Assembly: GCA_020444275.1 (NCBI GenBank)
Contig: JAHLLG010000001.1
Span: 310,001-374,000, forward strand
DNA length: 64,000 bases
Direction: 5' to 3'
Source of the DNA: Bacteroidota bacterium
GTDB lineage: Bacteria > Bacteroidota > Bacteroidia > Bacteroidales > UBA12077
Shown here: piece after piece, positions 1 to 64,000 of the stretch
Numbering within the stretch: position 1 is the first letter of the stretch
Layout: the number at the start of each line of letters is the position of its first letter
Program-made: the position numbers and the translations under genes
Notes under the pieces: model-generated
Database searches by the model: none
Seen by the model: only the letters and a program-made list of their open reading frames with translations
Told to the model about the DNA's origin: nothing

Positions 1-1
1 C

Positions 2-208
2 GCTGGTTTTAGATTTGATTTGAACGGTGCAGTTATGGCTTCCGATGCATTTTTCCCGTTTTCTGACTCGGTTCAGATTGCTAACGAGGCCGGAATAGCT
101 TCGGTTATTCAACCAGGAGGATCGGTAAGGGATCAGGAATCAATTGATTATTGTGACCAGCATAATATGGCCATGGTATTTACAGGAACAAGACATTTTA
201 AACATTAA
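2..208 (+). CDS. purH: PurH C-terminal end (AICAR transformylase / IMP cyclohydrolase), partial
   Basis: The reading frame is open from the left edge to the stop at 206-208, so only the last 68 residues are present. The tail contains [30 protein letters not shown] and [11 protein letters not shown], which are the hallmark C-terminal motifs of the AICAR formyltransferase domain of bifunctional PurH. PurH carries out the last two steps of IMP synthesis in the cytoplasm. An in-frame TTG at position 20 is internal and is not the start. It lies 28 bp upstream of mreB on the same strand, so the two may be co-transcribed. Another purine gene, purE, lies far away at 32586. Confidence 0.95.
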
Positions 209-236
209 TATACAATAACTTAATATAACAACGCAA

Positions 237-1259
237 ATGGGATTGTTTTCATTTTTCACACAAGAATTGGCAATGGACTTGGGTACAGCCAATACCATAA
301 TTATTCATAATGACAAGATAGTAGTTGATGAGCCATCAATTGTTGCAGTAGAACAAAGTACTGGAAAATTGGTAGCTATTGGGAAAAAAGCTCGTCAGAT
401 GCATGGGAAAACGCATGTTAATATACGAACAATACGTCCATTAAAAGATGGTGTAATTGCCGATTTTAATGCAGCTGAACAGATGATTCGTGGAATGATT
501 AAAATGATTAACAACAAAGCCCAGTTATTTGCACCATCATTAAAACTGGTAGTTTGTATACCTTCAGGTAGTACTGAGGTAGAGATGAGAGCAGTAAGAG
601 ATTCGTCTGAACATGCGGGTGGAAGAGATGTATATATGATTTATGAACCAATGGCTGCTGCTATTGGAATGGGAATCGATGTCGAAGAACCTAAAGGAAG
701 TATGGTTGTTGATATTGGAGGTGGTACTACAGAGGTAGCAGTGATTGCGCTTGGAGGTATTGTAAGTAACAAATCTATTCGAATTGCAGGAGATGCCTTT
801 ACTGCCGATATTCAGGCATACATGCGTCATCAGCACAATATAAAAATTGGAGAACGCACAGCCGAAGAAATAAAGATTAATGTGGGATCTTGTTTAGCTG
901 AATTAGAAAATCCGCCTGAAGATTATGTAGTGCGTGGTCCAAATTTAATGACTGCAATGCCTGTTGAAATACCTGTTTCATATCAGGAAATTGCACATTG
1001 TTTAGATAAATCCATATCAAAAGTGGAAACAGCAATTTTAGGAGTGTTGGAACAAACGCCTCCTGAGTTATATGCTGATATTGTTAGTGAAGGAATTTAT
1101 CTTGCAGGTGGTGGAGCCTTAATGCGTGGATTGGATAAACGTTTAACGGATAAGATCGGAATACAGTTTCATGTAGCTGAAGATCCTTTACATGCTGTAG
1201 CACGAGGAACAGGAATAGCACTAAAAAATGCGGATAAACTAACTTATTTAATGAGATAA
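237..1259 (+). CDS. mreB: Rod-shape-determining actin-like protein MreB
   Basis: This cytoplasmic actin homologue polymerises at the membrane and directs lateral cell-wall synthesis. The 340-residue length is typical. The phosphate-1 motif DLGTANT is at residues 14-20 and the phosphate-2 motif DIGGGTTE at 159-166; a late LAGGGALMRGL segment corresponds to the adenosine motif. The short N-terminal GLFSFF stretch could be the membrane-binding amphipathic segment. The ATG at 237 sits in an A-rich context without a Shine-Dalgarno sequence, normal for this phylum. It heads the cluster mreB-mreC-mreD-mrdA-rodA, the standard elongasome operon. Confidence 0.97.
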   Translation: MGLFSFFTQELAMDLGTANTIIIHNDKIVVDEPSIVAVEQSTGKLVAIGKKARQMHGKTHVNIRTIRPLKDGVIADFNAAEQMIRGMIKMINNKAQLFAPSLKLVVCIPSGSTEVEMRAVRDSSEHAGGRDVYMIYEPMAAAIGMGIDVEEPKGSMVVDIGGGTTEVAVIALGGIVSNKSIRIAGDAFTADIQAYMRHQHNIKIGERTAEEIKINVGSCLAELENPPEDYVVRGPNLMTAMPVEIPVSYQEIAHCLDKSISKVETAILGVLEQTPPELYADIVSEGIYLAGGGALMRGLDKRLTDKIGIQFHVAEDPLHAVARGTGIALKNADKLTYLMR

Positions 1260-1281
1260 TAGCTTATAAGGTGAATAGAAC

Positions 1282-2112
1282 ATGAGAAGTTTACTTAATT
1301 TTTTATTACGAATACATTTTTTGCTTCTATTCATTCTTATTGAGGTTTTTTCAATTACACTATTAGTTAATAATAATAATTTTCATAGAGCACGTTTTGT
1401 AAATTTTACAAGGCAGCTTGCAGGTAACCTATACGATAAAACATCCAGTTTTAAGCAGTACCTTTCATTGGCCGAAGAGAATAAAAGATTGGCTGAGGAG
1501 AATAACAGGTTATTAAATATTATAGAATCTACGTATAAATCTGACGAGATATTTTTTCGTTCGGTGAATGATACTATATATAATCAGAGATATCGCTACA
1601 CTCGTGCCAGGATAATTAATAATTCGATTAATAAAAAACACAATTTTTTAACACTTAACAAAGGGAGCTTACAAGGATTAAGACCAGAAATGGCGGTTGT
1701 TTCCGAGGGAAGTATTGTTGGTGTAATAAAAGGTGTTTCGAAAAACTATGCTACGGTAATTTCTTTGTTGAACCTTGATCTGCGCATTAGTTCAAAGGTT
1801 AAGAAAAACGGGTATTTTGGATCATTAAACTGGACAGGAGAAGATTATCAAACAGCAACTTTACATGAAATTCCGCTGCATGCTGATATTCAATTGGGCG
1901 ATACCATTATAACCAGCGGGTTTTCATCTATTTTCCCTGAAGGAATTATGATTGGATTTATTCAGGATTTTGAAGAAAAAAGTGGTAGTTTCTATGAAAT
2001 TGAGGTAAAATTGTCTACCGACTTTAAGAAACTTAACAATGTAAACGTTATTGGTAATTTATTGCAAACTGAACAAATTGAATTAGAAAAAGAAGCTGTG
2101 AAAAATGATTAA
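1282..2112 (+). CDS. mreC: Rod-shape-determining protein MreC
   Basis: This is the periplasmic scaffold of the elongasome, anchored in the inner membrane and contacting PBP2 and MreD. At 276 residues it has one N-terminal membrane segment (about residues 8-28), then an EENKRLAEENNRLL coiled coil near residues 60-85. The beta-rich MreC core follows, with NKGSLQGLRPEMAVVSEGSIVGVI and the late GDTIITSGFSSIFPEGIMIG block that is diagnostic of the family. It starts 22 bp after mreB and overlaps mreD by 8 bp, so translational coupling is likely. Confidence 0.95.
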   Translation: MRSLLNFLLRIHFLLLFILIEVFSITLLVNNNNFHRARFVNFTRQLAGNLYDKTSSFKQYLSLAEENKRLAEENNRLLNIIESTYKSDEIFFRSVNDTIYNQRYRYTRARIINNSINKKHNFLTLNKGSLQGLRPEMAVVSEGSIVGVIKGVSKNYATVISLLNLDLRISSKVKKNGYFGSLNWTGEDYQTATLHEIPLHADIQLGDTIITSGFSSIFPEGIMIGFIQDFEEKSGSFYEIEVKLSTDFKKLNNVNVIGNLLQTEQIELEKEAVKND

Positions 2113-2623
2113 GCTATTGCCCAGATATATATTAAGTTTTGTTCTGCTTGTTTTCTTGCAGGTATTTATCTTAAATAATATTCAGTTTAGTGGTTATATT
2201 AATCCATATATATATATCCTTTTTATTTTAATCCTGCCGTTTGAAACACCTAAATGGTTACTGTTGGTGCTTGCTTTTATTTTAGGCATTACCATTGATT
2301 TGTTTTCCGGAACATTGGGTATGCATAGTTCTGCGACAGTTATTATGGCATTTGTTAGACCCTATGTTTTAAAGGTTATCTCTCCACGAGATGGTTACGA
2401 GTCAGAAACATTACCTCAGCTAAGATACTATGGAGTTAACTGGTTTTTAAAATATTCGGTTATTTTGGTTTTTATTCATCATTTGTTTTTGTTTTATATT
2501 GAGGTGTTTAGATTCTCACACTTTTTTACAACCTTTGTACGAGTCATTTTAAGTTCCATATTTACAATATTATTAGTATTAATTAGCCAGTATTTTTACA
2601 GGAAGGATACCAGGCGATACTAA
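2105..2623 (+). CDS. mreD: Rod-shape-determining protein MreD
   Basis: This is a small polytopic inner-membrane protein of the elongasome. Its 172 residues hold about five hydrophobic segments. The motif GITIDLFSGTLGMHSSATVIMAFVRP (written in two halves in the protein, about residues 60-86) is typical of MreD. The start codon lies inside the end of mreC with an 8-bp overlap. The sequence is weakly conserved in all bacteria, and position between mreC and mrdA is much of the support. The next gene begins 23 bp downstream. Confidence 0.9.
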   Translation: MIKLLPRYILSFVLLVFLQVFILNNIQFSGYINPYIYILFILILPFETPKWLLLVLAFILGITIDLFSGTLGMHSSATVIMAFVRPYVLKVISPRDGYESETLPQLRYYGVNWFLKYSVILVFIHHLFLFYIEVFRFSHFFTTFVRVILSSIFTILLVLISQYFYRKDTRRY

Positions 2624-2646
2624 TTTGAATTAATTATACATTTATA

Positions 2647-4497
2647 GTGGATTCTTTTGCAAACAGAAGACATATTATCCGTTTTATTATTATCCTGATT
2701 GGGTTAATTTATATTATTCGGTTGTTTATACTGCAAGTAGTAGACAATACATATAAAGTAACTGCAAGTAGTAATGTATTGCGTTATGTTACGCAGTTCC
2801 CTGCACGGGGACTAATCTATGACCGTGAAGGAAAATTGCTCGTTTATAACGAAGCTGCTTACGACTTAATGGTAGTTCCTCAGCAATTAGAACCATTTGA
2901 CACAACGGAGTTTTGTGAGATACTAAACATAACAAAACAATATGTGGATGAGAGTATTGAAAGAGCCAGAGATTATTCATATTATAATTCATCTATTTTT
3001 TTAAAGCAAGTGTCTTCGAAAACATATGCAAAATTGCAGGAAAAACTTTATAAGTATCCTGGTTTTTATGTGCAGGCAAGAACATTGCGTAAATATACTT
3101 CGGAAAATGCAGCGCATGTTCTCGGATATGTGGGTGAGGTAAATGAAGGGATCATTGAAAAAGATGATTACTATAAAATGGGTGATTATATCGGAATTAG
3201 TGGAATAGAGCAATCGTACGAAGAATATTTGCGTGGAGAAAAAGGAGTAAATGTTTATTTGGTAGATGTGCATAACCGGATAAAAGGAACGTATGCTAAC
3301 GGGCGGTTAGATAAAAAAGCTAATGTAGGAGCCAATATTATTTCAACTATTGATAGTGAGTTGCAAGCTTATGGCGAAAAACTTATGAAGAATAAGATTG
3401 GAAGTATTGTGGCGCTGGAGCCTTCAACAGGTGAGGTCCTTGCCTTGGTTTCGGCACCTACATATAATCCGGAACTTTTGGTTGGTAGAATTAGAACTAA
3501 AAATTATGTGGATTTAATGTCCGATACGTTAAAACCATTATTCAATAGAGCTTTAATGGCTCAGTATCCTCCGGGATCTACATTTAAAATCATAAATGGA
3601 CTAATAGGGCTACAGGAAAAAGTATTATGGCCATCAACAAAGTATGAGTGTGCGGGAGCATATTACGCAGGAAGAATGCGTGTTGGATGCCACATTCACA
3701 GATCACCACTTAATTTAATTGAGTCTATTCAAATGTCATGCAATACATACTATTGCAATGTTTTTAGGAATATATTAGATAATAAAAAGTATCCATCCAT
3801 ACGAGAATCGTTTGATCAGTGGAGAGAATACGTGATGTCTTTTGGCTTTGGAAAATACCTGGGGACTGATTTTAGTAATGAATTAAAAGGGTTGGTTCCG
3901 ACAAAACAAACCTATGATCGGGTTTACGGAGAAAATGGATGGAGATCATTAACGCTGGTTTCTATGGCAATAGGGCAAGGTGAATTGGGAACAACTCCGA
4001 TGCAAATGGCCAATATGACTGCTGCAATTGCAAACCGCGGGTATTATTACACCCCACATATTGTTAAGGAAATAGAAGGAGATTATGAGTTGGATGAAAG
4101 TTTCTATACCAAAAATTATACAAAGATAGATTCCAATTATTTCAATATTGTTATTGAAGGAATGGATTTGGCGGTTAATGGTGAAGCGGGTAGTGGAAGC
4201 ACTGCTCGATCAGCACATTTGGAAGATATTACAGTTTGTGGAAAAACTGGAACAGCAGAGAATCCACATGGAGAAGATCATTCAATTTTTATTGCTTTTG
4301 CACCAAAGGAAAATCCGCAAATAGCTATAGCTGTGTATATTGAAAATGGAGGATTTGGGTCAACCTGGGCAGCACCTACCGCAAGGTTAATGATTGAGAA
4401 ATACATGAACGATTCAATATCAATCCCGTGGTGGGAAGAGTATATTCTAAACGCTGAAATTAACTATAATGCAGAGACGCGTAAACATTTGGAGTAA
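2647..4497 (+). CDS. mrdA: Penicillin-binding protein 2 (elongation transpeptidase)
   Basis: This class B PBP cross-links peptidoglycan during elongation. At 616 residues it has one N-terminal membrane segment (residues 10-29), a pedestal domain and a C-terminal transpeptidase domain. The active-site SxxK is STFK with Ser311. SCN follows in MSCNTYYC, and the KTG motif begins at Lys533. The chosen start is a GTG at 2647; no better in-frame ATG precedes the membrane segment. It overlaps rodA by 29 bp, fitting the obligate PBP2-RodA partnership. Confidence 0.95.
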   Translation: MDSFANRRHIIRFIIILIGLIYIIRLFILQVVDNTYKVTASSNVLRYVTQFPARGLIYDREGKLLVYNEAAYDLMVVPQQLEPFDTTEFCEILNITKQYVDESIERARDYSYYNSSIFLKQVSSKTYAKLQEKLYKYPGFYVQARTLRKYTSENAAHVLGYVGEVNEGIIEKDDYYKMGDYIGISGIEQSYEEYLRGEKGVNVYLVDVHNRIKGTYANGRLDKKANVGANIISTIDSELQAYGEKLMKNKIGSIVALEPSTGEVLALVSAPTYNPELLVGRIRTKNYVDLMSDTLKPLFNRALMAQYPPGSTFKIINGLIGLQEKVLWPSTKYECAGAYYAGRMRVGCHIHRSPLNLIESIQMSCNTYYCNVFRNILDNKKYPSIRESFDQWREYVMSFGFGKYLGTDFSNELKGLVPTKQTYDRVYGENGWRSLTLVSMAIGQGELGTTPMQMANMTAAIANRGYYYTPHIVKEIEGDYELDESFYTKNYTKIDSNYFNIVIEGMDLAVNGEAGSGSTARSAHLEDITVCGKTGTAENPHGEDHSIFIAFAPKENPQIAIAVYIENGGFGSTWAAPTARLMIEKYMNDSISIPWWEEYILNAEINYNAETRKHLE

Positions 4498-5893
4498 TAT
4501 TGACTGGTTAACAGTTACTATGTATTTGGTTCTGGTTATGCTGGGGTGGATTAATATATATGCTGCCGTTTATAATGAAGATCATCAAAGTATTTTTGAT
4601 TTGTCGCAGCGTTATGGTAAGCAACTGATCTGGATTGGTGCAGCCATAGTAATTGCATTTATTGTATTTGTTATTGATATTAATTTTTACTCTTATTTTG
4701 CTTACCTGGTATATGGAATCATGATTTTCCTGCTTATTGCTGTACTAATTTTTGGATTAGAAGTACATGGGGCAAAATCGTGGTTTGTTATTGGGAATAT
4801 AAGAATTCAACCTGCAGAGTTTGCCAAAATTGCTACTGCGCTTGCTTTAGCCAGGTATCTTAGTTCATATAATGTACAGATCAACACATTTAAATCTTAT
4901 GTTAGGATAGCTGCAATTATATTCACACCTGCACTTTTAATTCTTTTACAAAATGATACCGGATCAGCTTTAGTATATTTTGTATTCCTAATCGTGTTAT
5001 ATCGTGAAGGAATTTCCGAAAGTATCTTACTGCTTGGCTTTTTCGTGGTAGTTCTTTTTATACTGGCCTTGGTTTTAGAAAAAATTACAATAATTCTTTT
5101 ATCCATAGGAGTTGTATTTATCATCTTTGGCTTCTTAAATAAGAAGCTAAAACATGTTGGCGTGGGGTTGGGTATTTTATTATTAAGCTCAGCTACACTT
5201 TATGCTCTAAATAAATTATTGAGCTTAGGCTTATCTTATTACTATATAATATTAGCTGCATTAGGAGTATCGGCAATTTTTTATATTATTTTTTCTATAC
5301 GATATAAAATTAGAAATGTAATTTTATTGCTGATTTTCCTGCTTGGTTCTATTTTTATAACCTACTCAGTTGATTATGTTTTTAATAATTTCCTTGAAGA
5401 TCATCAGCAAAAAAGGATAAATGTTTTGTTGGGTTTAGAATCAGATCCATATGGAGTTGAATATAATGTAAATCAATCAAAAATTGCTATTGGCTCCGGA
5501 GGACTAACCGGAAAAGGATTTTTAAGAGGTACACAAACTAAATTTGATTTCGTTCCGGAACAAAGTACCGATTTCATTTTTTGTACTATTGGTGAAGAAT
5601 GGGGATTTATGGGAACGTTCTTTGTAATTTTAGTATTTATATTCTTCCTATACAGATTAATTGGGATAGCCGAAAGGCAAAGATCGACTTTTAGTCGGAT
5701 TTATGGATATGGGGTAGTATCTGTCCTCTTTTTTCATATTGTTATTAATATTGGAATGACCATAGGTCTGATGCCGGTTATTGGTATTCCGCTTCCATTT
5801 TTTAGTTACGGCGGATCATCCCTATGGGCGTTTACGATATTGCTCTTTATCTTGTTAAGATTAGACGCCAGCAGACTGGAACTCTTACGTTAG
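4469..5893 (+). CDS. rodA: RodA peptidoglycan glycosyltransferase (SEDS family)
   Basis: This polytopic SEDS-family glycosyltransferase polymerises glycan strands from lipid II and works with PBP2. Its 474 residues are about 100 longer than the E. coli protein. The extra length is hydrophobic sequence in the middle (about residues 180-300), which I recall as usual in Bacteroidota RodA. Family motifs are LQNDTGSALV, GSGGLTGKGFLRGTQTK, FVPEQSTDFIFCTIGEEWG and GIPLPFFSYGGSS near the C-terminus. The ATG lies 29 bp inside mrdA. The gene ends 7 bp before a convergent gene, with no clear terminator between. Confidence 0.95.
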   Translation: MQRRVNIWSNIDWLTVTMYLVLVMLGWINIYAAVYNEDHQSIFDLSQRYGKQLIWIGAAIVIAFIVFVIDINFYSYFAYLVYGIMIFLLIAVLIFGLEVHGAKSWFVIGNIRIQPAEFAKIATALALARYLSSYNVQINTFKSYVRIAAIIFTPALLILLQNDTGSALVYFVFLIVLYREGISESILLLGFFVVVLFILALVLEKITIILLSIGVVFIIFGFLNKKLKHVGVGLGILLLSSATLYALNKLLSLGLSYYYIILAALGVSAIFYIIFSIRYKIRNVILLLIFLLGSIFITYSVDYVFNNFLEDHQQKRINVLLGLESDPYGVEYNVNQSKIAIGSGGLTGKGFLRGTQTKFDFVPEQSTDFIFCTIGEEWGFMGTFFVILVFIFFLYRLIGIAERQRSTFSRIYGYGVVSVLFFHIVINIGMTIGLMPVIGIPLPFFSYGGSSLWAFTILLFILLRLDASRLELLR

Positions 5894-5900
5894 TAATTAG

Positions 5901-8084
5901 TTAAACTTCAAGATTTGAGAACTCGTCAGTTACTTTGTAGCTGTATTTTGGATACTCAAATACAGGAAACCGCTGTTCTGTCTCGCCAATAGTATATCCC
6001 CAGATAGAACCATAATCATCGGTCTCTTCACCAATTCGTTCTAATTGTCTTAAATACTCACCAATAGGCTTTGATTCAACAATGATAACTTCATCCATCT
6101 TATTAATAATTGGACTGTGACTTCTGGTGTGATCATGATCAAATTTCAGAATTCGGCGTCCTCTTCTGGTAATACCAACTGTTCTAAACGTTAAACTTTT
6201 TCCAACTCCGGGTAGATTAATTACGTTACGGTCGGTAGCAAGGAATGGTAAATCCTCTTGCTCGCGCAAGTAATTGATATTATCTATCATGTTGCTCGCG
6301 TTCAACGGATATGTTTTAATTAGCTCAATGTATTTTTGTGGTATCCGACCAATTCTTTTCTCTTCCAGTTGTTCTTGAACTGCTCGCGCATTTGTTGCAA
6401 AATTATGATAGTTTTCCATATATCCCTTAACAGAGAAGGTATAGTACGTTACAACACCAATGTCATTTAGTACTTTTCTTAATTTATTGGTGTGTCCTCT
6501 ACGCGATGAAGCAGCTGTAAATACATGTTGATTGGTTATGGTCCAACCTGCTTTTACAATTTTTTCCATTCCTGTTTTAACCTCAGGTGTTACTTCCATT
6601 GCCGATTCAAAATGCGTTTGAATAACAAATTGCCTGATCCCGATTTTCGATGCTTTATCTTTAAAATCGGTAAGTATTTTTATAAGTTCGTTGGTTATTC
6701 TTTGAGGCAAGTATACAGGTAGTCTGGTTCCTAAACGTACACGAAGCATTTCTGCGTATTTCTCACCTTCTTTTCGGTCTTTATTCTTTTCACATTTACG
6801 AAATGCCATTTCGTAAACAGCATCAAGAATCTTCTGTAACGATTTATCCGAACTCATTAAGGCATCTCCACCAGTAATAAGTATGTCACGAAGTTGTTTG
6901 TCTTCTTCGTAATAATTTAATAATCGTTCAAGTTTTGCCGGCCACTTTTCTGTTGGTTCCAGTTTATCTAAATCGAAATTCAGATTCCCTCTCTGGAAAT
7001 CATACATTCGCTGACAAGATGCGCATAATCCGCCACAGGCTCTTCCCATAGAATCAGGAATAAGTATGGCAACCTCCGGATATCTCCTATGAACATTGTG
7101 GTTTGATGGAAGTAGCCAGCCTGCTGCATTTGGTTTTCCTGGTTCAATAATGTCCTCTTTCTCCCAAGCTACAATATGACCAAATTCGTTAATTAATTCT
7201 TTACTATATATAATGTAATCGCGAATTGCTGCATCGGCATAATTTCTTTTACGCTTATCAACATCTAATAACGAAAGATAGTATGGATTTACAAAGAAAG
7301 GTATTCCTTGAGCTTCTGCTTCTTTTAGAACCGACATGGTTTCACCGGTTAGTGAATAATCCAACATCTGATTAAGAAGATCAGCATTTCTAACGGCGAA
7401 CTTTAAGTGAAAAAGTTTATTGTTCCACCATTCATTTACTTTTTCAATTTTTTGATCAAGAGTAAGGTCTTCTTTAAATGAAAAACGTGCGCTTTTAACT
7501 TTACCCGAATCAATTAACCCGATAATGATTCGTATTATTCGGTCTTTATTTTTCTTGCGTCGTTCAATAATATCCTGTTCAAGCCCCGACGGGTGCTTAT
7601 CCATCCATTTTTCAATGCACTCTTTTGAAGGCAGTTTTAATTTTTTATTACCCGAAAACTGTCGAAAAAGTTCAAGCATATCAACAAAGAAGTAATATTT
7701 ACCTCCGCCAATACCTTCTTTAGCTGCCAGCCACAAGATTTTAAAAGGTGTATTGATTCTCTTTTGCCCTCTAACATTCAGGTCTGTATATGACTGGTTG
7801 GTGTGATCAATATAATCTAAAATACGAATTGCTGCAATTTCTTTCCATTTGATTTTCTCAAATGCTTTTCGTCCAGCAATTTCTTTTTTATAGTACTGAT
7901 AAGCTAAATCGTTCTGTTTGAGTTCTAATTCTGCCCACTCTTTTAACTGTTGATTAACTTCTTCGTCGCTATCCGAATTTAATAATATATTTTTTAACTT
8001 CGGATTTTCTTCAAGTATCTGGTCTAGGATTACTTTCGACTTCTGACTGATTTGTACTTTCTCTTCTGCTGAATGATAGGCCAT
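5901..8084 (-). CDS. KamA-family radical SAM protein (lysine 2,3-aminomutase-like), large form
   Basis: The 727-residue protein carries a CxxxCxxC radical-SAM cluster motif with Cys350, Cys354 and Cys357, followed by QRMYDFQRG. The downstream segments ILITGGDALMSSD, RVRLGTRLPVYLPQRIT and FVIQTHFESAMEVTPEV align in style with KamA aminomutases, which use SAM and PLP to shift amino groups. Around 340 N-terminal residues are charged and helical and are not part of the classic ~420-residue enzyme. The substrate cannot be told from sequence: lysine, glutamate or another amino acid are all possible. The gene is monocistronic, with a good promoter at 8192-8222. Confidence 0.8.
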   Translation of the reverse strand: MAYHSAEEKVQISQKSKVILDQILEENPKLKNILLNSDSDEEVNQQLKEWAELELKQNDLAYQYYKKEIAGRKAFEKIKWKEIAAIRILDYIDHTNQSYTDLNVRGQKRINTPFKILWLAAKEGIGGGKYYFFVDMLELFRQFSGNKKLKLPSKECIEKWMDKHPSGLEQDIIERRKKNKDRIIRIIIGLIDSGKVKSARFSFKEDLTLDQKIEKVNEWWNNKLFHLKFAVRNADLLNQMLDYSLTGETMSVLKEAEAQGIPFFVNPYYLSLLDVDKRKRNYADAAIRDYIIYSKELINEFGHIVAWEKEDIIEPGKPNAAGWLLPSNHNVHRRYPEVAILIPDSMGRACGGLCASCQRMYDFQRGNLNFDLDKLEPTEKWPAKLERLLNYYEEDKQLRDILITGGDALMSSDKSLQKILDAVYEMAFRKCEKNKDRKEGEKYAEMLRVRLGTRLPVYLPQRITNELIKILTDFKDKASKIGIRQFVIQTHFESAMEVTPEVKTGMEKIVKAGWTITNQHVFTAASSRRGHTNKLRKVLNDIGVVTYYTFSVKGYMENYHNFATNARAVQEQLEEKRIGRIPQKYIELIKTYPLNASNMIDNINYLREQEDLPFLATDRNVINLPGVGKSLTFRTVGITRRGRRILKFDHDHTRSHSPIINKMDEVIIVESKPIGEYLRQLERIGEETDDYGSIWGYTIGETEQRFPVFEYPKYSYKVTDEFSNLEV

Positions 8085-8191
8085 TACTTTATGATTTTTG
8101 AACAGTTAACAACTAAGACTACAATAGCAATGAATTGTTGTAGCCAGCTTCCTCAATACATTTAACTCACAACAGGGATTTTCAGGGATTG

Positions 8192-8222
8192 CAAAATTAC
8201 CTAAAAAAATAAAGAAATCAAA
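8192..8222 (-). promoter_or_regulatory. Bacteroidota-type promoter of the KamA-like gene
   Basis: Read on the minus strand, TTTG (8222-8219) is followed after 19 bp by TAATTTTG (8199-8192). This matches the phylum's -33/-7 consensus of TTTG, 19-21 bp, TAnnTTTG. Transcription would start near 8185, giving a leader of about 100 nt. That leader contains a modest CTACAA/TTGTAG hairpin around 8119-8145. Confidence 0.65.
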
Positions 8223-8244
8223 GTGGCAATATGTTAATTAGGTA

Positions 8245-8841
8245 TTAAATTCCTTTAATATTTATATTGTGCACAGTTTTTATATAATAGATAATATCAG
8301 TAAAAAACAAGAAGAAATTTTGTTTCAGAAACTCATAATTGTTCTTTAACGTTTCAATGGCAAAATCGGTATGATCTGGCAGAGAAGTATACTTTGGCAT
8401 TGTTTTTAACACTGACCATATTCCACCAATTTCGCGATATGAATACAATCTGTTGTTTTTTATTAACTTAGGAACAAACTCCTGCACTTCTTTGGGTAAC
8501 ATCTCGTTATTTCGGATAAGTAAATCGTGAAAATCGGCAATAAATTCTTCTAAAGGTGTATAGGAGTATCTACTCCAATTACTTGCCAGAAAATGATCAT
8601 AGATTATATCAATAACTATTCCTGAATATTTTCTGTATTTTGGAGCAAACAGTTGCTTTGCATCTATAGTATTAATATTTGTGTCGGTAAACGAATCGAT
8701 AAATCGGTGTAGTAAGATTCCGTTTTTTATATTTTCCGGATATATATGAAAAGCCCTTCCTTTCACATAATCTCCAATGAAGTTACCTATTTTAACTTCA
8801 TCAACATCGCCGGAAAGATATATGTGAGCAAGGAAATTCAT
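8245..8841 (-). CDS. acpH: Acyl carrier protein phosphodiesterase (AcpH-like)
   Basis: AcpH removes the 4'-phosphopantetheine arm from holo-ACP in the cytoplasm. The 198-residue protein opens with MNFLAHIYLSGD and continues with IGNFIGDYVKGR, LHRFIDSFTD and DIIYDHFLASNW, which is the standard AcpH motif series of an HD-like metal-binding fold. The length agrees with the E. coli enzyme. The gene is transcribed away from the P-loop gene at 9128. The 286-bp divergent gap is AT-rich and has a -7-like TAACTTTG for the rightward gene, but no clear leftward promoter. Confidence 0.9.
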   Translation of the reverse strand: MNFLAHIYLSGDVDEVKIGNFIGDYVKGRAFHIYPENIKNGILLHRFIDSFTDTNINTIDAKQLFAPKYRKYSGIVIDIIYDHFLASNWSRYSYTPLEEFIADFHDLLIRNNEMLPKEVQEFVPKLIKNNRLYSYREIGGIWSVLKTMPKYTSLPDHTDFAIETLKNNYEFLKQNFFLFFTDIIYYIKTVHNINIKGI

Positions 8842-9118
8842 AATTAAAAAGATATATAAAATCAGTAAAGTATACTAATTTAAGGTTTTTTAAGGCAAAT
8901 TGTTCAAACCCTTAATCATTTAATCCCGTTTTACATATGTTTCTTAACATATTTTTTGGGTTTTTATTGGATTTCTGTAATTATCATATAATTAGGATGT
9001 TGTTAAAAAATGTTAAGAGCTGGTAGTCATAAACTTTACATGCTTAAATTATGAAATGTGAGTTTAAAAATTAACTTTGTTAAACAATTTTTTAAAAATT
9101 AATCAATTAAAATAAAAA

Positions 9119-9123
9119 GGAGG
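9119..9123 (+). promoter_or_regulatory. Unusually strong Shine-Dalgarno sequence
   Basis: GGAGG lies 4 bases before the ATG at 9128, within an A-rich run. Most genes in this window, as in the phylum generally, have only A/T-rich sequence here. A full Shine-Dalgarno sequence, plus the strong preference for GCT, GTT and GGT codons in the gene, suggests heavy translation. Confidence 0.6.
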
Positions 9124-9127
9124 AATT

Positions 9128-10468
9128 ATGGCTAAGAAAAATGTTTTAATAATCGGAGCCGCTGGAAGAGATTTCCACAATTTTAATACTTATTATAGAG
9201 ACAACGAAGATTATAATGTTGTTGCCTTTACTGCTGCTCAAATTCCTGATATCGATGGAAGAAAATATCCTGCTGAATTAGCTGGAAGTTTATATCCTGA
9301 CGGAATTCCAATATATGCACAGGAAGAATTAGAAAAACTAATTGTTGATTTAAAAGTTGAAGATTGCGTTTTTTCATATAGCGATGTTCCTTATCAATTT
9401 GTAATGAATTTAAGTGCTGCTGTAAATGCTGCCGGAGCTAACTTCGTATTATTAGGTCCTGAAAAAACAATGATTAAGAGTACCAAACCCGTTATTGCTG
9501 TTGGTGCTATTCGAACAGGTTGTGGTAAATCACAAACTTCTCGTAGAATCATTGAATTATTAATGGAACAAGGACTTAAAGTTGTTGCTATCCGTCACCC
9601 AATGCCTTATGGTGATTTAGTTGCACAAAAAGTTCAGCGTTTTGCTACAGTTGAAGATTTAGCGAAGCATAAATGTACTATCGAAGAAATGGAAGAGTAC
9701 GAACCACATGTAACACGTGGTAATGTAATTTACGCTGGTGTTGATTATGAAGCAATCGTTCGTGCTGCTGAAAATGATCCTGATGGATGTGATGTTATTC
9801 TTTGGGATGGTGGAAATAACGATTTTCCATTTTATAAGCCTGACCTAATGGTTACAGTTGTTGATCCACACAGACCAGGTCATGAATTATCTTACTATCC
9901 TGGTGAGGCTACTTTACGTTTAGCTGATTATGTTGTAATTAACAAAATGGATTCTGCTGATGCTGATGCAATCCAAATAGTACGTGATAATATTGCAAAA
10001 GTTAATCCAAATGCTATTGTTGTTGATGGTGCTTCTCCACTTACAATTGATAAACCAGAATTAGTTCGTGGTAAGAAAGTATTAGTTGTAGAAGATGGAC
10101 CAACATTAACTCATGGTGAAATGAAAATAGGTGCTGGTACTGTTGCTGCTAACAAATGTGGTGCTGGAGAATTAGTTGATCCAAGAGAATATGCTGTTGG
10201 TAAATTAGCGGAAACTTTTAAGATTTATCCTGGAATTGGAACATTACTTCCAGCAATGGGATATGGCGATCAGCAAATTAAGGATCTGGAAGCAACAATA
10301 GACAAAACTCCTTGTGATGTTGTTGTTATTGCTACTCCAATTGATTTGAACCGAATTGTTAAGATTAATAAACCAACTGTAAAAGTAGGTTACGACCTAC
10401 AAGAGATTGGACAACCTGATTTAGCTCAGGCAGTTCAGGACTTTATTCAAAAAAAGAATCTTAAATAA
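9128..10468 (+). CDS. P-loop protein of the cyclic 2,3-diphosphoglycerate synthetase family (COG2403-like GTPase)
   Basis: The 446-residue protein has an N-terminal Rossmann-like segment (KKNVLIIGAAGRDFHNF) and a P-loop GAIRTGCGKS at residues 126-135. These are followed by RHPMPYGDL, ILWDGGNNDFPF and VVDPHRPGHE. This pattern belongs to the family that includes archaeal cyclic 2,3-diphosphoglycerate synthetase; bacterial members are usually labelled GTPase and their reaction is not established. The gene stands alone between a -7 element (TAACTTTG, 9072-9079) and a strong terminator at 10488. GGAGG before the start and biased codons suggest an abundant protein. A 2,3-DPG-cyclising role is possible but unproven. 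Confidence 0.75.
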   Translation: MAKKNVLIIGAAGRDFHNFNTYYRDNEDYNVVAFTAAQIPDIDGRKYPAELAGSLYPDGIPIYAQEELEKLIVDLKVEDCVFSYSDVPYQFVMNLSAAVNAAGANFVLLGPEKTMIKSTKPVIAVGAIRTGCGKSQTSRRIIELLMEQGLKVVAIRHPMPYGDLVAQKVQRFATVEDLAKHKCTIEEMEEYEPHVTRGNVIYAGVDYEAIVRAAENDPDGCDVILWDGGNNDFPFYKPDLMVTVVDPHRPGHELSYYPGEATLRLADYVVINKMDSADADAIQIVRDNIAKVNPNAIVVDGASPLTIDKPELVRGKKVLVVEDGPTLTHGEMKIGAGTVAANKCGAGELVDPREYAVGKLAETFKIYPGIGTLLPAMGYGDQQIKDLEATIDKTPCDVVVIATPIDLNRIVKINKPTVKVGYDLQEIGQPDLAQAVQDFIQKKNLK

Positions 10469-10487
10469 AATATAATCCTGATGATGG

Positions 10488-10516
10488 AAAGCTGTCTCAT
10501 CGAGACAGCTTTTTTT
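10488..10516 (+). terminator. Rho-independent terminator after the P-loop gene
   Basis: A perfect 11-bp stem (AAAGCTGTCTC paired with GAGACAGCTTT), a 3-nt loop and a T-run follow the stop codon at 10468 by about 20 bp. Confidence 0.9.
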
Positions 10517-10546
10517 GTTGTATGATATTAGTAAAAAATATCTTAA

Positions 10547-10577
10547 CTTGATTTTGTTTTTGAAACTGTTATTTTTG
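10547..10577 (+). promoter_or_regulatory. Bacteroidota-type promoter of the secreted-protein gene
   Basis: CTTG at 10547-10550 and TATTTTTG at 10570-10577 are separated by 19 bp, close to the TTTG/TAnnTTTG consensus. The start codon is at 10609, so the leader would be about 25 nt. Confidence 0.55.
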
Positions 10578-10608
10578 TATTTACAATATTAATCAAACAG
10601 AACGGATT

Positions 10609-11211
10609 ATGAAGAGAACACTTTTAATTGTATTAACTATATTGTTCTTTGGTTCATTGGTTCAGGGGCAAGTTATTTATCCCGATGAGCAGGATACGAC
10701 CAGTGTTAGTCAAAAAGAAGAAAAGAAAGAAGAAAAAAAGCAAACGATTACAGATATTATTTATCAGCACGATGGAACTAAAATGAACGTTAATGTAAAA
10801 AAGATTTATTTAAACGATATCTACTATTCATTACCTGGTGAGACCAAGGTAAACAAAATGGACCAGCGATTAGTGCACAAGATTGAGTATAAAACCGGCA
10901 AAATAGAAGTGCTGAACGAAACACCACCCGATATGCGGGAAGTTGGCGACTACCGAAAAGTGAAAGTTACCAAAGATCCTGATGAGGTAGAAGGATTGGT
11001 TGAAGTAGCTCGCCTTGAAGCTAAAGCCGAAGGTAGCGACAGAGGATATACTACTCCAAAATCGCTTGAAAGAACAGCAACAATAATATTAAGAAGAAAA
11101 GCTGCTTTGGTTAATGCGAGTATAGTTTTAATAACTGATAAAAGTGTGTATGTTGCTTTTGGTGAAATTCCTTCGGTTACTTTATATGGAACCGCATATT
11201 CATATCGATAA
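10609..11211 (+). CDS. Secreted protein of unknown function, paralogue of the gene at 38862
   Basis: I do not recognise a named family. The 200-residue protein has a clear signal peptide ending LVQGQ (residues 1-21) and a Lys/Glu-rich linker (about 32-46). A beta-rich domain beginning with DGTKMNVNVKKI follows, and then KTGKIEVLNE, EVEGLVEV and an Arg-rich ATIILRRKAA before SIVLITD. The same order of blocks occurs in the 186-residue protein at 38862-39422, so they are paralogues. It is probably periplasmic or cell-surface. It is flanked by its own promoter and a two-way terminator, so it is monocistronic. Confidence 0.75.
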   Translation: MKRTLLIVLTILFFGSLVQGQVIYPDEQDTTSVSQKEEKKEEKKQTITDIIYQHDGTKMNVNVKKIYLNDIYYSLPGETKVNKMDQRLVHKIEYKTGKIEVLNETPPDMREVGDYRKVKVTKDPDEVEGLVEVARLEAKAEGSDRGYTTPKSLERTATIILRRKAALVNASIVLITDKSVYVAFGEIPSVTLYGTAYSYR

Positions 11212-11234
11212 AAAACAAGTATAACAACCTAAAA

Positions 11235-11270
11235 AAACATCCGAAGCTGTTCAATGCTTCGGATGTTTTA
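11235..11270. terminator. Bidirectional terminator between convergent genes
   Basis: A 13-bp perfect stem (AAACATCCGAAGC paired with GCTTCGGATGTTT) with an 8-nt loop. An A-run on its left gives a U-run for the minus-strand transcript, and TTTTAGTTT follows on the right. It separates the secreted-protein gene (+) from the acyltransferase gene (-). Confidence 0.85.
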
Positions 11271-11289
11271 GTTTCTGATAAAGATATAA

Positions 11290-12642
11290 TTAGTTAGTTA
11301 TCTGATCCATCTTTTCAATAATAAATTGATAGTGCTCTTTCAATTTTAGCAAATCTTTATTTTTAAACCAGGTTTTAAAAGTATATCGCAAACGTGCAAA
11401 CCATTTTTTTGCCCCAATAAAATAATGGAATGAGAATAATCCGGCAAATAGTAATGTTAATGGCACTAGAATTTTAAGCCACCATGGTTCTAAAACAAAG
11501 GCACTTATTATGATAATTGGTATATAGTAAATTATGTTAATTATTAATGATAAAACCAGTCTTACAGAACTAACAAATTGTGGGTCTTTAATTTTCTTAG
11601 TTGCTAATACGGGTACAATATATGGGATATAATTTAATATTGCCCCGTATAAAAAAAATGGTAAAAAGATTAGTAAGAATAAGAAATGACCAAAAATTCC
11701 GGCTAATGAATATTTAGGCTTTTGTAAAACCCAATGTCTAAAATGAAGTTGCTCTAATAACCTGTTATATTTATTAGTTGTATCAGCTAGTTTTTTTGCT
11801 TCCTCAGGGTTTGATTCAGTAAAATTGTCAAGGTGATCAATTATGGCTTTCTGAGCATAAAAATTATTGGGCTGTTTCTTATTTTTAAACCCAAGTTTTT
11901 TAATCATTTGGGGTAAGTATACATACCGAATATTATCATACATATCATAATATTCTTCGTTTTTAATATCAATCATGTATTTTCTTAACTCAGAAGCTAC
12001 TCTTTCTCGAAGCAGGTTCATTCCACGCGGTGGGTTTTTCTTATACGCTTCGTAATATTCTGAAACATGTATTGGTTCACCAAAATTAACAAAAAGTCGA
12101 CTTCTGAAATGTTGGTAATGAGTCCAATCCAGTCCTACCGGAATAATTTTTATATTTAATTTAAAACCATTAGCTTCCTCAGCCTCGAAAACAATTCTTG
12201 AAATCCCCTTTTTTAATGTTTTTAGTTTTCTTTTATCTCCGTGAGTTCCTTCTGGAAGTATTACTAAACCATTTTTGTTTTTTAAAACATCAATTGTCTT
12301 TCGAAATATTGCTTCATTGTTACCCAGGCTTTCTTTACCATCACGGATACGATATATCGGTAATATCTTAAGAAAAGTGAGAATTTTTTCAATGGTCTTT
12401 TTCCTGAAAATATCAGCTCTTGCTAAAAACACAGGTTGGGTTTCAACAGTGGCTAATATTGCTAAAGCGTCCATCAAAGCATTTTGATGGTTGGGTGCAT
12501 AGATTATGATTTCATCTTTAGGAACATTCTCATAATTGTGAACGCTTGTTCTAAAATATGTAGTAGTAACTAGATCGACATAAGGTCTTAATACTCCATA
12601 AAAAAATGATTTCTTTTCAATTGTTTCTCTGCTAATAGCCAT
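11290..12642 (-). CDS. PlsC-like phospholipid/glycerol acyltransferase with C-terminal membrane region
   Basis: The N-terminal half is an acyltransferase domain with the catalytic HX4D as NHQNALMD (His52, Asp57), and a substrate-binding LPEGTHG motif further on. About 150 C-terminal residues hold two to four membrane segments, including LFLLIFLPFFLYGAILNYI and VLSLIINIIYYIPIIIIS. At 450 residues it is nearly twice the size of classical PlsC, which is also present at 39595. It may acylate lysophosphatidate or another glycerol- or ornithine-type acceptor. Its start is 14 bp from the end of the transporter gene on the same strand, so the two may form a unit. Confidence 0.8.
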   Translation of the reverse strand: MAISRETIEKKSFFYGVLRPYVDLVTTTYFRTSVHNYENVPKDEIIIYAPNHQNALMDALAILATVETQPVFLARADIFRKKTIEKILTFLKILPIYRIRDGKESLGNNEAIFRKTIDVLKNKNGLVILPEGTHGDKRKLKTLKKGISRIVFEAEEANGFKLNIKIIPVGLDWTHYQHFRSRLFVNFGEPIHVSEYYEAYKKNPPRGMNLLRERVASELRKYMIDIKNEEYYDMYDNIRYVYLPQMIKKLGFKNKKQPNNFYAQKAIIDHLDNFTESNPEEAKKLADTTNKYNRLLEQLHFRHWVLQKPKYSLAGIFGHFLFLLIFLPFFLYGAILNYIPYIVPVLATKKIKDPQFVSSVRLVLSLIINIIYYIPIIIISAFVLEPWWLKILVPLTLLFAGLFSFHYFIGAKKWFARLRYTFKTWFKNKDLLKLKEHYQFIIEKMDQITN

Positions 12643-12656
12643 ACGTAAATAATTAA

Positions 12657-13589
12657 TTATTCTTCAATCGGTTTCTTCGACCAGATAAATGCAATACCCA
12701 ATCCGGCCAGTATATGCCATACTCCCCACCAGGCGGCAATAAATGCCATTCCGCCAAGTTCTAAATCGGGAGGGAATAACTTGGGATTAAATATTAAAAC
12801 CAGTCCTAATCCGGAGTTTTGAATACCGGTTTCAATTGAAATTGATCGTCTATTTTTTCGCGGAAGTTTAAAAATCGAGCTAATTGTAAATCCTGTTAAT
12901 AAAGCCAGTGCATTGTGGGCAAAAACAATAAATGCTATTAAATGAATATATCGTAAGAAATGATTAAAATTTAGCGATAATGCGGCCACTACATATCCCA
13001 TAAAAATTAAGATAGACAGTGTTTTTATAGGTCTTTTAATTTTTGCTGATATTTGGGGGAATTGTTTTGCGAAAATTATCCCGATTATGAGTGGAATACC
13101 AAGAATTATTAGAATGGTTTGAAATATTTGCACAGGGTCAATTTCTATTGGGCGTAGCAGCGGATGCGCTTTTACATATAATCCTCCCCAAAATGTGAAA
13201 TTAATAGGAGTCATAAAAAGTGCTCCAATAGTAGCAAATCCCGTTAAACTAACAGAAAGCTCAATATTTCCTTTTGCCAGCGAAGAAATGAAATTTGAGA
13301 TATTTCCTCCCGGACAGGCTGCAACAAGGATCATTCCTAAAGCTACAGCAGGCGTTGGGCGTATAACTAAAACTAATAAGTAAGTTACAAATGGTAATAA
13401 AAAGAATTGAGAAAAAATACCTACAAGTACCGATTTGGGTTTTAAAATGATATTCTTAAAACTTGATAAATCAATTTCAAGTGCAACGCCAAACATAATA
13501 AATGCAAGTGTTATATTCATCACAAGCAATCCACCCTGACTAAAGTTCAGCTTAACACTATCGAGCACAGTTAATGATTCAGCAATCAT
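12657..13589 (-). CDS. Bile acid:sodium symporter (BASS) family transporter
   Basis: This is a polytopic inner-membrane protein with about nine or ten hydrophobic segments. Diagnostic segments are NITLAFIMFGVALEIDLSSF, LVAACPGGNISNFISSLAKGN and the C-terminal ETGIQNSGLGLVLIF. BASS proteins take up organic anions, such as pyruvate, pantoate or bile acids, with sodium; the substrate here is unknown. I chose the ATG at 13589, giving 310 residues, because the frame further upstream opens at a TTG (13655) and adds a basic stretch unlike the family. An ATG at 13622 is the other option. Confidence 0.85.
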   Translation of the reverse strand: MIAESLTVLDSVKLNFSQGGLLVMNITLAFIMFGVALEIDLSSFKNIILKPKSVLVGIFSQFFLLPFVTYLLVLVIRPTPAVALGMILVAACPGGNISNFISSLAKGNIELSVSLTGFATIGALFMTPINFTFWGGLYVKAHPLLRPIEIDPVQIFQTILIILGIPLIIGIIFAKQFPQISAKIKRPIKTLSILIFMGYVVAALSLNFNHFLRYIHLIAFIVFAHNALALLTGFTISSIFKLPRKNRRSISIETGIQNSGLGLVLIFNPKLFPPDLELGGMAFIAAWWGVWHILAGLGIAFIWSKKPIEE

Positions 13590-13835
13590 ATATTTTTTAT
13601 TTAAGGGTCTAAAAATAAGCATTTGATTTTTAAAAAACGAAAATCGAAACCACAACTATTCAACTTAAAAAGTTACTTGATATACACTTGGGTATTATTC
13701 ATTTGTTTTTTCTATTTATTGGTCAAAAAACATTGTTCATTCTCGACATTCTTCTTAAAGATTTATATATTTACAATTAGCCAACCAATAACCACCCATC
13801 TTACTATTTGATAACAAAAAAAAACGAATTGAATA

Positions 13836-14264
13836 GTGGAAAATGAAAAAGTATTAAAAATAATAGATGAGGTATCCGACGTTTTATCGCTACTGGTAGA
13901 GTTACGAAAAAAAGGTCGATTCAGAGAGGCTATTGAAAAAATTGATGAAACTTTAGTTAAGTATTTTGCGTGTGAATCAGATTATATTTACTCAATACCT
14001 GAGGATTTATTAGTTGATGCACTTAAGCAAGAAAAGGGGCTGAGTTCTGAGCAGCTTGGAACTTTAGCTGAAATATTAAGTGAGAAAGGTGACATTCTGC
14101 TCGAACAGAATAACCTTCGGGAGAGTAGAACAATTCTTAAAAATACACTGAAAATTTACTATTTTTTAAATGAAGAACAGGATTTCTTCTCGTTTAAGAA
14201 TATGAACAAGATGGTTTTGATAAATGATAAGCTTTCTAAAATAAATGTAAAGATCGAAAATTAA
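13836..14264 (+). CDS. Conserved-looking hypothetical helical protein
   Basis: I do not recognise this 142-residue protein. It appears all-helical and charged. Two helical hairpins (residues 15-40, LLVELRKKGRFREAIEKIDETL, and 72-112, AEILSEKGDILLEQNNLRES) resemble TPR-like pairs. There is no signal peptide or membrane segment, so it is probably cytoplasmic. The frame starts at GTG 13836 with no nearby ATG. Its stop codon overlaps the end of pgi by 4 bp, tail to tail. Good codon use and compact packing argue that it is real. Confidence 0.65.
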   Translation: MENEKVLKIIDEVSDVLSLLVELRKKGRFREAIEKIDETLVKYFACESDYIYSIPEDLLVDALKQEKGLSSEQLGTLAEILSEKGDILLEQNNLRESRTILKNTLKIYYFLNEEQDFFSFKNMNKMVLINDKLSKINVKIEN

Positions 14265-15601
14265 GAGATTCGATCTTTTATTTTCCTGGTTTCCTCTTCA
14301 AATCCTGGTTTCTCTAGTAAAGCAAACATGTTTTTCTTATAGGCTTCCACGCCTGGCTGATCAAATGGATTGATATCTAAAAGATAACCACTAACCGCAC
14401 ATGCTTTTTCAAAGAAATAAATTAATTCTCCAAGGTAAAATTCTGATATTTCAGGTAAAAGAATTTTGATGTTAGGCACATTACCATCTACATGAGCAAG
14501 GGTTGTTCCTAATTCTGCCATTTTATTTACATAATCAAGTGGTTTCCCTGCCAGGTAATTCAGTTTATCGAAATTATCGTTATCTGAGGGTATTTCCAGT
14601 TTATATTTCGTTTTATCAACGGATATAACAGTTTCAAACATATTACGCAATCCTTCCTGGATGTATTGGCCTAGAGAATGAAGATCGGTAGTAAGACTTA
14701 CGCTTGCCGGAAAAATTCCTTTATTTTCTTTCCCTTCGCTCTCGCCATATAACTGTTTCCACCATTCAGCCATAAAATTTAGACGTGGATCATAATTGGC
14801 TAAAATTTCTACTGTTTTTTTCTGGGAATATAGAATATGTCTGATAGCTGCATATTGGAATACAGGGTTTTCGCTAAACGATTTCGCTGAAATATCCATC
14901 ATGGATTTGGCACCATTCACCAGTTGTTTAATGTCAAAACCTGCACAGGCAATGGGTAACAATCCAACCGGAGTTAGAACAGAGTATCGTCCTCCTATAT
15001 CATCATCAATAATGAATGATTTATAACCTTCCTGGTTTGTCAGATTTCTTAATGCTCCTTTCGATTTATCAGTAATGGCAACAATTCGTTTTGTTGCTTC
15101 TGTTTTTCCAAATCTTTCTTCGATGTCTTTTCTGAGCAGTCGAAATGCGATTGCTGGTTCAGTTGTAGTTCCCGACTTGGATATGACAACAATGGAGTAT
15201 TTCTTGTCTTTTAAGAATTCTAATAATTCATAATGATAATCTTCAGATAAATTTTGTCCTGCAAATAAAATTTGAGGATTTGAAGAACCCTTCTTAAAGT
15301 GATCAAATTGTCCGGAAATGGCTTCTATAACTGCCTTGGCTCCTAGGTACGAACCTCCAATTCCTATTACAACAATATACTCTGATATTTTTTTTAAATT
15401 ATTGGCTGTTGAAATGATCTCATCTAAGTGATGATCCGATATATTTTCCGGTAGATTAACCCAACCCAGAAAATCATTTCCCTTGCCTGTTTTGTTTGTT
15501 ACCTTTTGGTATTCATTTTTGGTTAACTGTTCGTACGACTTATAATTTTCTGTATTTACGAATGGCAAAGCATTTCTTAAATCGATTTGCAAATGTTTCA
15601 T
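14261..15601 (-). CDS. pgi: Glucose-6-phosphate isomerase
   Basis: Pgi interconverts glucose 6-phosphate and fructose 6-phosphate in glycolysis and gluconeogenesis. At 446 residues it is the short bacterial form seen in Firmicutes and Bacteroidota. Sugar-isomerase motifs are VVIGIGGSYLGAKA, VISKSGTTTEPAIAFR, GGRYSVLTPVGLLP and a late FDQPGVEAYK. The ATG at 15601 is preferred over a TTG nine bases upstream. It is the last gene of the apparent operon lysS-gpsA-pgi, 17 bp after gpsA, and its end overlaps the convergent gene by 4 bp. Confidence 0.96.
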   Translation of the reverse strand: MKHLQIDLRNALPFVNTENYKSYEQLTKNEYQKVTNKTGKGNDFLGWVNLPENISDHHLDEIISTANNLKKISEYIVVIGIGGSYLGAKAVIEAISGQFDHFKKGSSNPQILFAGQNLSEDYHYELLEFLKDKKYSIVVISKSGTTTEPAIAFRLLRKDIEERFGKTEATKRIVAITDKSKGALRNLTNQEGYKSFIIDDDIGGRYSVLTPVGLLPIACAGFDIKQLVNGAKSMMDISAKSFSENPVFQYAAIRHILYSQKKTVEILANYDPRLNFMAEWWKQLYGESEGKENKGIFPASVSLTTDLHSLGQYIQEGLRNMFETVISVDKTKYKLEIPSDNDNFDKLNYLAGKPLDYVNKMAELGTTLAHVDGNVPNIKILLPEISEFYLGELIYFFEKACAVSGYLLDINPFDQPGVEAYKKNMFALLEKPGFEEETRKIKDRIS

Positions 15602-15618
15602 AACAAACAATATTTAAT

Positions 15619-16611
15619 TTATCTAAGATTTTCGGTTAAAAGTTTTATTTCAATAGCTGGAGATATATGCTCATATAAAATGTTATAGACAGCATCGGTA
15701 ATAGGCATATTAACCAGATATTTTCTGTTAATTTCCACAATAGATTTTACGGCATAATATCCTTCAGCAATCATATTCATTTCTAACTGTGCTGATTTAA
15801 CAGAATAACCTTTTCCAATCATGTTACCGAAAGTTCGGTTTCGGCTAAATTGAGAATAAGCTGTAACCATTAAATCGCCAAGGTATGCCGAGCTTTTAAT
15901 ATCTCTTGTTATAGGATGTACCGTATCAACAAAACGTTTTATCTCCTGTATAGCATTTGAGATTAACACGGCATTAAAGTTATCACCGTAGCCTAAGCCA
16001 TGGCAAATTCCTGCTGCTATAGCAAACACATTTTTTAAAACAGCCGAATATTCTGTTCCATAAATATCATCCGATATGCTTGTTTTTACATAATGAGTGC
16101 TTAATAGATCAGCAATAAAGCGGGCGTTTTTTAGGTTTTGCGAAGCAATAGTTAAGTACGATAGTCGTTCCAAAGCAACCTCTTCTGCATGACATGGTCC
16201 GGATATTACCACAAATGAATCCATTGGGACTTTGTGATATTCTTTAAAGTATTCACCAATAATTAAGTTATCGTCGGGAACAATTCCCTTAATGGCTGAT
16301 ACAATAAGTTTATTACTTATATCAATTGTTAAGTTTTGTAACGCATCTTTTAAAAAAGCCGAAGGAATTGCAAATATTAAAATATCTGCATCCTCAACAG
16401 CTTTACTTACATCACTATAAAGTTCAATTTTATTGGTGTCAAGGGTAACAGCACTTAAATAAAAGTTATTATGTTTATATTCTTTTATAAATTTGATTTT
16501 CTCTTTACTTCTCATGTACCAGTTAATCTGATCAACATTTTCGAGAAGCATTTTAATTATAGCTGTTGCCCAGCTACCACCACCAAGAACTGCAACTTTG
16601 GGTTGTTCCAT
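15619..16611 (-). CDS. gpsA: NAD(P)H-dependent glycerol-3-phosphate dehydrogenase
   Basis: GpsA reduces dihydroxyacetone phosphate to sn-glycerol 3-phosphate, the phospholipid backbone. At 330 residues it has the Rossmann motif VLGGGSWATAI near residue 8. The segments AIKGI, ISGPCHAEEV and YSAVLKNVFAIAAGICHGLGYGDN carry the catalytic Lys and substrate site, and KSSAYLGDLMVTAYSQFSRNRTFG completes the family pattern. Only 4 bp separate its start from the end of lysS, so it is co-transcribed. Confidence 0.96.
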   Translation of the reverse strand: MEQPKVAVLGGGSWATAIIKMLLENVDQINWYMRSKEKIKFIKEYKHNNFYLSAVTLDTNKIELYSDVSKAVEDADILIFAIPSAFLKDALQNLTIDISNKLIVSAIKGIVPDDNLIIGEYFKEYHKVPMDSFVVISGPCHAEEVALERLSYLTIASQNLKNARFIADLLSTHYVKTSISDDIYGTEYSAVLKNVFAIAAGICHGLGYGDNFNAVLISNAIQEIKRFVDTVHPITRDIKSSAYLGDLMVTAYSQFSRNRTFGNMIGKGYSVKSAQLEMNMIAEGYYAVKSIVEINRKYLVNMPITDAVYNILYEHISPAIEIKLLTENLR

Positions 16612-16615
16612 ACAC

Positions 16616-18346
16616 TTATTTTATATTTTCAATCCAGCTTACTACATCATCCTGGCTAGGATTTGTTAACCCTAACTTATTCTTTTTATTGATACCACAA
16701 ATTTTTTGATGTAAAGCACCCGGTTTAACATCTTTTAAACCATCTATGGTTAGGTAGCCTGCTTTTTGAATAACAGCAACCCAATCTTCAGGAATACCAA
16801 GCTTAGTATAAGCTGAAGCATCATCTCTTTTTTCTTTCTTTTCAGGTCGCATCTGTGGAAAAAACAGTACATCCTGAATAGATTCCTGGCCAGTCATAAA
16901 CATCGTTAAACGGTCAATACCAATTCCCATTCCTGATGTTGGTGGCATACCATATTCTAGGGCACGAACAAAATCCATATCAATAAACATGGCCTCATCA
17001 TCACCTTTTTCTGATAGTTTTAATTGATCCTGGAATCTTTCCAACTGATCAATCGGGTCGTTTAACTCGGTATACGCATTACAAAGCTCTTTGCCATTAA
17101 CCATTAATTCGAAACGCTCTGTAAGCTCAGGATTATCGCGATGCTTTTTACAAAGTGGCGACATCTCAACCGGATAATCGGTAATGAAAGTTGGTTGAAT
17201 CATATGGGGTTCAGCTTTTTCACCAAAAATCTCATCTATGATTTTTCCCTTACCAAAGGTCTCGTCAATTTCAATATCAAGATCTTTGCAAACCTTACGA
17301 AGTTGCTCTTCTTTCATTCCTGAGATGTCAATACCGGTATGTTCTTTGATAGCATCAATCATAGTTACCCTGCGATATGGAGCTTTAAAATCGATTTCGT
17401 TATTACCTATTTTAACTTTTGTAGTACCGTGTAATGCCATAGCAACGCGTTCAAGCATTTCTTCAGTGAACTCCATCATCCAGTTGTAATCTTTATAGGC
17501 TACATAAATTTCCATTACCGTAAATTCCGGATTATGCGTTCGGTCCATTCCTTCGTTTCGGAAATCTTTTGAGAATTCATAAACGCCATCAAAACCACCA
17601 ACAATTAATCTTTTTAGATAAAGTTCGTTGGCAATTCGTAAGTACAAAGGTATATCTAATGCATTATGATGTGTAATAAACGGGCGAGCAGCAGCGCCTC
17701 CTGGAATAGGTTGTAATATGGGTGTTTCAACCTCAAGATATCCGCGCTCATTGAACATTTCACGCATAGTGTTCATAATCTTTGTGCGCTTGGTAAAAAC
17801 GTCTTTTACATGAGGATTGACGATTAAATCCAAATAACGCTGACGATAACGCTGTTCAGGATCAGTAAACGCATCATACGTTTGTCCATCTTTTTCCTTA
17901 ACCACTGGTAAAGGTTTAATCGATTTACTTAAAACTGTAAATTCGGTTACATTGATGGATGTTTCACCAACTTTTGTAACAAATACATTCCCTTTCACTC
18001 CAATAATATCACCAATATCTAACAGTTTTTTAAATACGGTATTATATAGGGTTTTATCTTCGTTGGGACATATATTATCGCGTTTAAAGTATACTTGTAT
18101 TTTACCTTTATCATCTTGTAATTCAACAAATGAAGCACTCCCCATTATTCTTCGGCTCATAATTCTACCCGCAATGCTAACTTCTTGGAAGTTATTTTTT
18201 TCAGGATCGAATTTAGAAAGAATCTCTTCTGATGAAGTGTTTACTTCATACTTTGCTCCCGGATAAGGATTTATCCCCAATTTTCTTAACTCTTCTAGCG
18301 ATTGTCTGCGAAAGACTTCTTGTTCGCTTAATTCTAAATTCATCAT
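16616..18346 (-). CDS. lysS: Lysyl-tRNA synthetase (class II)
   Basis: LysS charges tRNA-Lys. Residues 50-150 form the OB-fold anticodon domain, followed by the class II core: motif 2 as [15 protein letters not shown] and motif 3 as [14 protein letters not shown]. After the core there is an additional ~70-residue C-terminal segment with a helix-hairpin-helix feel ([15 protein letters not shown]), making 576 residues against about 505 in E. coli. I recall this extension as usual in Bacteroidota. Two adjacent ATGs (18346, 18343) are possible starts. A -7-like TATCTTTG lies at 18385-18378. Confidence 0.96.
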
Positions 18347-18517
18347 ACAAATTACTTTAACTTTTATAAAAACCGTACAAAGATAAGATAATTACTAAAA
18401 TATTGCGACTATGTCATAGAATAGAAAAGTGAATTTTACAAATCAATAATTTGACAATCTGAATATCATCATATACTTCGTAATTATATCATCATGTTTT
18501 ATTTATTAATTTTTAGT

Positions 18518-18525
18518 TAAGTTTG
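18518..18525 (+). promoter_or_regulatory. Probable -7 promoter element of the kinase/regulator pair
   Basis: TAAGTTTG matches TAnnTTTG and lies 18 bp before the start codon at 18544. No good -33 element is visible at the proper distance, so support is partial. A GGAGG-containing stretch directly follows it (18526-18530). Confidence 0.4.
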
Positions 18526-18543
18526 GAGGCTTAAAATTTTACT

Positions 18544-20787
18544 ATGAGAAATAAACCATATAGATTCATTGTAAACTTATTGCTAATTGTATTTGTACAA
18601 TTATTTTTTTGCAATAGCATCCAGGCACAATTAACACAACAAATAGATAGTTTAGAGAAAAAGCTTATATCTGCAAATAGCAAGATTGAAGAAGTTGAGG
18701 TGCTATTACAATTAAGTAATGCATATAAAAATTCGCAACCAGAAAAAGCTTATAAATATATAGAGCAGTCTTTGGTTTTATCTCAAAAAATAGATTATGA
18801 ATTAGGAATTGGTAAATCTTATCTTTTTTTTGGCAATTACCATTATGAAAGAGAGGCATTTACTACTTCAAATGAATACTTTGATACAGCATATGTGTTT
18901 TTAAGAACGGCAAAAAATTTTGAAGCCTTGAGTGTTCTTAATAATGCATTGGGGAGGTTGAATTTATCGCAAGCAAAGTACGATTCTGCACAAATGTTTT
19001 TTGAGAGATCCTTAAGTTATTTGGATAGTGCAAACCTTAAGGTTAAGAAGTTAAGTACATTTGTGAATCTGGGGAATTTAAATTTCTATCAGGACAATTA
19101 TGAGAAAGCTGAGGAGTATTATATCAAAGGATTGAAAATTGCTGAACAAGAGAAAGATACGCAAGTGATAGCCATGTGTTTATCAAATATTGGTAATGTG
19201 CTGGCAATTAATGGCGACTTAGTGCAAGCTCTTGACAATTATATTAGAGCAGTAGAATACTATACCAAGATTAATGACAAAAGAGGCTTGGCAGATTGCC
19301 TGAATAATATTGGATTAGTTAATCTGTTTTTGGAGAGATTTGAGAAATCTATTCAGTATTTCAAAGAGTCGCAGGAAATATACAAAGTATTTGAATATAA
19401 AAGTGGAATTATAAATAGTTTAACTAACATTGGGAAAGCATATATTGGGCTGGAAGATTACGAAGAAGCTGAAAGCAATTTATTAAAAGCATTAGATATA
19501 TCGAAAGAAACTGAAGATCAGTATAATATTGTTAGTTTGTATATTCATCTCGGGAATTTTTACTATCACACCAAGGATTATAAAAGATCCAAACAAAGCT
19601 ATCTGGATGCAGTAAAAATTAACAGAGAATATGATGACAAACTTATTCAATTAGACTGTTATGAAAGTTTGGCAAAAATTGAAATTGAACTTGGGAATTT
19701 ATCCGAAGCAGAAAATCATGCATTAGAAGCTTTAAATTTAGCAAAGAAGATAAATTATAAAATAAATATACGTGATGCTTATGAAAATCTATCAAGAGTA
19801 TATGAAGAACGTGGTAATGCTAAATTAGCATTGAAAAATTACAAGTTGTTTAAAACAATGCATGATAGCATAAATAATGAGGAAAGTCAGGCTCATATTA
19901 ATGAATTGGAAACCAGATTTCAAACACAAAAAAAGCAACAGCAAATAGAATTGCAAGAAACTGTAATGGCTCAACAAAATGCTGAGTTAAAGCAGAATAA
20001 ATTATTAAGAAAAACACTAATTGGAGGAATAATTGCCTTGTTATTAGTCGTTTCTATGGTGAGTTATGCATATCTGATTAAACGTAGTGCAAATATTAAA
20101 ATTAATAAGCAAAAAGAAAAAATTGAAGCTCAGGCAGTTATTTTAAGAGAGACAAATGCTGTTCTTCAACAGCAAGCTCTTAGTGCACAAATGAATCCTC
20201 ATTTTATGTTTAACTCTTTAAACTCTGTACAAAGTTACATACTCAAAAATGATAGAGTAAAATCAAGTGATTATCTGTCTAAATTCAGCAATTTAATGAG
20301 AAGGGTTTTGGATAATTCGCAAAGTCAACTTATTACTCTTCAGGAAGAGTTTAATGCTCTTGAGTTATATATTGAAATGGAACTCATTAGATTTCGTAAT
20401 AGTTTTGAGTACATACAAATTATTCAAAACGGAGTAGATTTAAAAGAATACACTATTCCGCCATTAGTACTACAACCTTTTGTAGAAAATGCTATTTATC
20501 ATGGGTTACGTAATAAGGAAGGAGACAAGAAACTGAAAATTGAAGTAATTAAAAAGGAGGATGCTCTAAATATAATTATTGAAGATAATGGGATAGGAAG
20601 AGAAGAAGCTCAAAAGATAAAACGTAAAAAATTAAACACTTATAAATCTTATGGTACTGAAATTACGACAAAAAGAATGGAGCTCTTTAAAGAGACCTAT
20701 AAAAATATACTCGAACATAAAATTATTGATTTGAAAACTGATTTAGGAGAGAGTGCTGGAACTAGAATAGAAATTGAACTACATTAA
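18544..20787 (+). CDS. TPR-repeat sensor histidine kinase, LytS type
   Basis: The 747-residue protein has a signal peptide (residues 1-29, ending SIQAQ) and about nine tandem tetratricopeptide repeats (about 45-430) placed in the periplasm. A coiled-coil neck, one membrane segment (about 495-515), a second coiled coil and a LytS/YehU-type kinase domain follow. The phosphoacceptor is in AQMNPHFMFNSLNS, His553; the ATP-binding N and G boxes are FVENAIYHGL and DNGIGREEA. It lies 16 bp before a LytTR response-regulator gene, its evident partner. The input signal is unknown; TPRs suggest protein or peptide binding. Confidence 0.9.
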   Translation: MRNKPYRFIVNLLLIVFVQLFFCNSIQAQLTQQIDSLEKKLISANSKIEEVEVLLQLSNAYKNSQPEKAYKYIEQSLVLSQKIDYELGIGKSYLFFGNYHYEREAFTTSNEYFDTAYVFLRTAKNFEALSVLNNALGRLNLSQAKYDSAQMFFERSLSYLDSANLKVKKLSTFVNLGNLNFYQDNYEKAEEYYIKGLKIAEQEKDTQVIAMCLSNIGNVLAINGDLVQALDNYIRAVEYYTKINDKRGLADCLNNIGLVNLFLERFEKSIQYFKESQEIYKVFEYKSGIINSLTNIGKAYIGLEDYEEAESNLLKALDISKETEDQYNIVSLYIHLGNFYYHTKDYKRSKQSYLDAVKINREYDDKLIQLDCYESLAKIEIELGNLSEAENHALEALNLAKKINYKINIRDAYENLSRVYEERGNAKLALKNYKLFKTMHDSINNEESQAHINELETRFQTQKKQQQIELQETVMAQQNAELKQNKLLRKTLIGGIIALLLVVSMVSYAYLIKRSANIKINKQKEKIEAQAVILRETNAVLQQQALSAQMNPHFMFNSLNSVQSYILKNDRVKSSDYLSKFSNLMRRVLDNSQSQLITLQEEFNALELYIEMELIRFRNSFEYIQIIQNGVDLKEYTIPPLVLQPFVENAIYHGLRNKEGDKKLKIEVIKKEDALNIIIEDNGIGREEAQKIKRKKLNTYKSYGTEITTKRMELFKETYKNILEHKIIDLKTDLGESAGTRIEIELH

Positions 20788-20803
20788 CCTGAATATTAGC
20801 TAG

Positions 20804-21553
20804 ATGGAATTAAGGATTATAATTATTGATGATGAAGCGGATGCAGTTGATGCTATCAGAAATATATTGGAAATTAATGACAATTATAGAGTAATTGGGC
20901 ATACGACTGACCCGGTTAATGGTTTAGCCTTAATATTACAACATAAACCGGATGTAGTCTTTCTCGATATCGAAATGCCGGGAATAAATGGCTTTCAGTT
21001 ATTAGAAAGTATCTCTAATATAGATTTTGATGTGATATTTGCGACAGCATATGAGCGTTATGCTATACAGGCCATTAAAGCAAATGCTTTGGATTATATA
21101 TTAAAACCGGTTTCTATCTCAGATGTATTAAATGCACTGGAGAAAGTTAAAACGAAAAGAAGTAAAGAAATTAATTTTGAAAGTAATTATAAGAATTTAT
21201 TAGCCGATTTAAATTTACCACAAAAAACAAGAATTCAAATCCCTACAACAAAGGGGCTCGAGTTCATTGAACTGGATGATGTGGTTTATCTTGAAGCAGA
21301 TGGGGCATACACAACAGCTTATTTAAAAAATACTGAAAAAGTAATTATTTCAAAATCAATTAAGTTCATAGAACCTTTATTAAACAAGAATTATTTCTTT
21401 AGAGTTCATCGTTCATATACAGTTAATACAAATTACCTCCGAAGGCTCGATAGAGAGAATAAAACACTAATTCTTAAAGACCAAACTGAAATCCCTTTCT
21501 CCAGGAGACGCTACGATGATCTTATGGATTTTCTGGATAAAATGGAAAAATAG
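20804..21553 (+). CDS. LytTR-family response regulator
   Basis: The 249-residue protein has a receiver domain (residues 1-120), with the acidic pair DDEAD near residue 9, phospho-acceptor Asp55 in FLDIEMPG, and KPVS at the conserved Lys. The C-terminal LytTR DNA-binding domain (about 145-245) carries IPTTKGLEFIELDDVVYLEADG, FFRVHRSYTVN and PFSRRRYDDL. Proteins of this type bind 9-bp direct repeats one or two helical turns apart. Such boxes occur just downstream, in front of the type IX cargo gene at 21839, which is the likely target. Confidence 0.92.
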   Translation: MELRIIIIDDEADAVDAIRNILEINDNYRVIGHTTDPVNGLALILQHKPDVVFLDIEMPGINGFQLLESISNIDFDVIFATAYERYAIQAIKANALDYILKPVSISDVLNALEKVKTKRSKEINFESNYKNLLADLNLPQKTRIQIPTTKGLEFIELDDVVYLEADGAYTTAYLKNTEKVIISKSIKFIEPLLNKNYFFRVHRSYTVNTNYLRRLDRENKTLILKDQTEIPFSRRRYDDLMDFLDKMEK

Positions 21554-21668
21554 TAGCTTCTTTAAGAGTGCTCACATAGGAAATTGCAATATGATTGTGA
21601 AATAAAAAAGAGAAGGAATCACTCCTACAAAATCATATACGGCATATTAGTATTATAAAACTACCGAA

Positions 21669-21719
21669 ACCGTTTATAAAATAAATAGTACCGTTCATAA
21701 AAGAGGCAGTATTGTTTAG
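21669..21719 (+). promoter_or_regulatory. Three phased LytTR-type binding boxes
   Basis: ACCGTTTAT (21669-21677), ACCGTTCAT (21690-21698) and ATTGTTTAG (21711-21719) recur at exactly 21-bp intervals. The first two match the published LytTR half-site pattern [TA][AC][CA]GTTN[AG][TG] fully, with 12-bp spacers; the third keeps the GTTTA core but differs at two positions. They lie 120-170 bp before the start codon at 21839, upstream of the -7-like TAAGTTTG at 21774, as an activator would. Confidence 0.65.
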
Positions 21720-21773
21720 AAGTTTACAATTACCACTGCAGGTTTTGTCCTTTTTTTGCTTTGCATTAACCCG

Positions 21774-21781
21774 TAAGTTTG
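21774..21781 (+). promoter_or_regulatory. Probable -7 promoter element of the type IX cargo gene
   Basis: TAAGTTTG matches TAnnTTTG. The best upstream TTTG (21755-21758) is 15 bp away, too close for the usual 19-21 bp. A weak promoter that needs an activator would fit the LytTR boxes 55 bp upstream. The leader would be about 50 nt. Confidence 0.45.
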
Positions 21782-21838
21782 GCGCTTATTTATAAACGCA
21801 AAGAACACTCTTAACCAAAAACTTAAAAACTTAATTTT

Positions 21839-24800
21839 ATGAAAAGAATTTTACTTTTAAGCTTGCTATGTATTTTTGGCTGGCAGGCATTTTCACAAAC
21901 TTTAACAGAACTTGATAAAAAATTACCACATGAGGTATGGAGTATGACATACAGAAATCGGCAAGGTAGGGCGATTGATATGGATGGAGATTATGCAGTA
22001 ATCAGCTCCGAAGGGTACAACCATAAACATGAGTTGGTTTATGTAGTTAAATATAATGGTACTCAATGGGAGAAACTAGCTACATTACAAGCATCGGATA
22101 ATGCTACGGATGATCATTTCGGTTTTGAAGTAAGTATACAAGGAGATTGCATTGTTGTTGGTGCACACGGCGATGATGATGGTGTAAGTGGTAGTGGTTC
22201 TGTATACGTTTATACAAAACCGGCAACAGGCTGGCACGATATGACAGAGACCGCTAAACTATCTGCTTCTGATGCAGCTCAAGATGATTATTTTGGTTCC
22301 CAAATAGATGTTTATGGAGATATTATAGTAGTTGGTTCCGCTAAACAGGAGAAAGCCTATATTTTTAGTAAACCAGAAAGTGGTTGGGAAAATATGACAG
22401 AGACAGCAACTCTAACACCTTCAGATGGTCAAGCTTCGGATCGTTTTGGTTCAAGTGTAAGTATCTATGGAGATTATATCGTTGTTGGTTCACCATATAA
22501 TGATAATAGCAGTAATAATGGTGCAGCATACGTTTTTAAAAAGCCGGCAACCGGATGGGAAGATTCTAATGAAATTGCTAAACTTACTGCATCTACTAGT
22601 ACTATGTATGGTAGTTTAGGCGATGCAGTATCAATTTATGAGGATAAAATTGTTGCAGGAGATGTTGGTGAACGTATAGCTTATGTTTTTGTAAAACCGT
22701 CAGGGGAATGGATTGATGCTACTCAAACAGCAAAATTGACACCTTCTGAATCTTTAAATTATAAAACCTTTTTTGGAAGGGAAGTAAGCATTTCTGGAAA
22801 GACAGTTATTGTTGGTGCACCTAGTAATTATCTTCCGGGAAGAGCATATTATTTTATAGAGCCTGAAACAGGTTGGACAAATATGTCTAAATCATGTATC
22901 AATGATATAAATGAAGAAGAGGATTATGATTACTATGCATGGTCCGTTGCTGCATCAGATACTACCATGATGGTTGGAGCCTATGGTAAAACCATTGCTG
23001 AAGGTAATTTTGATACAGGGGTTACATATGTTCATAAATATGATAAATCGAGTAATACGCTATCTAAAGAGGAGTTGTTGGTTCCAACCATAGATTCAGT
23101 ATCTCAGTATTTTGGGTTACATGTTGATATTGATGGTGATTATGCTGTAGTTAGCACCAATACGTATAGCAATAATACAGGTTATGCTTATGTATTTCAT
23201 AAAACAGGTGATTCCTGGGAGAAGGTCGCCAGGTTAACACCTTCAAGTCGTAAAAAACAAAGCTCATTTGGAAAGTCAGTAAGCATAGAGGGCGACGTAA
23301 TTGTTATTGGTTGTCCAGATTATTATGAAAATAATGAAGCTTGGCATGAAGGATCTGGGGTAGCTTTTGTTTATGTTAAACCCGAAACAGGTTGGGAAGA
23401 TATGACACAGACTGCAATACTTCGCGCATCAAATCATATGTATATTCGCTTTTTTGGTTGTAGTGTAGATATTTCTGGAGATGATATTTTTGTTGGATCT
23501 CGAGACACAGGAGATAATGGCGATTTTAGTGGTGCAGTATATGTTTATACAAAACCAGAAGAAGGTTGGCATACCATGTATCAAACAGCAAAACTTTTAC
23601 CATCTGATGGTAATACAGGTGCTGAATTCGGTAATGTAATAGCAGTATCGGGAGATGATCTTATAGTTGGTACACCATACAGCGATCCTGATGGAAATAG
23701 CAGTGGTTCTGCATATATTTTTACAAAACCTGAAGGAGGTTGGGTTAGTATGACTGAAACAGCGAAGTTGAAACCTACAAACCCAAGAGCTGGACGGTAT
23801 TTTGGTCGGTCAGTTAGTATTTCTGAAGATGCGGCTGTTATAGGTTCATATTATTACGATGCAGATGATGAGAAAAAATTAACGGCATATGTTTTTGAGA
23901 AACCAGAAGAAGGTTGGGGAAACATGACCGAAACAGCCCAACTTTTACCTTCAGATCTTTCGCATAAAAGCTTTGGCGATGAAGTAGATATTCATGGTGA
24001 TTTAATTGCAGTTTGTTCTAATACAGATGATGACATAGGAGAACTATCAGGGTCTGTGCATGTTTATGTAAGACCTGAAGGTGGATGGACCGATACTACT
24101 GAATCGGTTAAACTACTGGCCTCTGATGCGATGCCAGGTGATAGATTAGGTGCTTCGGTGGCTGTTTCAGGAAATAATTTTGTGGTTGGTTCAGCACATA
24201 ACGATGAACTTGCAGCAAATGCAGGAGCTGCTTACTTTTTCCAGAAAAATGATATCGCAGTTAACACTCAACCTGAAAATCAAAAGGTTAGCACGGGAAC
24301 AGCAGCGGAGTTTGCTGTTGATGCTGATTACGTAGATACGTATAAATGGCAACGTAGTTATGATAATGGAGAATCATTCCTGGATATTATTGATGATAAC
24401 GTGTATTCCGGATCTCAAACTTCTAACTTTAGTGTTGTGGTTTCTGAAGGTAATAGCAGCGATCAGTATCGTTGTATTCTTACAAGTCCTTGGGGTAAAG
24501 TCATTACCGACACTGTTAAAGCGCTAATTAATCATGCCCCAACTGGAATTAGTATTTCGGCTGTTTTGGTTAATGAAAATGAAACAGTTGGGACTATTGT
24601 AGCCGAATTAACAACTGAGGATGAGGATGCTGGAGAATCATTTACCTATACATTAATTGCAGGAGATGGAACAAATGATGCCAATAATTCAAGTTTTACT
24701 ATTGAAGGAGCCAACTTATTAACTGCAGAAGAATTTGATTTTGAAGCCCAGGAAGAGTATAATATTTATGTTCAAACGGAAGATGCTTCGGGAGCAACCT

Positions 24801-25402
24801 ATAGCGAAGAGTTTACCATTTCAGTGGAGAATGTAAACGAAGCTCCAACAAACATCTCAATTTCAAATTTGGAAATAGATGAAAATAACTCAGTTGGTAG
24901 CGTGATTGGACAACTTTCAACAGAGGATGTTGATGCCGGAGATACATATACCTATACGCTTATTGCAGGAGATGGAACAAATGATGCAGATAATGCTAGT
25001 TTTACTATTGATGGTGAAAGTCTTAAAGCTGCAATGGAGTTTGACTTTGAAACACAAACAGAATACTCCATAAATATTCAATCAGAAGATGCTGGTGGAC
25101 TAACCTACTCTAAATCATTTGTTATTTCAATAAATGATTTAACAGAAACAGGTATAAAAACTTTCGAAGAGGAAGGAATCTCAATTTATCCTAATCCAAC
25201 CAATGGAATAATGGAGGTTCAGTTTACCGACGATAAATTCTATTCTGTTAAAGTATTTAATTTGTTAGGTGAAGTTATTTTTGAAAAGCAAAATATTTCA
25301 AAATCAGAAACAATCAATATTTCTGATCGAATAAATGGAATTTATATTGTAACCATTGAATCTGGGAATAAAATTATTTCAAGAAAAATTATGAAAAGGT
25401 AG
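21839..25402 (+). CDS. Large secreted FG-GAP-like repeat protein with cadherin-like domains and type IX secretion tail
   Basis: The 1187-residue protein has a signal peptide (residues 1-19, ending QAFSQ). About a dozen ~60-residue repeats (40-800) follow, with the pattern GDxIVVGSPY, GSAYVFTKPxxGW, MTETAKLxxSD and FGxSVSI, as in FG-GAP/integrin-type propellers. Next come an Ig-like stretch (about 810-895) and two cadherin-like repeats of about 102 residues (from 899 and about 1001). The C-terminal sorting domain starts with SIYPNPTNGIMEVQF and ends IISRKIMKR. It is predicted to be exported by type IX secretion and attached to the surface. An adhesin or binding role is inference. It is followed by a terminator and probably controlled by the adjacent LytTR regulator. 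Confidence 0.88.
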   Translation: MKRILLLSLLCIFGWQAFSQTLTELDKKLPHEVWSMTYRNRQGRAIDMDGDYAVISSEGYNHKHELVYVVKYNGTQWEKLATLQASDNATDDHFGFEVSIQGDCIVVGAHGDDDGVSGSGSVYVYTKPATGWHDMTETAKLSASDAAQDDYFGSQIDVYGDIIVVGSAKQEKAYIFSKPESGWENMTETATLTPSDGQASDRFGSSVSIYGDYIVVGSPYNDNSSNNGAAYVFKKPATGWEDSNEIAKLTASTSTMYGSLGDAVSIYEDKIVAGDVGERIAYVFVKPSGEWIDATQTAKLTPSESLNYKTFFGREVSISGKTVIVGAPSNYLPGRAYYFIEPETGWTNMSKSCINDINEEEDYDYYAWSVAASDTTMMVGAYGKTIAEGNFDTGVTYVHKYDKSSNTLSKEELLVPTIDSVSQYFGLHVDIDGDYAVVSTNTYSNNTGYAYVFHKTGDSWEKVARLTPSSRKKQSSFGKSVSIEGDVIVIGCPDYYENNEAWHEGSGVAFVYVKPETGWEDMTQTAILRASNHMYIRFFGCSVDISGDDIFVGSRDTGDNGDFSGAVYVYTKPEEGWHTMYQTAKLLPSDGNTGAEFGNVIAVSGDDLIVGTPYSDPDGNSSGSAYIFTKPEGGWVSMTETAKLKPTNPRAGRYFGRSVSISEDAAVIGSYYYDADDEKKLTAYVFEKPEEGWGNMTETAQLLPSDLSHKSFGDEVDIHGDLIAVCSNTDDDIGELSGSVHVYVRPEGGWTDTTESVKLLASDAMPGDRLGASVAVSGNNFVVGSAHNDELAANAGAAYFFQKNDIAVNTQPENQKVSTGTAAEFAVDADYVDTYKWQRSYDNGESFLDIIDDNVYSGSQTSNFSVVVSEGNSSDQYRCILTSPWGKVITDTVKALINHAPTGISISAVLVNENETVGTIVAELTTEDEDAGESFTYTLIAGDGTNDANNSSFTIEGANLLTAEEFDFEAQEEYNIYVQTEDASGATYSEEFTISVENVNEAPTNISISNLEIDENNSVGSVIGQLSTEDVDAGDTYTYTLIAGDGTNDADNASFTIDGESLKAAMEFDFETQTEYSINIQSEDAGGLTYSKSFVISINDLTETGIKTFEEEGISIYPNPTNGIMEVQFTDDKFYSVKVFNLLGEVIFEKQNISKSETINISDRINGIYIVTIESGNKIISRKIMKR
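24658..25035 (+). repeat. Tandem cadherin-like repeat, 306-bp period
   Basis: Two in-frame copies of a ~102-residue module share a nearly identical core (LIAGDGTNDA, then SFTI) at 24661 and 24967. The DNA is identical over more than 20 bases in the core, indicating a recent duplication or gene conversion inside the gene. Confidence 0.7.
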
Positions 25403-25423
25403 GTCTAGGTAAAATTGAGTTAT

Positions 25424-25463
25424 AATTAAAGGGGGTGTCTTTTTTGGCACCCCTTAATTTTTT
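25424..25463 (+). terminator. Terminator after the type IX cargo gene
   Basis: GGGGTG (25432-25437) pairs with CACCCC (25448-25453), extended by TTAA arms, and is followed by a T-run at 25458-25463. The stem is imperfect outside the GC core. Confidence 0.75.
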
Positions 25464-25512
25464 AAATATCAGCCTATAGTATTTTCAAATATCAAATAAT
25501 GGTTAAACCATG

Positions 25513-25541
25513 TTGTTTTTATTTAGAATAATTTAATTTTG
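25513..25541 (+). promoter_or_regulatory. Promoter of lipA
   Basis: TTG (25513-25515) and TAATTTTG (25534-25541) are 18 bp apart, one short of the ideal spacing. A GGGGAGG Shine-Dalgarno-like run (25564-25570) precedes the ATG at 25573, unusual for this phylum. Confidence 0.55.
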
Positions 25542-25572
25542 CATTGAATTACTACTTTCAAGAGGGGAGGAT

Positions 25573-26439
25573 ATGGAATCAAAAAATAAAAATAACAGAC
25601 GGTTACCTCGTTGGATGAAAATGCAAATGCCTAAGGGAGAATCGTACTCTAAGGTAAAGAATACAGTTAAAAAGCATAATCTACATACTATTTGCACCAG
25701 TGGAAATTGTCCGAACATTGGTGATTGTTGGAACAGAGGAACAGCAACATTCATGATATTAGGAGAAATTTGTACGCGCTCATGTAAATTTTGTGGTGTA
25801 AAAACAGGTAAACCTTTACCAGTAGACTGGGATGAACCGAATCGAATTGCCGAATCGGTTAAGTTGATGCAGGTTAAGCATTGTGTTATAACATCTGTTG
25901 ATCGCGATGACTTAGAGGACGGGGGAGCAGAATTCTGGGCTAAAACGATCAAAAGAATCAAGGAAGAAAATCCGGAAACTACAATTGAAACCTTAATTCC
26001 GGATTTTGATGGAGTAGAAAAAGATATTAAGAAAGTTATAGAAGCTAAACCTGAAGTTATTTCGCACAACCTGGAAACAGTTGAAAGGCTTACGCCTCAG
26101 ATTAGGAGTCGTGCTAAATATAGAAGGAGTTTACAGGTAATTAAACAAATTGCAGAATCAGGTATCACAGCAAAGTCAGGCATTATGCTTGGTTTAGGAG
26201 AAACTGAACAAGAAATATTACAAACTATGGATGATTTACTCTCGGTAGGATGTAACGTGATGACCATTGGACAGTATCTGGCACCAACAGTGGATCATTT
26301 GCCGGTTGCTGAATATGTTACACCAGAAAAATTTGAGGAATATAAGAATATTGGGTTAAAAAAGGGATTTCAATTTGTTGAAAGTAGTCCACTGGTAAGG
26401 TCATCTTACAAGGCTGAAAATCATGTTTGTTCGCACTAA
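25573..26439 (+). CDS. lipA: Lipoyl synthase
   Basis: LipA is a radical SAM enzyme that inserts two sulfur atoms into octanoyl groups on carrier proteins. At 288 residues it holds both required clusters. The auxiliary cluster motif CX4CX5C is Cys41, Cys46 and Cys52. The radical-SAM motif CxxxCxxC is Cys67, Cys71 and Cys74 in CTRSCKFC. The C-terminal SPLVRSSYKAE supplies the conserved RxxS serine ligand. lipB follows after 139 bp, so the two make the endogenous lipoate pathway, although a structured repeat lies between them. Confidence 0.97.
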   Translation: MESKNKNNRRLPRWMKMQMPKGESYSKVKNTVKKHNLHTICTSGNCPNIGDCWNRGTATFMILGEICTRSCKFCGVKTGKPLPVDWDEPNRIAESVKLMQVKHCVITSVDRDDLEDGGAEFWAKTIKRIKEENPETTIETLIPDFDGVEKDIKKVIEAKPEVISHNLETVERLTPQIRSRAKYRRSLQVIKQIAESGITAKSGIMLGLGETEQEILQTMDDLLSVGCNVMTIGQYLAPTVDHLPVAEYVTPEKFEEYKNIGLKKGFQFVESSPLVRSSYKAENHVCSH

Positions 26440-26458
26440 ATAGGATATTCTCCTTTGA

Positions 26459-26541
26459 CAGCCGTCAGGCACAAGCCTCAAGGGCTGAAAATATTTAAAT
26501 GTCTTCCCTTGAGGGAGGTGGTCGAAGACCGGAGGGAGAAG
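26459..26541. repeat. REP-like palindromic element between lipA and lipB
   Basis: Two structured units fill the gap. The first (26459-26487) has an outer stem CAGCC/GGCTG around an inner GGC-ACAA-GCC. The second (26503-26541) has outer arms CTTCCCT and AGGGAGAAG, with nested CCCT-TG-AGGG and GGTC-GAA-GACC hairpins. GC content is far higher than in the surroundings. Similar short palindromes are common intergenic repeats in Bacteroidota genomes. Copy number here is unknown because no other copy lies in this window. Confidence 0.5.
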
Positions 26542-26578
26542 AAAAAAAGTAAATTAACAGATTATTGTTTGAACTCAA

Positions 26579-27277
26579 ATGAAAAAAGTAAAATTTGAAG
26601 ATTTAGGATTAATAGAATATAAAAACGCCTGGGATTACCAGGAAAAAATCTTTTCAGAATATATTCAAATTAAGGCAGAAAACAGGGAACTGCCGGATGA
26701 CCAACAAAAGGAGATTGAAGGAAATGTTTTATTCTGCGAACATCCTCACGTATATACCTTAGGGAAAAGTGGAGAGCAAAACAATTTATTAATTAACGAT
26801 GAGTTTTTAAATAAGATACAAGCAACATATTTTAAAACGAACCGAGGGGGAGACATAACGTATCACGGTCCTGGTCAGATAGTTGGATATCCGATTATTG
26901 ATCTGGAACGTTTTAACTTGCAGGTGAAACAATATATTGCTAATTTAGAAGAGTCAATAATTCGTATGTTAAAAGAGTATGATATTGACTCGGAAAGGTT
27001 GCAGGGAGCAACAGGAGTATGGCTTGAAACAGGCACTAGCAAAGCACGAAAAATATGTGCTATTGGTGTAAAAGCAAGCCGGTTTATTACAATGCACGGA
27101 TTTGCATTAAATGTAAACACAAATCTCGAATACTTTAATCATATAAACCCTTGTGGTTTTGTTGATAAAGGGGTAACATCGATGGAGAAGGAGCTGGGAG
27201 CGAAAGTAAATTACGAAGAGGTAAAAGATGTTTTGAAAGGAAAGATTGAAGAAGTATTTGGGATGAAACTAATCTGA
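26579..27277 (+). CDS. lipB: Octanoyl-[acyl carrier protein]:protein octanoyltransferase
   Basis: LipB moves octanoate from ACP to lipoyl domains. The 232-residue protein has NRGGDITYHGPGQIVGYP, the signature of the biotin/lipoate transferase fold. GATGVWLE, and KICAIGVKASRFITMHGFALNV with the catalytic Lys, follow, and then NHINPCG with the catalytic Cys. It works directly before LipA in the pathway. The same genome also encodes a ligase of the LplA type at 36023, so scavenging and synthesis routes coexist. Confidence 0.95.
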   Translation: MKKVKFEDLGLIEYKNAWDYQEKIFSEYIQIKAENRELPDDQQKEIEGNVLFCEHPHVYTLGKSGEQNNLLINDEFLNKIQATYFKTNRGGDITYHGPGQIVGYPIIDLERFNLQVKQYIANLEESIIRMLKEYDIDSERLQGATGVWLETGTSKARKICAIGVKASRFITMHGFALNVNTNLEYFNHINPCGFVDKGVTSMEKELGAKVNYEEVKDVLKGKIEEVFGMKLI

Positions 27278-27331
27278 TGAATTCTATGAATTGGTCAGGC
27301 CAAAAAAAGCAAAAAAATATGAAAATTATAT

Positions 27332-29074
27332 ATGGAAAAAAGGTGGGTGCTAAAACAGCAAGGGAGCCCGGAAGAAAATGAAAAATTATCAAAAGAATTA
27401 AACATAGAACCTGTACTTGCAAACCTCTTGGTTCAAAGAGGTGTCAAGACATTTGATCAGGCAAAAGCATTTTTCCGCCCCCAACTCGATGATCTATACG
27501 ACCCGTTCCGAATGAAGGATATGGATAGAGCGATAGAACGAATCGGGAAAGCAATTCAAGATAATGAGCACATTCTGGTTTATGGCGATTACGATGTAGA
27601 TGGAACAACATCGGTTGCTTTGGTGTACTCGTTTTTCAAGGAGATATATGATAATATTGGGTATTATGTTCCCGACCGCTATAGCGAGGGGTATGGGATA
27701 TCTCTCCAGGGAATCCAACACGCTCAGGAAAATAGCTATTCTCTAATTATAGCGCTGGATTGTGGAATAAAGGCCAATGAAAAAATACAGTATGCCAAAG
27801 AAAATGGTATTGACTTTATTATTTGTGATCATCACCTTCCAGGTGATGAATTGCCGAATGCAGAGGCCGTACTTGACCCAAAACGTTTTGATTGTGATTA
27901 TCCGTTTAAAGATCTGTCTGGATGCGGAGTAGGTTTTAAATTAATTCAGGGATATGCAAAAACCAACAATATCCCATTCGAAAACTTAATACAGTATTTG
28001 GATCTTGTAGTAGTAAGTATAGCTTCTGATATTGTTTCCATTACGGATGAAAACAGAATTCTGGCTCACTACGGACTCATTCAATTGAATGAAAATCCTC
28101 GCGAAGGTTTAAAATCAATCATTAACTTATCGGGATTAGCAGAAAAACAAATCGCTGTTGAAGATATTGTTTTTAAGATTGGACCTAGGATTAATGCTGC
28201 TGGAAGAATGGAATCGGCCCATAAGGCGGTGGAATTGCTGCTGGCTGTCAATGCGCGAAAGGCAAAAGTTGCAGCAAATAGTGTTAATTTTTTTAATGAT
28301 GCTCGAAAAAATATCGACAGAAATATTACACAAGAAGCACTAAGACTTCTGGCCCAGGAAGTGGAGTTGGGAGAGAAGAAATTATCAACAGTGTTATACA
28401 ATTCTAAATGGCATAAAGGAGTAGTAGGAATTGTTGCATCGCGATTAATAGAAACCTACTATCGACCAACAGTTGTTTTAACAGCTTCTAATGGATTAGC
28501 AACAGGTTCAGCACGATCTGTTGTGGGGTATGATATTTACCAGGCTATTGAATCTTGTAGTGATTTATTAGAGAATTTTGGTGGCCATATGTATGCTGCA
28601 GGGTTAACACTACAAATTGATAAAGTTCCTGAATTTATAAAGCGATTTGAGAAGATTGTAAGCGAAACCATTAGAGATGATCAGTTGATACCCCAAGTTG
28701 ATATAGATTCAAGGTTAAAGCTAAAAGATATAACTCCAAAGTTTTATAAAATTTTGAAACAGTTTCAACCTTTTGGACCGGGTAATATGGCTCCTGTTTT
28801 TGTTACCAAAGAAGTAGCCGATAATGGTGAAGGAAGAATTGTTGGATTAAGCAAAGAGCATTTAAAACTTTCGTTAGTTCAGGAAGATGAACCGTTTAAA
28901 AGCTATCCGGCAATAGCGTTTCAACAGGCCGATTTGTATGAATATATTCATTCGGGCGATTACTTTGATATTTGCTACTCTATAGATGAAAACTGTTTCC
29001 GTGGACGAACAACACTTCAGTTAAACATTAAAGATATTCAGGTAAATAGTTTGATAGAAGAAATAGAATCTTAG
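27332..29074 (+). CDS. recJ: Single-stranded-DNA-specific exonuclease RecJ
   Basis: RecJ is a 5'-to-3' exonuclease in recombination and mismatch repair. At 580 residues it carries the DHH-family motifs: LVYGDYDVDGTTS, IALDCGIK, ICDHHLPGD and, in the DHHA1 part, FGGHMYAAGLTL. The C-terminal OB-fold region is present, ending in TLQLNIKDIQV. The ATG at 27332 follows an A-rich stretch. It starts 54 bp after lipB and is followed by two hairpins at 29093-29171. Confidence 0.95.
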   Translation: MEKRWVLKQQGSPEENEKLSKELNIEPVLANLLVQRGVKTFDQAKAFFRPQLDDLYDPFRMKDMDRAIERIGKAIQDNEHILVYGDYDVDGTTSVALVYSFFKEIYDNIGYYVPDRYSEGYGISLQGIQHAQENSYSLIIALDCGIKANEKIQYAKENGIDFIICDHHLPGDELPNAEAVLDPKRFDCDYPFKDLSGCGVGFKLIQGYAKTNNIPFENLIQYLDLVVVSIASDIVSITDENRILAHYGLIQLNENPREGLKSIINLSGLAEKQIAVEDIVFKIGPRINAAGRMESAHKAVELLLAVNARKAKVAANSVNFFNDARKNIDRNITQEALRLLAQEVELGEKKLSTVLYNSKWHKGVVGIVASRLIETYYRPTVVLTASNGLATGSARSVVGYDIYQAIESCSDLLENFGGHMYAAGLTLQIDKVPEFIKRFEKIVSETIRDDQLIPQVDIDSRLKLKDITPKFYKILKQFQPFGPGNMAPVFVTKEVADNGEGRIVGLSKEHLKLSLVQEDEPFKSYPAIAFQQADLYEYIHSGDYFDICYSIDENCFRGRTTLQLNIKDIQVNSLIEEIES

Positions 29075-29092
29075 ATGTAATTAAACATATTT

Positions 29093-29171
29093 AAACCTGT
29101 CAGGGGTCCAAACCCTGATAGGTTTTTCAATAGCAGTAAGACCTAACAGTTTTCAAAAACCTGTTAGGTCT
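29093..29171. terminator. Two consecutive hairpins between convergent genes
   Basis: The first stem is AAACCTGTCAGGG with CCCTGATAGGTTT (29093-29125), followed by a T-run that would end recJ transcripts. The second is AGACCTAACAG with CTGTTAGGTCT (29139-29149 and 29161-29171) and suits the opposite strand. The arms of both share ACCTGTyAGG, so they look like copies of one repeat family as well as terminators. Confidence 0.75.
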
Positions 29172-29175
29172 ATAT

Positions 29176-31263
29176 TTATAATTTTATCCTCACCTGAGCT
29201 TTTATCTCTGATTTTGTATTACCGTTTATCTGATTTAATCCCGACGAAATAACATCTAAATCGGAGTAATAAGTTTGTGAATAACGCAGCCAGATATCAA
29301 TGAAATCGTGAATGGTATATTTCAGATTGAAATACATTCTTGATCCTTTAGAATAGTATGCCGGAATTGAAAATGCATATAGAATATCACTTTCGTACGC
29401 ATAAATTCGTGCAGCGTATGAGTCGGTATCAAAAATGGCAAATCGCATATTAAAAGACAAAGGGATTTTTCTTAAATCATAAAAAACATCCTGGTAAATC
29501 ATATAGCCATAATCAGAACCTAAGTTATCTTCTGTAAATTTTGATGTTTCAATTCTGTTTTTGAGTGCAACCTGATCAGTAATTTTGGTGTTGATATTAA
29601 ATCGTAATTTCAAAAGTTTCTCACTGGTTAGCTCATCAATTCCTGATACAGCATTTTGGTTAACCAGTTTTTCTTCATTCTTTATTCTCAAATACATGTT
29701 TAAATTTCTCGAAGCAGCAAAATCTGTTTGAACAAACCATTCATAACCTTCCGATGGTGCATCAACGCCTGTCTTTATCCATGGAAACTTATAACTGTCA
29801 AAATATCCGGTAACTTTCCAATGTTTTATCGGATGAATCTCTACTCCCAAATAGAACCCGGATTCATTATTATTACCCGACGATTCAGCAAAAGCATTTC
29901 CATAATTCGATTGAAAATTTTTTTCGTAATACCGGTGCATTGCCGAAAGCGATATTTGTGGGGCGAGGTTAACAAGCATGCCATTCAAGAAAGCTTTGCC
30001 ACCGTTTTCACTAACGGCTTCTTCGCCAAAAAAGCTAAAATCCCAAAATCCAAACTGATAATCGATACTCAGATTCGAATTTTCTTTTCCTCTGAAATCA
30101 AACTGATTTTCGGGAGTAGTATCTTTTAATAAGGAAGCATCGTAAGAGTAGGTTAGTCCGGTTATTCCGATTTTAAAGCGCTTGTGATTATATGAAATAT
30201 TTCCCCCGATAATCTGTTCGCCAATAGCATCTTTATCTACAATTTGCGAAGGTATAGCATGATAACCGGAGTTCTGGAATGATGAAACATTAGCAACTTC
30301 GTTATCAACACTATCAATAATATTTGCATCAATTTGCTTTTTGGAATAAAAGACAGAAAATTCGGCATTCTTAAAAGCAATGGTTGTTCCGGCACCACGC
30401 ATAAAAACATTTTCATTGGTCGATGAATATTTTCTCAATCCTTGTGCTTTTTTACGAATATTTAAAACATAAGGAGTTTTTCCCAGAGCCATGTCTGACC
30501 ACAAAAGTAGTCCCTGCCCAAATTTCGCCTGGTAATCGCCCAATGTAATGGTTTTAAAAACACTTACATCATTGATTTGCACGTGAGCCGAGTAGTAATC
30601 AAATCCGTTGGAGTTGTTCCCTTCAAAAAACTCTTCACCGGGATCTTTTTCGGCTGTAAATCCCCAGTAAATTTTATCCTTATAATTGTATTTATATTTG
30701 GTATACATCTTATATGAACTTCCCAAATATCTTGAATTCGGATTTTCTAAAAGTGCTGAATCGGAAATGGGACTATATCCAACCTGCTCTTCTAAAACTT
30801 CTTGTCCGCGTAGAAAAACCTGGTGGTTACCATATTTTATGGCATTCTTAAATTTAAAAGCTTGTTCGGTTTGCTCATCAGAAATCTGAATAAATGGCAG
30901 TATCATCAAAATATCATCCATTGAAAACCCAAATACTAATTGCAGTTCATAAACGGATAGCATGGGTCCATTTTTTTCAATATAGTCTAGTAAACTTTTA
31001 ATTTGAAAATCATTAAGGATATGCAATCGTTCTAAGTCCTCTTCTGTTGCAGTGTTGATATTTAAAGGGTTATTCAGGTAATAATTTAAATCGTCATATA
31101 AACTCGAATAATCAATTTCTGCATCGGTGTTGCTGGCAATATCTTCAATTAAATCTTCAAGGGTTTGTTTTGTAATCGGCTCTTGTTGAGCAAAAAGTTT
31201 CTGGCCGAACAAAAACAGAATGAAAATCAATATTATATTTTTCACGATACTTTTAAAAACCAT
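29176..31263 (-). CDS. Exported helix-hairpin-helix protein with predicted outer-membrane barrel
   Basis: The 695-residue protein has a signal peptide (residues 1-25, ending KLFAQ) and a region with two helix-hairpin-helix-like units. The first unit is NINTATEEDLERL (about 72-84), as in ComEA. The remaining ~550 residues are rich in alternating aromatic/polar strands (YKMYTKYKYNYKDKIYWGFTAEKD and many others), with a charged end KAQVRIKL typical of beta-barrels. An HhH domain fused to a barrel is known as a Bacteroidota family of unknown function. Its start overlaps the PorV-like gene by 11 bp, so the two are coupled. DNA uptake or cell-surface assembly are speculative roles. Confidence 0.75.
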   Translation of the reverse strand: MVFKSIVKNIILIFILFLFGQKLFAQQEPITKQTLEDLIEDIASNTDAEIDYSSLYDDLNYYLNNPLNINTATEEDLERLHILNDFQIKSLLDYIEKNGPMLSVYELQLVFGFSMDDILMILPFIQISDEQTEQAFKFKNAIKYGNHQVFLRGQEVLEEQVGYSPISDSALLENPNSRYLGSSYKMYTKYKYNYKDKIYWGFTAEKDPGEEFFEGNNSNGFDYYSAHVQINDVSVFKTITLGDYQAKFGQGLLLWSDMALGKTPYVLNIRKKAQGLRKYSSTNENVFMRGAGTTIAFKNAEFSVFYSKKQIDANIIDSVDNEVANVSSFQNSGYHAIPSQIVDKDAIGEQIIGGNISYNHKRFKIGITGLTYSYDASLLKDTTPENQFDFRGKENSNLSIDYQFGFWDFSFFGEEAVSENGGKAFLNGMLVNLAPQISLSAMHRYYEKNFQSNYGNAFAESSGNNNESGFYLGVEIHPIKHWKVTGYFDSYKFPWIKTGVDAPSEGYEWFVQTDFAASRNLNMYLRIKNEEKLVNQNAVSGIDELTSEKLLKLRFNINTKITDQVALKNRIETSKFTEDNLGSDYGYMIYQDVFYDLRKIPLSFNMRFAIFDTDSYAARIYAYESDILYAFSIPAYYSKGSRMYFNLKYTIHDFIDIWLRYSQTYYSDLDVISSGLNQINGNTKSEIKAQVRIKL

Positions 31264-32074
31264 AGCTTAAGCTAAAAGAGGGCGTAAAACCTAATGTTTG
31301 ATGACTTATAAATCCGACATGTGCATCAATATTGATGTAGTGAAATCCTATTCCGAAAGAGTATTTGGCAGGATTTGTTGATATTCCGGCTTGCAGCGAA
31401 ACAAAATCAATAAGTTGATAGTCCAGTCCGGCTTTAAATATGGCATCGTGCTCAAGATCTTTTTCTGTTCCCACAGCAAAGAGCACTTTTTCTGAAAAAA
31501 GATAACTAACTCCTAAGTTGAATATTGTTGGAATTTCTTCATCGCCTATTTTACTTCTGGATGGATTATAAACATGGGCACCAATCATTAAATTCTCTAT
31601 TGGTTCTGACAAAATTCCAATTTCGAAGTTTACTGTTTCTGCTGATCCGTAATTGCCAGCAATATGGTTACGCAAATAGTTCAGTTGTATTCCTACTGCA
31701 AAATAGTCCGAGAAAGTTTTCCCGTAAGCTAATCCAGCTTGCATTTCATTGTATTGCGAAAATCCGTAATATGAATAGGAGGCACCAATGGTTCCTGTTT
31801 TGGTAGGCAATGCAAATGCAATTCCTTGCGTGTTTTGCTCTTTAATGTATCCTGATTGATGAAATGCTCCAATGGAAATGTTTTCAAGATATCCTAAGCC
31901 AGCCTGGTTGTGATAGATCGACCATAAATCGGTTAAGGTTACCGATGTATTGGCCATTGCAGCTGATTTTCCTTCTTCAATAACCTTATCTTGAACTGAA
32001 AATCCAGATCTCGCACAACATATTGAGATGAAAAAGATCAATATTAATCTTTTGTAAATAGATGTTAAATCCAT
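31253..32074 (-). CDS. PorV/FadL-like outer-membrane beta-barrel protein
   Basis: The 273-residue exported protein has a signal peptide (about residues 1-27). Next comes EEGKSAAMANTSVTLTDLWSIYHNQAGLGYL, the conserved N-terminal plug pattern of PorV/PorQ-like members of the FadL superfamily. Repeated amphipathic strands continue to the terminal aromatic SLSYGF. PorV acts as a shuttle in type IX secretion, but similar proteins serve other export tasks. It is co-translated with the HhH/barrel gene (11-bp overlap), so these two probably act together. A CAAAATTA (-7 on the minus strand) lies at 32140-32147. Confidence 0.75.
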   Translation of the reverse strand: MDLTSIYKRLILIFFISICCARSGFSVQDKVIEEGKSAAMANTSVTLTDLWSIYHNQAGLGYLENISIGAFHQSGYIKEQNTQGIAFALPTKTGTIGASYSYYGFSQYNEMQAGLAYGKTFSDYFAVGIQLNYLRNHIAGNYGSAETVNFEIGILSEPIENLMIGAHVYNPSRSKIGDEEIPTIFNLGVSYLFSEKVLFAVGTEKDLEHDAIFKAGLDYQLIDFVSLQAGISTNPAKYSFGIGFHYINIDAHVGFISHQTLGFTPSFSLSYGF

Positions 32075-32273
32075 ATTAACCTGTTTTGGTTAAAAATATT
32101 TTATGAAGATACTATTAATTCTTGACTATAAAATTAAGTCAAAATTAAATTGAAAATTGTTAAAAACTTTGTTCATATCTTCTGGGTCAGGATATAAAAA
32201 ATTAACAATTATACAAGGATTTGTTAACCTCTCTTTGAGACTTTTGAGGTGAATAAGAAAAACAATAATCACA

Positions 32274-32450
32274 ATGGGAAATACAAATCTGATAGAAATT
32301 ACACCCAGCGAAGCATTTGAAAGAATGCAAAATATACGAGAAAAAGTACATCTTGATTATGCATCGCATGAAGAGATTGAAGAGTTAACAGAACTGGAAC
32401 ATATTTTACAGGATCCTATTGATGAATTTCAATCTGAATTTTGGGTATAG
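32274..32450 (+). CDS. Small acidic protein, 58 residues, unknown
   Basis: An ATG-started frame of 58 codons begins MGNTNLIEITPSEAFERMQN and ends EFQSEFWV. It is acidic and helical with an EEIEELTELEHIL stretch, and has no signal or membrane segment. The stop codon abuts the inverted repeat at 32452, which could terminate it. Start context is A-rich as in neighbouring genes, and codon use is like theirs. No family is recognised. The region upstream (32075-32273) is AT-rich, with no clear promoter for it. Confidence 0.5.
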   Translation: MGNTNLIEITPSEAFERMQNIREKVHLDYASHEEIEELTELEHILQDPIDEFQSEFWV

Positions 32451-32451
32451 A

Positions 32452-32577
32452 AAAGGTTGTCCAAAATCTTTTGTAAAAAAGCATTTTAGTACGCGTTAAA
32501 ATCACAAGAGAATTCACTAGCAACACTTAGTTTCTTAATTTACACCAGCTTACCTAATAGTATCTTGGACAACCTTT
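32452..32577. repeat. 126-bp inverted-repeat element, MITE-like
   Basis: A 13-bp perfect inverted repeat, AAAGGTTGTCCAA (32452-32464) and TTGGACAACCTTT (32565-32577), encloses 100 bp without an ORF. The ends resemble the GGTTGTCC-type termini of IS1182-like elements as I recall them. No target duplication is evident. It could also serve as a terminator for the small ORF (+) and purE (-), since T-runs flank it. Confidence 0.4.
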
Positions 32578-32585
32578 CTTTTTTA

Positions 32586-33092
32586 TTAATTGGTTTTATA
32601 TTCAAATTTAACTTTTGACAGGTCTTCGTTGGCCTTAACAATTTTTGTTTTTAAATTTTCTTTATAATCGATAAGCTTTTGTTTCATTTCATTATCACCA
32701 GAAGCTAATATTTGAGCAGCTAAGATTCCGGCATTTTGAGCACCATTAATTCCAACCGTTGCAACAGGAATTCCCGGAGGCATCTGTACAATGGCTAAAA
32801 GCGAATCCATTCCGTCTAATGATGCATTAATAGGAACACCAATAACAGGCAGACTAGTCATAGCAGCAATTACACCTGGCAAATGTGCAGCCATTCCTGC
32901 TCCTGCAATAATAACTTCAATTCCGCGATCTTTAGCTCCTTTTGCAAATTTTTCAACCTCTTCAGGTGTGCGATGTGCCGATAATGCATTAATCTCAAAC
33001 GGAACTTTAAATTCGTTTAATATTTTAGCAGCCTTTTCCATTACTGGCAGATCGGATGTGCTGCCCATTATAATACTTACTTTTGGATTCAT
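32586..33092 (-). CDS. purE: N5-carboxyaminoimidazole ribonucleotide mutase
   Basis: PurE moves the carboxyl group of N5-CAIR to give CAIR in purine synthesis. The 168-residue protein has the class I signature IIMGSTSDLPVMEKA (from residue 8), the catalytic-loop SAHRTPEEV, and GAGMAAHLPGVIAAMTSLPVIGVP. No purK lies beside it. It is a single gene here, divergent from hpt with a 176-bp gap, which links two purine genes, one for synthesis and one for salvage. Confidence 0.96.
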   Translation of the reverse strand: MNPKVSIIMGSTSDLPVMEKAAKILNEFKVPFEINALSAHRTPEEVEKFAKGAKDRGIEVIIAGAGMAAHLPGVIAAMTSLPVIGVPINASLDGMDSLLAIVQMPPGIPVATVGINGAQNAGILAAQILASGDNEMKQKLIDYKENLKTKIVKANEDLSKVKFEYKTN

Positions 33093-33268
33093 TTTACAGT
33101 TAAGTTTTTTGTGGATTAAATAATATTTAGATCATTAATTTGTATTTTCGCCAAATATCTAAAAATATATTTTATATCTGTTAACAATAGCACGGTAAAA
33201 ATGTTGTACAAATTTAACACTATAATTTGACATTGACCGAACAGATAAAACCAATAAACATAAAAATA

Positions 33269-33808
33269 ATGAAGCAGGTAAAACTACACGACAAGGAATT
33301 CAGAGTATCCATTCCGGCTGAAAAAATACAGGATGCTATTGCTCAAATGGCTGTGAAAATTAATAACGATTACAAAGGAAAAGATACTCCTTTATTTATA
33401 AGTATTTTGAATGGCTCTTTTATGTTTACTGCAGATTTATTTAAACACATTGATTTTGTTTGTGAGGTTACCTTTCTAAAATTAACTTCGTATAAAGGTA
33501 CTGCTTCAACCGGTGCTGTGCGACAATTAATTGGTGTTAATGAAGCTATTGAAGGAAGAGATGTCATCGTTTTAGAAGATATTGTTGATACAGGCATTAC
33601 ACTGGAACAAATTTTGGGACAACTGAAAAGCTTTGAGCCTGCAAGTGTACGTGTAGCTTCATTATTGTTTAAACCAGAAGCGTACCAGAAAGATTTACAT
33701 ATCGATTATATTGGAATGGAGATACCGAACGATTTTATAGTAGGTTATGGCTTGGATTACGATGGCTTAGGAAGAAACTTACCTGATATTTATACACTAA
33801 TAAGTTAA
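33269..33808 (+). CDS. hpt: Hypoxanthine phosphoribosyltransferase
   Basis: The enzyme salvages hypoxanthine and guanine with PRPP. The ATG at 33269 gives 179 residues, the usual size; the frame can be extended to a TTG at 33227, but that adds residues foreign to the family. The PRPP loop is VIVLEDIVDTGITLEQIL; FISILNGSFMFTADL and SYKGTASTG are the other family blocks, with a late VGYGLDYDG. It is followed after 11 bp by adk, starting the run hpt-adk-obgE-PAP2. Confidence 0.94.
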   Translation: MKQVKLHDKEFRVSIPAEKIQDAIAQMAVKINNDYKGKDTPLFISILNGSFMFTADLFKHIDFVCEVTFLKLTSYKGTASTGAVRQLIGVNEAIEGRDVIVLEDIVDTGITLEQILGQLKSFEPASVRVASLLFKPEAYQKDLHIDYIGMEIPNDFIVGYGLDYDGLGRNLPDIYTLIS

Positions 33809-33819
33809 TTTGTTTATTC

Positions 33820-34395
33820 ATGTTCAATGTTATTCTATTTGGACCTCCGGGTGCTGGGAAAGGTACGCAATCGCAAAAACTTAGCGAAAAAAATGGTTGG
33901 GTGCATATATCAACAGGCGAACTATTGCGTAAAGAAATTAAAAATAAAACAACTCTAGGTATTGAAGCACAAAGGCTAATTGATGATGGTAATTATGTAA
34001 CCGATGAAATGGCATTCGAAATTATCAAATCGGAAATAGAGCGAAATAAAAATGCAGAAGGTTTTGTTTTTGACGGATTTCCACGTACTATTTATCAAGC
34101 AGAAAAATTTTCCGAAATAGTTGGATTAAATGGTAATCATAAATATGTATTAATCTCTATCGAGGTGCATGAAGACGTTTTAATCGAAAGATTAGTAAAT
34201 AGGGCAAAAGAATCCGGAAGGCCTGACGACAGGCAAAAAGATATTATTCAGAAGAGAATTCAAATTTATCATCAGAAAACATCGTGTATTAAAGAATATT
34301 ATAAATCGCAAGGAAAATTGGAAACTGTTGATGGAAATGGAGAAATTGATAGTATCTTTGATAAGATTTGTGAAGTAATTGAAAAACATAAGTAA
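33820..34395 (+). CDS. adk: Adenylate kinase
   Basis: Adk interconverts ATP + AMP and 2 ADP. The P-loop GPPGAGKGT is at residues 8-16, and HISTGELLRKEIK, FVFDGFPRT and RLVNRAKESGRPDDR complete the AMP-binding and lid motifs. At 191 residues it is a short-lid form without a zinc domain, as in other Bacteroidota. Its stop is immediately followed by the ATG of obgE, so the two are translationally coupled. Confidence 0.96.
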   Translation: MFNVILFGPPGAGKGTQSQKLSEKNGWVHISTGELLRKEIKNKTTLGIEAQRLIDDGNYVTDEMAFEIIKSEIERNKNAEGFVFDGFPRTIYQAEKFSEIVGLNGNHKYVLISIEVHEDVLIERLVNRAKESGRPDDRQKDIIQKRIQIYHQKTSCIKEYYKSQGKLETVDGNGEIDSIFDKICEVIEKHK

Positions 34396-35382
34396 ATGGC
34401 TGGTTCTAATTTTGTTGATTATGTAAAAATATTTTTTCGCTCGGGTAAAGGGGGAGCAGGCTCTCCACATTTGCATCGCGAAAAATTTATTGCCAAAGGC
34501 GGTCCTGATGGTGGCGATGGAGGTCGTGGAGGACACATCATTTTAAAAGGTAATTCGCAACTCTGGACTTTACTTCACTTAAAATACCGAAAACATATAT
34601 TTGCTACCAGTGGGCAAGCTGGAGCAAGTGCTGAGAAAACCGGTGCAGATGGAGAAGATGTAGTTATTGAAGTTCCATTAGGCACTGTTGCCAAAGATGC
34701 AGAAACAGGTGAAGTTTTGGCCGAGATTACCGAGCACGATGATGAAAAAATATTACTCGAAGGAGGACGAGGCGGATTAGGAAATACACACTTTAAATCT
34801 TCAGTAAATCAAACCCCACGTTATGCGCAACCGGGTGAAGAAGGGAAAGAAGGTTGGTATGTGTTAGAGTTAAAAATTCTGGCCGATGTTGGGTTGGTTG
34901 GATTTCCTAATGCAGGAAAATCTACTTTACTTTCAGTAATTTCAGCGGCTAAACCAAAAATTGCCGATTATCCGTTTACAACATTGGTTCCTAATCTGGG
35001 TATTGTTCAATATCGTGACATGCAATCGTTTGTAATGGCCGATATTCCCGGAATAATTGAAGGAGCGCATGAAGGGAAAGGACTAGGCTTGAGATTTTTG
35101 CGACATATCGAAAGAAATTCCATGCTACTTTTTATGGTTCCATGCGATAGCGACGATATTCATCAGGAGTATAAAACACTATTATCGGAACTGGAAAAAT
35201 ATAATCCTGAGTTGCTCGATAAAAACAGGATATTGGCTATCACAAAATCGGATATGCTCGACGATGAGCTCATCAATGAAATGAAACAAGATTTACCTGA
35301 GATTCCTTATCTCTTTATTTCTTCGGTTGCGCAAAAGGGAATCCAGGATTTGAAGGATTTAATTTGGTCTCAACTAACCTAG
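34396..35382 (+). CDS. obgE: GTPase ObgE/CgtA
   Basis: This ribosome-associated GTPase acts in late 50S assembly. The glycine-rich Obg fold covers residues 1-157 ([15 protein letters not shown]-like and GGDGGRGG segments). The G domain has G1 GFPNAGKS at 169-176, G2/G3 [11 protein letters not shown] and [16 protein letters not shown], and G4 TKSD. It ends without the C-terminal OCT domain, giving 328 residues. Zero-spacing from adk shows one transcript. Confidence 0.96.
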
Positions 35383-35388
35383 ATAATT

Positions 35389-35961
35389 ATGTTGGAGTTT
35401 TTAAATCAAATTGATACGCAACTTTTCCTGTTTCTTAATGGCTTAAATTCCTCATTTTGGGATAAAATTATGTGGTGGTTTTCTGGCACAACATTCTGGT
35501 TACCAATGTATGCTGTAATTGTTGGATATATTATTTATAAATTCAGATGGAAAGCCATTGTAACATTAATATTTATTGCACTTGTAGTTTTCTTGGCCGA
35601 TCAACTATCTGTACATGCATTTAAAGAAGTATTTCAACGGTTAAGGCCATGTCACAATCCCGACTTACAGGCAATTGTTCATAAAGTAAATAATAAGTGT
35701 GGCGGACAGTATGGATTTGTTTCTTCGCATGCTGCCAATACTTTTGCGGTTGCCTTTTTCCTTCATCTGTTAATAAAAAGTCAACGCTTCTCCATATTTA
35801 TTTTTATTTGGGCTGTTGTAGTTTCTTACAGTCGAATTTATTTAGGCGTTCATTATCCCTTCGATGTATTAGGAGGTGCTGCCTTAGGAGCTGTAATTGG
35901 TTATGGAGTATTTAAAGGGTATCGATTTACATTAACAAAATTGCCAAAACAATTTCAATAA
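35389..35961 (+). CDS. PAP2-superfamily membrane phosphatase
   Basis: This 190-residue inner-membrane protein has about five membrane segments and the three PAP2 phosphatase signatures: KEVFQRLRP (KX6RP), SSHA, and SRIYLGVHYPFDVLGG (SRX5HX3D). It likely acts on a lipid pyrophosphate such as undecaprenyl diphosphate or on phosphatidate-type lipids; the sequence does not decide. It starts 6 bp after obgE and ends the hpt-adk-obgE run. Confidence 0.87.
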   Translation: MLEFLNQIDTQLFLFLNGLNSSFWDKIMWWFSGTTFWLPMYAVIVGYIIYKFRWKAIVTLIFIALVVFLADQLSVHAFKEVFQRLRPCHNPDLQAIVHKVNNKCGGQYGFVSSHAANTFAVAFFLHLLIKSQRFSIFIFIWAVVVSYSRIYLGVHYPFDVLGGAALGAVIGYGVFKGYRFTLTKLPKQFQ

Positions 35962-36022
35962 TTAGCTGTTTCCTGATAGTATAGATAACAAAATTCTTAT
36001 TGACTTTAAAAATCAAAACAAT

Positions 36023-37006
36023 ATGCTTTGTATTAAAAACGATAATACCAATCCTTATTTTAACTTGGCAGCTGAAGAATATGTACTAAGAAATTTTAAG
36101 GGCAACTGTTTTATGTTATGGCGTAACAGGCCTTCCATTATTGTTGGGAAACATCAAAATACGCTTTCTGAAATAAATGTTGATTACGTTAAAGAGCATA
36201 ATATTGATGTGGTAAGACGATTATCAGGCGGAGGTGCTGTGTTTCATGATCTGGGCAATCTGAATTTTACCTTTATAAAGAATGCAGAGAATGAAGATAC
36301 GCTTGTCGATTTTAAAAAGTATGTTATACCAATTTTGGAAGTGTTACAACATCTGGGTGTAAATGCTAAGTTTGAGGGGCGAAATGATATTATGATTGAT
36401 GGTCGTAAAATCTCAGGCAATGCAGAGCATGTTTTTAAAAAGAGGGTGCTACACCACGGAACCTTACTCTTCTCATCGCAAATGGCAGATCTTTCAAATG
36501 CACTCAAAGTAAATCCTTTGAAATATCAGGACAAAGGAGTAAAATCTGTTAGAAGCAGAGTGACCAATATTAGTGATCATCTTCCAAAAAAAATGTCGGT
36601 TACAGCATTTCAGGATGAGATTCTGCGTTTCATTATGGAATCCAATCCCAATGCTGTGTTATATGAATATACGTCAGATGATATAGAAAAAATAGAAAAC
36701 CTGGTAAAAGAAAAGTATGCTACCTGGGAGTGGAATTTTGGATATTCACCAAAATATGGCTTCGAAAAAATGATTAAAACCAATGGTGGAAACGTAGAGG
36801 TGCAGATGAATATCGAGAAGGGGATTATTCAGGATATAAAAATATACGGTGATTTTTTTAACGAATTGGATATTTCTGATGTGCAGAAAGCTTTAACAGG
36901 TCAAAAACATCAGGAAGATGCCATTCGTAAATCGTTAGAGAATTTACCTTTCGAAAGGTATTTTCATAACATTTCTGTTAGCAATCTAATTGAAGCAATG
37001 TTTTAA
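36023..37006 (+). CDS. lplA: Lipoate-protein ligase A
   Basis: LplA attaches free lipoate to lipoyl domains with ATP. The 327-residue protein has NRPSIIVGKHQN, VRRLSGGGAVFHDLGNLNFTFI and GRNDIMIDGRKISGNAEH, the ligase signatures. A C-terminal accessory domain (about 250-327) is present, so it could act alone. The ATG follows 61 bp after the PAP2 gene. Together with lipA/lipB at 25573-27277 this gives both lipoate routes. Confidence 0.93.
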   Translation: MLCIKNDNTNPYFNLAAEEYVLRNFKGNCFMLWRNRPSIIVGKHQNTLSEINVDYVKEHNIDVVRRLSGGGAVFHDLGNLNFTFIKNAENEDTLVDFKKYVIPILEVLQHLGVNAKFEGRNDIMIDGRKISGNAEHVFKKRVLHHGTLLFSSQMADLSNALKVNPLKYQDKGVKSVRSRVTNISDHLPKKMSVTAFQDEILRFIMESNPNAVLYEYTSDDIEKIENLVKEKYATWEWNFGYSPKYGFEKMIKTNGGNVEVQMNIEKGIIQDIKIYGDFFNELDISDVQKALTGQKHQEDAIRKSLENLPFERYFHNISVSNLIEAMF

Positions 37007-37172
37007 TTTCCAAAAAAAGATATCTTTAAGAGTATTACTTATTGGGGGTTTGGTGTTATCTAATTTTAATTAGTTGACTCTGACTTTAAATATTTGTATA
37101 TTTAATAGAATAATTCTGTACTCTGTTTAAATATAGCAATTAATTAATTTATATAACCTAAAACCCAAAGTT

Positions 37173-38822
37173 ATGCTAAAGAAATTAATAATTATCAGTT
37201 TAATTTTTTCGGCTTTTTTGTTTATACAATGTTCGCAAAACAAAAAAGACGAAGGACAAAAACCACAAACTAAAATTGAGAAGCTTCTATCCAATTATGC
37301 TGAAGTAAAACTAGAAACTGATTTATCCATATTAAATGAAAATCAGAATGAAATGCTACCTGTTTTATTCGAAGCAGCAAAACTAATCGATGAGCTTTAC
37401 TGGGCCCAAACCTGTCCTAAACGCGACGAAATTGAAAATTCTATTCAAGACAAAAAAGTACTCAAGTATTATAAATATAATTATGGGCCCTGGGACAGAC
37501 TCAATGGCATGGAGCCTTTTGTTGAAGGTGTGGGTAAAAGATTCGACGGAGCAAACTTTTATCCTCCCGATATGTCTTATCAGGAGTTTAATGAGTTCGA
37601 CGATCTTAAGAAATATAGTTCTTACACCTTGGTTCGTAGGAATGAGTTGGGAAATTTAATTACGGTACCTTACCATGAAGCTTATAAGCAAAAGTTAGTC
37701 AAAATTGCTGATTTAATGAATAAAGCTTCAGGGCTTGCTCAGGATCCGGGATTTAAGAAATACTTGAAATTGAGAGCAAATGCATTGTTAACCGACAAAT
37801 ATTATGAAAGTAATATAGCCTGGATGGAGATGAAGGATAACCTAATTGATTTTATTGTTGGCCCTATTGAAGATACTGAAGACAGGTTGTATTATACAAA
37901 AACATCCTATCAGTCGATGATATTGGTTAAGGATAAAGAATTTAGTAGAAACCTGGAAAAATACTCTAAGCTTTTGAATTATCTGCAGGAAGAACTACCT
38001 GTGGAAGACAAATACAAAACCGAAGTTCCTGGCAACTTATCAGATATTATGGTGTATGATGTAATTAATTGTTCTGGTTACTGGAACACAGGTGGTAAGA
38101 AAATTGCTATTACCTTACCTACCGATGGTCAGGTACAATTGAAGGTAGGTAGTAGAAAGCTGCAGTTTAAAAATGTTATGGAAGCTAAGTTTGATAAAAT
38201 ACTTATGCCAATAAGTGAGTTGTTGATTGCGAATGATCAGCTAAAACATGTAAAGGCAAAAGCTTTCTTCGAAAATACGATGTTTTATGAGGTTGGTAGT
38301 GCATTGGGAATAAAAAACACAATTAATGGCAAAGGATCTGTAAGAGATGCATTGAAAGATCAACATAATGTTATATCAGAATGTAAAAACGATATATTAA
38401 GTCTGTTTTTTGTTACTAAACTTTATGAGATGGGACAAATGAATGGTAGCGATTTAATGGATAATTATGTGACTTATATGGCCGATGTTTTCAGATCTGT
38501 TCGTTTTGGAATTTCTAACGATCAAGGAGTTGCTAATATGATTCGTTTCTATTATTTTGAAGAAATGGGAGCATTTACGCGCGACAAAAAAAGCGGAAGA
38601 TATAGCATAGACTTTGATAAGATGAAAGAAGCGATGTTGAAATTAGCTGAAGAAATTTTGGTAATTCAGGGTGATGGTAATTATGAGGCTGCAAAGAAAC
38701 TGGTCGATGAAAAAGGTTTTATTCGCGATGAATTATTAAATGATTTATATAGATTGCAAAAGGAAAGGATACCAAAAGATATCGTGTTTATTCAAGGACT
38801 CGAAGAGGCCTCAAAAGAATAA
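37173..38822 (+). CDS. M49 (dipeptidyl peptidase III-like) lipoprotein with altered zinc motif
   Basis: The 549-residue protein has a signal with cysteine at FLFIQC (Cys20, an imperfect lipobox) and is probably anchored in an envelope membrane. It resembles the bacterial Zn-dependent M49-like family: ELYWAQTCPKRDEIEN, YGPWDRLNG, NCSGYWNTGGKKIAI, then FFENTMFYEVGSALG and SECKNDILSLF. In active relatives I recall HEISHGLG and EEAKAD at the last two places. Here the residues are Tyr372-Glu-Val-Gly-Ser376, so both zinc histidines appear replaced while the glutamates remain. It may be a pseudoenzyme. It stands alone, ending in a two-way terminator. Confidence 0.7.
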   Translation: MLKKLIIISLIFSAFLFIQCSQNKKDEGQKPQTKIEKLLSNYAEVKLETDLSILNENQNEMLPVLFEAAKLIDELYWAQTCPKRDEIENSIQDKKVLKYYKYNYGPWDRLNGMEPFVEGVGKRFDGANFYPPDMSYQEFNEFDDLKKYSSYTLVRRNELGNLITVPYHEAYKQKLVKIADLMNKASGLAQDPGFKKYLKLRANALLTDKYYESNIAWMEMKDNLIDFIVGPIEDTEDRLYYTKTSYQSMILVKDKEFSRNLEKYSKLLNYLQEELPVEDKYKTEVPGNLSDIMVYDVINCSGYWNTGGKKIAITLPTDGQVQLKVGSRKLQFKNVMEAKFDKILMPISELLIANDQLKHVKAKAFFENTMFYEVGSALGIKNTINGKGSVRDALKDQHNVISECKNDILSLFFVTKLYEMGQMNGSDLMDNYVTYMADVFRSVRFGISNDQGVANMIRFYYFEEMGAFTRDKKSGRYSIDFDKMKEAMLKLAEEILVIQGDGNYEAAKKLVDEKGFIRDELLNDLYRLQKERIPKDIVFIQGLEEASKE

Positions 38823-38829
38823 AAATAAG

Positions 38830-38854
38830 AAGGGAGCAATTTTAAGCTCCCTTT
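38830..38854. terminator. Bidirectional terminator
   Basis: AAGGGAGC pairs with GCTCCCTT across an 8-nt loop, with A- and T-rich flanks. It lies between the convergent M49-like gene (+) and the secreted-protein gene (-). Confidence 0.8.
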
Positions 38855-38861
38855 ACTATTC

Positions 38862-39422
38862 TTAATTTTCTTCTTCTTTTTTTGGTGGTTCAAAACCATA
38901 GGCTATACCTTCAACTTCATAAGTTGGTGGCTCGCCAAACCCTCCAATAGTTTCTTCTTTGGTAATTAAAACAATAGAACCTCCTATGTTAGCTGCTTTT
39001 TTCTGTAAGCGTATTGTTGCGCTTTTCTTTGCTGCTTTAGCACTTCTGCTGCCTGCCGATGAACGCGCATCAACATTGCCCAGTTCGTAAAGCCCCTGAA
39101 CATCATTTTTTCGATCAGTAATAATCACGGTTTTCCAGTTTCCTTCTTCAACCATCATCATAACTGGTTTATTAAAAACTTCTATTCTTCCATTACTAAA
39201 TATTATTTTCTGAATTTGCTTACGCTCAATTGTTATCGTTTCATCAGAACCTGGTTCAGTATAACGAACCGTTGAGGCTGAAATATTTTTGACTTCAACT
39301 ATAAGTTTTCTGCGTCCGAGCATATAAATAGTATCAAGCTTTTCATTAACTTCTTCCTGAGCTAATAATGGCAGACTTAAAATAATCGCGAATACTCCTA
39401 ATAGTAGTTTTTTTACGTTCAT
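38862..39422 (-). CDS. Secreted protein of unknown function, paralogue of the gene at 10609
   Basis: This 186-residue protein has a signal peptide (residues 1-21, ending LPLLAQ). It shares with the 10609-11211 product the block order KLIVEVKNISASTVRY, SNGRIEVFNKP, DVQGLYELGNVDA, then a basic Ala/Lys/Ser segment with SATIRLQKKAANIGGSIVLITKE and a terminal EGIAYGF. The domain looks beta-rich. No enzyme motif is visible. It is a single gene between a terminator and an AT-rich 172-bp gap. Confidence 0.75.
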   Translation of the reverse strand: MNVKKLLLGVFAIILSLPLLAQEEVNEKLDTIYMLGRRKLIVEVKNISASTVRYTEPGSDETITIERKQIQKIIFSNGRIEVFNKPVMMMVEEGNWKTVIITDRKNDVQGLYELGNVDARSSAGSRSAKAAKKSATIRLQKKAANIGGSIVLITKEETIGGFGEPPTYEVEGIAYGFEPPKKEEEN

Positions 39423-39594
39423 GATCTTTCCGTTTAATTCAAAATAGCACGTTCTAATTTGCTGTGAAATTAATAAGTAATAAATAAATATTCAAAAAAT
39501 ATACCAATTTTGAAATTAATTTAAAGTGAAAACAAATAGCTAAATAAGCAGCTACTTTTTATAAAGAGTATTATTTTTGAAAAAACTTTGTTAA

Positions 39595-40338
39595 ATGATC
39601 AGAATACTCTTTTCAATATATGTTTGGTTGTTGGTTATTATTGTAACGATAACGTTAACACCAATATTCTTAACTATTTGGCTTTTTACAGTTGCTTTCG
39701 ATAAACGATTAATTGTACTCCATTATTTTTCCAACATGTGGGGATCTGCTTTTACTAAATTAGTACCTGGTTGGAAAGTAACAATTATTGGTAAAGAAAA
39801 GCTTGATAACAAAGCAAAGGTTATTGTCGCCAACCATCAATCTCAGGAAGATATTCTATTGATTTATCGTTTAGGTGTACCTTTTAACTGGATTTCCAAA
39901 GCAGAGGTTTTTAAAATACCATTTTATGGCTGGTTAATGTATTTGAATGGAGATATAAAACTCCGAAGAACAAGTAAATCAAGCATTAAGAGAATGATAC
40001 TTGATGCAGAAAAGGTTTTACATCAGGGGTCAACAATAACCATTTTTCCTGAGGGAACACGTTCTAAAACAGACAAAATAGGTCATTTTAAAGAAGGAGC
40101 TTTTAAAATTGCTCAGGATACTAAAGTCCCTGTGGTTCCGGTTGCTATTTATGGTACGGGTAATAAACTGATCTATCCCAATGGATTGTTTAAGGGTAAA
40201 CATCAGGTTATTGTAAAAGTTCTGGATAAAATTCCATACGAACAGTTTAAGGATAAGGAGATTAAAAACTTTGCTTCTGAGGTTCGGTCTCTCATAGAAT
40301 CTGAAATTAAAGTGTTAAAAGAAGATATTAATGAGTAA
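39595..40338 (+). CDS. plsC: 1-acyl-sn-glycerol-3-phosphate acyltransferase
   Basis: PlsC acylates lysophosphatidate to phosphatidate at the inner membrane. The 247-residue protein has one or two N-terminal membrane segments (about 5-35), the catalytic HX4D as NHQSQED (His81, Asp86), then a TIFPEGTRSK glycerophosphate-binding motif and VPVVPVAIYGTG. This is the canonical PlsC size, unlike the longer relative at 11290. It overlaps the following MutS-like gene by 8 bp. Confidence 0.92.
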   Translation: MIRILFSIYVWLLVIIVTITLTPIFLTIWLFTVAFDKRLIVLHYFSNMWGSAFTKLVPGWKVTIIGKEKLDNKAKVIVANHQSQEDILLIYRLGVPFNWISKAEVFKIPFYGWLMYLNGDIKLRRTSKSSIKRMILDAEKVLHQGSTITIFPEGTRSKTDKIGHFKEGAFKIAQDTKVPVVPVAIYGTGNKLIYPNGLFKGKHQVIVKVLDKIPYEQFKDKEIKNFASEVRSLIESEIKVLKEDINE

Positions 40339-42130
40339 TGTAGAAAACAATTATAGATCAAGGGCAGAACAATTTTCAAAGAAAATAAGTGCTGTTCGAA
40401 GTCGGTTGGTGGTTTTAAGTGTTCTGCGGTTTCTTACTTTTATTGGATTATTTTTTATCATCATATTATTGGTAAAGCAGTATACATGGTTTAAACTTTC
40501 GCTACTGTGCTTCATATTGCTATCCTTTATTGCATTGGTTACACATTATATTAAACAAAAAGAAGTATTAAATTATTTTCACTTTTTACTTGAAATTAAC
40601 ACCCATGAATTGAATGTTTTAAATAACGAATACAGTGCATTTGATTCAGGTGAAGAATATATTTGTCGCGATCATGAGTATTCATACGATTTAGATTTAT
40701 TTGGAGAAGGTTCTTTGTTTCAGTACCTCAATCGAACAGTAACCCTTGTAGGGAAGAATTTTTTGGCAAGACAGTTATTAGATGCAAATAAAGTAAATCG
40801 GAAAACGATAGAAAACCGGCAAAATGTTACAAAGGAACTGGTCCATAAACTTGATTGGCGACAGGATTTTATGGCAACAGCTCTTGCTACCCCAATGGGG
40901 GAAGACGATAATAAAAAAATCAATGATTGGCTTAACCAACCGGTATATTTTTTAAAGAAATTGCATTTTAAAATTTTGGCAGCTTTTTTGCCTGTTATCA
41001 CGTTAACTTTTTTGAGTTTGTTTATCGCAGGAATTTCTCATTATTCATGGTTTATATTATTTGCCTTAATACAGTTAATGATAGCCAGTCTAATTTTACG
41101 CCGAACAAACAAAGAGCAAAGTAAGGTATCAGAAGAGCTAAAGATATTAAGAAGCTATGCAAAACTTTTAAAACTTATCGAAAAAGAAGATTTTAGCTCC
41201 CATAATCTACAGAGTTTAAAAATGGATCTTAAAACAGATCAGGCCAGCGCAATAGTTGCGTTGAAAAAGCTTATTCGAATAATTGATGCATTTGACACCC
41301 GTCTGAATCTTATATTGGGAGTGGTTTTAAATGCAACCTTAATGTGGGATTTAGTATCAGTAATGCGGTTGGAAAAATGGAAAATAAAATTTGGAAACAA
41401 CATCAAACGATGGACAGAGGTTGTTGCTGAATTTGATTATTATATTAGCCTGGCAAATTACACCTACAATAATCAAAACTTTTCTTTTCCGATGCTATCC
41501 GAAGAGACTGTTCTTCATGCTACAGAACTAGGACATCCGTTAATTCCTAAAGAGGTTAGAGTTAACAATGATTTTATAATAAAAAGTATTGGTACAATAG
41601 AGATTATTACCGGAGCTAATATGGCAGGTAAGAGTACTTTTCTAAGAACAGTTGGAGTAAACTTGATTTTGGCAATGAATGGAATGCCGGTTTGTGCCGG
41701 TAAATTTGAGTTCAAATTACAAAAGGTATATTCCGGGATGCGTACGGCCGATTCATTAAAAGAGAACGAATCATATTTCTATGCAGAATTAAAGCGCTTA
41801 AAATTTATTGTTGAGAAGTTAAGAGAGGGACAACAGATCTTTATTTTATTGGATGAAATATTAAAAGGAACAAATTCGGTTGATAAAGCAAAAGGGTCCT
41901 GGAAATTTGTAGAAAATCTTCTCGCTTTGAAAGCAACAGGAATTATTGCTACACACGATTTGTCGCTGTGTGCTTTGGAAAAGGAATATCCTGAAAATAT
42001 AGAAAATAAATGTTTTGAAGTACAAATCGATGGCGATAAAATAGATTTTGATTATAAATTGCGACCCGGAATAACACAAAACATGAATGCCTCACTTTTA
42101 ATGCAACAGATGGGTATTTTCACAAAATAA
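40331..42130 (+). CDS. MutS-family ATPase with membrane segments
   Basis: The 599-residue protein has two N-terminal membrane segments (about residues 37-80), another hydrophobic pair in the middle (about 215-255) and a C-terminal MutS ATPase domain. Walker A is GANMAGKST with Lys434; the Walker B region is IFILLDEILKGTNSVDKAKGS and the H-loop IIATHD. It has no mismatch-recognition domain, so it is not classical MutS1 or MutS2. Membrane-bound MutS-like proteins are widespread in Bacteroidota with no known job. The start overlaps plsC by 8 bp, so it is co-translated with a membrane-lipid enzyme. Confidence 0.85.
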   Translation: MSNVENNYRSRAEQFSKKISAVRSRLVVLSVLRFLTFIGLFFIIILLVKQYTWFKLSLLCFILLSFIALVTHYIKQKEVLNYFHFLLEINTHELNVLNNEYSAFDSGEEYICRDHEYSYDLDLFGEGSLFQYLNRTVTLVGKNFLARQLLDANKVNRKTIENRQNVTKELVHKLDWRQDFMATALATPMGEDDNKKINDWLNQPVYFLKKLHFKILAAFLPVITLTFLSLFIAGISHYSWFILFALIQLMIASLILRRTNKEQSKVSEELKILRSYAKLLKLIEKEDFSSHNLQSLKMDLKTDQASAIVALKKLIRIIDAFDTRLNLILGVVLNATLMWDLVSVMRLEKWKIKFGNNIKRWTEVVAEFDYYISLANYTYNNQNFSFPMLSEETVLHATELGHPLIPKEVRVNNDFIIKSIGTIEIITGANMAGKSTFLRTVGVNLILAMNGMPVCAGKFEFKLQKVYSGMRTADSLKENESYFYAELKRLKFIVEKLREGQQIFILLDEILKGTNSVDKAKGSWKFVENLLALKATGIIATHDLSLCALEKEYPENIENKCFEVQIDGDKIDFDYKLRPGITQNMNASLLMQQMGIFTK

Positions 42131-42198
42131 CATTTTTTCAACAATCTGCATGCTGCATTATTTATTGGTTTTTATTTAATTTGCAAGGATTTTTTATT

Positions 42199-42230
42199 TA
42201 TCAACAGGTAAATGATTGCAGCTGTTGATA
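42199..42230. promoter_or_regulatory. Perfect 9-bp inverted repeat upstream of parE
   Basis: TATCAACAG (42199-42207) and CTGTTGATA (42222-42230) are separated by 14 bp, 55 bp before the parE start. No T-run follows, so a terminator is unlikely; an operator or mRNA hairpin would fit. Confidence 0.4.
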
Positions 42231-42284
42231 AACTCTTGCAGCAGGGACTTTTCTTTTAAGTATATTTACGAAAAATTAGGTGAA

Positions 42285-44114
42285 ATGACGGCAAATTATA
42301 CAGAAGACAGTATTCGTACACTCGATTGGAAGGAGCATATTCGAAAAAGACCGGGAATGTATATCGGGAAACTTGGTGATGGTTCTTCTCAGGATGATGG
42401 AATTTATGTATTATTAAAAGAAGTTATGGATAACTCCATTGATGAATTTATGATGGGGTTTGGTAAAACAATAGAGGTAGAAATTACCGACCAGTATGTT
42501 AAAGTTAGAGACTATGGTCGCGGGATTCCTTTAGGTAAACTCAAAGATGTTGCCTCGAAAATGAATACAGGGGCAAAATACGACTCCAAGGCCTTTAAAA
42601 AATCCGTTGGATTAAACGGAGTGGGTATTAAGGCAGTTAATGCGTTATCTACCAGTTTTAAAATTGAGGCTTTTAGAGATGGAGAACGCAAATGTGTTGA
42701 GTTTGCCAATGGAGAAGTTATTTCCGACGAACCGGTATCTAAAACTTCTGAAAAGAACGGTACATTAACAACATTTGTTCCTGATAATGAAATATTTGGT
42801 GAGTATCATTATATCGAGGAATATGTAGTATCATTAATTCAGAATTATGTGTTCTTGAACTCCGGTTTAACCGTTAAATTGAATGGGGAAAAATACATTT
42901 CTGAAAATGGTTTACGCGACTTGCTCGATCAAAATATGAGCAGCGATGGTCTTTATCCTATAATTCATTTAAAAGGCGAAGACATTGAGGTGGCGTTAAC
43001 ACATGGTAATCAGTATGGTGAGGAGTATTATAGTTTTGTAAACGGACAGCATACTACTCAAGGTGGATCACATTTAGCTGCTTTTCGCGAAGCTTATGTT
43101 AAAACTATTCGCGATTTTTATAAGAAAGATTTCGAACCATCCGACATTAGAACTTCAATTGTTGCGGCGGTGAGCATAAAGGTAGAAGAGCCCGTTTTTG
43201 AATCGCAAACCAAAACAAAGCTTGGATCAAAGAATATAGCTCCAAATGGTCCTACTATTAGAAATTTTGTAGCAGATTTCTTAAAGAATGAATTGGATAA
43301 TTTCTTGCATCGTAATCATGAGATTGCCGAAGAACTGCATCGGAAAATTATCGAGTCGGAGAAGGAACGAAAAGCAATTTCCGGAATAAAGAAATTAGCT
43401 AAACAACGGGCAAAAAAGGCGAGTTTACATAACAAAAAACTTCGTGATTGCAGAGTACATTATACATCGAGTGACGATAGAAAAAACGAAACTACCCTTT
43501 TCATTACTGAGGGAGATTCGGCAAGTGGATCTATTACAAAATCACGTGATGTTAATACCCAGGCAGTTTTTAGTTTAAAAGGAAAGCCGTTAAACACCTT
43601 TGGGCTAACCAAAAAAATTGTTTACGAAAACGAAGAGTTTAACTTATTACAGGCAGCACTGGACATTGAAGAAGGAATAGAAAATTTGAGATACAAAAAT
43701 GTAGTTATTGCTACTGATGCCGATGTGGATGGAATGCACATCCGGTTGCTGTTAATTACCTTCTTTCTGCAGTTTTTTCCGGATTTAGTGAAAAATGGTC
43801 ATCTTTTTATTCTGCAAACACCTTTGTTTAGAGTGAGGAACAAAAAAGAAACCATTTACTGTTACAGTGAAGAAGAGAGAGTAAAAGCCATAAAGAAATT
43901 GAAAAACACTGCAGAGATTACACGATTTAAAGGGTTAGGTGAGATTTCTCCAGATGAGTTTAAACACTTTATTGGTAAAGATCTTCGACTTGACCCGGTT
44001 CGTTTAAGAAAAGACGATGCTGTTAAGGATTTGTTAGAATTTTACATGGGTAAAAATACACCCGAACGTCAGGATTTCATTGTTGAAAATCTCAAAATTG
44101 ATGTTGTAGATTAA
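42285..44114 (+). CDS. parE: DNA topoisomerase IV subunit B
   Basis: ParE is the ATPase subunit of the decatenating type II topoisomerase. The ATG at 42285 gives 609 residues; a TTG at 42216 would add 23 unconserved residues. GHKL motifs are [19 protein letters not shown] and [14 protein letters not shown]. The Toprim domain has [10 protein letters not shown] and [17 protein letters not shown]. parC follows after 35 bp, and the pair is read as topoisomerase IV rather than gyrase because of this adjacency and the absence of a GyrA box in the partner. Confidence 0.93.
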
Positions 44115-44149
44115 ATAAGGTTTGATCAATTTAAAGATATAGAAGTAGG

Positions 44150-46789
44150 ATGAGTAAAGAGAATAACGAAAGAACAGATCAACAAAACAAAGAAGCATTA
44201 GAAAACCAATCAGAAATGACAGATAAAGAAAAACAGAGCGATGAGCTACATAAAATTGTGCACTTATCGGGAATGTATAAAGACTGGTTTTTGGATTATG
44301 CTTCGTATGTAATTTTAGAAAGAGCAGTGCCACATCTGTACGATGGACTAAAACCTGTGCAACGAAGAATAATGCACGCCATGAAAAGGCTCGACGATGG
44401 AAGATACAATAAAGTAGCCAATATTATTGGTTATACTATGCAATATCACCCACATGGAGATGCTTCAATCGGCGATGCACTGGTTCAGCTCGGACAAAAA
44501 GATTTATTAGTTGATTCACAAGGTAACTGGGGAAACATCTTAACTGGCGATGGAGCTGCTGCACCTCGTTACATAGAAGCACGATTATCAAAGTTTGCAT
44601 TGGATGTAGTTTTTAATCCCAAAACTACTGAATGGAAAAAGTCATATGATGGTAGAAACGATGAGCCTCTTACCTTACCTGTTAAGTTCCCGTTATTATT
44701 GGCGCAAGGAGTAGAAGGTATTGCAGTAGGGTTAGCTTCTAAAATATTGCCACATAATTTTAATGAGTTGATTGATGCATGTATTGCTTATTTAAAAGGT
44801 AAAGATTTTGAACTTTTACCTGATTTCCCTACCGGAGGCATTGCTGATTTTAGTAAATATAACGACGGTATAAGAGGGGGATCGGTAAAGATCAGGGCTA
44901 AAATTGAAAAAGAAGATAAGAAAACACTTAAAATAACAGAACTACCATTCGGAAAAACAACACAATCTTTAATTGACTCTATTCTTAAGGCGAATGAGAA
45001 GGGAAAAATAAAAATTAGAAAAATTGACGATAATACATCTGAATTTGTAGAAATTCTGATTCATCTGCCTTCTGGAACATCACCAGATCAAACTATTGAT
45101 GCACTTTATGCATTTACTGATTGTGAGGTTTCAATTTCGCCAAACTCTTGTGTAATAGAAAATTCAAAACCGGTATTTATTGGTGTTTCCGAAATCTTAA
45201 AGTATTCTGCTGATAACACGGTTAAGTTATTGAAGCAGGAGCTTGAAATTAAAAAGCGAGAGTTGCAAGAGGCTTGGCATCTTTCCTCTTTGGAGAAAAT
45301 ATTTATCGAAAACAGGATTTATCATGATATTGAGGAGTGTGAAACATGGGAATCAGTTATAAAAACAATCGATAAAGGGTTAGAACCTTTTAAGAAGAAC
45401 CTCTTGCGAGAAGTCACCGAAGAGGATATTGTAAAGCTTACAGAAATTAAAATCAAACGAATTACCAAGTTTGATGTTAAAAAAGCCGATGAGTATATAA
45501 AAGGTATTGAGGATGAGTTGAAGGAGGTTCAAACTCATTTGGATAATATTATTGATTTTACCATTAATTACTACAAACAAATACGAAAGAAGCATGGCGA
45601 TGGTCGTGATCGAAAAACTGAGATTCGCAATCTGGATACAATTGCTGCTACGCAGGTTGTGGTAGCCAACGAAAAGCTTTATGTTAACCGTGAAGAAGGC
45701 TTTATCGGAACAAGTCTTAAAAAAGATGAGTTTGTAAGCGAGTGCTCAGATATAGACGAAGTAATTGTATTCTTGCGCGATGGTAAATACATTATTACTA
45801 AAGTCGATGACAAGGTTTTTGTAGGCAAAGATATTATCCATGTTGCAGTGTTTAAACGTAACGATGACCGTACTATTTACAATGTAATCTATCGTGATGG
45901 TTTAAACGGATCAATTATGGTTAAACGTTGTGCCATTAAGGGAATAACGCGCGATAAAGAATATGATATTACCAAAGGAACCAGCAAGTCCAAAATATTA
46001 TATATGACAGCTAACCCTAATGGTGAAGCTGAAATTGTAAAAGTTTATCTGCGTCCGCGTCCGCGTTTAAAAAAGCCAATCTTTGAATTTAATTTTAGTG
46101 AGCTGGCAATTAAAGGGCGACAGTCAATGGGAAATATACTTACTAAGTATGCAGTGCACAAGATCGTATTGAAAGATGAAGGAGTTTCTACACTGGGAGG
46201 TCGTAAAATTTGGTTTGAGGATGAGGTACTTCGATTAAATGCTGATGGAAGAGGAGAGTACCTGGGCGAGTTTCATGGCGACGATAAAATATTAGTAATT
46301 ACCAGATCGGGTAATTATCGTTTAACATCGTATGATTTGATGAATCACTTCGAAGATGACGTGATGCTGGTTGAGAAATTCAGACCGGAAAAGATTTTTT
46401 CAGCTGTATATTATGATGCTGATCTGGAATATTACTATGTTAAACGGTTTACTATTGATCCAACCGATAAGTTAACAAGTTTTATTGGCGATAACGAAGA
46501 ATCAAAATTATTACAGTTAACCGAAGTTGAATATCCACGATTGGAAGTTTCATTCGGCGGACGACATAAAGATCGCGAAAATGAAATTATTGAAATTGCT
46601 GATTTTATTGGTGTTAAAAGCTATAAAGCAAGAGGTAAAAGATTATCGAACTATGAGGTTAAAGTAGTTAAGGAGCTCGAACCATTAATTGTGAAGGAGG
46701 AAAAACCGGAAGAACAACAACACAATGAAGAAAACGATGAGCAGGATAACTCACAAATGAGCTTATTCAAAAATGGTAAGGACAATTAA
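44150..46789 (+). CDS. parC: DNA topoisomerase IV subunit A
   Basis: The 879-residue protein starts with a charged stretch of about 45 residues, then the breakage-reunion domain HLSGMYKDWFLDYASYVI. The catalytic tyrosine is Tyr141 in APRYIEARLS; QRRIMHAMK and the quinolone-region HPHGDASIGDA precede it. The C-terminal beta-pinwheel (about 520-830) contains no QRRGGKG-type GyrA box. The acidic tail ends in a SQMSLFKNGKDN segment. It forms the heterotetramer with ParE and unlinks daughter chromosomes. Confidence 0.93.
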   Translation: MSKENNERTDQQNKEALENQSEMTDKEKQSDELHKIVHLSGMYKDWFLDYASYVILERAVPHLYDGLKPVQRRIMHAMKRLDDGRYNKVANIIGYTMQYHPHGDASIGDALVQLGQKDLLVDSQGNWGNILTGDGAAAPRYIEARLSKFALDVVFNPKTTEWKKSYDGRNDEPLTLPVKFPLLLAQGVEGIAVGLASKILPHNFNELIDACIAYLKGKDFELLPDFPTGGIADFSKYNDGIRGGSVKIRAKIEKEDKKTLKITELPFGKTTQSLIDSILKANEKGKIKIRKIDDNTSEFVEILIHLPSGTSPDQTIDALYAFTDCEVSISPNSCVIENSKPVFIGVSEILKYSADNTVKLLKQELEIKKRELQEAWHLSSLEKIFIENRIYHDIEECETWESVIKTIDKGLEPFKKNLLREVTEEDIVKLTEIKIKRITKFDVKKADEYIKGIEDELKEVQTHLDNIIDFTINYYKQIRKKHGDGRDRKTEIRNLDTIAATQVVVANEKLYVNREEGFIGTSLKKDEFVSECSDIDEVIVFLRDGKYIITKVDDKVFVGKDIIHVAVFKRNDDRTIYNVIYRDGLNGSIMVKRCAIKGITRDKEYDITKGTSKSKILYMTANPNGEAEIVKVYLRPRPRLKKPIFEFNFSELAIKGRQSMGNILTKYAVHKIVLKDEGVSTLGGRKIWFEDEVLRLNADGRGEYLGEFHGDDKILVITRSGNYRLTSYDLMNHFEDDVMLVEKFRPEKIFSAVYYDADLEYYYVKRFTIDPTDKLTSFIGDNEESKLLQLTEVEYPRLEVSFGGRHKDRENEIIEIADFIGVKSYKARGKRLSNYEVKVVKELEPLIVKEEKPEEQQHNEENDEQDNSQMSLFKNGKDN

Positions 46790-46840
46790 TTTTTGAACCA
46801 TTAGGAATTTTTGTATTTTTAATGAACAAAAGGAGCGTAT

Positions 46841-47350
46841 ATGAGAATTTTTCTAGTTGGATTTATGGCAAGCGGCAAATCATCAGCAGGTAAAAAGCTG
46901 GCAAATAAGTTGGGATTGTCGTTTGTTGATTTAGACGATTATATCGAAGAAAAGTACAATACAACCATCAGATTGCTTATTTATGATAAAGGCATGGATA
47001 AGTTTCGGGAAATTGAAAAAGAGTCGCTCGAAACCATCATAAAACAAAATGATCATATTGTAATTTCTACTGGCGGAGGAACGCCTTGTTACTTCGATAA
47101 TATGAGTAAAATGAATAAGTCCGGACTAACGATATACCTTGAAGTTGATACCCCAACCTTGGTTGATAGATTAATGTATGCTAAAAAAGACAGACCGCTA
47201 ATTTGGGGTAAAAGCAGGGAGGATTTAACAGTTTATGCAAAGGATTTATTAGCAAAACGGCAAGATGATTATGCAAAAGCGAAACTATCGGTAAACGGAA
47301 AAAATCTTAAAATAGATGCTCTTGCCAACCTGGTTAAGTCAAATATTTAG
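46841..47350 (+). CDS. aroK: Shikimate kinase
   Basis: AroK phosphorylates shikimate in aromatic amino acid synthesis. The 169-residue protein has P-loop GFMASGKSS (Lys13), the shikimate-binding VDLDDYIEEKY, FREIEKESL and STGGGTPCY blocks. The lid arginine is in KKDRPLI. An AAAAGGAG sequence lies a few bases before the ATG, giving a partial Shine-Dalgarno. The stop codon directly abuts the end of the convergent phosphatase gene. Confidence 0.95.
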   Translation: MRIFLVGFMASGKSSAGKKLANKLGLSFVDLDDYIEEKYNTTIRLLIYDKGMDKFREIEKESLETIIKQNDHIVISTGGGTPCYFDNMSKMNKSGLTIYLEVDTPTLVDRLMYAKKDRPLIWGKSREDLTVYAKDLLAKRQDDYAKAKLSVNGKNLKIDALANLVKSNI

Positions 47351-49291
47351 TTAAATCTTTATTCCAATCGACAGTACATCATCAACTTGAGGTTCGCTGC
47401 CTTTCCAGTTAATAAAGGTTTCAAATAGAGCTCTCTTCTGTTCAACCATTTCTTTTTCATGTATATCGAGAAGTAGCTCCCGTAAATTTCCCACTCTGAA
47501 TTTTTTACGGTTGGGTCCTCCAAATTGATCAGCATAGCCATCGGTAAACATATAAAATATGTCACCTTTCTGAATATCCAGGGTATGATTTGTAAAAGGA
47601 GCAATAGCCTTATCAGAAAGCCCAACAGGCATTCTGTCCGCTTTAATAGAGTTAAGCATATGATCACGTATATAATACAGGTGGTTATAGGCACCAGCAT
47701 ATTCCAGTTTCATATTATCATAATCGATTACTACTAAAGCTACATCCATTCCATCTTTGGATTTTTCTATTCTGTTGGCATTTACAAGCGTTTTAATGAT
47801 TTTTTTACGCAGTTCATTCAGAATTAAATTCGGTTGGATAATTTCTTCATCGAAAATGATTTCATTTAAAAAATTAATTCCTATAATACTCATAAAAGCA
47901 CCAGGCACACCATGTCCGGTGCAATCTGCGGCAACTATAATCGATTTGTTTTCAACCTGACCAACCCAGTAAAAATCACCACTTACAATATCTTTTGGTT
48001 TAAACAGGCAAAATCCATCTTTTAAAACTTTCTGAAGCGTAATTTTATCGGGAAATAGCGCAATTTGTATGTGTTTTGCATATTCTATGCTATCGGTAAT
48101 ATCCCGGTTTTGTTTTTTTATTTGCTCAGTTTGCGATTCCGATAACTCTTTTTGTCTTTGAATCTCATCACGCTGAGCTTCTATTTCATCTCGTTGAGCT
48201 TCTATTTCTTCTTTCTGTTGAAGTACTTCTGCATTTCTTATTTGAAGGATTTTATTCTTTTTTCGTCGAATATTATTAAATGAAAATAGAACTATAAGCA
48301 GAATAGTAAATAAAAGTAAAATTGACAGCCCAATGTAATTTAATCTGCTTTTTTGCTTCTTCTGTTTTTGTAAAAGTTCAATTTCCTGCTCCTTTTTGTT
48401 GTTTTGATATTTTATTTCCAGCTCTGCAATATGTGCATTGGTTTCTTTATTTATTCGTTTATTTTTAAGATTATAAAACTGCTCAAGATATGAAAGAGCT
48501 TTATCAGACTTCCCCAGTTTTTTATATGTTTGATACAATATATCGTAATTAAGTTCGAGCGTATGCGTAAAGTCCAATGAATCGCAAATTTCTATACTTT
48601 TTTGACAATACTCAATTGCCTTATTGTAATTTCTAAGTTTAAAGTTAATACCACCTAAATTTAAATAAGAAGTTGAAATTCCATCTAGATGATTAATGTT
48701 TAGTTCTATATTAAGAGATTTGTTATAGTAGTCTCTTGCTTGACCAAATAAATTTAGTTTTTCATGCAGTACACCCAGGTTGTTATACGTACTGCTAATG
48801 CCATTACTATCGTTTAACTCTTTATTAATATCCAGCGATTTTTCATAACAAAGAACAGCTTCTTCGTAATTTTCTAATGCACGATAAATGATTCCCATGT
48901 TGTTATAGGCCCTTGCAAGGCCTTTTTCGTCATTTTGCTGTCGTTGTAAACTCAGAAATCTTTTAAAATAATTTAGTGATGTATTATAATCTTCCTGGTA
49001 AAAATATGCCTCACCAAGAATTTCATAACAGTACTCAATAATTTCCGTGCTATCTACTTTCTCAGCTAAAATTAGAAATTCATTGGCAAGTTCAATAGCT
49101 CGGTCTGCAGCATTATAAATATAGTAATCGGTTAAATAATAATAATATGGAATTTTTTCAACTCCTTTTGATTGATCCAGGATAATTTCAATTGAATCTA
49201 TTTTACTATTTTGTCCTATGGTATAATTTGTCCATAGGTTTGGAAAGAGAATGAATAAGAAAATAAGAAAAGCTGGTATTTTGTTTTTCAT
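47351..49291 (-). CDS. TPR-repeat membrane protein with PP2C/SpoIIE-type phosphatase domain
   Basis: The ATG at 49291 gives 646 residues; a TTG upstream at 49348 would add 19 that spoil the signal peptide. Order: signal peptide, about six TPRs (periplasmic), coiled coil, one membrane segment (near residue 320), a heptad-like EIEAQRDEIEAQRDEIQRQK coiled coil, then a SpoIIE/PP2C domain. The domain holds SGDFYWVGQ, AADCTGHGVPGAFMSIIG (metal Asp), DGMDVALVVID and MFTDGYADQFGG. The likely role is dephosphorylating a partner-switch protein in response to an envelope signal. The sensor half resembles that of the kinase at 18544. Confidence 0.88.
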   Translation of the reverse strand: MKNKIPAFLIFLFILFPNLWTNYTIGQNSKIDSIEIILDQSKGVEKIPYYYYLTDYYIYNAADRAIELANEFLILAEKVDSTEIIEYCYEILGEAYFYQEDYNTSLNYFKRFLSLQRQQNDEKGLARAYNNMGIIYRALENYEEAVLCYEKSLDINKELNDSNGISSTYNNLGVLHEKLNLFGQARDYYNKSLNIELNINHLDGISTSYLNLGGINFKLRNYNKAIEYCQKSIEICDSLDFTHTLELNYDILYQTYKKLGKSDKALSYLEQFYNLKNKRINKETNAHIAELEIKYQNNKKEQEIELLQKQKKQKSRLNYIGLSILLLFTILLIVLFSFNNIRRKKNKILQIRNAEVLQQKEEIEAQRDEIEAQRDEIQRQKELSESQTEQIKKQNRDITDSIEYAKHIQIALFPDKITLQKVLKDGFCLFKPKDIVSGDFYWVGQVENKSIIVAADCTGHGVPGAFMSIIGINFLNEIIFDEEIIQPNLILNELRKKIIKTLVNANRIEKSKDGMDVALVVIDYDNMKLEYAGAYNHLYYIRDHMLNSIKADRMPVGLSDKAIAPFTNHTLDIQKGDIFYMFTDGYADQFGGPNRKKFRVGNLRELLLDIHEKEMVEQKRALFETFINWKGSEPQVDDVLSIGIKI

Positions 49292-49346
49292 ATCAGCAAA
49301 AAAGAGTATAGCATTTCGTATATTCTTCAAGTTACGAAAAAAAAGC

Positions 49347-49377
49347 AAAAAGGATTCATAAATAAGAATCCTTTTTT
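49347..49377 (-). terminator. Terminator after the MsbA-like gene
   Basis: AAAAGGATTC pairs with GAATCCTTTT around an 8-nt loop; on the minus strand a T-rich run follows. It ends transcripts of the exporter gene before the phosphatase gene. Confidence 0.8.
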
Positions 49378-49381
49378 AGTA

Positions 49382-51202
49382 TTAAGCAAATATCTGTAGA
49401 TCGTGTAATTTTTTGTAAATTCCGTTCTGTTCAATCAAGTTATCGTGCTTTCCTCGTTCCACAATTTCTCCTTCGTGCATAACGCAAATCTCATCAGCAT
49501 CGCGTACAGTTGATAATCGGTGAGCTATTACGATTGATGTTCGGTTTTTCATCAACTTATACAATGCATCTTGTACAAGCTTTTCAGATTCTGTATCGAG
49601 CGCCGAAGTTGCTTCGTCGAGAATAAGTATTGGTGGATTTTTTAATACTGCACGGGCAATACTTATTCGTTGTCGTTGCCCTCCTGAAAGTTTACTGCCT
49701 CTATCGCCAATATTCGTTTGATAACCTTTCTCGGTTTGTAATATAAACTCATGCGCGTTGGCTACTTTGGCGGCTGCAATAATATCTTCTTCGGAAGCGC
49801 TATCAATACCAAATGCTATATTATTATATATGGTATCATTAAATAAAATAGACTCCTGACTTACAATTCCCATTAAGTTGCGGAGATCACCAATTTTTAG
49901 ATCTTTTATATTGTGACCATCAATCAGAACTTCGCCTTTTTCAACATCATAAAAACGTGGTAATAAATCAACAAGCGTCGATTTTCCTGATCCTGATTGT
50001 CCGACAAGCGCAACACTTTTACCTTTTTCTATTTTAAGATTAATATTTTTAAGTACGTAATCTTCAATGTACTTAAAGCTAAGATCTTTATATTCGATAT
50101 TATTGGTAAATTCAGTTATAGATTCAGCATGATCTTTTTCTTTTATTTTTACTTCAGCATCCAGAATTACATTTATTCTATCTAACGATGCCATTCCTCG
50201 TTGCAGGTTATAATATACAGTAGAGATATCTTTTGCAGGCGTAATAATCTGAGAAAAGATTACAAGATATGCAATAAACTCTTGTGGTTGCATGGTTACA
50301 TCCTGGCTTAAAACCATACTTCCTCCATACCACATAATAATAATAATAACTACAGTTGCTAAAAACTCACTGGTAGGTCCGGCAAGATCTTTTCGCCTCC
50401 ATATTCGTTTTAGTAAACGAGCATAGCTTCTATTTTCATCTCTAAATCTTTTATCAATATATTTTTCAGTGTTAAATGCCTTAATTATTCGCAAACCAAA
50501 TAGTGTTTCTTCAATAAACGAAAGCAGCAGTCCTAATTTTTCCTGACTTTTTACTGATTTTCTTCGCAACGATTTACCAATTTTACCAATTACTACTCCA
50601 GACACCGGTAAAAGTATCAGAACAAAAAAAGTAAGGAAAGGACTCATTACAAACAGGCTTGTAAGATAAATTATAATTGCTATGGGTGCTTTAATAGCGT
50701 TGTTTAATGATGTAACCACCGATATTTCAATTTCCTGAACATCATTGGTCATTCTTGAAATTAAATCACCTTTTCGTTCTTCACTAAAATATGATAACTG
50801 CAGATTTAAAATCTTAGTGTTAAGCTTGTTTCTTATATCCTTTACAACTCCTGTTCTTATTGGAGCCATTGCATAATTACTTCCGTACTGCGAAAAGGTT
50901 TTAAGAAATACGAATATTACAACCAAAAAACTCACCATTAACAATGCTTTGGCCTCTCCATCAGTATTAATGATGTTGCTAACATAATAATTGAAATTAT
51001 GTTGAATTGCTTCATATGTAAATTCAAATTCAACAGGTGCTTCCACCATCGGCTGTGTTTTGAAAAGTATACCAAGGAAAGGAATAACCATGGTAAAAGA
51101 AAATAACGAAAAGGTTGTGGATAATAAGGATAAGAGCACACTTACTATGCCTTTAGCCCAATAAGGTACCAGATATTTTAAGAAACTTTTAAATCCTTTC
51201 AT
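49382..51202 (-). CDS. ABC exporter, MsbA-like (lipid or multidrug)
   Basis: The 606-residue half-transporter fuses a six-helix membrane domain (residues 1-330) to an ATPase. Walker A is GQSGSGKST (Lys407), the signature LSGGQRQRISIARA and Walker B LILDEATSALD, with an H-loop IAHRLST. Such proteins work as homodimers; in this phylum they are often annotated as lipid A exporters. Substrate is not shown by the sequence. A -7-like TACTTTTG lies at 51248-51241 on the minus strand. Confidence 0.87.
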   Translation of the reverse strand: MKGFKSFLKYLVPYWAKGIVSVLLSLLSTTFSLFSFTMVIPFLGILFKTQPMVEAPVEFEFTYEAIQHNFNYYVSNIINTDGEAKALLMVSFLVVIFVFLKTFSQYGSNYAMAPIRTGVVKDIRNKLNTKILNLQLSYFSEERKGDLISRMTNDVQEIEISVVTSLNNAIKAPIAIIIYLTSLFVMSPFLTFFVLILLPVSGVVIGKIGKSLRRKSVKSQEKLGLLLSFIEETLFGLRIIKAFNTEKYIDKRFRDENRSYARLLKRIWRRKDLAGPTSEFLATVVIIIIMWYGGSMVLSQDVTMQPQEFIAYLVIFSQIITPAKDISTVYYNLQRGMASLDRINVILDAEVKIKEKDHAESITEFTNNIEYKDLSFKYIEDYVLKNINLKIEKGKSVALVGQSGSGKSTLVDLLPRFYDVEKGEVLIDGHNIKDLKIGDLRNLMGIVSQESILFNDTIYNNIAFGIDSASEEDIIAAAKVANAHEFILQTEKGYQTNIGDRGSKLSGGQRQRISIARAVLKNPPILILDEATSALDTESEKLVQDALYKLMKNRTSIVIAHRLSTVRDADEICVMHEGEIVERGKHDNLIEQNGIYKKLHDLQIFA

Positions 51203-51326
51203 ATTCTAATTTTAGGTTATATGTTGAAATAATGAATTGACAAAAGTAGGAAAAAATAAAGAAGATTAATGTGAATTAGCAATAATTGCTACTGATCAAT
51301 TCAGTTTTTATGCTTTTTTAACACGA

Positions 51327-52862
51327 TTAAAATTGAAAATAGATGAATGGTTGAATTTCTGCCGATTTCGCCTGATAAAGAATGAAAACTATAATAATGG
51401 CTAAAATAACTTTCACCACAATATGTGTTTGAATAAACCAACCGCGAACATTTTCTTTTAAACGTGATGGCAACCAATGAACAGTAAACCCAAGAACAAT
51501 TAATAAGAAAATTTTATAGTATGACGATATCATGGCAGGAATTAATTCTAATTGAAAATTCCCAACGATTTGATTAATCATTCCAATTGCTTTATCCATA
51601 TTTTCTGCTCTGAAAAATATCCAGGCAAAGGTTACCAGGTGGAACGTAGTAAATATTGAAATAAACCGGTAAAAAATATTTTTACTGGATCGCGTATTGT
51701 AATATTTACTTAACGACAGGTTTGTTTTTACCCAAAGCTTATGAATAACAAGGCCTAAACCGTGCAAGCCACCCCAAATTACAAAGCGCATATTAGCACC
51801 GTGCCAAAGGCCTCCCAATAGCATGGTAATCATAAGATTTATATGCATCCGCATTTTGCCTTTACGGTTTCCTCCAAGTGGAATATATAAATAATCACGT
51901 AACCATGATGATAAGGAGATATGCCAACGTCTCCAAAAGTCGGTAATATTAATGGCTTTATATGGCGAATTGAAATTGATGGGCAATTTGAAACCCAGTA
52001 ACAGAGCTACTCCAATGGCAATATCTGTATATCCTGAAAAGTCGCAATAAATTTGAATGGAATATCCATAAATAGCCATTAAATTCTCAAAACCGGAAAA
52101 GGAACCTGGCGATTGAAAAATCCGATCAACGAAATTAATAGAGATATAATCGGAAATGAGCATTTTTTTTACTAATCCGTTTAAGATTAGGAAAATTGCA
52201 TGGCCAAACTCTTGTCTTGTAAGTTTAAACTTCTGGTATAATTGTGGAATAAACTCGGCTGCACGTACAATCGGACCTGCAACCAACTGAGGAAAGAACG
52301 AAACGTAAAATCCAAAATCTATGATGTTTTTTACCGGTTTAACTTTACCTCTGTAAACATCGACAGTATAGCTTATGGTTTGAAAAGTATAAAATGAGAT
52401 CCCTACCGGCAAAATTATTCTTGAAATATCAAAAGAAGAGTTAAAAACAGTGTTAGTCCAATTTGCCAAATAGTTAACTACAATAAAATCGGTATGAAAT
52501 ACTGTGTTGACAATATCAGTAAAAAAGTAGGTGTATTTAAAGTAGCCTAATAAGCTCAGGTTTATAATAATACTTATTGCTACAAAAACTTTCTTCTTAC
52601 GTTTTGTTTGTGCGATATATATTAACTGACCTAAAGTAAAATCTGCAATGGTTGAAAAAATGAGTAGTGTAAAGAAATATCCTCCCGATTTGTAGTAAAA
52701 GAACAAACTCATGATAAAGAGGTATGCATTTCGCAGCGGATTTTTCTTGTAAATAAAAGAGTAAATCAACAGTAAAAAGGCAAAAAAACCCCAAAAGTAA
52801 AGCCTTGTAAACAATAAAGGTTTTGCTTCAGAATAGGTCAATATTTCGTTTAAAACATTCAT
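51327..52862 (-). CDS. MBOAT-family O-acyltransferase, AlgI type
   Basis: The 511-residue polytopic protein has about ten membrane segments and the MBOAT signatures: FPQLVAGPIVRA, WRRWHISLSSWLRDYLYIPLGGN and LLGGLWHGANMRFVIWGGLHG, which carries the invariant His. AlgI-like proteins pass acetyl groups across the membrane to modify cell-surface polysaccharides such as alginate or peptidoglycan. It follows two SGNH hydrolase-like genes with 4-bp overlap, forming an acylation operon whose final acceptor is not encoded nearby. Confidence 0.9.
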   Translation of the reverse strand: MNVLNEILTYSEAKPLLFTRLYFWGFFAFLLLIYSFIYKKNPLRNAYLFIMSLFFYYKSGGYFFTLLIFSTIADFTLGQLIYIAQTKRKKKVFVAISIIINLSLLGYFKYTYFFTDIVNTVFHTDFIVVNYLANWTNTVFNSSFDISRIILPVGISFYTFQTISYTVDVYRGKVKPVKNIIDFGFYVSFFPQLVAGPIVRAAEFIPQLYQKFKLTRQEFGHAIFLILNGLVKKMLISDYISINFVDRIFQSPGSFSGFENLMAIYGYSIQIYCDFSGYTDIAIGVALLLGFKLPINFNSPYKAINITDFWRRWHISLSSWLRDYLYIPLGGNRKGKMRMHINLMITMLLGGLWHGANMRFVIWGGLHGLGLVIHKLWVKTNLSLSKYYNTRSSKNIFYRFISIFTTFHLVTFAWIFFRAENMDKAIGMINQIVGNFQLELIPAMISSYYKIFLLIVLGFTVHWLPSRLKENVRGWFIQTHIVVKVILAIIIVFILYQAKSAEIQPFIYFQF

Positions 52863-54058
52863 TTGCTTTGTTCTATTAAATGAATGAATGCTTTTGCAAA
52901 TAACTCGCCTTGTATTCGATATCCTACAGGTTTAAAATGTAATTTGTCGTTACCGGTTAATTCTTTGTTATACCAATCAGTAATAGAATTTGCACCACCC
53001 ATTACGGAATAAAAATCCCAATAATTTAGGTTAAGTTCTTTGCTAATCTTCAGGATATTGTTTCGTACCATGAATACATTATTATTTACCTTCTCCAATT
53101 TTAAATGATCGTTGGGTGTAATTAATAATACTGCTGTATGAGGTGTTATATCCTGTATCTGAAAAATTAAGTCTTTTAATATATACTCATGTTCAAGCGC
53201 AGAGAATTGATCATCGTATGCTTCGTTTGTGCCCAACGAAATAATAACTAGGTCAGGATTTAAACAGGAGAGGTGTGAGGATAAATAATCGCATTTAAGG
53301 TACGATTGTGCAGTTGCTCCATTAACGCCAATGGTATGATAATTAATTTTTGAACTGCTGTTTTCCAGAATTATTCCATACAACTCGAAATACTTCGTGC
53401 TATCCGTATTTGTAATTTCAAAATGAACCGAATCCATTATTTCATTTAAGTTGAAAGAGGAAGTATAATCTTCTGGCACAAACTTTTTATTATTAATTTT
53501 TATTGATGCGGAATGATTATTATTGTGCAGTATTTTAATGGTATTAAAACCATAATACTTGCTAAAACTGCTATCCTTTTTTTGATTTATTTTAATGGTA
53601 AAAGTAGCTAATGAATCATTGGTTTTTACCGTTATTCCTGAAAGACCTAAATGACTTGTTTTTTCAGCATCGACATTTTTACTCCATGCCCATTCTCCCG
53701 AATAATCAACTTTATAGAAAAAAGGATTATTGGTTTGTGCAATGGTGTAAGGAAATATGAATCCTGGAGAAACTGCAGAATCGGAACAGAACTGATTGAA
53801 AAGTTGTTGTTTAATTTGTTCGGTTAAAAAGCCTGCCTGTAAGTGAGAATCGCCAATGTGTACAATGTTAATTTGCTCAGAATCTAATCCGTTTAATTGT
53901 TTAAATTTTTGAATAAGACGTTGTGTTGATTCACCTGTTGAAGTATATATTTTATTCGCATCACAATGAATAAAAGAAAGTGTATCACAAATGTTTTGTG
54001 ATACGGAGCTCAAATTAAGAACTACAATAAAAAAGATATTACCGATTAATTTTCTCAT
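52859..54058 (-). CDS. Exported SGNH/GDSL-fold protein
   Basis: The 399-residue protein has a signal peptide and the SGNH blocks HIGDSHLQAGF (catalytic Ser in GDS), LGTNEAYDDQF and a late NDKLHFKPVGY with Asp-x-x-His. It is predicted periplasmic. Genes of this type next to AlgI homologues act as acetyl-group transferases or esterases on surface glycans. It overlaps the MBOAT gene by 4 bp and the preceding SGNH gene by 20 bp, so translation is coupled. Confidence 0.85.
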   Translation of the reverse strand: MRKLIGNIFFIVVLNLSSVSQNICDTLSFIHCDANKIYTSTGESTQRLIQKFKQLNGLDSEQINIVHIGDSHLQAGFLTEQIKQQLFNQFCSDSAVSPGFIFPYTIAQTNNPFFYKVDYSGEWAWSKNVDAEKTSHLGLSGITVKTNDSLATFTIKINQKKDSSFSKYYGFNTIKILHNNNHSASIKINNKKFVPEDYTSSFNLNEIMDSVHFEITNTDSTKYFELYGIILENSSSKINYHTIGVNGATAQSYLKCDYLSSHLSCLNPDLVIISLGTNEAYDDQFSALEHEYILKDLIFQIQDITPHTAVLLITPNDHLKLEKVNNNVFMVRNNILKISKELNLNYWDFYSVMGGANSITDWYNKELTGNDKLHFKPVGYRIQGELFAKAFIHLIEQSK

Positions 54059-55577
54059 TCTTTAAGTATTCATTATAATCGTGCATTAATGCTTCGTAAA
54101 ACATTTTTGAGATCACAACCGATCCTTTCCAGGTAAAATGTGTGTAATCCGTTCTAGCCAGCGGTGGATTATTGTTAACCCACGATGGCATAGAGTTTTT
54201 TCCACCCATAGCTTCATACATATCCCAAAAAGCACATCCGGCTTTGAATGCTGCATTTTTTTGTGCTTCACGAATTTTTTCAATATTTGGATAGGATTCG
54301 AGTTGTCCTATATGTTTTCTCGACATATCGGATACACCAATTACAATTATATTGATATCTGGTCGTAAGCTTTTTAGTGTTTTTAACTGCTTATAAAATT
54401 GTTTTTCATAATATGAATAGTCATCTCTGATATAAGGTACCAGATTTACTCCAAACTGCATGATAATTAACTTGGCATTAATTTTTTGGTACATGGAACG
54501 TAAAAAAGCCAGGTCGGTTTTTGTGAAATCTACACCACTACTACCGCGCAATGGTATATTATCAACAGCAATACCTTTCATATCATCTAGAGCAATTCCA
54601 TAAATATCCGGGCTGTCTTCACCTTTAAATGTTAAGGTAACTTCATCTAAAGTGCCATCAATATCCCACGAAAAAGTATTTAAATGATGCGAAACAGGAA
54701 CTAGTTCAGCATCCAACGTTTGATCTTTGTACTTTAATTCGGCGATAAAGGGGCGTTCATTATAACCGTAAAATACTCTACACTGCTTGAATTTTCTGGT
54801 TCTGAAATATGTGATATTTGATTTCTGAAGGTTAATTTCTCCAAAACACATTTTATTTTCAGAAGAGTTTACAGGCGCAAAGCGACCAAAACTCATTAAT
54901 GCACCAAGTCGTTTATGGTTTATGTTTCCATTTTTTATACTTTGTATGGTATATCTTTCCCAGCTTCCATTTAAATGAAGTTGCATAGAAAGATTTGTTC
55001 CTTTGATAATGACCGGGGCAAACATACCGATACCTAAACCACCAAATTGTTTTTGTAACTCGTTGCGGATATATGAAGTTATTCTGTCACCTTCGATCTG
55101 AGAATCTCCATAGTGTAAAACTCGTATTAATTCTCCGGAACTTTTAAGTGTTTTTAAATTACCAAAAAAGGAGTATAGCACAGACTTATCATTATCCGGG
55201 TACTCCAGAAATTGTGTAATTGTTCCAGGCTTATTTTTAGGTGGAGATTGTTTAATTGTATCTACTTTGGGAATTGTATCAGGGTATATTTCTGCTTTTA
55301 ATGAATCGGCAATTGGCTTTAATGAGTCTCTCTTTTCTGTTAACGTATCTTCAATGATATCTGTAATGTCTTGATTTATTTCGGCTTGATGATACTCTAA
55401 TATTTGAGAAATATCGGCATACTTAGATTCTTCAGTTACAAAGATGTTCTTAATATTGGGGAACTGTAGTACAATATTTTTACCCAACTGAATCCCGTTT
55501 ACAGGAAACACATATGATATGAGCGAAAGTACAAGAAATATGGTTATAAAAAAGAGTAAAATTTTATAGGGTTTCAT
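54039..55577 (-). CDS. Membrane-anchored SGNH/GDSL-fold protein
   Basis: The 512-residue protein has one N-terminal membrane anchor (about 7-25) and a Pro/Lys/Thr-rich linker (about 85-120). A periplasmic SGNH domain has HYGDSQIEGDR with the Ser nucleophile, FGVNLVPYI and a late ARTDYTHFTWKG bearing the Asp/His pair. It heads the operon SGNH-SGNH-MBOAT. The two SGNH proteins share the same block order, suggesting duplication within the operon. No clear promoter is seen in the 160-bp gap upstream. Confidence 0.85.
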   Translation of the reverse strand: MKPYKILLFFITIFLVLSLISYVFPVNGIQLGKNIVLQFPNIKNIFVTEESKYADISQILEYHQAEINQDITDIIEDTLTEKRDSLKPIADSLKAEIYPDTIPKVDTIKQSPPKNKPGTITQFLEYPDNDKSVLYSFFGNLKTLKSSGELIRVLHYGDSQIEGDRITSYIRNELQKQFGGLGIGMFAPVIIKGTNLSMQLHLNGSWERYTIQSIKNGNINHKRLGALMSFGRFAPVNSSENKMCFGEINLQKSNITYFRTRKFKQCRVFYGYNERPFIAELKYKDQTLDAELVPVSHHLNTFSWDIDGTLDEVTLTFKGEDSPDIYGIALDDMKGIAVDNIPLRGSSGVDFTKTDLAFLRSMYQKINAKLIIMQFGVNLVPYIRDDYSYYEKQFYKQLKTLKSLRPDINIIVIGVSDMSRKHIGQLESYPNIEKIREAQKNAAFKAGCAFWDMYEAMGGKNSMPSWVNNNPPLARTDYTHFTWKGSVVISKMFYEALMHDYNEYLKNEKINR

Positions 55578-55740
55578 TAAGTTTGCACTTACAATTTGAC
55601 TCCTAAATATATCAATATTTCTTTAAATAGAAGCGTTTTATTGGTTTAAACTAATCTATTACAGAAATTCTATACAGATCTACTGAACCAAAACCTCCAA
55701 ATAAAATTAAAATCTGACTTAGCTAATACATAAAACATAT

Positions 55741-56673
55741 TTATATCCACCTTTTTTTTCTGATCATAAATATGCCGATAAGTGCAATAGCAGAAGAAAA
55801 ACCAATAATACTCCAAAAAGCAAAATTTGTATTTTCAAAATGGTTTGGTACATTCATTCCGTAAAAGCTTGCAATCATTGTTGGTATAGCTAAAATAATT
55901 GTAATTATAGTAAGTTGCTTCATTACAAAGTTTAGATTATTGGAAATTACCGACGCAAAAGCATCCATCATTCCACTTTGAATATCACTATAAATATTGG
56001 CCATTTCAATAGCCTGTTTATTTTCTATTAGCACGTCTTCCAGCAACTCATCAGAGTAATTGTTAGTTTTTAAAAAACGAGAAGTTTTGAATTTGGCAAA
56101 TAAGAACTCGTTAGAGCGCAGCGATGTAGTAAAATATACGAGGCATTTCTCTAATTTAAGTAATTTATGCAGCTCCTCATTTTTAGTTGATTTCTCCAAA
56201 TCCTTTTCAACCAAGTTTGTTTGAAAGTTGATTTGTCTTAAATACCTATGATACATATTTGTTGTATGCAGGAAAAGATTAAGAATAAAATCTATCTTGT
56301 TTTTATGATCAAATGTTTTTTTTCTTCTATGATTGAAAAACTCAGATAATACATTATTCTCGTATTGACAGAGTACGAGGATATAATCATCAGAAATAAT
56401 AATTCCTAAAGGAATTGTAGAAAAAGGAATCCCGTTTTCAGCTGACTGGATTGGAATTCTCAAGATCATAACAATCTTATTATTTTCAATTTCCAGTCTT
56501 GATCGTTCATCAACGTCCATAATATCCAGAATAATATCTTCCGGAATATCAAAGGTTGTTTTTATCACATCTTTTTCCTCTGTTGTTGGTGAAGTTACGC
56601 TTATAACAGAACCTTTTTTGAAAGTTTGAATGGGTAGCAGTCCGCTTGAAATAATTTGCCAGTAAGATATCAT
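55741..56673 (-). CDS. corA: CorA-family magnesium transporter
   Basis: The protein has an acidic N-terminal cytoplasmic domain and long helices with many Lys/Glu. Two C-terminal membrane segments follow, with the GMN selectivity motif (SFYGMNVP, residues 272-274 by this start) between them and a basic tail. CorA-type channels conduct Mg2+ and sometimes Co2+ or Ni2+. I chose the ATG at 56673 (310 residues) because GGAGG lies at the ideal distance; an in-frame ATG at 56688 would add five residues. The leader upstream has a peptide frame and alternative hairpins. Confidence 0.88.
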   Translation of the reverse strand: MISYWQIISSGLLPIQTFKKGSVISVTSPTTEEKDVIKTTFDIPEDIILDIMDVDERSRLEIENNKIVMILRIPIQSAENGIPFSTIPLGIIISDDYILVLCQYENNVLSEFFNHRRKKTFDHKNKIDFILNLFLHTTNMYHRYLRQINFQTNLVEKDLEKSTKNEELHKLLKLEKCLVYFTTSLRSNEFLFAKFKTSRFLKTNNYSDELLEDVLIENKQAIEMANIYSDIQSGMMDAFASVISNNLNFVMKQLTIITIILAIPTMIASFYGMNVPNHFENTNFAFWSIIGFSSAIALIGIFMIRKKRWI

Positions 56674-56677
56674 TTTT

Positions 56678-56727
56678 AGTACCTCCATGTTTAATAATCA
56701 TAAGGAGGTACTTAGAAGTACTCCTTA
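56678..56727 (-). promoter_or_regulatory. Alternative hairpins controlling the corA ribosome-binding site
   Basis: On the mRNA, arm A TAAGGAGTACTT (56727-56716) can pair with arm B AAGTACCTCCTTA (56713-56701), one bulge allowed. Arm B can instead pair with GGAGGTACT (56686-56678), a perfect 9-bp match that hides the Shine-Dalgarno sequence of the ATG at 56673. The two structures exclude each other. Confidence 0.65.
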
Positions 56728-56769
56728 GATTTTGATTTGTATTGTTTTCTTCGGATAATAATCGTCCAT
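56725..56769 (-). CDS. Candidate 14-residue leader peptide of corA
   Basis: The frame reads MDDYYPKKTIQIKI and stops with TAA at 56727-56725, which is the first triplet of hairpin arm A. It starts about 17 nt after the predicted transcription start. The early Asp-Asp and Pro residues recall peptides that destabilise translating ribosomes when Mg2+ is low, such as MgtL. That it is translated is inference. Confidence 0.5.
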   Translation of the reverse strand: MDDYYPKKTIQIKI

Positions 56770-56792
56770 AATAAAAATTATTTTTGGCAGTG

Positions 56793-56800
56793 CAAATATA
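56793..56800 (-). promoter_or_regulatory. -7 promoter element of corA
   Basis: TATATTTG on the minus strand fits TAnnTTTG exactly. It predicts a start near 56786 and a leader of about 110 nt to the ATG at 56673. No good -33 element was found. The remaining gap up to 57000 is AT-rich, with nothing else recognisable. Confidence 0.5.
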
Positions 56801-56999
56801 AGCTTAATAATCATTTGTTTATGAAAAGTGATAAATATTTTTATTCGTTGTTGGTTAGTTTTTATATGTGTAAACCAAGATATAATTGCACAGTAATAAA
56901 TGAGTATGCTTTTTTTGTAGATTGATTTTACATTTTATGGGTTTTATATTTTGGTTAATTATTATACCTTGCATGAATAACACAAAAAGGGATGGTTAC

Positions 57000-57536
57000 A
57001 TGCAAAGGTTATTGGTTTTAAATGGAAGTCCTCGAAAAAAAGGGAATACATCGGTTCTCAGTGAATATCTGCTTAATCAGCTAAGCTCAAACTATAAAAC
57101 AGAACAAATCTTTTTATACGATTATTCAATAAATCCTTGTATGGACTGTAGAGCATGCAAGATTGACGAACTGGAATGCATCCTGGAGGATGGCATGTCA
57201 GAAATTTACAAAAAAATAGATCAGGCCGATGTATTGATTTTTGGTTCACCAATATATTGGTTTGGCCCGACAGCGCAAACGAAAATGCTAATCGATCGAT
57301 TCAGGCCGTATTTTTCCAATAAGAAATTGGAAAAGAAGAAAGCTGCAATAGTATTACCTGCCGGCACAGGCTCTGCCGATTGCGATTTAACCACAGAAAT
57401 GTTTAAACGAGTGTTTGATGCCTTAGATGTTGATTTTATGGGTGTTATTACTTCAAAATCATATGATGTTGGCGATGCCTATAATGATAAGAAAGCCATG
57501 AAAAATGTAGAGCTTCTTGCACAAAAGTTACTATAA
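57000..57536 (+). CDS. NAD(P)H-dependent FMN reductase / flavodoxin-fold oxidoreductase
   Basis: The 178-residue protein begins MQRLLVLNGSPRKKGNTS, the FMN-phosphate loop of the NADPH-dependent FMN reductase family. A CMDCRACK cluster (CxxCxxC) and FGSPIYWFGPTAQTKMLIDRF follow, seen in iron-sulfur-flavoprotein-like members. The frame can extend upstream to a TTG (56922) or ATGs at 56937 and 56973, but these add a hydrophobic stretch; family start favours ATG 57000. Its redox partner is unknown. It ends 1 bp before the convergent transglycosylase gene. Confidence 0.8.
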   Translation: MQRLLVLNGSPRKKGNTSVLSEYLLNQLSSNYKTEQIFLYDYSINPCMDCRACKIDELECILEDGMSEIYKKIDQADVLIFGSPIYWFGPTAQTKMLIDRFRPYFSNKKLEKKKAAIVLPAGTGSADCDLTTEMFKRVFDALDVDFMGVITSKSYDVGDAYNDKKAMKNVELLAQKLL

Positions 57537-57537
57537 A

Positions 57538-59079
57538 TTAACCTTTAGGTTTGATCTTAATATATTGTCCGGCTTTTAATGATTTTCCGCTGTTCATATT
57601 ATTTAATTGCATAATGTCGTTTTCGGTCACTCCTGAATATTTTTTTGCAATTTCCCAAAGTGTATCGCCGTAGCGAACTTTGTAATACACGTAGTTATCA
57701 TCTAAAGGTTCCGAGTTGATTTCATCAGGACGTGTGGTATTTTTCCCAATTCTTTTTTGTTTTTGTTCAAATGTTAAGTTATTTATATCAGCATATTTTG
57801 AAGCTGATCCTTTTGGAACATAAATATTTAATTTTTGACCTACACGAATCATATTTCCCCGAATATTATTCCAATAGCGAATATCAGATGTTCTAACGTT
57901 ATACCACTCCGAAATAAAGCCAAGGTTATCTCCCGATTTAACAGTGTAAATCAACTTATCTCTATTTGTTGGTGGCTGCGGTACGTAATAAGAATGCTGT
58001 GGATTTCGAATCGTATTATCGGCATTAAAATAAATTGAATCTTTATAGGCTAATATCGAATCTTGCAAATCAATAAATTTTCCTGTAAATTCCATTGGAA
58101 TGGTTAAGGGAAAATTTGTGCCTTTGGCTGGCACAATATCAATTTTGTACTGTGGATTTAAATCGCGCAAAGCTTTTAACGGAATATCTAAAACTTCTGA
58201 AACTTGCTTTAAATGTAAATTATCCGAAAGCATAATAGTATCGGTTGCAATTGGAATCTCGGGAAATCGCGGATTTAATCCGTGCTCTTTATAATAGTTA
58301 AATGTATAGGTTGCTGCAATGTAAGCAGGCACATAACCACGGGTTTCGCGTGGTAAGCGATAATATATTTTCCAAAAATCACGATTACCTCCCGATCGGC
58401 GAATGGCCTTATTTACGTTTCCGGGGCCACAATTATAAGCAGCAATAACTAACGTCCAGTCGTTAAACATAGCATACAGGTCTTTCATAAAAAGCGCAGC
58501 AGCATGCGCTGATTTTATGGGGTCTCTTCTTTCGTCGACATATGAATTAACCGTTAAATCGTACATGCGGGCTGTTCCATACATGAACTGCCACATTCCG
58601 GTTGCTCCAACACGCGAAACCGCCCTGGGATTTAAAGCTGATTCAATTACTGCCATATATTTTAATTCGGTAGGAATACCATAGCTTTCAAAAATTTCCT
58701 CAATTTTCGGGAAGTAGTAATCGGCAACACCAATCATTGTTTCAACACTTTCTCGGCGCTGTTTTGTGTAAACATGAATATAGTTTCGTACGATTTTATT
58801 ATATGAAAGATCAATAATCGAAGGAATATCTTGTAATCGCTCTATGTAAACCGAATCAGGGAATTCGGGTATATAGGAGAGAGAATCCTTACCTGTGTAA
58901 TCAGTTTTAATAGCATTTTTAACATACCATAGGTTAATTAAACTATCGAGGTTAGTTTCAAAACGGGCTTTTAATGAGTAACTCTGTATGGAGTCGTTTC
59001 CTGGCACAATGTTATCATTTGCTTTAGATAAATTAAATAGAGAAAGAAGTATCGCAATTATAAGTATTTTCCTGGTCAT
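57538..59079 (-). CDS. MltD-like lytic transglycosylase with LysM repeats
   Basis: The enzyme cleaves peptidoglycan glycan strands in the periplasm. The ATG at 59079 gives 513 residues with a signal peptide; the TTG at 59151 would add 24 residues in front of it. The SLT domain has the catalytic Glu146 in VIESALNPRA, then GATGMWQFM and AAYNCGPGNV. Two LysM domains close the protein (YTVKSGDNLGFISEWY and YKVRYGDTLWEIAKKY). It lies after DUF5683 and parAB on the same strand. Confidence 0.92.
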   Translation of the reverse strand: MTRKILIIAILLSLFNLSKANDNIVPGNDSIQSYSLKARFETNLDSLINLWYVKNAIKTDYTGKDSLSYIPEFPDSVYIERLQDIPSIIDLSYNKIVRNYIHVYTKQRRESVETMIGVADYYFPKIEEIFESYGIPTELKYMAVIESALNPRAVSRVGATGMWQFMYGTARMYDLTVNSYVDERRDPIKSAHAAALFMKDLYAMFNDWTLVIAAYNCGPGNVNKAIRRSGGNRDFWKIYYRLPRETRGYVPAYIAATYTFNYYKEHGLNPRFPEIPIATDTIMLSDNLHLKQVSEVLDIPLKALRDLNPQYKIDIVPAKGTNFPLTIPMEFTGKFIDLQDSILAYKDSIYFNADNTIRNPQHSYYVPQPPTNRDKLIYTVKSGDNLGFISEWYNVRTSDIRYWNNIRGNMIRVGQKLNIYVPKGSASKYADINNLTFEQKQKRIGKNTTRPDEINSEPLDDNYVYYKVRYGDTLWEIAKKYSGVTENDIMQLNNMNSGKSLKAGQYIKIKPKG

Positions 59080-59176
59080 AGTTTTACTATAAGTTTTGTA
59101 AAATGTTTTCTGATGATGTTTAATAATAACGTTCTGCAAATCAATTGACAAACACTAAAAATAATCTTATTTACTT

Positions 59177-59734
59177 TCAAAACGAAATTCGTAGAGCCAA
59201 ACCATATGTTTGCTGATAGTTTACTGGTTTGTTAATTGCGGGTTGAACATTAAACGAGAGATCATCATTTATTTCATAATTAAACAAATGTGCATCAACA
59301 GTAGCATCAACAACGTTGAGCAAGTAAACTGCTGCCATAAGAATTACATTCAGATCTCTATTACGCCGGTAATTATCTTTAATTCGCAATAAGATTTCTT
59401 TGTCGGTATAACCTTCAAATTCCGTTATGAGTTCGGCATCCATATCAGAATATGCATTTTTATATTTGTTATACTGTTCGTTATTAAAATCAAAGGCATA
59501 AATAAGAATTCCGGTTGCTCCATAAATGATAGGCAGTTTCCAGTACTTCTTATTATAAATTTGACCTAATCCGGGAATTAATGCAGAATAAATGGTTGCC
59601 TTATGTGGCGAATGAACATTTAATTTTTGCTGAAAAGAAGTATCAGGAGAGGCTATGTTTTGGCCTTTCCCAGCAAAAAAATTACTTGTAAGTAATAGTA
59701 TGATTAAAAAGATTTTTAAACTTTTTCCCAGCAA
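59177..59734 (-). CDS. DUF5683 exported protein
   Basis: This 185-residue protein has a signal peptide (about 1-24) and the DUF5683 signature HKATIYSALIPGLGQIYNKKYWKLP with following hydrophobic stretch. The function is unknown; it is common next to parB and lytic transglycosylase genes in Bacteroidota. The only possible start in frame is TTG at 59734; no ATG occurs before the signature. A TAATTTTG overlaps this start and may be a fortuitous -7 element. It lies 34 bp after parB. Confidence 0.82.
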   Translation of the reverse strand: MLGKSLKIFLIILLLTSNFFAGKGQNIASPDTSFQQKLNVHSPHKATIYSALIPGLGQIYNKKYWKLPIIYGATGILIYAFDFNNEQYNKYKNAYSDMDAELITEFEGYTDKEILLRIKDNYRRNRDLNVILMAAVYLLNVVDATVDAHLFNYEINDDLSFNVQPAINKPVNYQQTYGLALRISF

Positions 59735-59768
59735 AATTAAATCGGTTTATATGAAATACCGGGCAAAA

Positions 59769-60638
59769 TTATTTCATTTTATCAATAATTCCCATTATTC
59801 TCTCTAAATCTTCATCAGATTTAAACGGAATAACGATTTTTCCACTTCCTTTATTGTTTCTTTTGAAGTCTATATTTGAATCAAAGTGCTCCTCAAGATG
59901 TTTTTTTAGTTGTTCGTATTCTTCCGGCAAACGAACTTTATCTTTTTTATTGGCACTATTTTTTGGGGTATTGATATCGCGAATTATATCTTCGGTTTTA
60001 CGAACCGATAGTGCTTCATCAATTATTTTGTAATATATTTTAAGCTGGGTTTTTTCGTTTTTAATATTAACAAGCGCTCTTGCATGTCCCATACTTATTT
60101 GCTTATCGCGGATACCAAGCTGAATTTCTGCCGGTAATTTTAGTAAGCGAAGGTAATTAGATATGGTAGATCTTTTTTTACCTACACGCTCACTCATATT
60201 TTCCTGAGTAAGCTTACACTCTTCGATTAATCGCTGGTAACTTATAGCAACTTCAATGGCATCAAGATCTTCACGTTGAATATTTTCTACCAGAGCCATT
60301 TCAAGCATTCCCTGATCGTCAGCAAATCGAATAAAAGCAGGTATTTTTTTTAGTCCGGCTTGTTGCGCAGCTCGTAGTCTTCTTTCTCCAGAAATTAACT
60401 GAAATTTATTGTCATCAACCTTACGCACTGTAATGGGTTGAATTATCCCAAGCTCTTTAATTGAGGTTGCTAACTCTTCCAGTGCTTCTTCGTTAAAAAT
60501 AGATCTGGGTTGGAATGGGTTTGCCTCTATTTTATCTATATCAATTTCGTTAACTGCGTCGGCTGTTACAATATGTTCCTGCCCTGCATCGTCAATTAGT
60601 GCTCCTAGTCCTCGTCCTAATGCATTTCTTTTTGCCAT
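59769..60638 (-). CDS. parB: Chromosome partitioning protein ParB
   Basis: ParB is a CTP-dependent clamp that loads at parS sites. The 289-residue protein begins AKRNALGRGLGALID. IEANPFQPRSIFNEEAL, GERRLRAAQQAG, ENIQREDLDAIEVA and the helix-turn-helix VGKKRSTISNYLRLLKLP follow, and the C-terminal dimerisation region is GKIVIPFKSDEDL. It is 27 bp after parA. I searched by eye for a TGTTNCACGTGNAACA-type parS in the window and found none. Confidence 0.96.
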   Translation of the reverse strand: MAKRNALGRGLGALIDDAGQEHIVTADAVNEIDIDKIEANPFQPRSIFNEEALEELATSIKELGIIQPITVRKVDDNKFQLISGERRLRAAQQAGLKKIPAFIRFADDQGMLEMALVENIQREDLDAIEVAISYQRLIEECKLTQENMSERVGKKRSTISNYLRLLKLPAEIQLGIRDKQISMGHARALVNIKNEKTQLKIYYKIIDEALSVRKTEDIIRDINTPKNSANKKDKVRLPEEYEQLKKHLEEHFDSNIDFKRNNKGSGKIVIPFKSDEDLERIMGIIDKMK

Positions 60639-60665
60639 TTTCGCTTAATTATTATTGTTATTAAT

Positions 60666-61466
60666 CTATTCAACTACTTTATCTGCGTTTGCAATCTTTG
60701 TTTGATCATTCTTTTGTAGGATCTCTCGTGCTAAGTTTAAATAGTTAACAGAACCTTTTGATGCTGCATCGTATAATACAACTGGTTTACCGTAACTGGG
60801 CGACTCACTTAGTTTGATATTTCGCTGGATAATTGTTTCAAAAACCATATCCTGGAAATGTTTTTTAACCTCGTCAACAACCTGGTTAGAAAGTCTTAGT
60901 CTTGGATCGTACATGGTTAATAGGAAACCTTCAATTTCAAGCTCTTTATTTAATCTCGACTGAATAATTTTTATCGTGTTTAATAGTTTACCTAATCCTT
61001 CCAATGCAAAATATTCGCACTGAACTGGAATAACAACAGAGTCGGCTGCAGTAAGAGCATTAACAGTTATTAAACCAAGTGAAGGTGAACAATCGATCAA
61101 GATGTAATCGTAATCGTCTTTCAATTTTTCAATTACATGCTTTAACATATATTCTCTGTTTGGTTGGTTAAGCATTTCAATTTCGGCACCAACCAAATCA
61201 ATATGCGATGGAATTAGATCGAGCCCTTCAATATCACTGTTTAAAATAATATTTTTTGGATCCTGATCATCAACAAGGCATTCATAAATACTGGTTTTTA
61301 CAGCTCTAATATCGAAACCTGTTCCTGATGTTGCGTTTGCCTGCGGATCGGCATCAACGATAAGAACTTTTTTTTCAAGAACAGCTAAGCTAGCTGCTAA
61401 ATTAATTGCTGTTGTTGTTTTACCAACACCACCTTTTTGATTTGCTAATGCAATTACTTTTGCCAT
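60666..61466 (-). CDS. parA: Chromosome partitioning ATPase ParA (Soj)
   Basis: ParA is a nucleoid-binding ATPase that segregates ParB-bound origins. The 266-residue protein has the deviant Walker A KGGVGKTTTAINLA at residues 11-24, LIVDADPQANAT, IDCSPSLGLITVNAL and RNIKLSESPSYGKP. It leads the operon parA-parB-DUF5683-mltD. A TATTTTTG -7 element lies at 61534-61527 on the minus strand, with no clear -33. Confidence 0.96.
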   Translation of the reverse strand: MAKVIALANQKGGVGKTTTAINLAASLAVLEKKVLIVDADPQANATSGTGFDIRAVKTSIYECLVDDQDPKNIILNSDIEGLDLIPSHIDLVGAEIEMLNQPNREYMLKHVIEKLKDDYDYILIDCSPSLGLITVNALTAADSVVIPVQCEYFALEGLGKLLNTIKIIQSRLNKELEIEGFLLTMYDPRLRLSNQVVDEVKKHFQDMVFETIIQRNIKLSESPSYGKPVVLYDAASKGSVNYLNLAREILQKNDQTKIANADKVVE

Positions 61467-61663
61467 AGAGATATGTTTTTAGGAATTAACCTGTTGTTAA
61501 AGTCTGATTTACCTAAATTAGGAATTCAAAAATACAATTTTATCGCGTTTTTCTATTTCACTAACTTAAGAATTGTGAACATTTATTTTAGAGTTATGAA
61601 CACTTTATTAACAATCTCACAATAAATGTTTATTAAATATCTGACTCAGAAAGAACAATGCTT

Positions 61664-62659
61664 TTACGAGAATTTTTCTATAGCTTCTTGCTCTAATTGT
61701 TTTTTATGAATTGGCACAACTCCTACTTTTTCGCAAACTAAGCCACCAGCCAAATTCGAAATTGTTGCTATCGCTTCTGGTTCCATTCCTGCAGCTAAAC
61801 ACAAGCTTGCAGTTCCGATAAGAGTATCGCCAGCTCCCGATACATCTGCAATATCTCTAATTTCAGCCGGGATTATCTTATACGAACTTTTGTTGCCGAT
61901 AAAAACTCCAAGTTCTGATAGTGTAATTAAATAGTGTTTAGCAGAAAGTTCTTCGTCTAATTTTTGCGATGCAGAGAAGATTCCTTCGAAATCGCCTTTC
62001 TGAATATCAATTTTTGAACCTTCAACTAACTCTTTAAAGTTAGGTTTAAAGAGTGTAACATTTTTATATTCCATAAAGTTCCGTTTCTTCGGATCAACAA
62101 GTGTTGGAATATTATGTTTGTTTGCAAAGTCTACAACACTTTTTATTATTTCCGGTGTAATAGATCCTTTATCATAATCTTCAAAAATTATGGCATCGAT
62201 TTGCTTATCTGAGATAAGAGTTAGGATACTTTTGATAAATTTGCTTTCTACTTCCTTATTAAGCTCCTTATCAATTTCTTCATCAACACGTAAAAGTTGC
62301 TGATTATCAGCAATTATTCTTGTTTTTACTGTTGTTTTGCGACTTTCGTCTTCCAGAATTCCTTCGTTAGTTAATTGGCGTTTTTTTAAAAGACTTTGAA
62401 ATGTTTTTGATTTTAGATCTTTACCAATAACCGAACAAAGTATAGGATTAGCTCCTAGTGCCTGAACATTTAAAGCTACGTTTGCTGCTCCACCTAATCG
62501 ATTTTCTTGTTTTGTACTCATAATAATTGGCACCGGCGCTTCGGGTGATATGCGATTTACTTTACCCCACATATATGAGTCGATCATTACATCACCAATA
62601 ATCAAAATATTAAAATTATTGAACGAGTCAAAAATGGATTTTATATCTAATTTTTTCAC
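61664..62659 (-). CDS. rfaE1: PfkB-family D-glycero-beta-D-manno-heptose-7-phosphate kinase-like protein
   Basis: The 331-residue sugar kinase has IGDVMIDSYMWGKVNRISPEAP and RLGGAANVALNVQALGA, which are characteristic of the HldE kinase domain, DPKKRN, and the anion-hole VSGAGDTLIGTASL. It lacks the nucleotidyltransferase half of bifunctional HldE, so it supplies only the kinase step for ADP-heptose, used in lipopolysaccharide. The start is GTG at 62659. A CAAAGATA (-7 TATCTTTG) lies at 62685-62692. Confidence 0.85.
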   Translation of the reverse strand: MKKLDIKSIFDSFNNFNILIIGDVMIDSYMWGKVNRISPEAPVPIIMSTKQENRLGGAANVALNVQALGANPILCSVIGKDLKSKTFQSLLKKRQLTNEGILEDESRKTTVKTRIIADNQQLLRVDEEIDKELNKEVESKFIKSILTLISDKQIDAIIFEDYDKGSITPEIIKSVVDFANKHNIPTLVDPKKRNFMEYKNVTLFKPNFKELVEGSKIDIQKGDFEGIFSASQKLDEELSAKHYLITLSELGVFIGNKSSYKIIPAEIRDIADVSGAGDTLIGTASLCLAAGMEPEAIATISNLAGGLVCEKVGVVPIHKKQLEQEAIEKFS

Positions 62660-62716
62660 TTGATGAACAGTTTAATTTAAAATGCAAAGATAGTAATTCA
62701 AAGACAAGTCTTATAA

Positions 62717-62744
62717 AATTTCAGATTTCAAATTTCAGATTTCA
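62717..62744. repeat. Two tandem copies of a 14-bp unit
   Basis: The unit AATTTCAGATTTCA occurs twice back to back (62717-62730 and 62731-62744), between the heptose-kinase gene and the small lipoprotein gene. A simple slippage repeat is likely. Confidence 0.75.
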
Positions 62745-62750
62745 ACCGTT

Positions 62751-63224
62751 TTAATCATTCGTATTGTTGGCTGGCTCTAATCCTGAATTTCCGGTATCTA
62801 AAACAAATCGCCATTCTCCTTTCGCATTTTTCTCCCAAATAGAACAGTAGGTTCCTTGTTGCACCTGTCCTTTTTGTTCTCCAGTAGTGATTTCTAAAAG
62901 GTAAATACCATAAGTGTACCCCAAATCTCCTGATGCAGCAACTTTCCCATAGCTGGGTTTCCAGGTTAACCTGTAGTTTGAATCGGAAATTTCTGAGTAT
63001 AGTTTTCTTAGTGCTGGCTTACCAACAACCGGAAACGAATTATCGCGAAGCAAAACAGCATCTGTAGCAGCAAATTCTAAAAAAGCCTGGTGGTTACCTA
63101 CTTCAATTGACCGGTTAGAAAATGCAATATCGGTTTGTAATAAGTTTTCTTTTTCTTCTTGAGTGTTTACACTGAAGTTGCATCCAGCCATTAATAGCAT
63201 TATTAATACTAGTATATTTTTCAT
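62751..63224 (-). CDS. SnoaL/NTF2-like lipoprotein
   Basis: The 157-residue protein has a lipoprotein signal with lipobox LMAGC (Cys15). A domain in the NTF2/DUF4440 style follows: ATDAVLLRDNSFPVVGKPALRKLYSE and SGDLGYTYGIYLLEITTGEQKGQVQQGTYCSIWEKNAKGEWRFVLDTGNSG (the ends of the fold's beta-sheet). No catalytic residues can be named. It is probably anchored in an envelope membrane. A -7 element TAACTTTG lies at 63262-63255 on the minus strand, so it has its own promoter. Confidence 0.75.
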   Translation of the reverse strand: MKNILVLIMLLMAGCNFSVNTQEEKENLLQTDIAFSNRSIEVGNHQAFLEFAATDAVLLRDNSFPVVGKPALRKLYSEISDSNYRLTWKPSYGKVAASGDLGYTYGIYLLEITTGEQKGQVQQGTYCSIWEKNAKGEWRFVLDTGNSGLEPANNTND

Positions 63225-63363
63225 AAAAACATCTTTTTAAATTAAAGAATATACCAAAGTTAAAATAAATCTCTTTATACTTAATAAATACATTTTTGAA
63301 TTACTGATTAAAGTTTTTTTAATTTCTTTATTTTAGCTTTCGTAAATAAGTTAGTTTTGCTAT

Positions 63364-64000
63364 ATGGATACTAAAAAGTCGAAGACTAAATTTGCAATTT
63401 CACTTATTGTTACAATAATTACAGCATTTTTGTTCTCCTTTTTATTCTTATACTTAGGAATAAATCATCGAAGAGATGTTTACAATGATTCTAAAATACT
63501 TGCTGCTGAAATCTCCAGAAATGCAGCGTTCGAGACTCAGGTTTATATATGGGACGCTATCTCTACTGCAAAAACATTAGAACAAAAAGCCCAGTTATTA
63601 AAAAGGTTAAATGGCTCAAGGGAAGATATCAGGGAGATATTGGTAGCGGCAATTAAAAGAAATAAAAATTATTTGGGTGTCTGGACATTATGGGAGCCTA
63701 ATGCTTTTGATGATAATGATTTATATTACAAAGCAGATAGTAATTTTAATGCATCAGGAAGATTAGGAATTGGCTTCTTTAGGTATAGTGATTCGATATA
63801 TTACGAAGTTATGACAACAAAGGATTACGAAGGTGATTATTTTGTATATCCGAAAAAATTAAAATCCGAATACCTTACTGAACCATATAAGTTTGTTTAT
63901 AGCGGTCATAATCAGTTATTTTTTGGAACAACTGTTAGTGTCCCGATTATTTATAAAAGTGAGTTTTTAGGAGCGATTGGTGTAGATATAGATTTAAGGA
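63364..64000 (+). CDS. Membrane sensor with Cache-type extracellular domain, partial
   Basis: The frame opens at ATG 63364 and runs past the right edge without a stop, so 212 codons are seen. Residues 10-33 form a membrane segment (FAISLIVTIITAFLFSFLFL). The periplasmic part has NKNYLGVWTLWEPNAFDDND and ends in VSVPIIYKSEFLGAIGVDIDL, the classic signature of a dCache domain. The output domain lies outside the window: kinase, cyclase, phosphatase or chemoreceptor are all possible. A TAGTTTTG (63352-63359) lies only 5 bp before the start. Confidence 0.75.
   Translation, partial: MDTKKSKTKFAISLIVTIITAFLFSFLFLYLGINHRRDVYNDSKILAAEISRNAAFETQVYIWDAISTAKTLEQKAQLLKRLNGSREDIREILVAAIKRNKNYLGVWTLWEPNAFDDNDLYYKADSNFNASGRLGIGFFRYSDSIYYEVMTTKDYEGDYFVYPKKLKSEYLTEPYKFVYSGHNQLFFGTTVSVPIIYKSEFLGAIGVDIDLR

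Follow-up and report, generated by a model that had tools for sequence, protein, structure and literature searches.

The window, a 64,000-nucleotide stretch of the genome of a Bacteroidota bacterium, contains on its minus strand a gene for a CorA-type Mg2+ transporter that is preceded by a short open reading frame and by three arms able to pair in two alternative ways. The original prediction placed a -7 element, a 14-codon leader whose stop codon is the first triplet of arm A, an arm B and a Shine-Dalgarno (SD) arm in front of this gene, and all of these parts were located, as follows.

56793..56800, minus strand: -7 element TATATTTG, read from the sequence, which we take to be a Bacteroidota-type -7 promoter element by its consensus; TAnnTTTG is kept in relatives
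56725..56769, minus strand: leader frame MDDYYPKKTIQIKI of 14 codons, with its ATG at 56769-56767 and its TAA stop at 56727-56725
56716..56727, minus strand: arm A TAAGGAGTACTT, whose first triplet is the leader stop codon; A:B pairing covaries in relatives of another class
56701..56713, minus strand: arm B AAGTACCTCCTTA, with arm A or the SD arm as its partner; covariation in relatives, and an arm test value of p = 0.005 in the window
56678..56686, minus strand: SD arm GGAGGTACT, forming 9 bp with arm B; B:SD pairing covaries in relatives
55741..56673, minus strand: corA, CorA-family Mg2+ transporter of 310 amino acids from the ATG at 56673, with a GMN motif near the C terminus; assigned by Pfam and by alignment with relatives

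The predicted CorA identity was borne out by a match to Pfam PF01544 (E = 7.8e-47), and the protein scored 100.7 bits, below the NCBIfam corA equivalog cut-off of 200.75 bits. The most similar relatives aligned from the ATG at 56673 and not from the ATG at 56688. This second in-frame ATG (56686-56688) overlaps the SD arm and is a possible alternative start five codons upstream. No Rfam covariance model matched at its gathering score within the window; as the leader is also very short, routine annotation probably overlooks it. Intrinsic termination was set aside by eye, there being no T-run after arm B. No 16S sequence was found in the window's own genome.

Arm B was able to pair with the SD arm over 9 perfect base pairs (-13.4 kcal/mol for the helix alone) and with arm A over 11 base pairs with one bulge (-10.2 kcal/mol alone), so that both the perfect 9-bp pairing and the alternative helix were present as claimed. 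The optimal fold of the 114-nucleotide leader contained B:SD (-18.3 kcal/mol), and forcing A:B gave -17.5 kcal/mol; with a gap of 0.8 kcal/mol, the two states were nearly isoenergetic. A 143-nucleotide region was more stable than all of 200 dinucleotide shuffles (z = -3.16). The result was less clear for a 78-nucleotide piece lacking the leader (z = -1.83), for which 10 of 200 dinucleotide shuffles were equally stable. The mutually exclusive helix pair yielded p = 0.005, which is the floor with 200 shuffles. When the bases around the leader stop were blocked, the best fold contained B:SD, and when only the first codons were blocked, it contained A:B. At equilibrium, the SD core was mostly paired in all three settings, including the one in which only the first codons were blocked, with an unpaired probability of ≤0.09 after its first base; part of this pairing involved nearby coding sequence. 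An open state in the window would therefore depend on the order of folding.

Conservation of the leader and covariation of its arms

A sample of 20 genomes from the genus contained seven further CorA orthologues of the window type, and all seven were preceded by a leader. By the same rule, no leader was detected at nine loci encoding the other CorA type of the genus, for which identity over the best-matching stretch is 21-36%; two of the nine represent one and the same paralogue of the window's own genome. Named genomes were also searched, and the best 80 of 166 loci were kept; these were mostly labeled Bacteroidales and included isolates of Draconibacterium, Prolixibacter, Ancylomarina, Mariniphaga, Maribellus and Anaerophaga. 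After removal of duplicates and of the incomplete locus L090, the first set comprised 84 CorA relatives with readable upstream DNA. A short leader frame of 10 to 18 codons was present in 80 of these and missing in L054, L056, L075 and L086; as judged by eye, L054 apparently lost its leader by a frameshifting deletion. The first codons were conserved and the tail was variable in these 80 leaders, for which there were two main forms, MDEGPYHS-like (n = 39) and MDDY-like (n = 41, including 39 MDDYH). A TAnnTTTG motif occurred within 60 nucleotides upstream of the leader in 74 of the 80 relatives, with the last copy starting 28 to 38 nucleotides before the leader ATG. In the Yeosuana marina isolate (L052), the leader starts with TTG. 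Leaders were also seen in records labeled Chlorobiota (L067 and L076) and Ignavibacteriales (L081), and, if these labels of metagenome-assembled genomes are taken as given, the leader may reach beyond the Bacteroidota.

Class- and order-wide searches for CorA (E ≤ 1e-25) produced matches in 66 of 396 and 87 of 393 genomes, respectively. Upstream regions were pooled, and de-duplication reduced 220 regions to 215 distinct ones. A leader was called in 147 of the 215, a count that includes one probably false call (L167, MEDWVS) and three doubtful ones (L217, L218 and L220, MDDSLPP with a long spacer) and omits L152, L153 and L219, which look like leaders overlooked by the rule. The other 68 regions, from many other families of the class, had no leader, and leaderless genomes were common. 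The ATG-acidic-acidic start fitted 145 of the 215 pooled regions versus 29 of 4,300 shuffles. Six CorA matches lay outside the pool; five were without a leader, and the sixth (G641) was without upstream DNA. The MDDSLPP leaders of L217, L218, L219 and L220 are followed by a long G+C-rich spacer before corA. The arm test found no arms in the three of these loci scored as leaders (L217, L218 and L220), the layout of which may differ.

Covariation was examined in alignment A2, which contained 42 of the 47 MDEGP-type sequences, the divergent L154, L177, L181, L184 and L186 having been left out. For A:B, two-sided changes were detected in 8 of 9 pairs (24 cells versus a shuffled mean of 6.6) and, for B:SD, in 6 of 9 pairs (29 cells versus a shuffled mean of 7.0), with 88.0% of positions paired for both helices. 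None of 500 shuffles reached the cell counts, the percentages paired or the covariation scores of either helix. Slid versions of the alignment gave at most 15 (A:B) and 18 (B:SD) two-sided cells, below the values of the true registers. Two measures were weaker for B:SD: the number of two-sided pairs was reached by 11 of 500 shuffles and the number of pair types by 56 of 500, and a version slid by -2 had 7 two-sided pairs and 17 pair types versus 6 and 16 in register. Three-way changes in A, B and SD that kept both pairings were found in 5 cells, compared to a mean of 0.33 and a maximum of 3 in 1,000 shuffles. Arm B was off consensus in 52 cells, and both pairings were kept in 26 of these. A second alignment, A3 (18 of the 31 MDDYHA-type sequences, the MDDYHAS class), was too uniform for covariation testing. 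Other clades had the same layout with different arm sequences; at L102, where an SD is missing, the partner of arm B is the start region. The mutual exclusion of A:B and B:SD that had been claimed for the window is thus conserved and covarying in the 42-sequence class variable enough to test, and the leader frame itself is kept among relatives.

An alignment-free arm test was passed (p ≤ 0.05) by 115 of 147 leader-bearing corA regions and failed by 32, compared with 5 of 68 leaderless regions passing; in this version, leader-bearing regions began about 4 codons before the leader stop, and leaderless regions were 75 nucleotides long. With an equal length of 72 nucleotides, 110 of 147 leader-bearing regions (110 of 143 without the four doubtful leaders) and 6 of 68 leaderless regions passed. 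The leaderless regions positive in this test include L152, which probably does have a leader, spelled differently.

The leader upstream of mgtE and searches for further targets

A search with the MDEGPYHS leader start gave 11 matches in 247 genomes. By position, seven of these were corA leaders; the four others preceded genes identified by Pfam as encoding MgtE, a transporter unrelated to CorA. An explanation confined to a single transporter was dropped, as the leader pattern also matches mgtE. A protein search with one of these four MgtE sequences matched in 132 of 294 genomes, and loci were taken for the best 30 matches. A leader was present upstream of mgtE in 12 of these 30; all 12 fell among the 17 loci that were at least 52% identical to L241, and none fell among the 13 loci below 52%. 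The arm test was passed by 11 of the 12 leader-bearing loci versus none of the 17 scorable leaderless ones. An acidic pair was required by the rule used to find mgtE leaders. Independently of this rule, a proline directly after the acidic pair or one residue later was present in all 12; in the MKDDPYS form, the acidic pair is shifted by one residue and the proline is still present. No CorA match at E ≤ 1e-25 was found in the 12 genomes with a leader-bearing mgtE (inferred for ten of them), against a background of 22% of genomes with such a CorA, which is suggestive only of an exclusion between the two. In the window's own genome, an ordinary MgtE (L253) is encoded without a leader. A rough sampling of MgtE through Pfam, in which several starts were misassigned, detected a strict leader in 1 of 27 loci (L251), with L264 added by eye.

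Searches for further targets returned few candidates. In the window's genome, the leader pattern occurred in five places versus two in a reversed control. Besides that of corA, the only short frame before a gene was L250; the gene was kinase-like by eye, and the arms failed the test (p = 0.69). The MDDYH pattern was found in 26 places, of which 11 were corA leaders by position and 15 were without the layout except for one doubtful CNNM case. A further pattern search of 294 genomes gave 16 places, corresponding to 14 sites: 12 were corA leaders, one was the CNNM case and one lay at the beginning of a long gene. In the CNNM case (L331 / L348; G485:C50, ~137953-138001), TATACTTTTGCA and ATGGACGATTATCATGCG form the beginning of a frame of 41 codons, the stop of which adjoins the start of a CNNM/CorC gene (Pfam), a member of a third Mg2+-linked family; the corA of this genome (L185) is leaderless by rule. 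A leader before a CNNM/CorC gene is a doubtful single case, as the reversed pattern alone gives 6 matches in 294 genomes.

Ribosome position and candidate signals

By the standard footprint limits, a terminating ribosome covers positions -15 to +12 of the stop codon. With these limits, 6 to 9 of the 9 arm A bases would lie under a ribosome positioned at the leader stop in all 42 A2 sequences, and arm B begins past +12 in 41 of the 42, a geometry that agrees with the cover of arm A proposed originally. The stop lies at arm A in two registers in 41 of the 42 sequences. With codon 5 in the P site, the edge of the ribosome would be at nucleotide 27, and arm A, which begins at nucleotides 41 to 44 in A2, would not be reached. 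This geometry points to the direction of control first proposed, in which finishing the leader would close the start site and early loss or pausing would open it.

The acidic and proline character that had been predicted for the leader was found in part. An acidic residue 2 was demanded by the leader-finding rule, so only residue 3 counts as independent evidence, and this was acidic in 79 of 80 leaders. The acidic pair at residues 2 and 3 was thus general, whereas a proline within residues 4 to 8 was present in just 81 of 147 corA leaders and missing in 66; among the 41 MDDY-class leaders of the first set, only 4 had a proline at residue 6. Tyrosine or histidine occurred within residues 4 to 8 in 126 of 147. 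Third codon positions varied most, and differences at codons 2 to 8 within classes mostly changed the amino acid (1685 versus 612 and 1836 versus 637 in pairwise counts). A bias at the codon level was also detected: codon 2 was GAC in 134 of 141 cases with Asp2, compared to 15% of Asp codons in window genes, and an NCG codon was present at codons 5 to 7 in 109 of 147 leaders, compared to 2.5% of all codons in window genes, with usage being taken from window genes only and leader counts being inflated by relatedness of the sequences. Codon 6 was NCG in 37 of the 41 MDDY-class leaders, be it for Ala, Ser or Pro. Retention of NCG across three residues suggests a codon- or RNA-level role, and the GAC/NCG bias would not be expected of a sensor that reads the peptide alone.

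We consider it probable that the element controls Mg2+ uptake genes by translational attenuation, with loss of ribosomes at low Mg2+ as its likely signal. In this model, which presumes leader translation and a co-transcriptional order of folding, the short acidic leader frame would be translated upon emergence of the mRNA. With a ribosome at the leader stop, arm A would be largely covered; the SD or start region of the transporter gene, be it corA or mgtE, would then be paired with arm B, and no transporter would be made. Were the ribosome lost or held at the first codons (Met-acidic-acidic), arm A would be free, A:B would form first during transcription and the transporter would be translated. 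The signal would most likely be low intracellular Mg2+, weakening ribosomes on acidic N termini by intrinsic ribosome destabilization, as for the enteric MgtL and MgtQ. Intrinsic ribosome destabilization was reportedly first described by Chadani in 2017. According to the available text of PMC11282234, two adjacent acidic residues are reportedly not enough by themselves in E. coli. The conserved frame, its placement relative to the arms, the covariation of both helices and the association with two families of Mg2+ transporters are direct observations, and the anatomy and conservation of the leader and arms are strongly supported. Control by the position of the leader ribosome is very likely. 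We infer, as likely, that Mg2+ is the signal and drop-off the sensor; the presence of the device on two unrelated Mg2+ transporter families fits such a signal. Of the overall proposal, the conserved frame, the placement of the stop and the exclusive, covarying helices stood, and the proline feature holds in part only.

Other sensors could be coupled to the same arms. The bias for GAC and NCG, and the retention of NCG at codon 6 whatever the residue, would be accommodated by a switch that responds to pausing at the first codons, caused by a factor or by codon or tRNA features at codon 2 (GAC) and codons 5 to 7 (NCG), and hence to general elongation stress. However, both target families, CorA and MgtE, transport Mg2+, and no stress genes are among the targets; the relatedness and window-only usage behind the codon counts also weigh against pausing, which we regard as unlikely. 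Classical amino acid attenuation, in which slow decoding of Pro, Tyr or His when charged tRNA is scarce would free arm A, is quite improbable. The frequencies of Tyr or His and of Pro at residues 4 to 8 are in its favor, as is the control by proline described for Salmonella mgtP (in the available text of PMC8092293) and for mgtL (in a reference cited in the available text of PMC11282234), but the codons are mostly single and form no runs, no residue is universal after the acidic pair, and the targets found are transporters with no biosynthesis genes.

The remaining alternatives dispense with the leader ribosome. A metal- or ligand-binding RNA would operate without leader translation; mutually exclusive helices before Mg2+ genes do resemble translational riboswitches, and the first codons are conserved at the base level too (GAC and NCG). 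Against this, the window had no Rfam match, conservation outside the arms is concentrated in the initial codons of an open frame, with third positions varying most, and the arm sequences differ among clades, which makes a riboswitch very improbable. A chance hairpin, or a plain hairpin at the ribosome-binding site without regulation, might be expected from short arms in AT-rich DNA, and the 78-nucleotide piece was unexceptional; this explanation is contradicted by the covariation and by the leaderless controls (5 of 68 for corA and 0 of 17 for mgtE) and is scarcely credible.

Known systems and use of Shine-Dalgarno sequences

In three-arm translational attenuators, the position of a leader ribosome picks between two helices, one of which hides the ribosome-binding site; unlike in those systems, finishing the leader is here predicted to turn the gene off. 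As described in the available portions of the sources, several enteric leaders share parts of this arrangement. The mgtQ frame of Salmonella (8 codons, between mgtC and mgtB; PMC8092293) is likewise an acidic short frame with alternative helices that controls translation of an Mg2+ transporter by sequestration of the ribosome-binding site, and its acidic residues are required. It differs in having four arms, with the site closed if mgtQ is untranslated, whereas here there are three arms and the site is predicted to be open without a leader ribosome; moreover, mgtQ is internal to an operon, follows a strong SD and acts on MgtB, while the present frame lies in a promoter-near 5' leader in another phylum and acts on CorA or MgtE. 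MgtL of the enteric mgtA (PMC11282234) also has an acidic N terminus (EPDP, with proline), and an unfinished leader at low Mg2+ turns the transporter on; it works by Rho-dependent transcription termination, whereas the anatomy here points to translation initiation, and many leaders here are without proline. CorL of corA in E. coli and Salmonella (PMC11552253) resembles the present case as a short frame before corA whose translation opposes corA and which has two exclusive structures, but it is Rho dependent and contains a three-way junction; acidic residues and prolines are scarcer in it than in MgtL. The element called the corA motif is a different one, with occurrences in Gammaproteobacteria and metagenomes only, according to the available text of PMC6429828.

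Leader-like frames are mentioned for Bacteroides thetaiotaomicron in PMC7366714, the available text of which does not name corA. The original claim that such a device lacks a precedent in the Bacteroidota agreed with the literature searched, in which none was found (most subscription journals and all bioRxiv preprints lay outside its coverage) and in which no account of Mg2+ sensing or regulation in Bacteroidota was found either. The proposed acidic-leader control of Mg2+ uptake in Bacteroidota, with action at the start site on two families, is apparently independent of the enteric cases. That the element is a widespread Bacteroidota Mg2+ sensor with no sequence relationship to its enteric counterparts, and that ribosome loss at an acidic start opens translation of CorA or MgtE, possibly in neighboring phyla as well, is a tentative proposal for which we see the balance as close to even. 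If the mechanism holds, ribosome stability would have arisen as an Mg2+ sensor on more than one occasion, and its form in Bacteroidota would be widespread and modular. One module on two unrelated transporters would then imply either replacement of the transporter under a kept switch or capture of the switch.

The leader was also associated with the presence of SD sequences. A 5-base SD was present at 109 of 147 corA genes with a leader and at 2 of 68 without one; among window genes, scored from the first ATG of each frame, the count was 3 of 48. According to the available text of PMC9976891, the 16S tail of Bacteroidia ribosomes is sequestered by bS21, bS18 and bS6, for which reason these ribosomes mostly fail to recognize SD sequences, and rpsU has an extended SD in many Flavobacteriales. 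If our reading is true, strong SDs occur where ribosomes normally ignore them, and initiation may depend on a special state of the ribosome. The element would then offer a natural test case for SD use and regulated initiation in bacteria mostly without SD-led initiation. Within the mgtE subgroup, an SD was present at the leaderless loci L284, L288, L290 and L292, and the leader-bearing L296 was without a 5-base SD.
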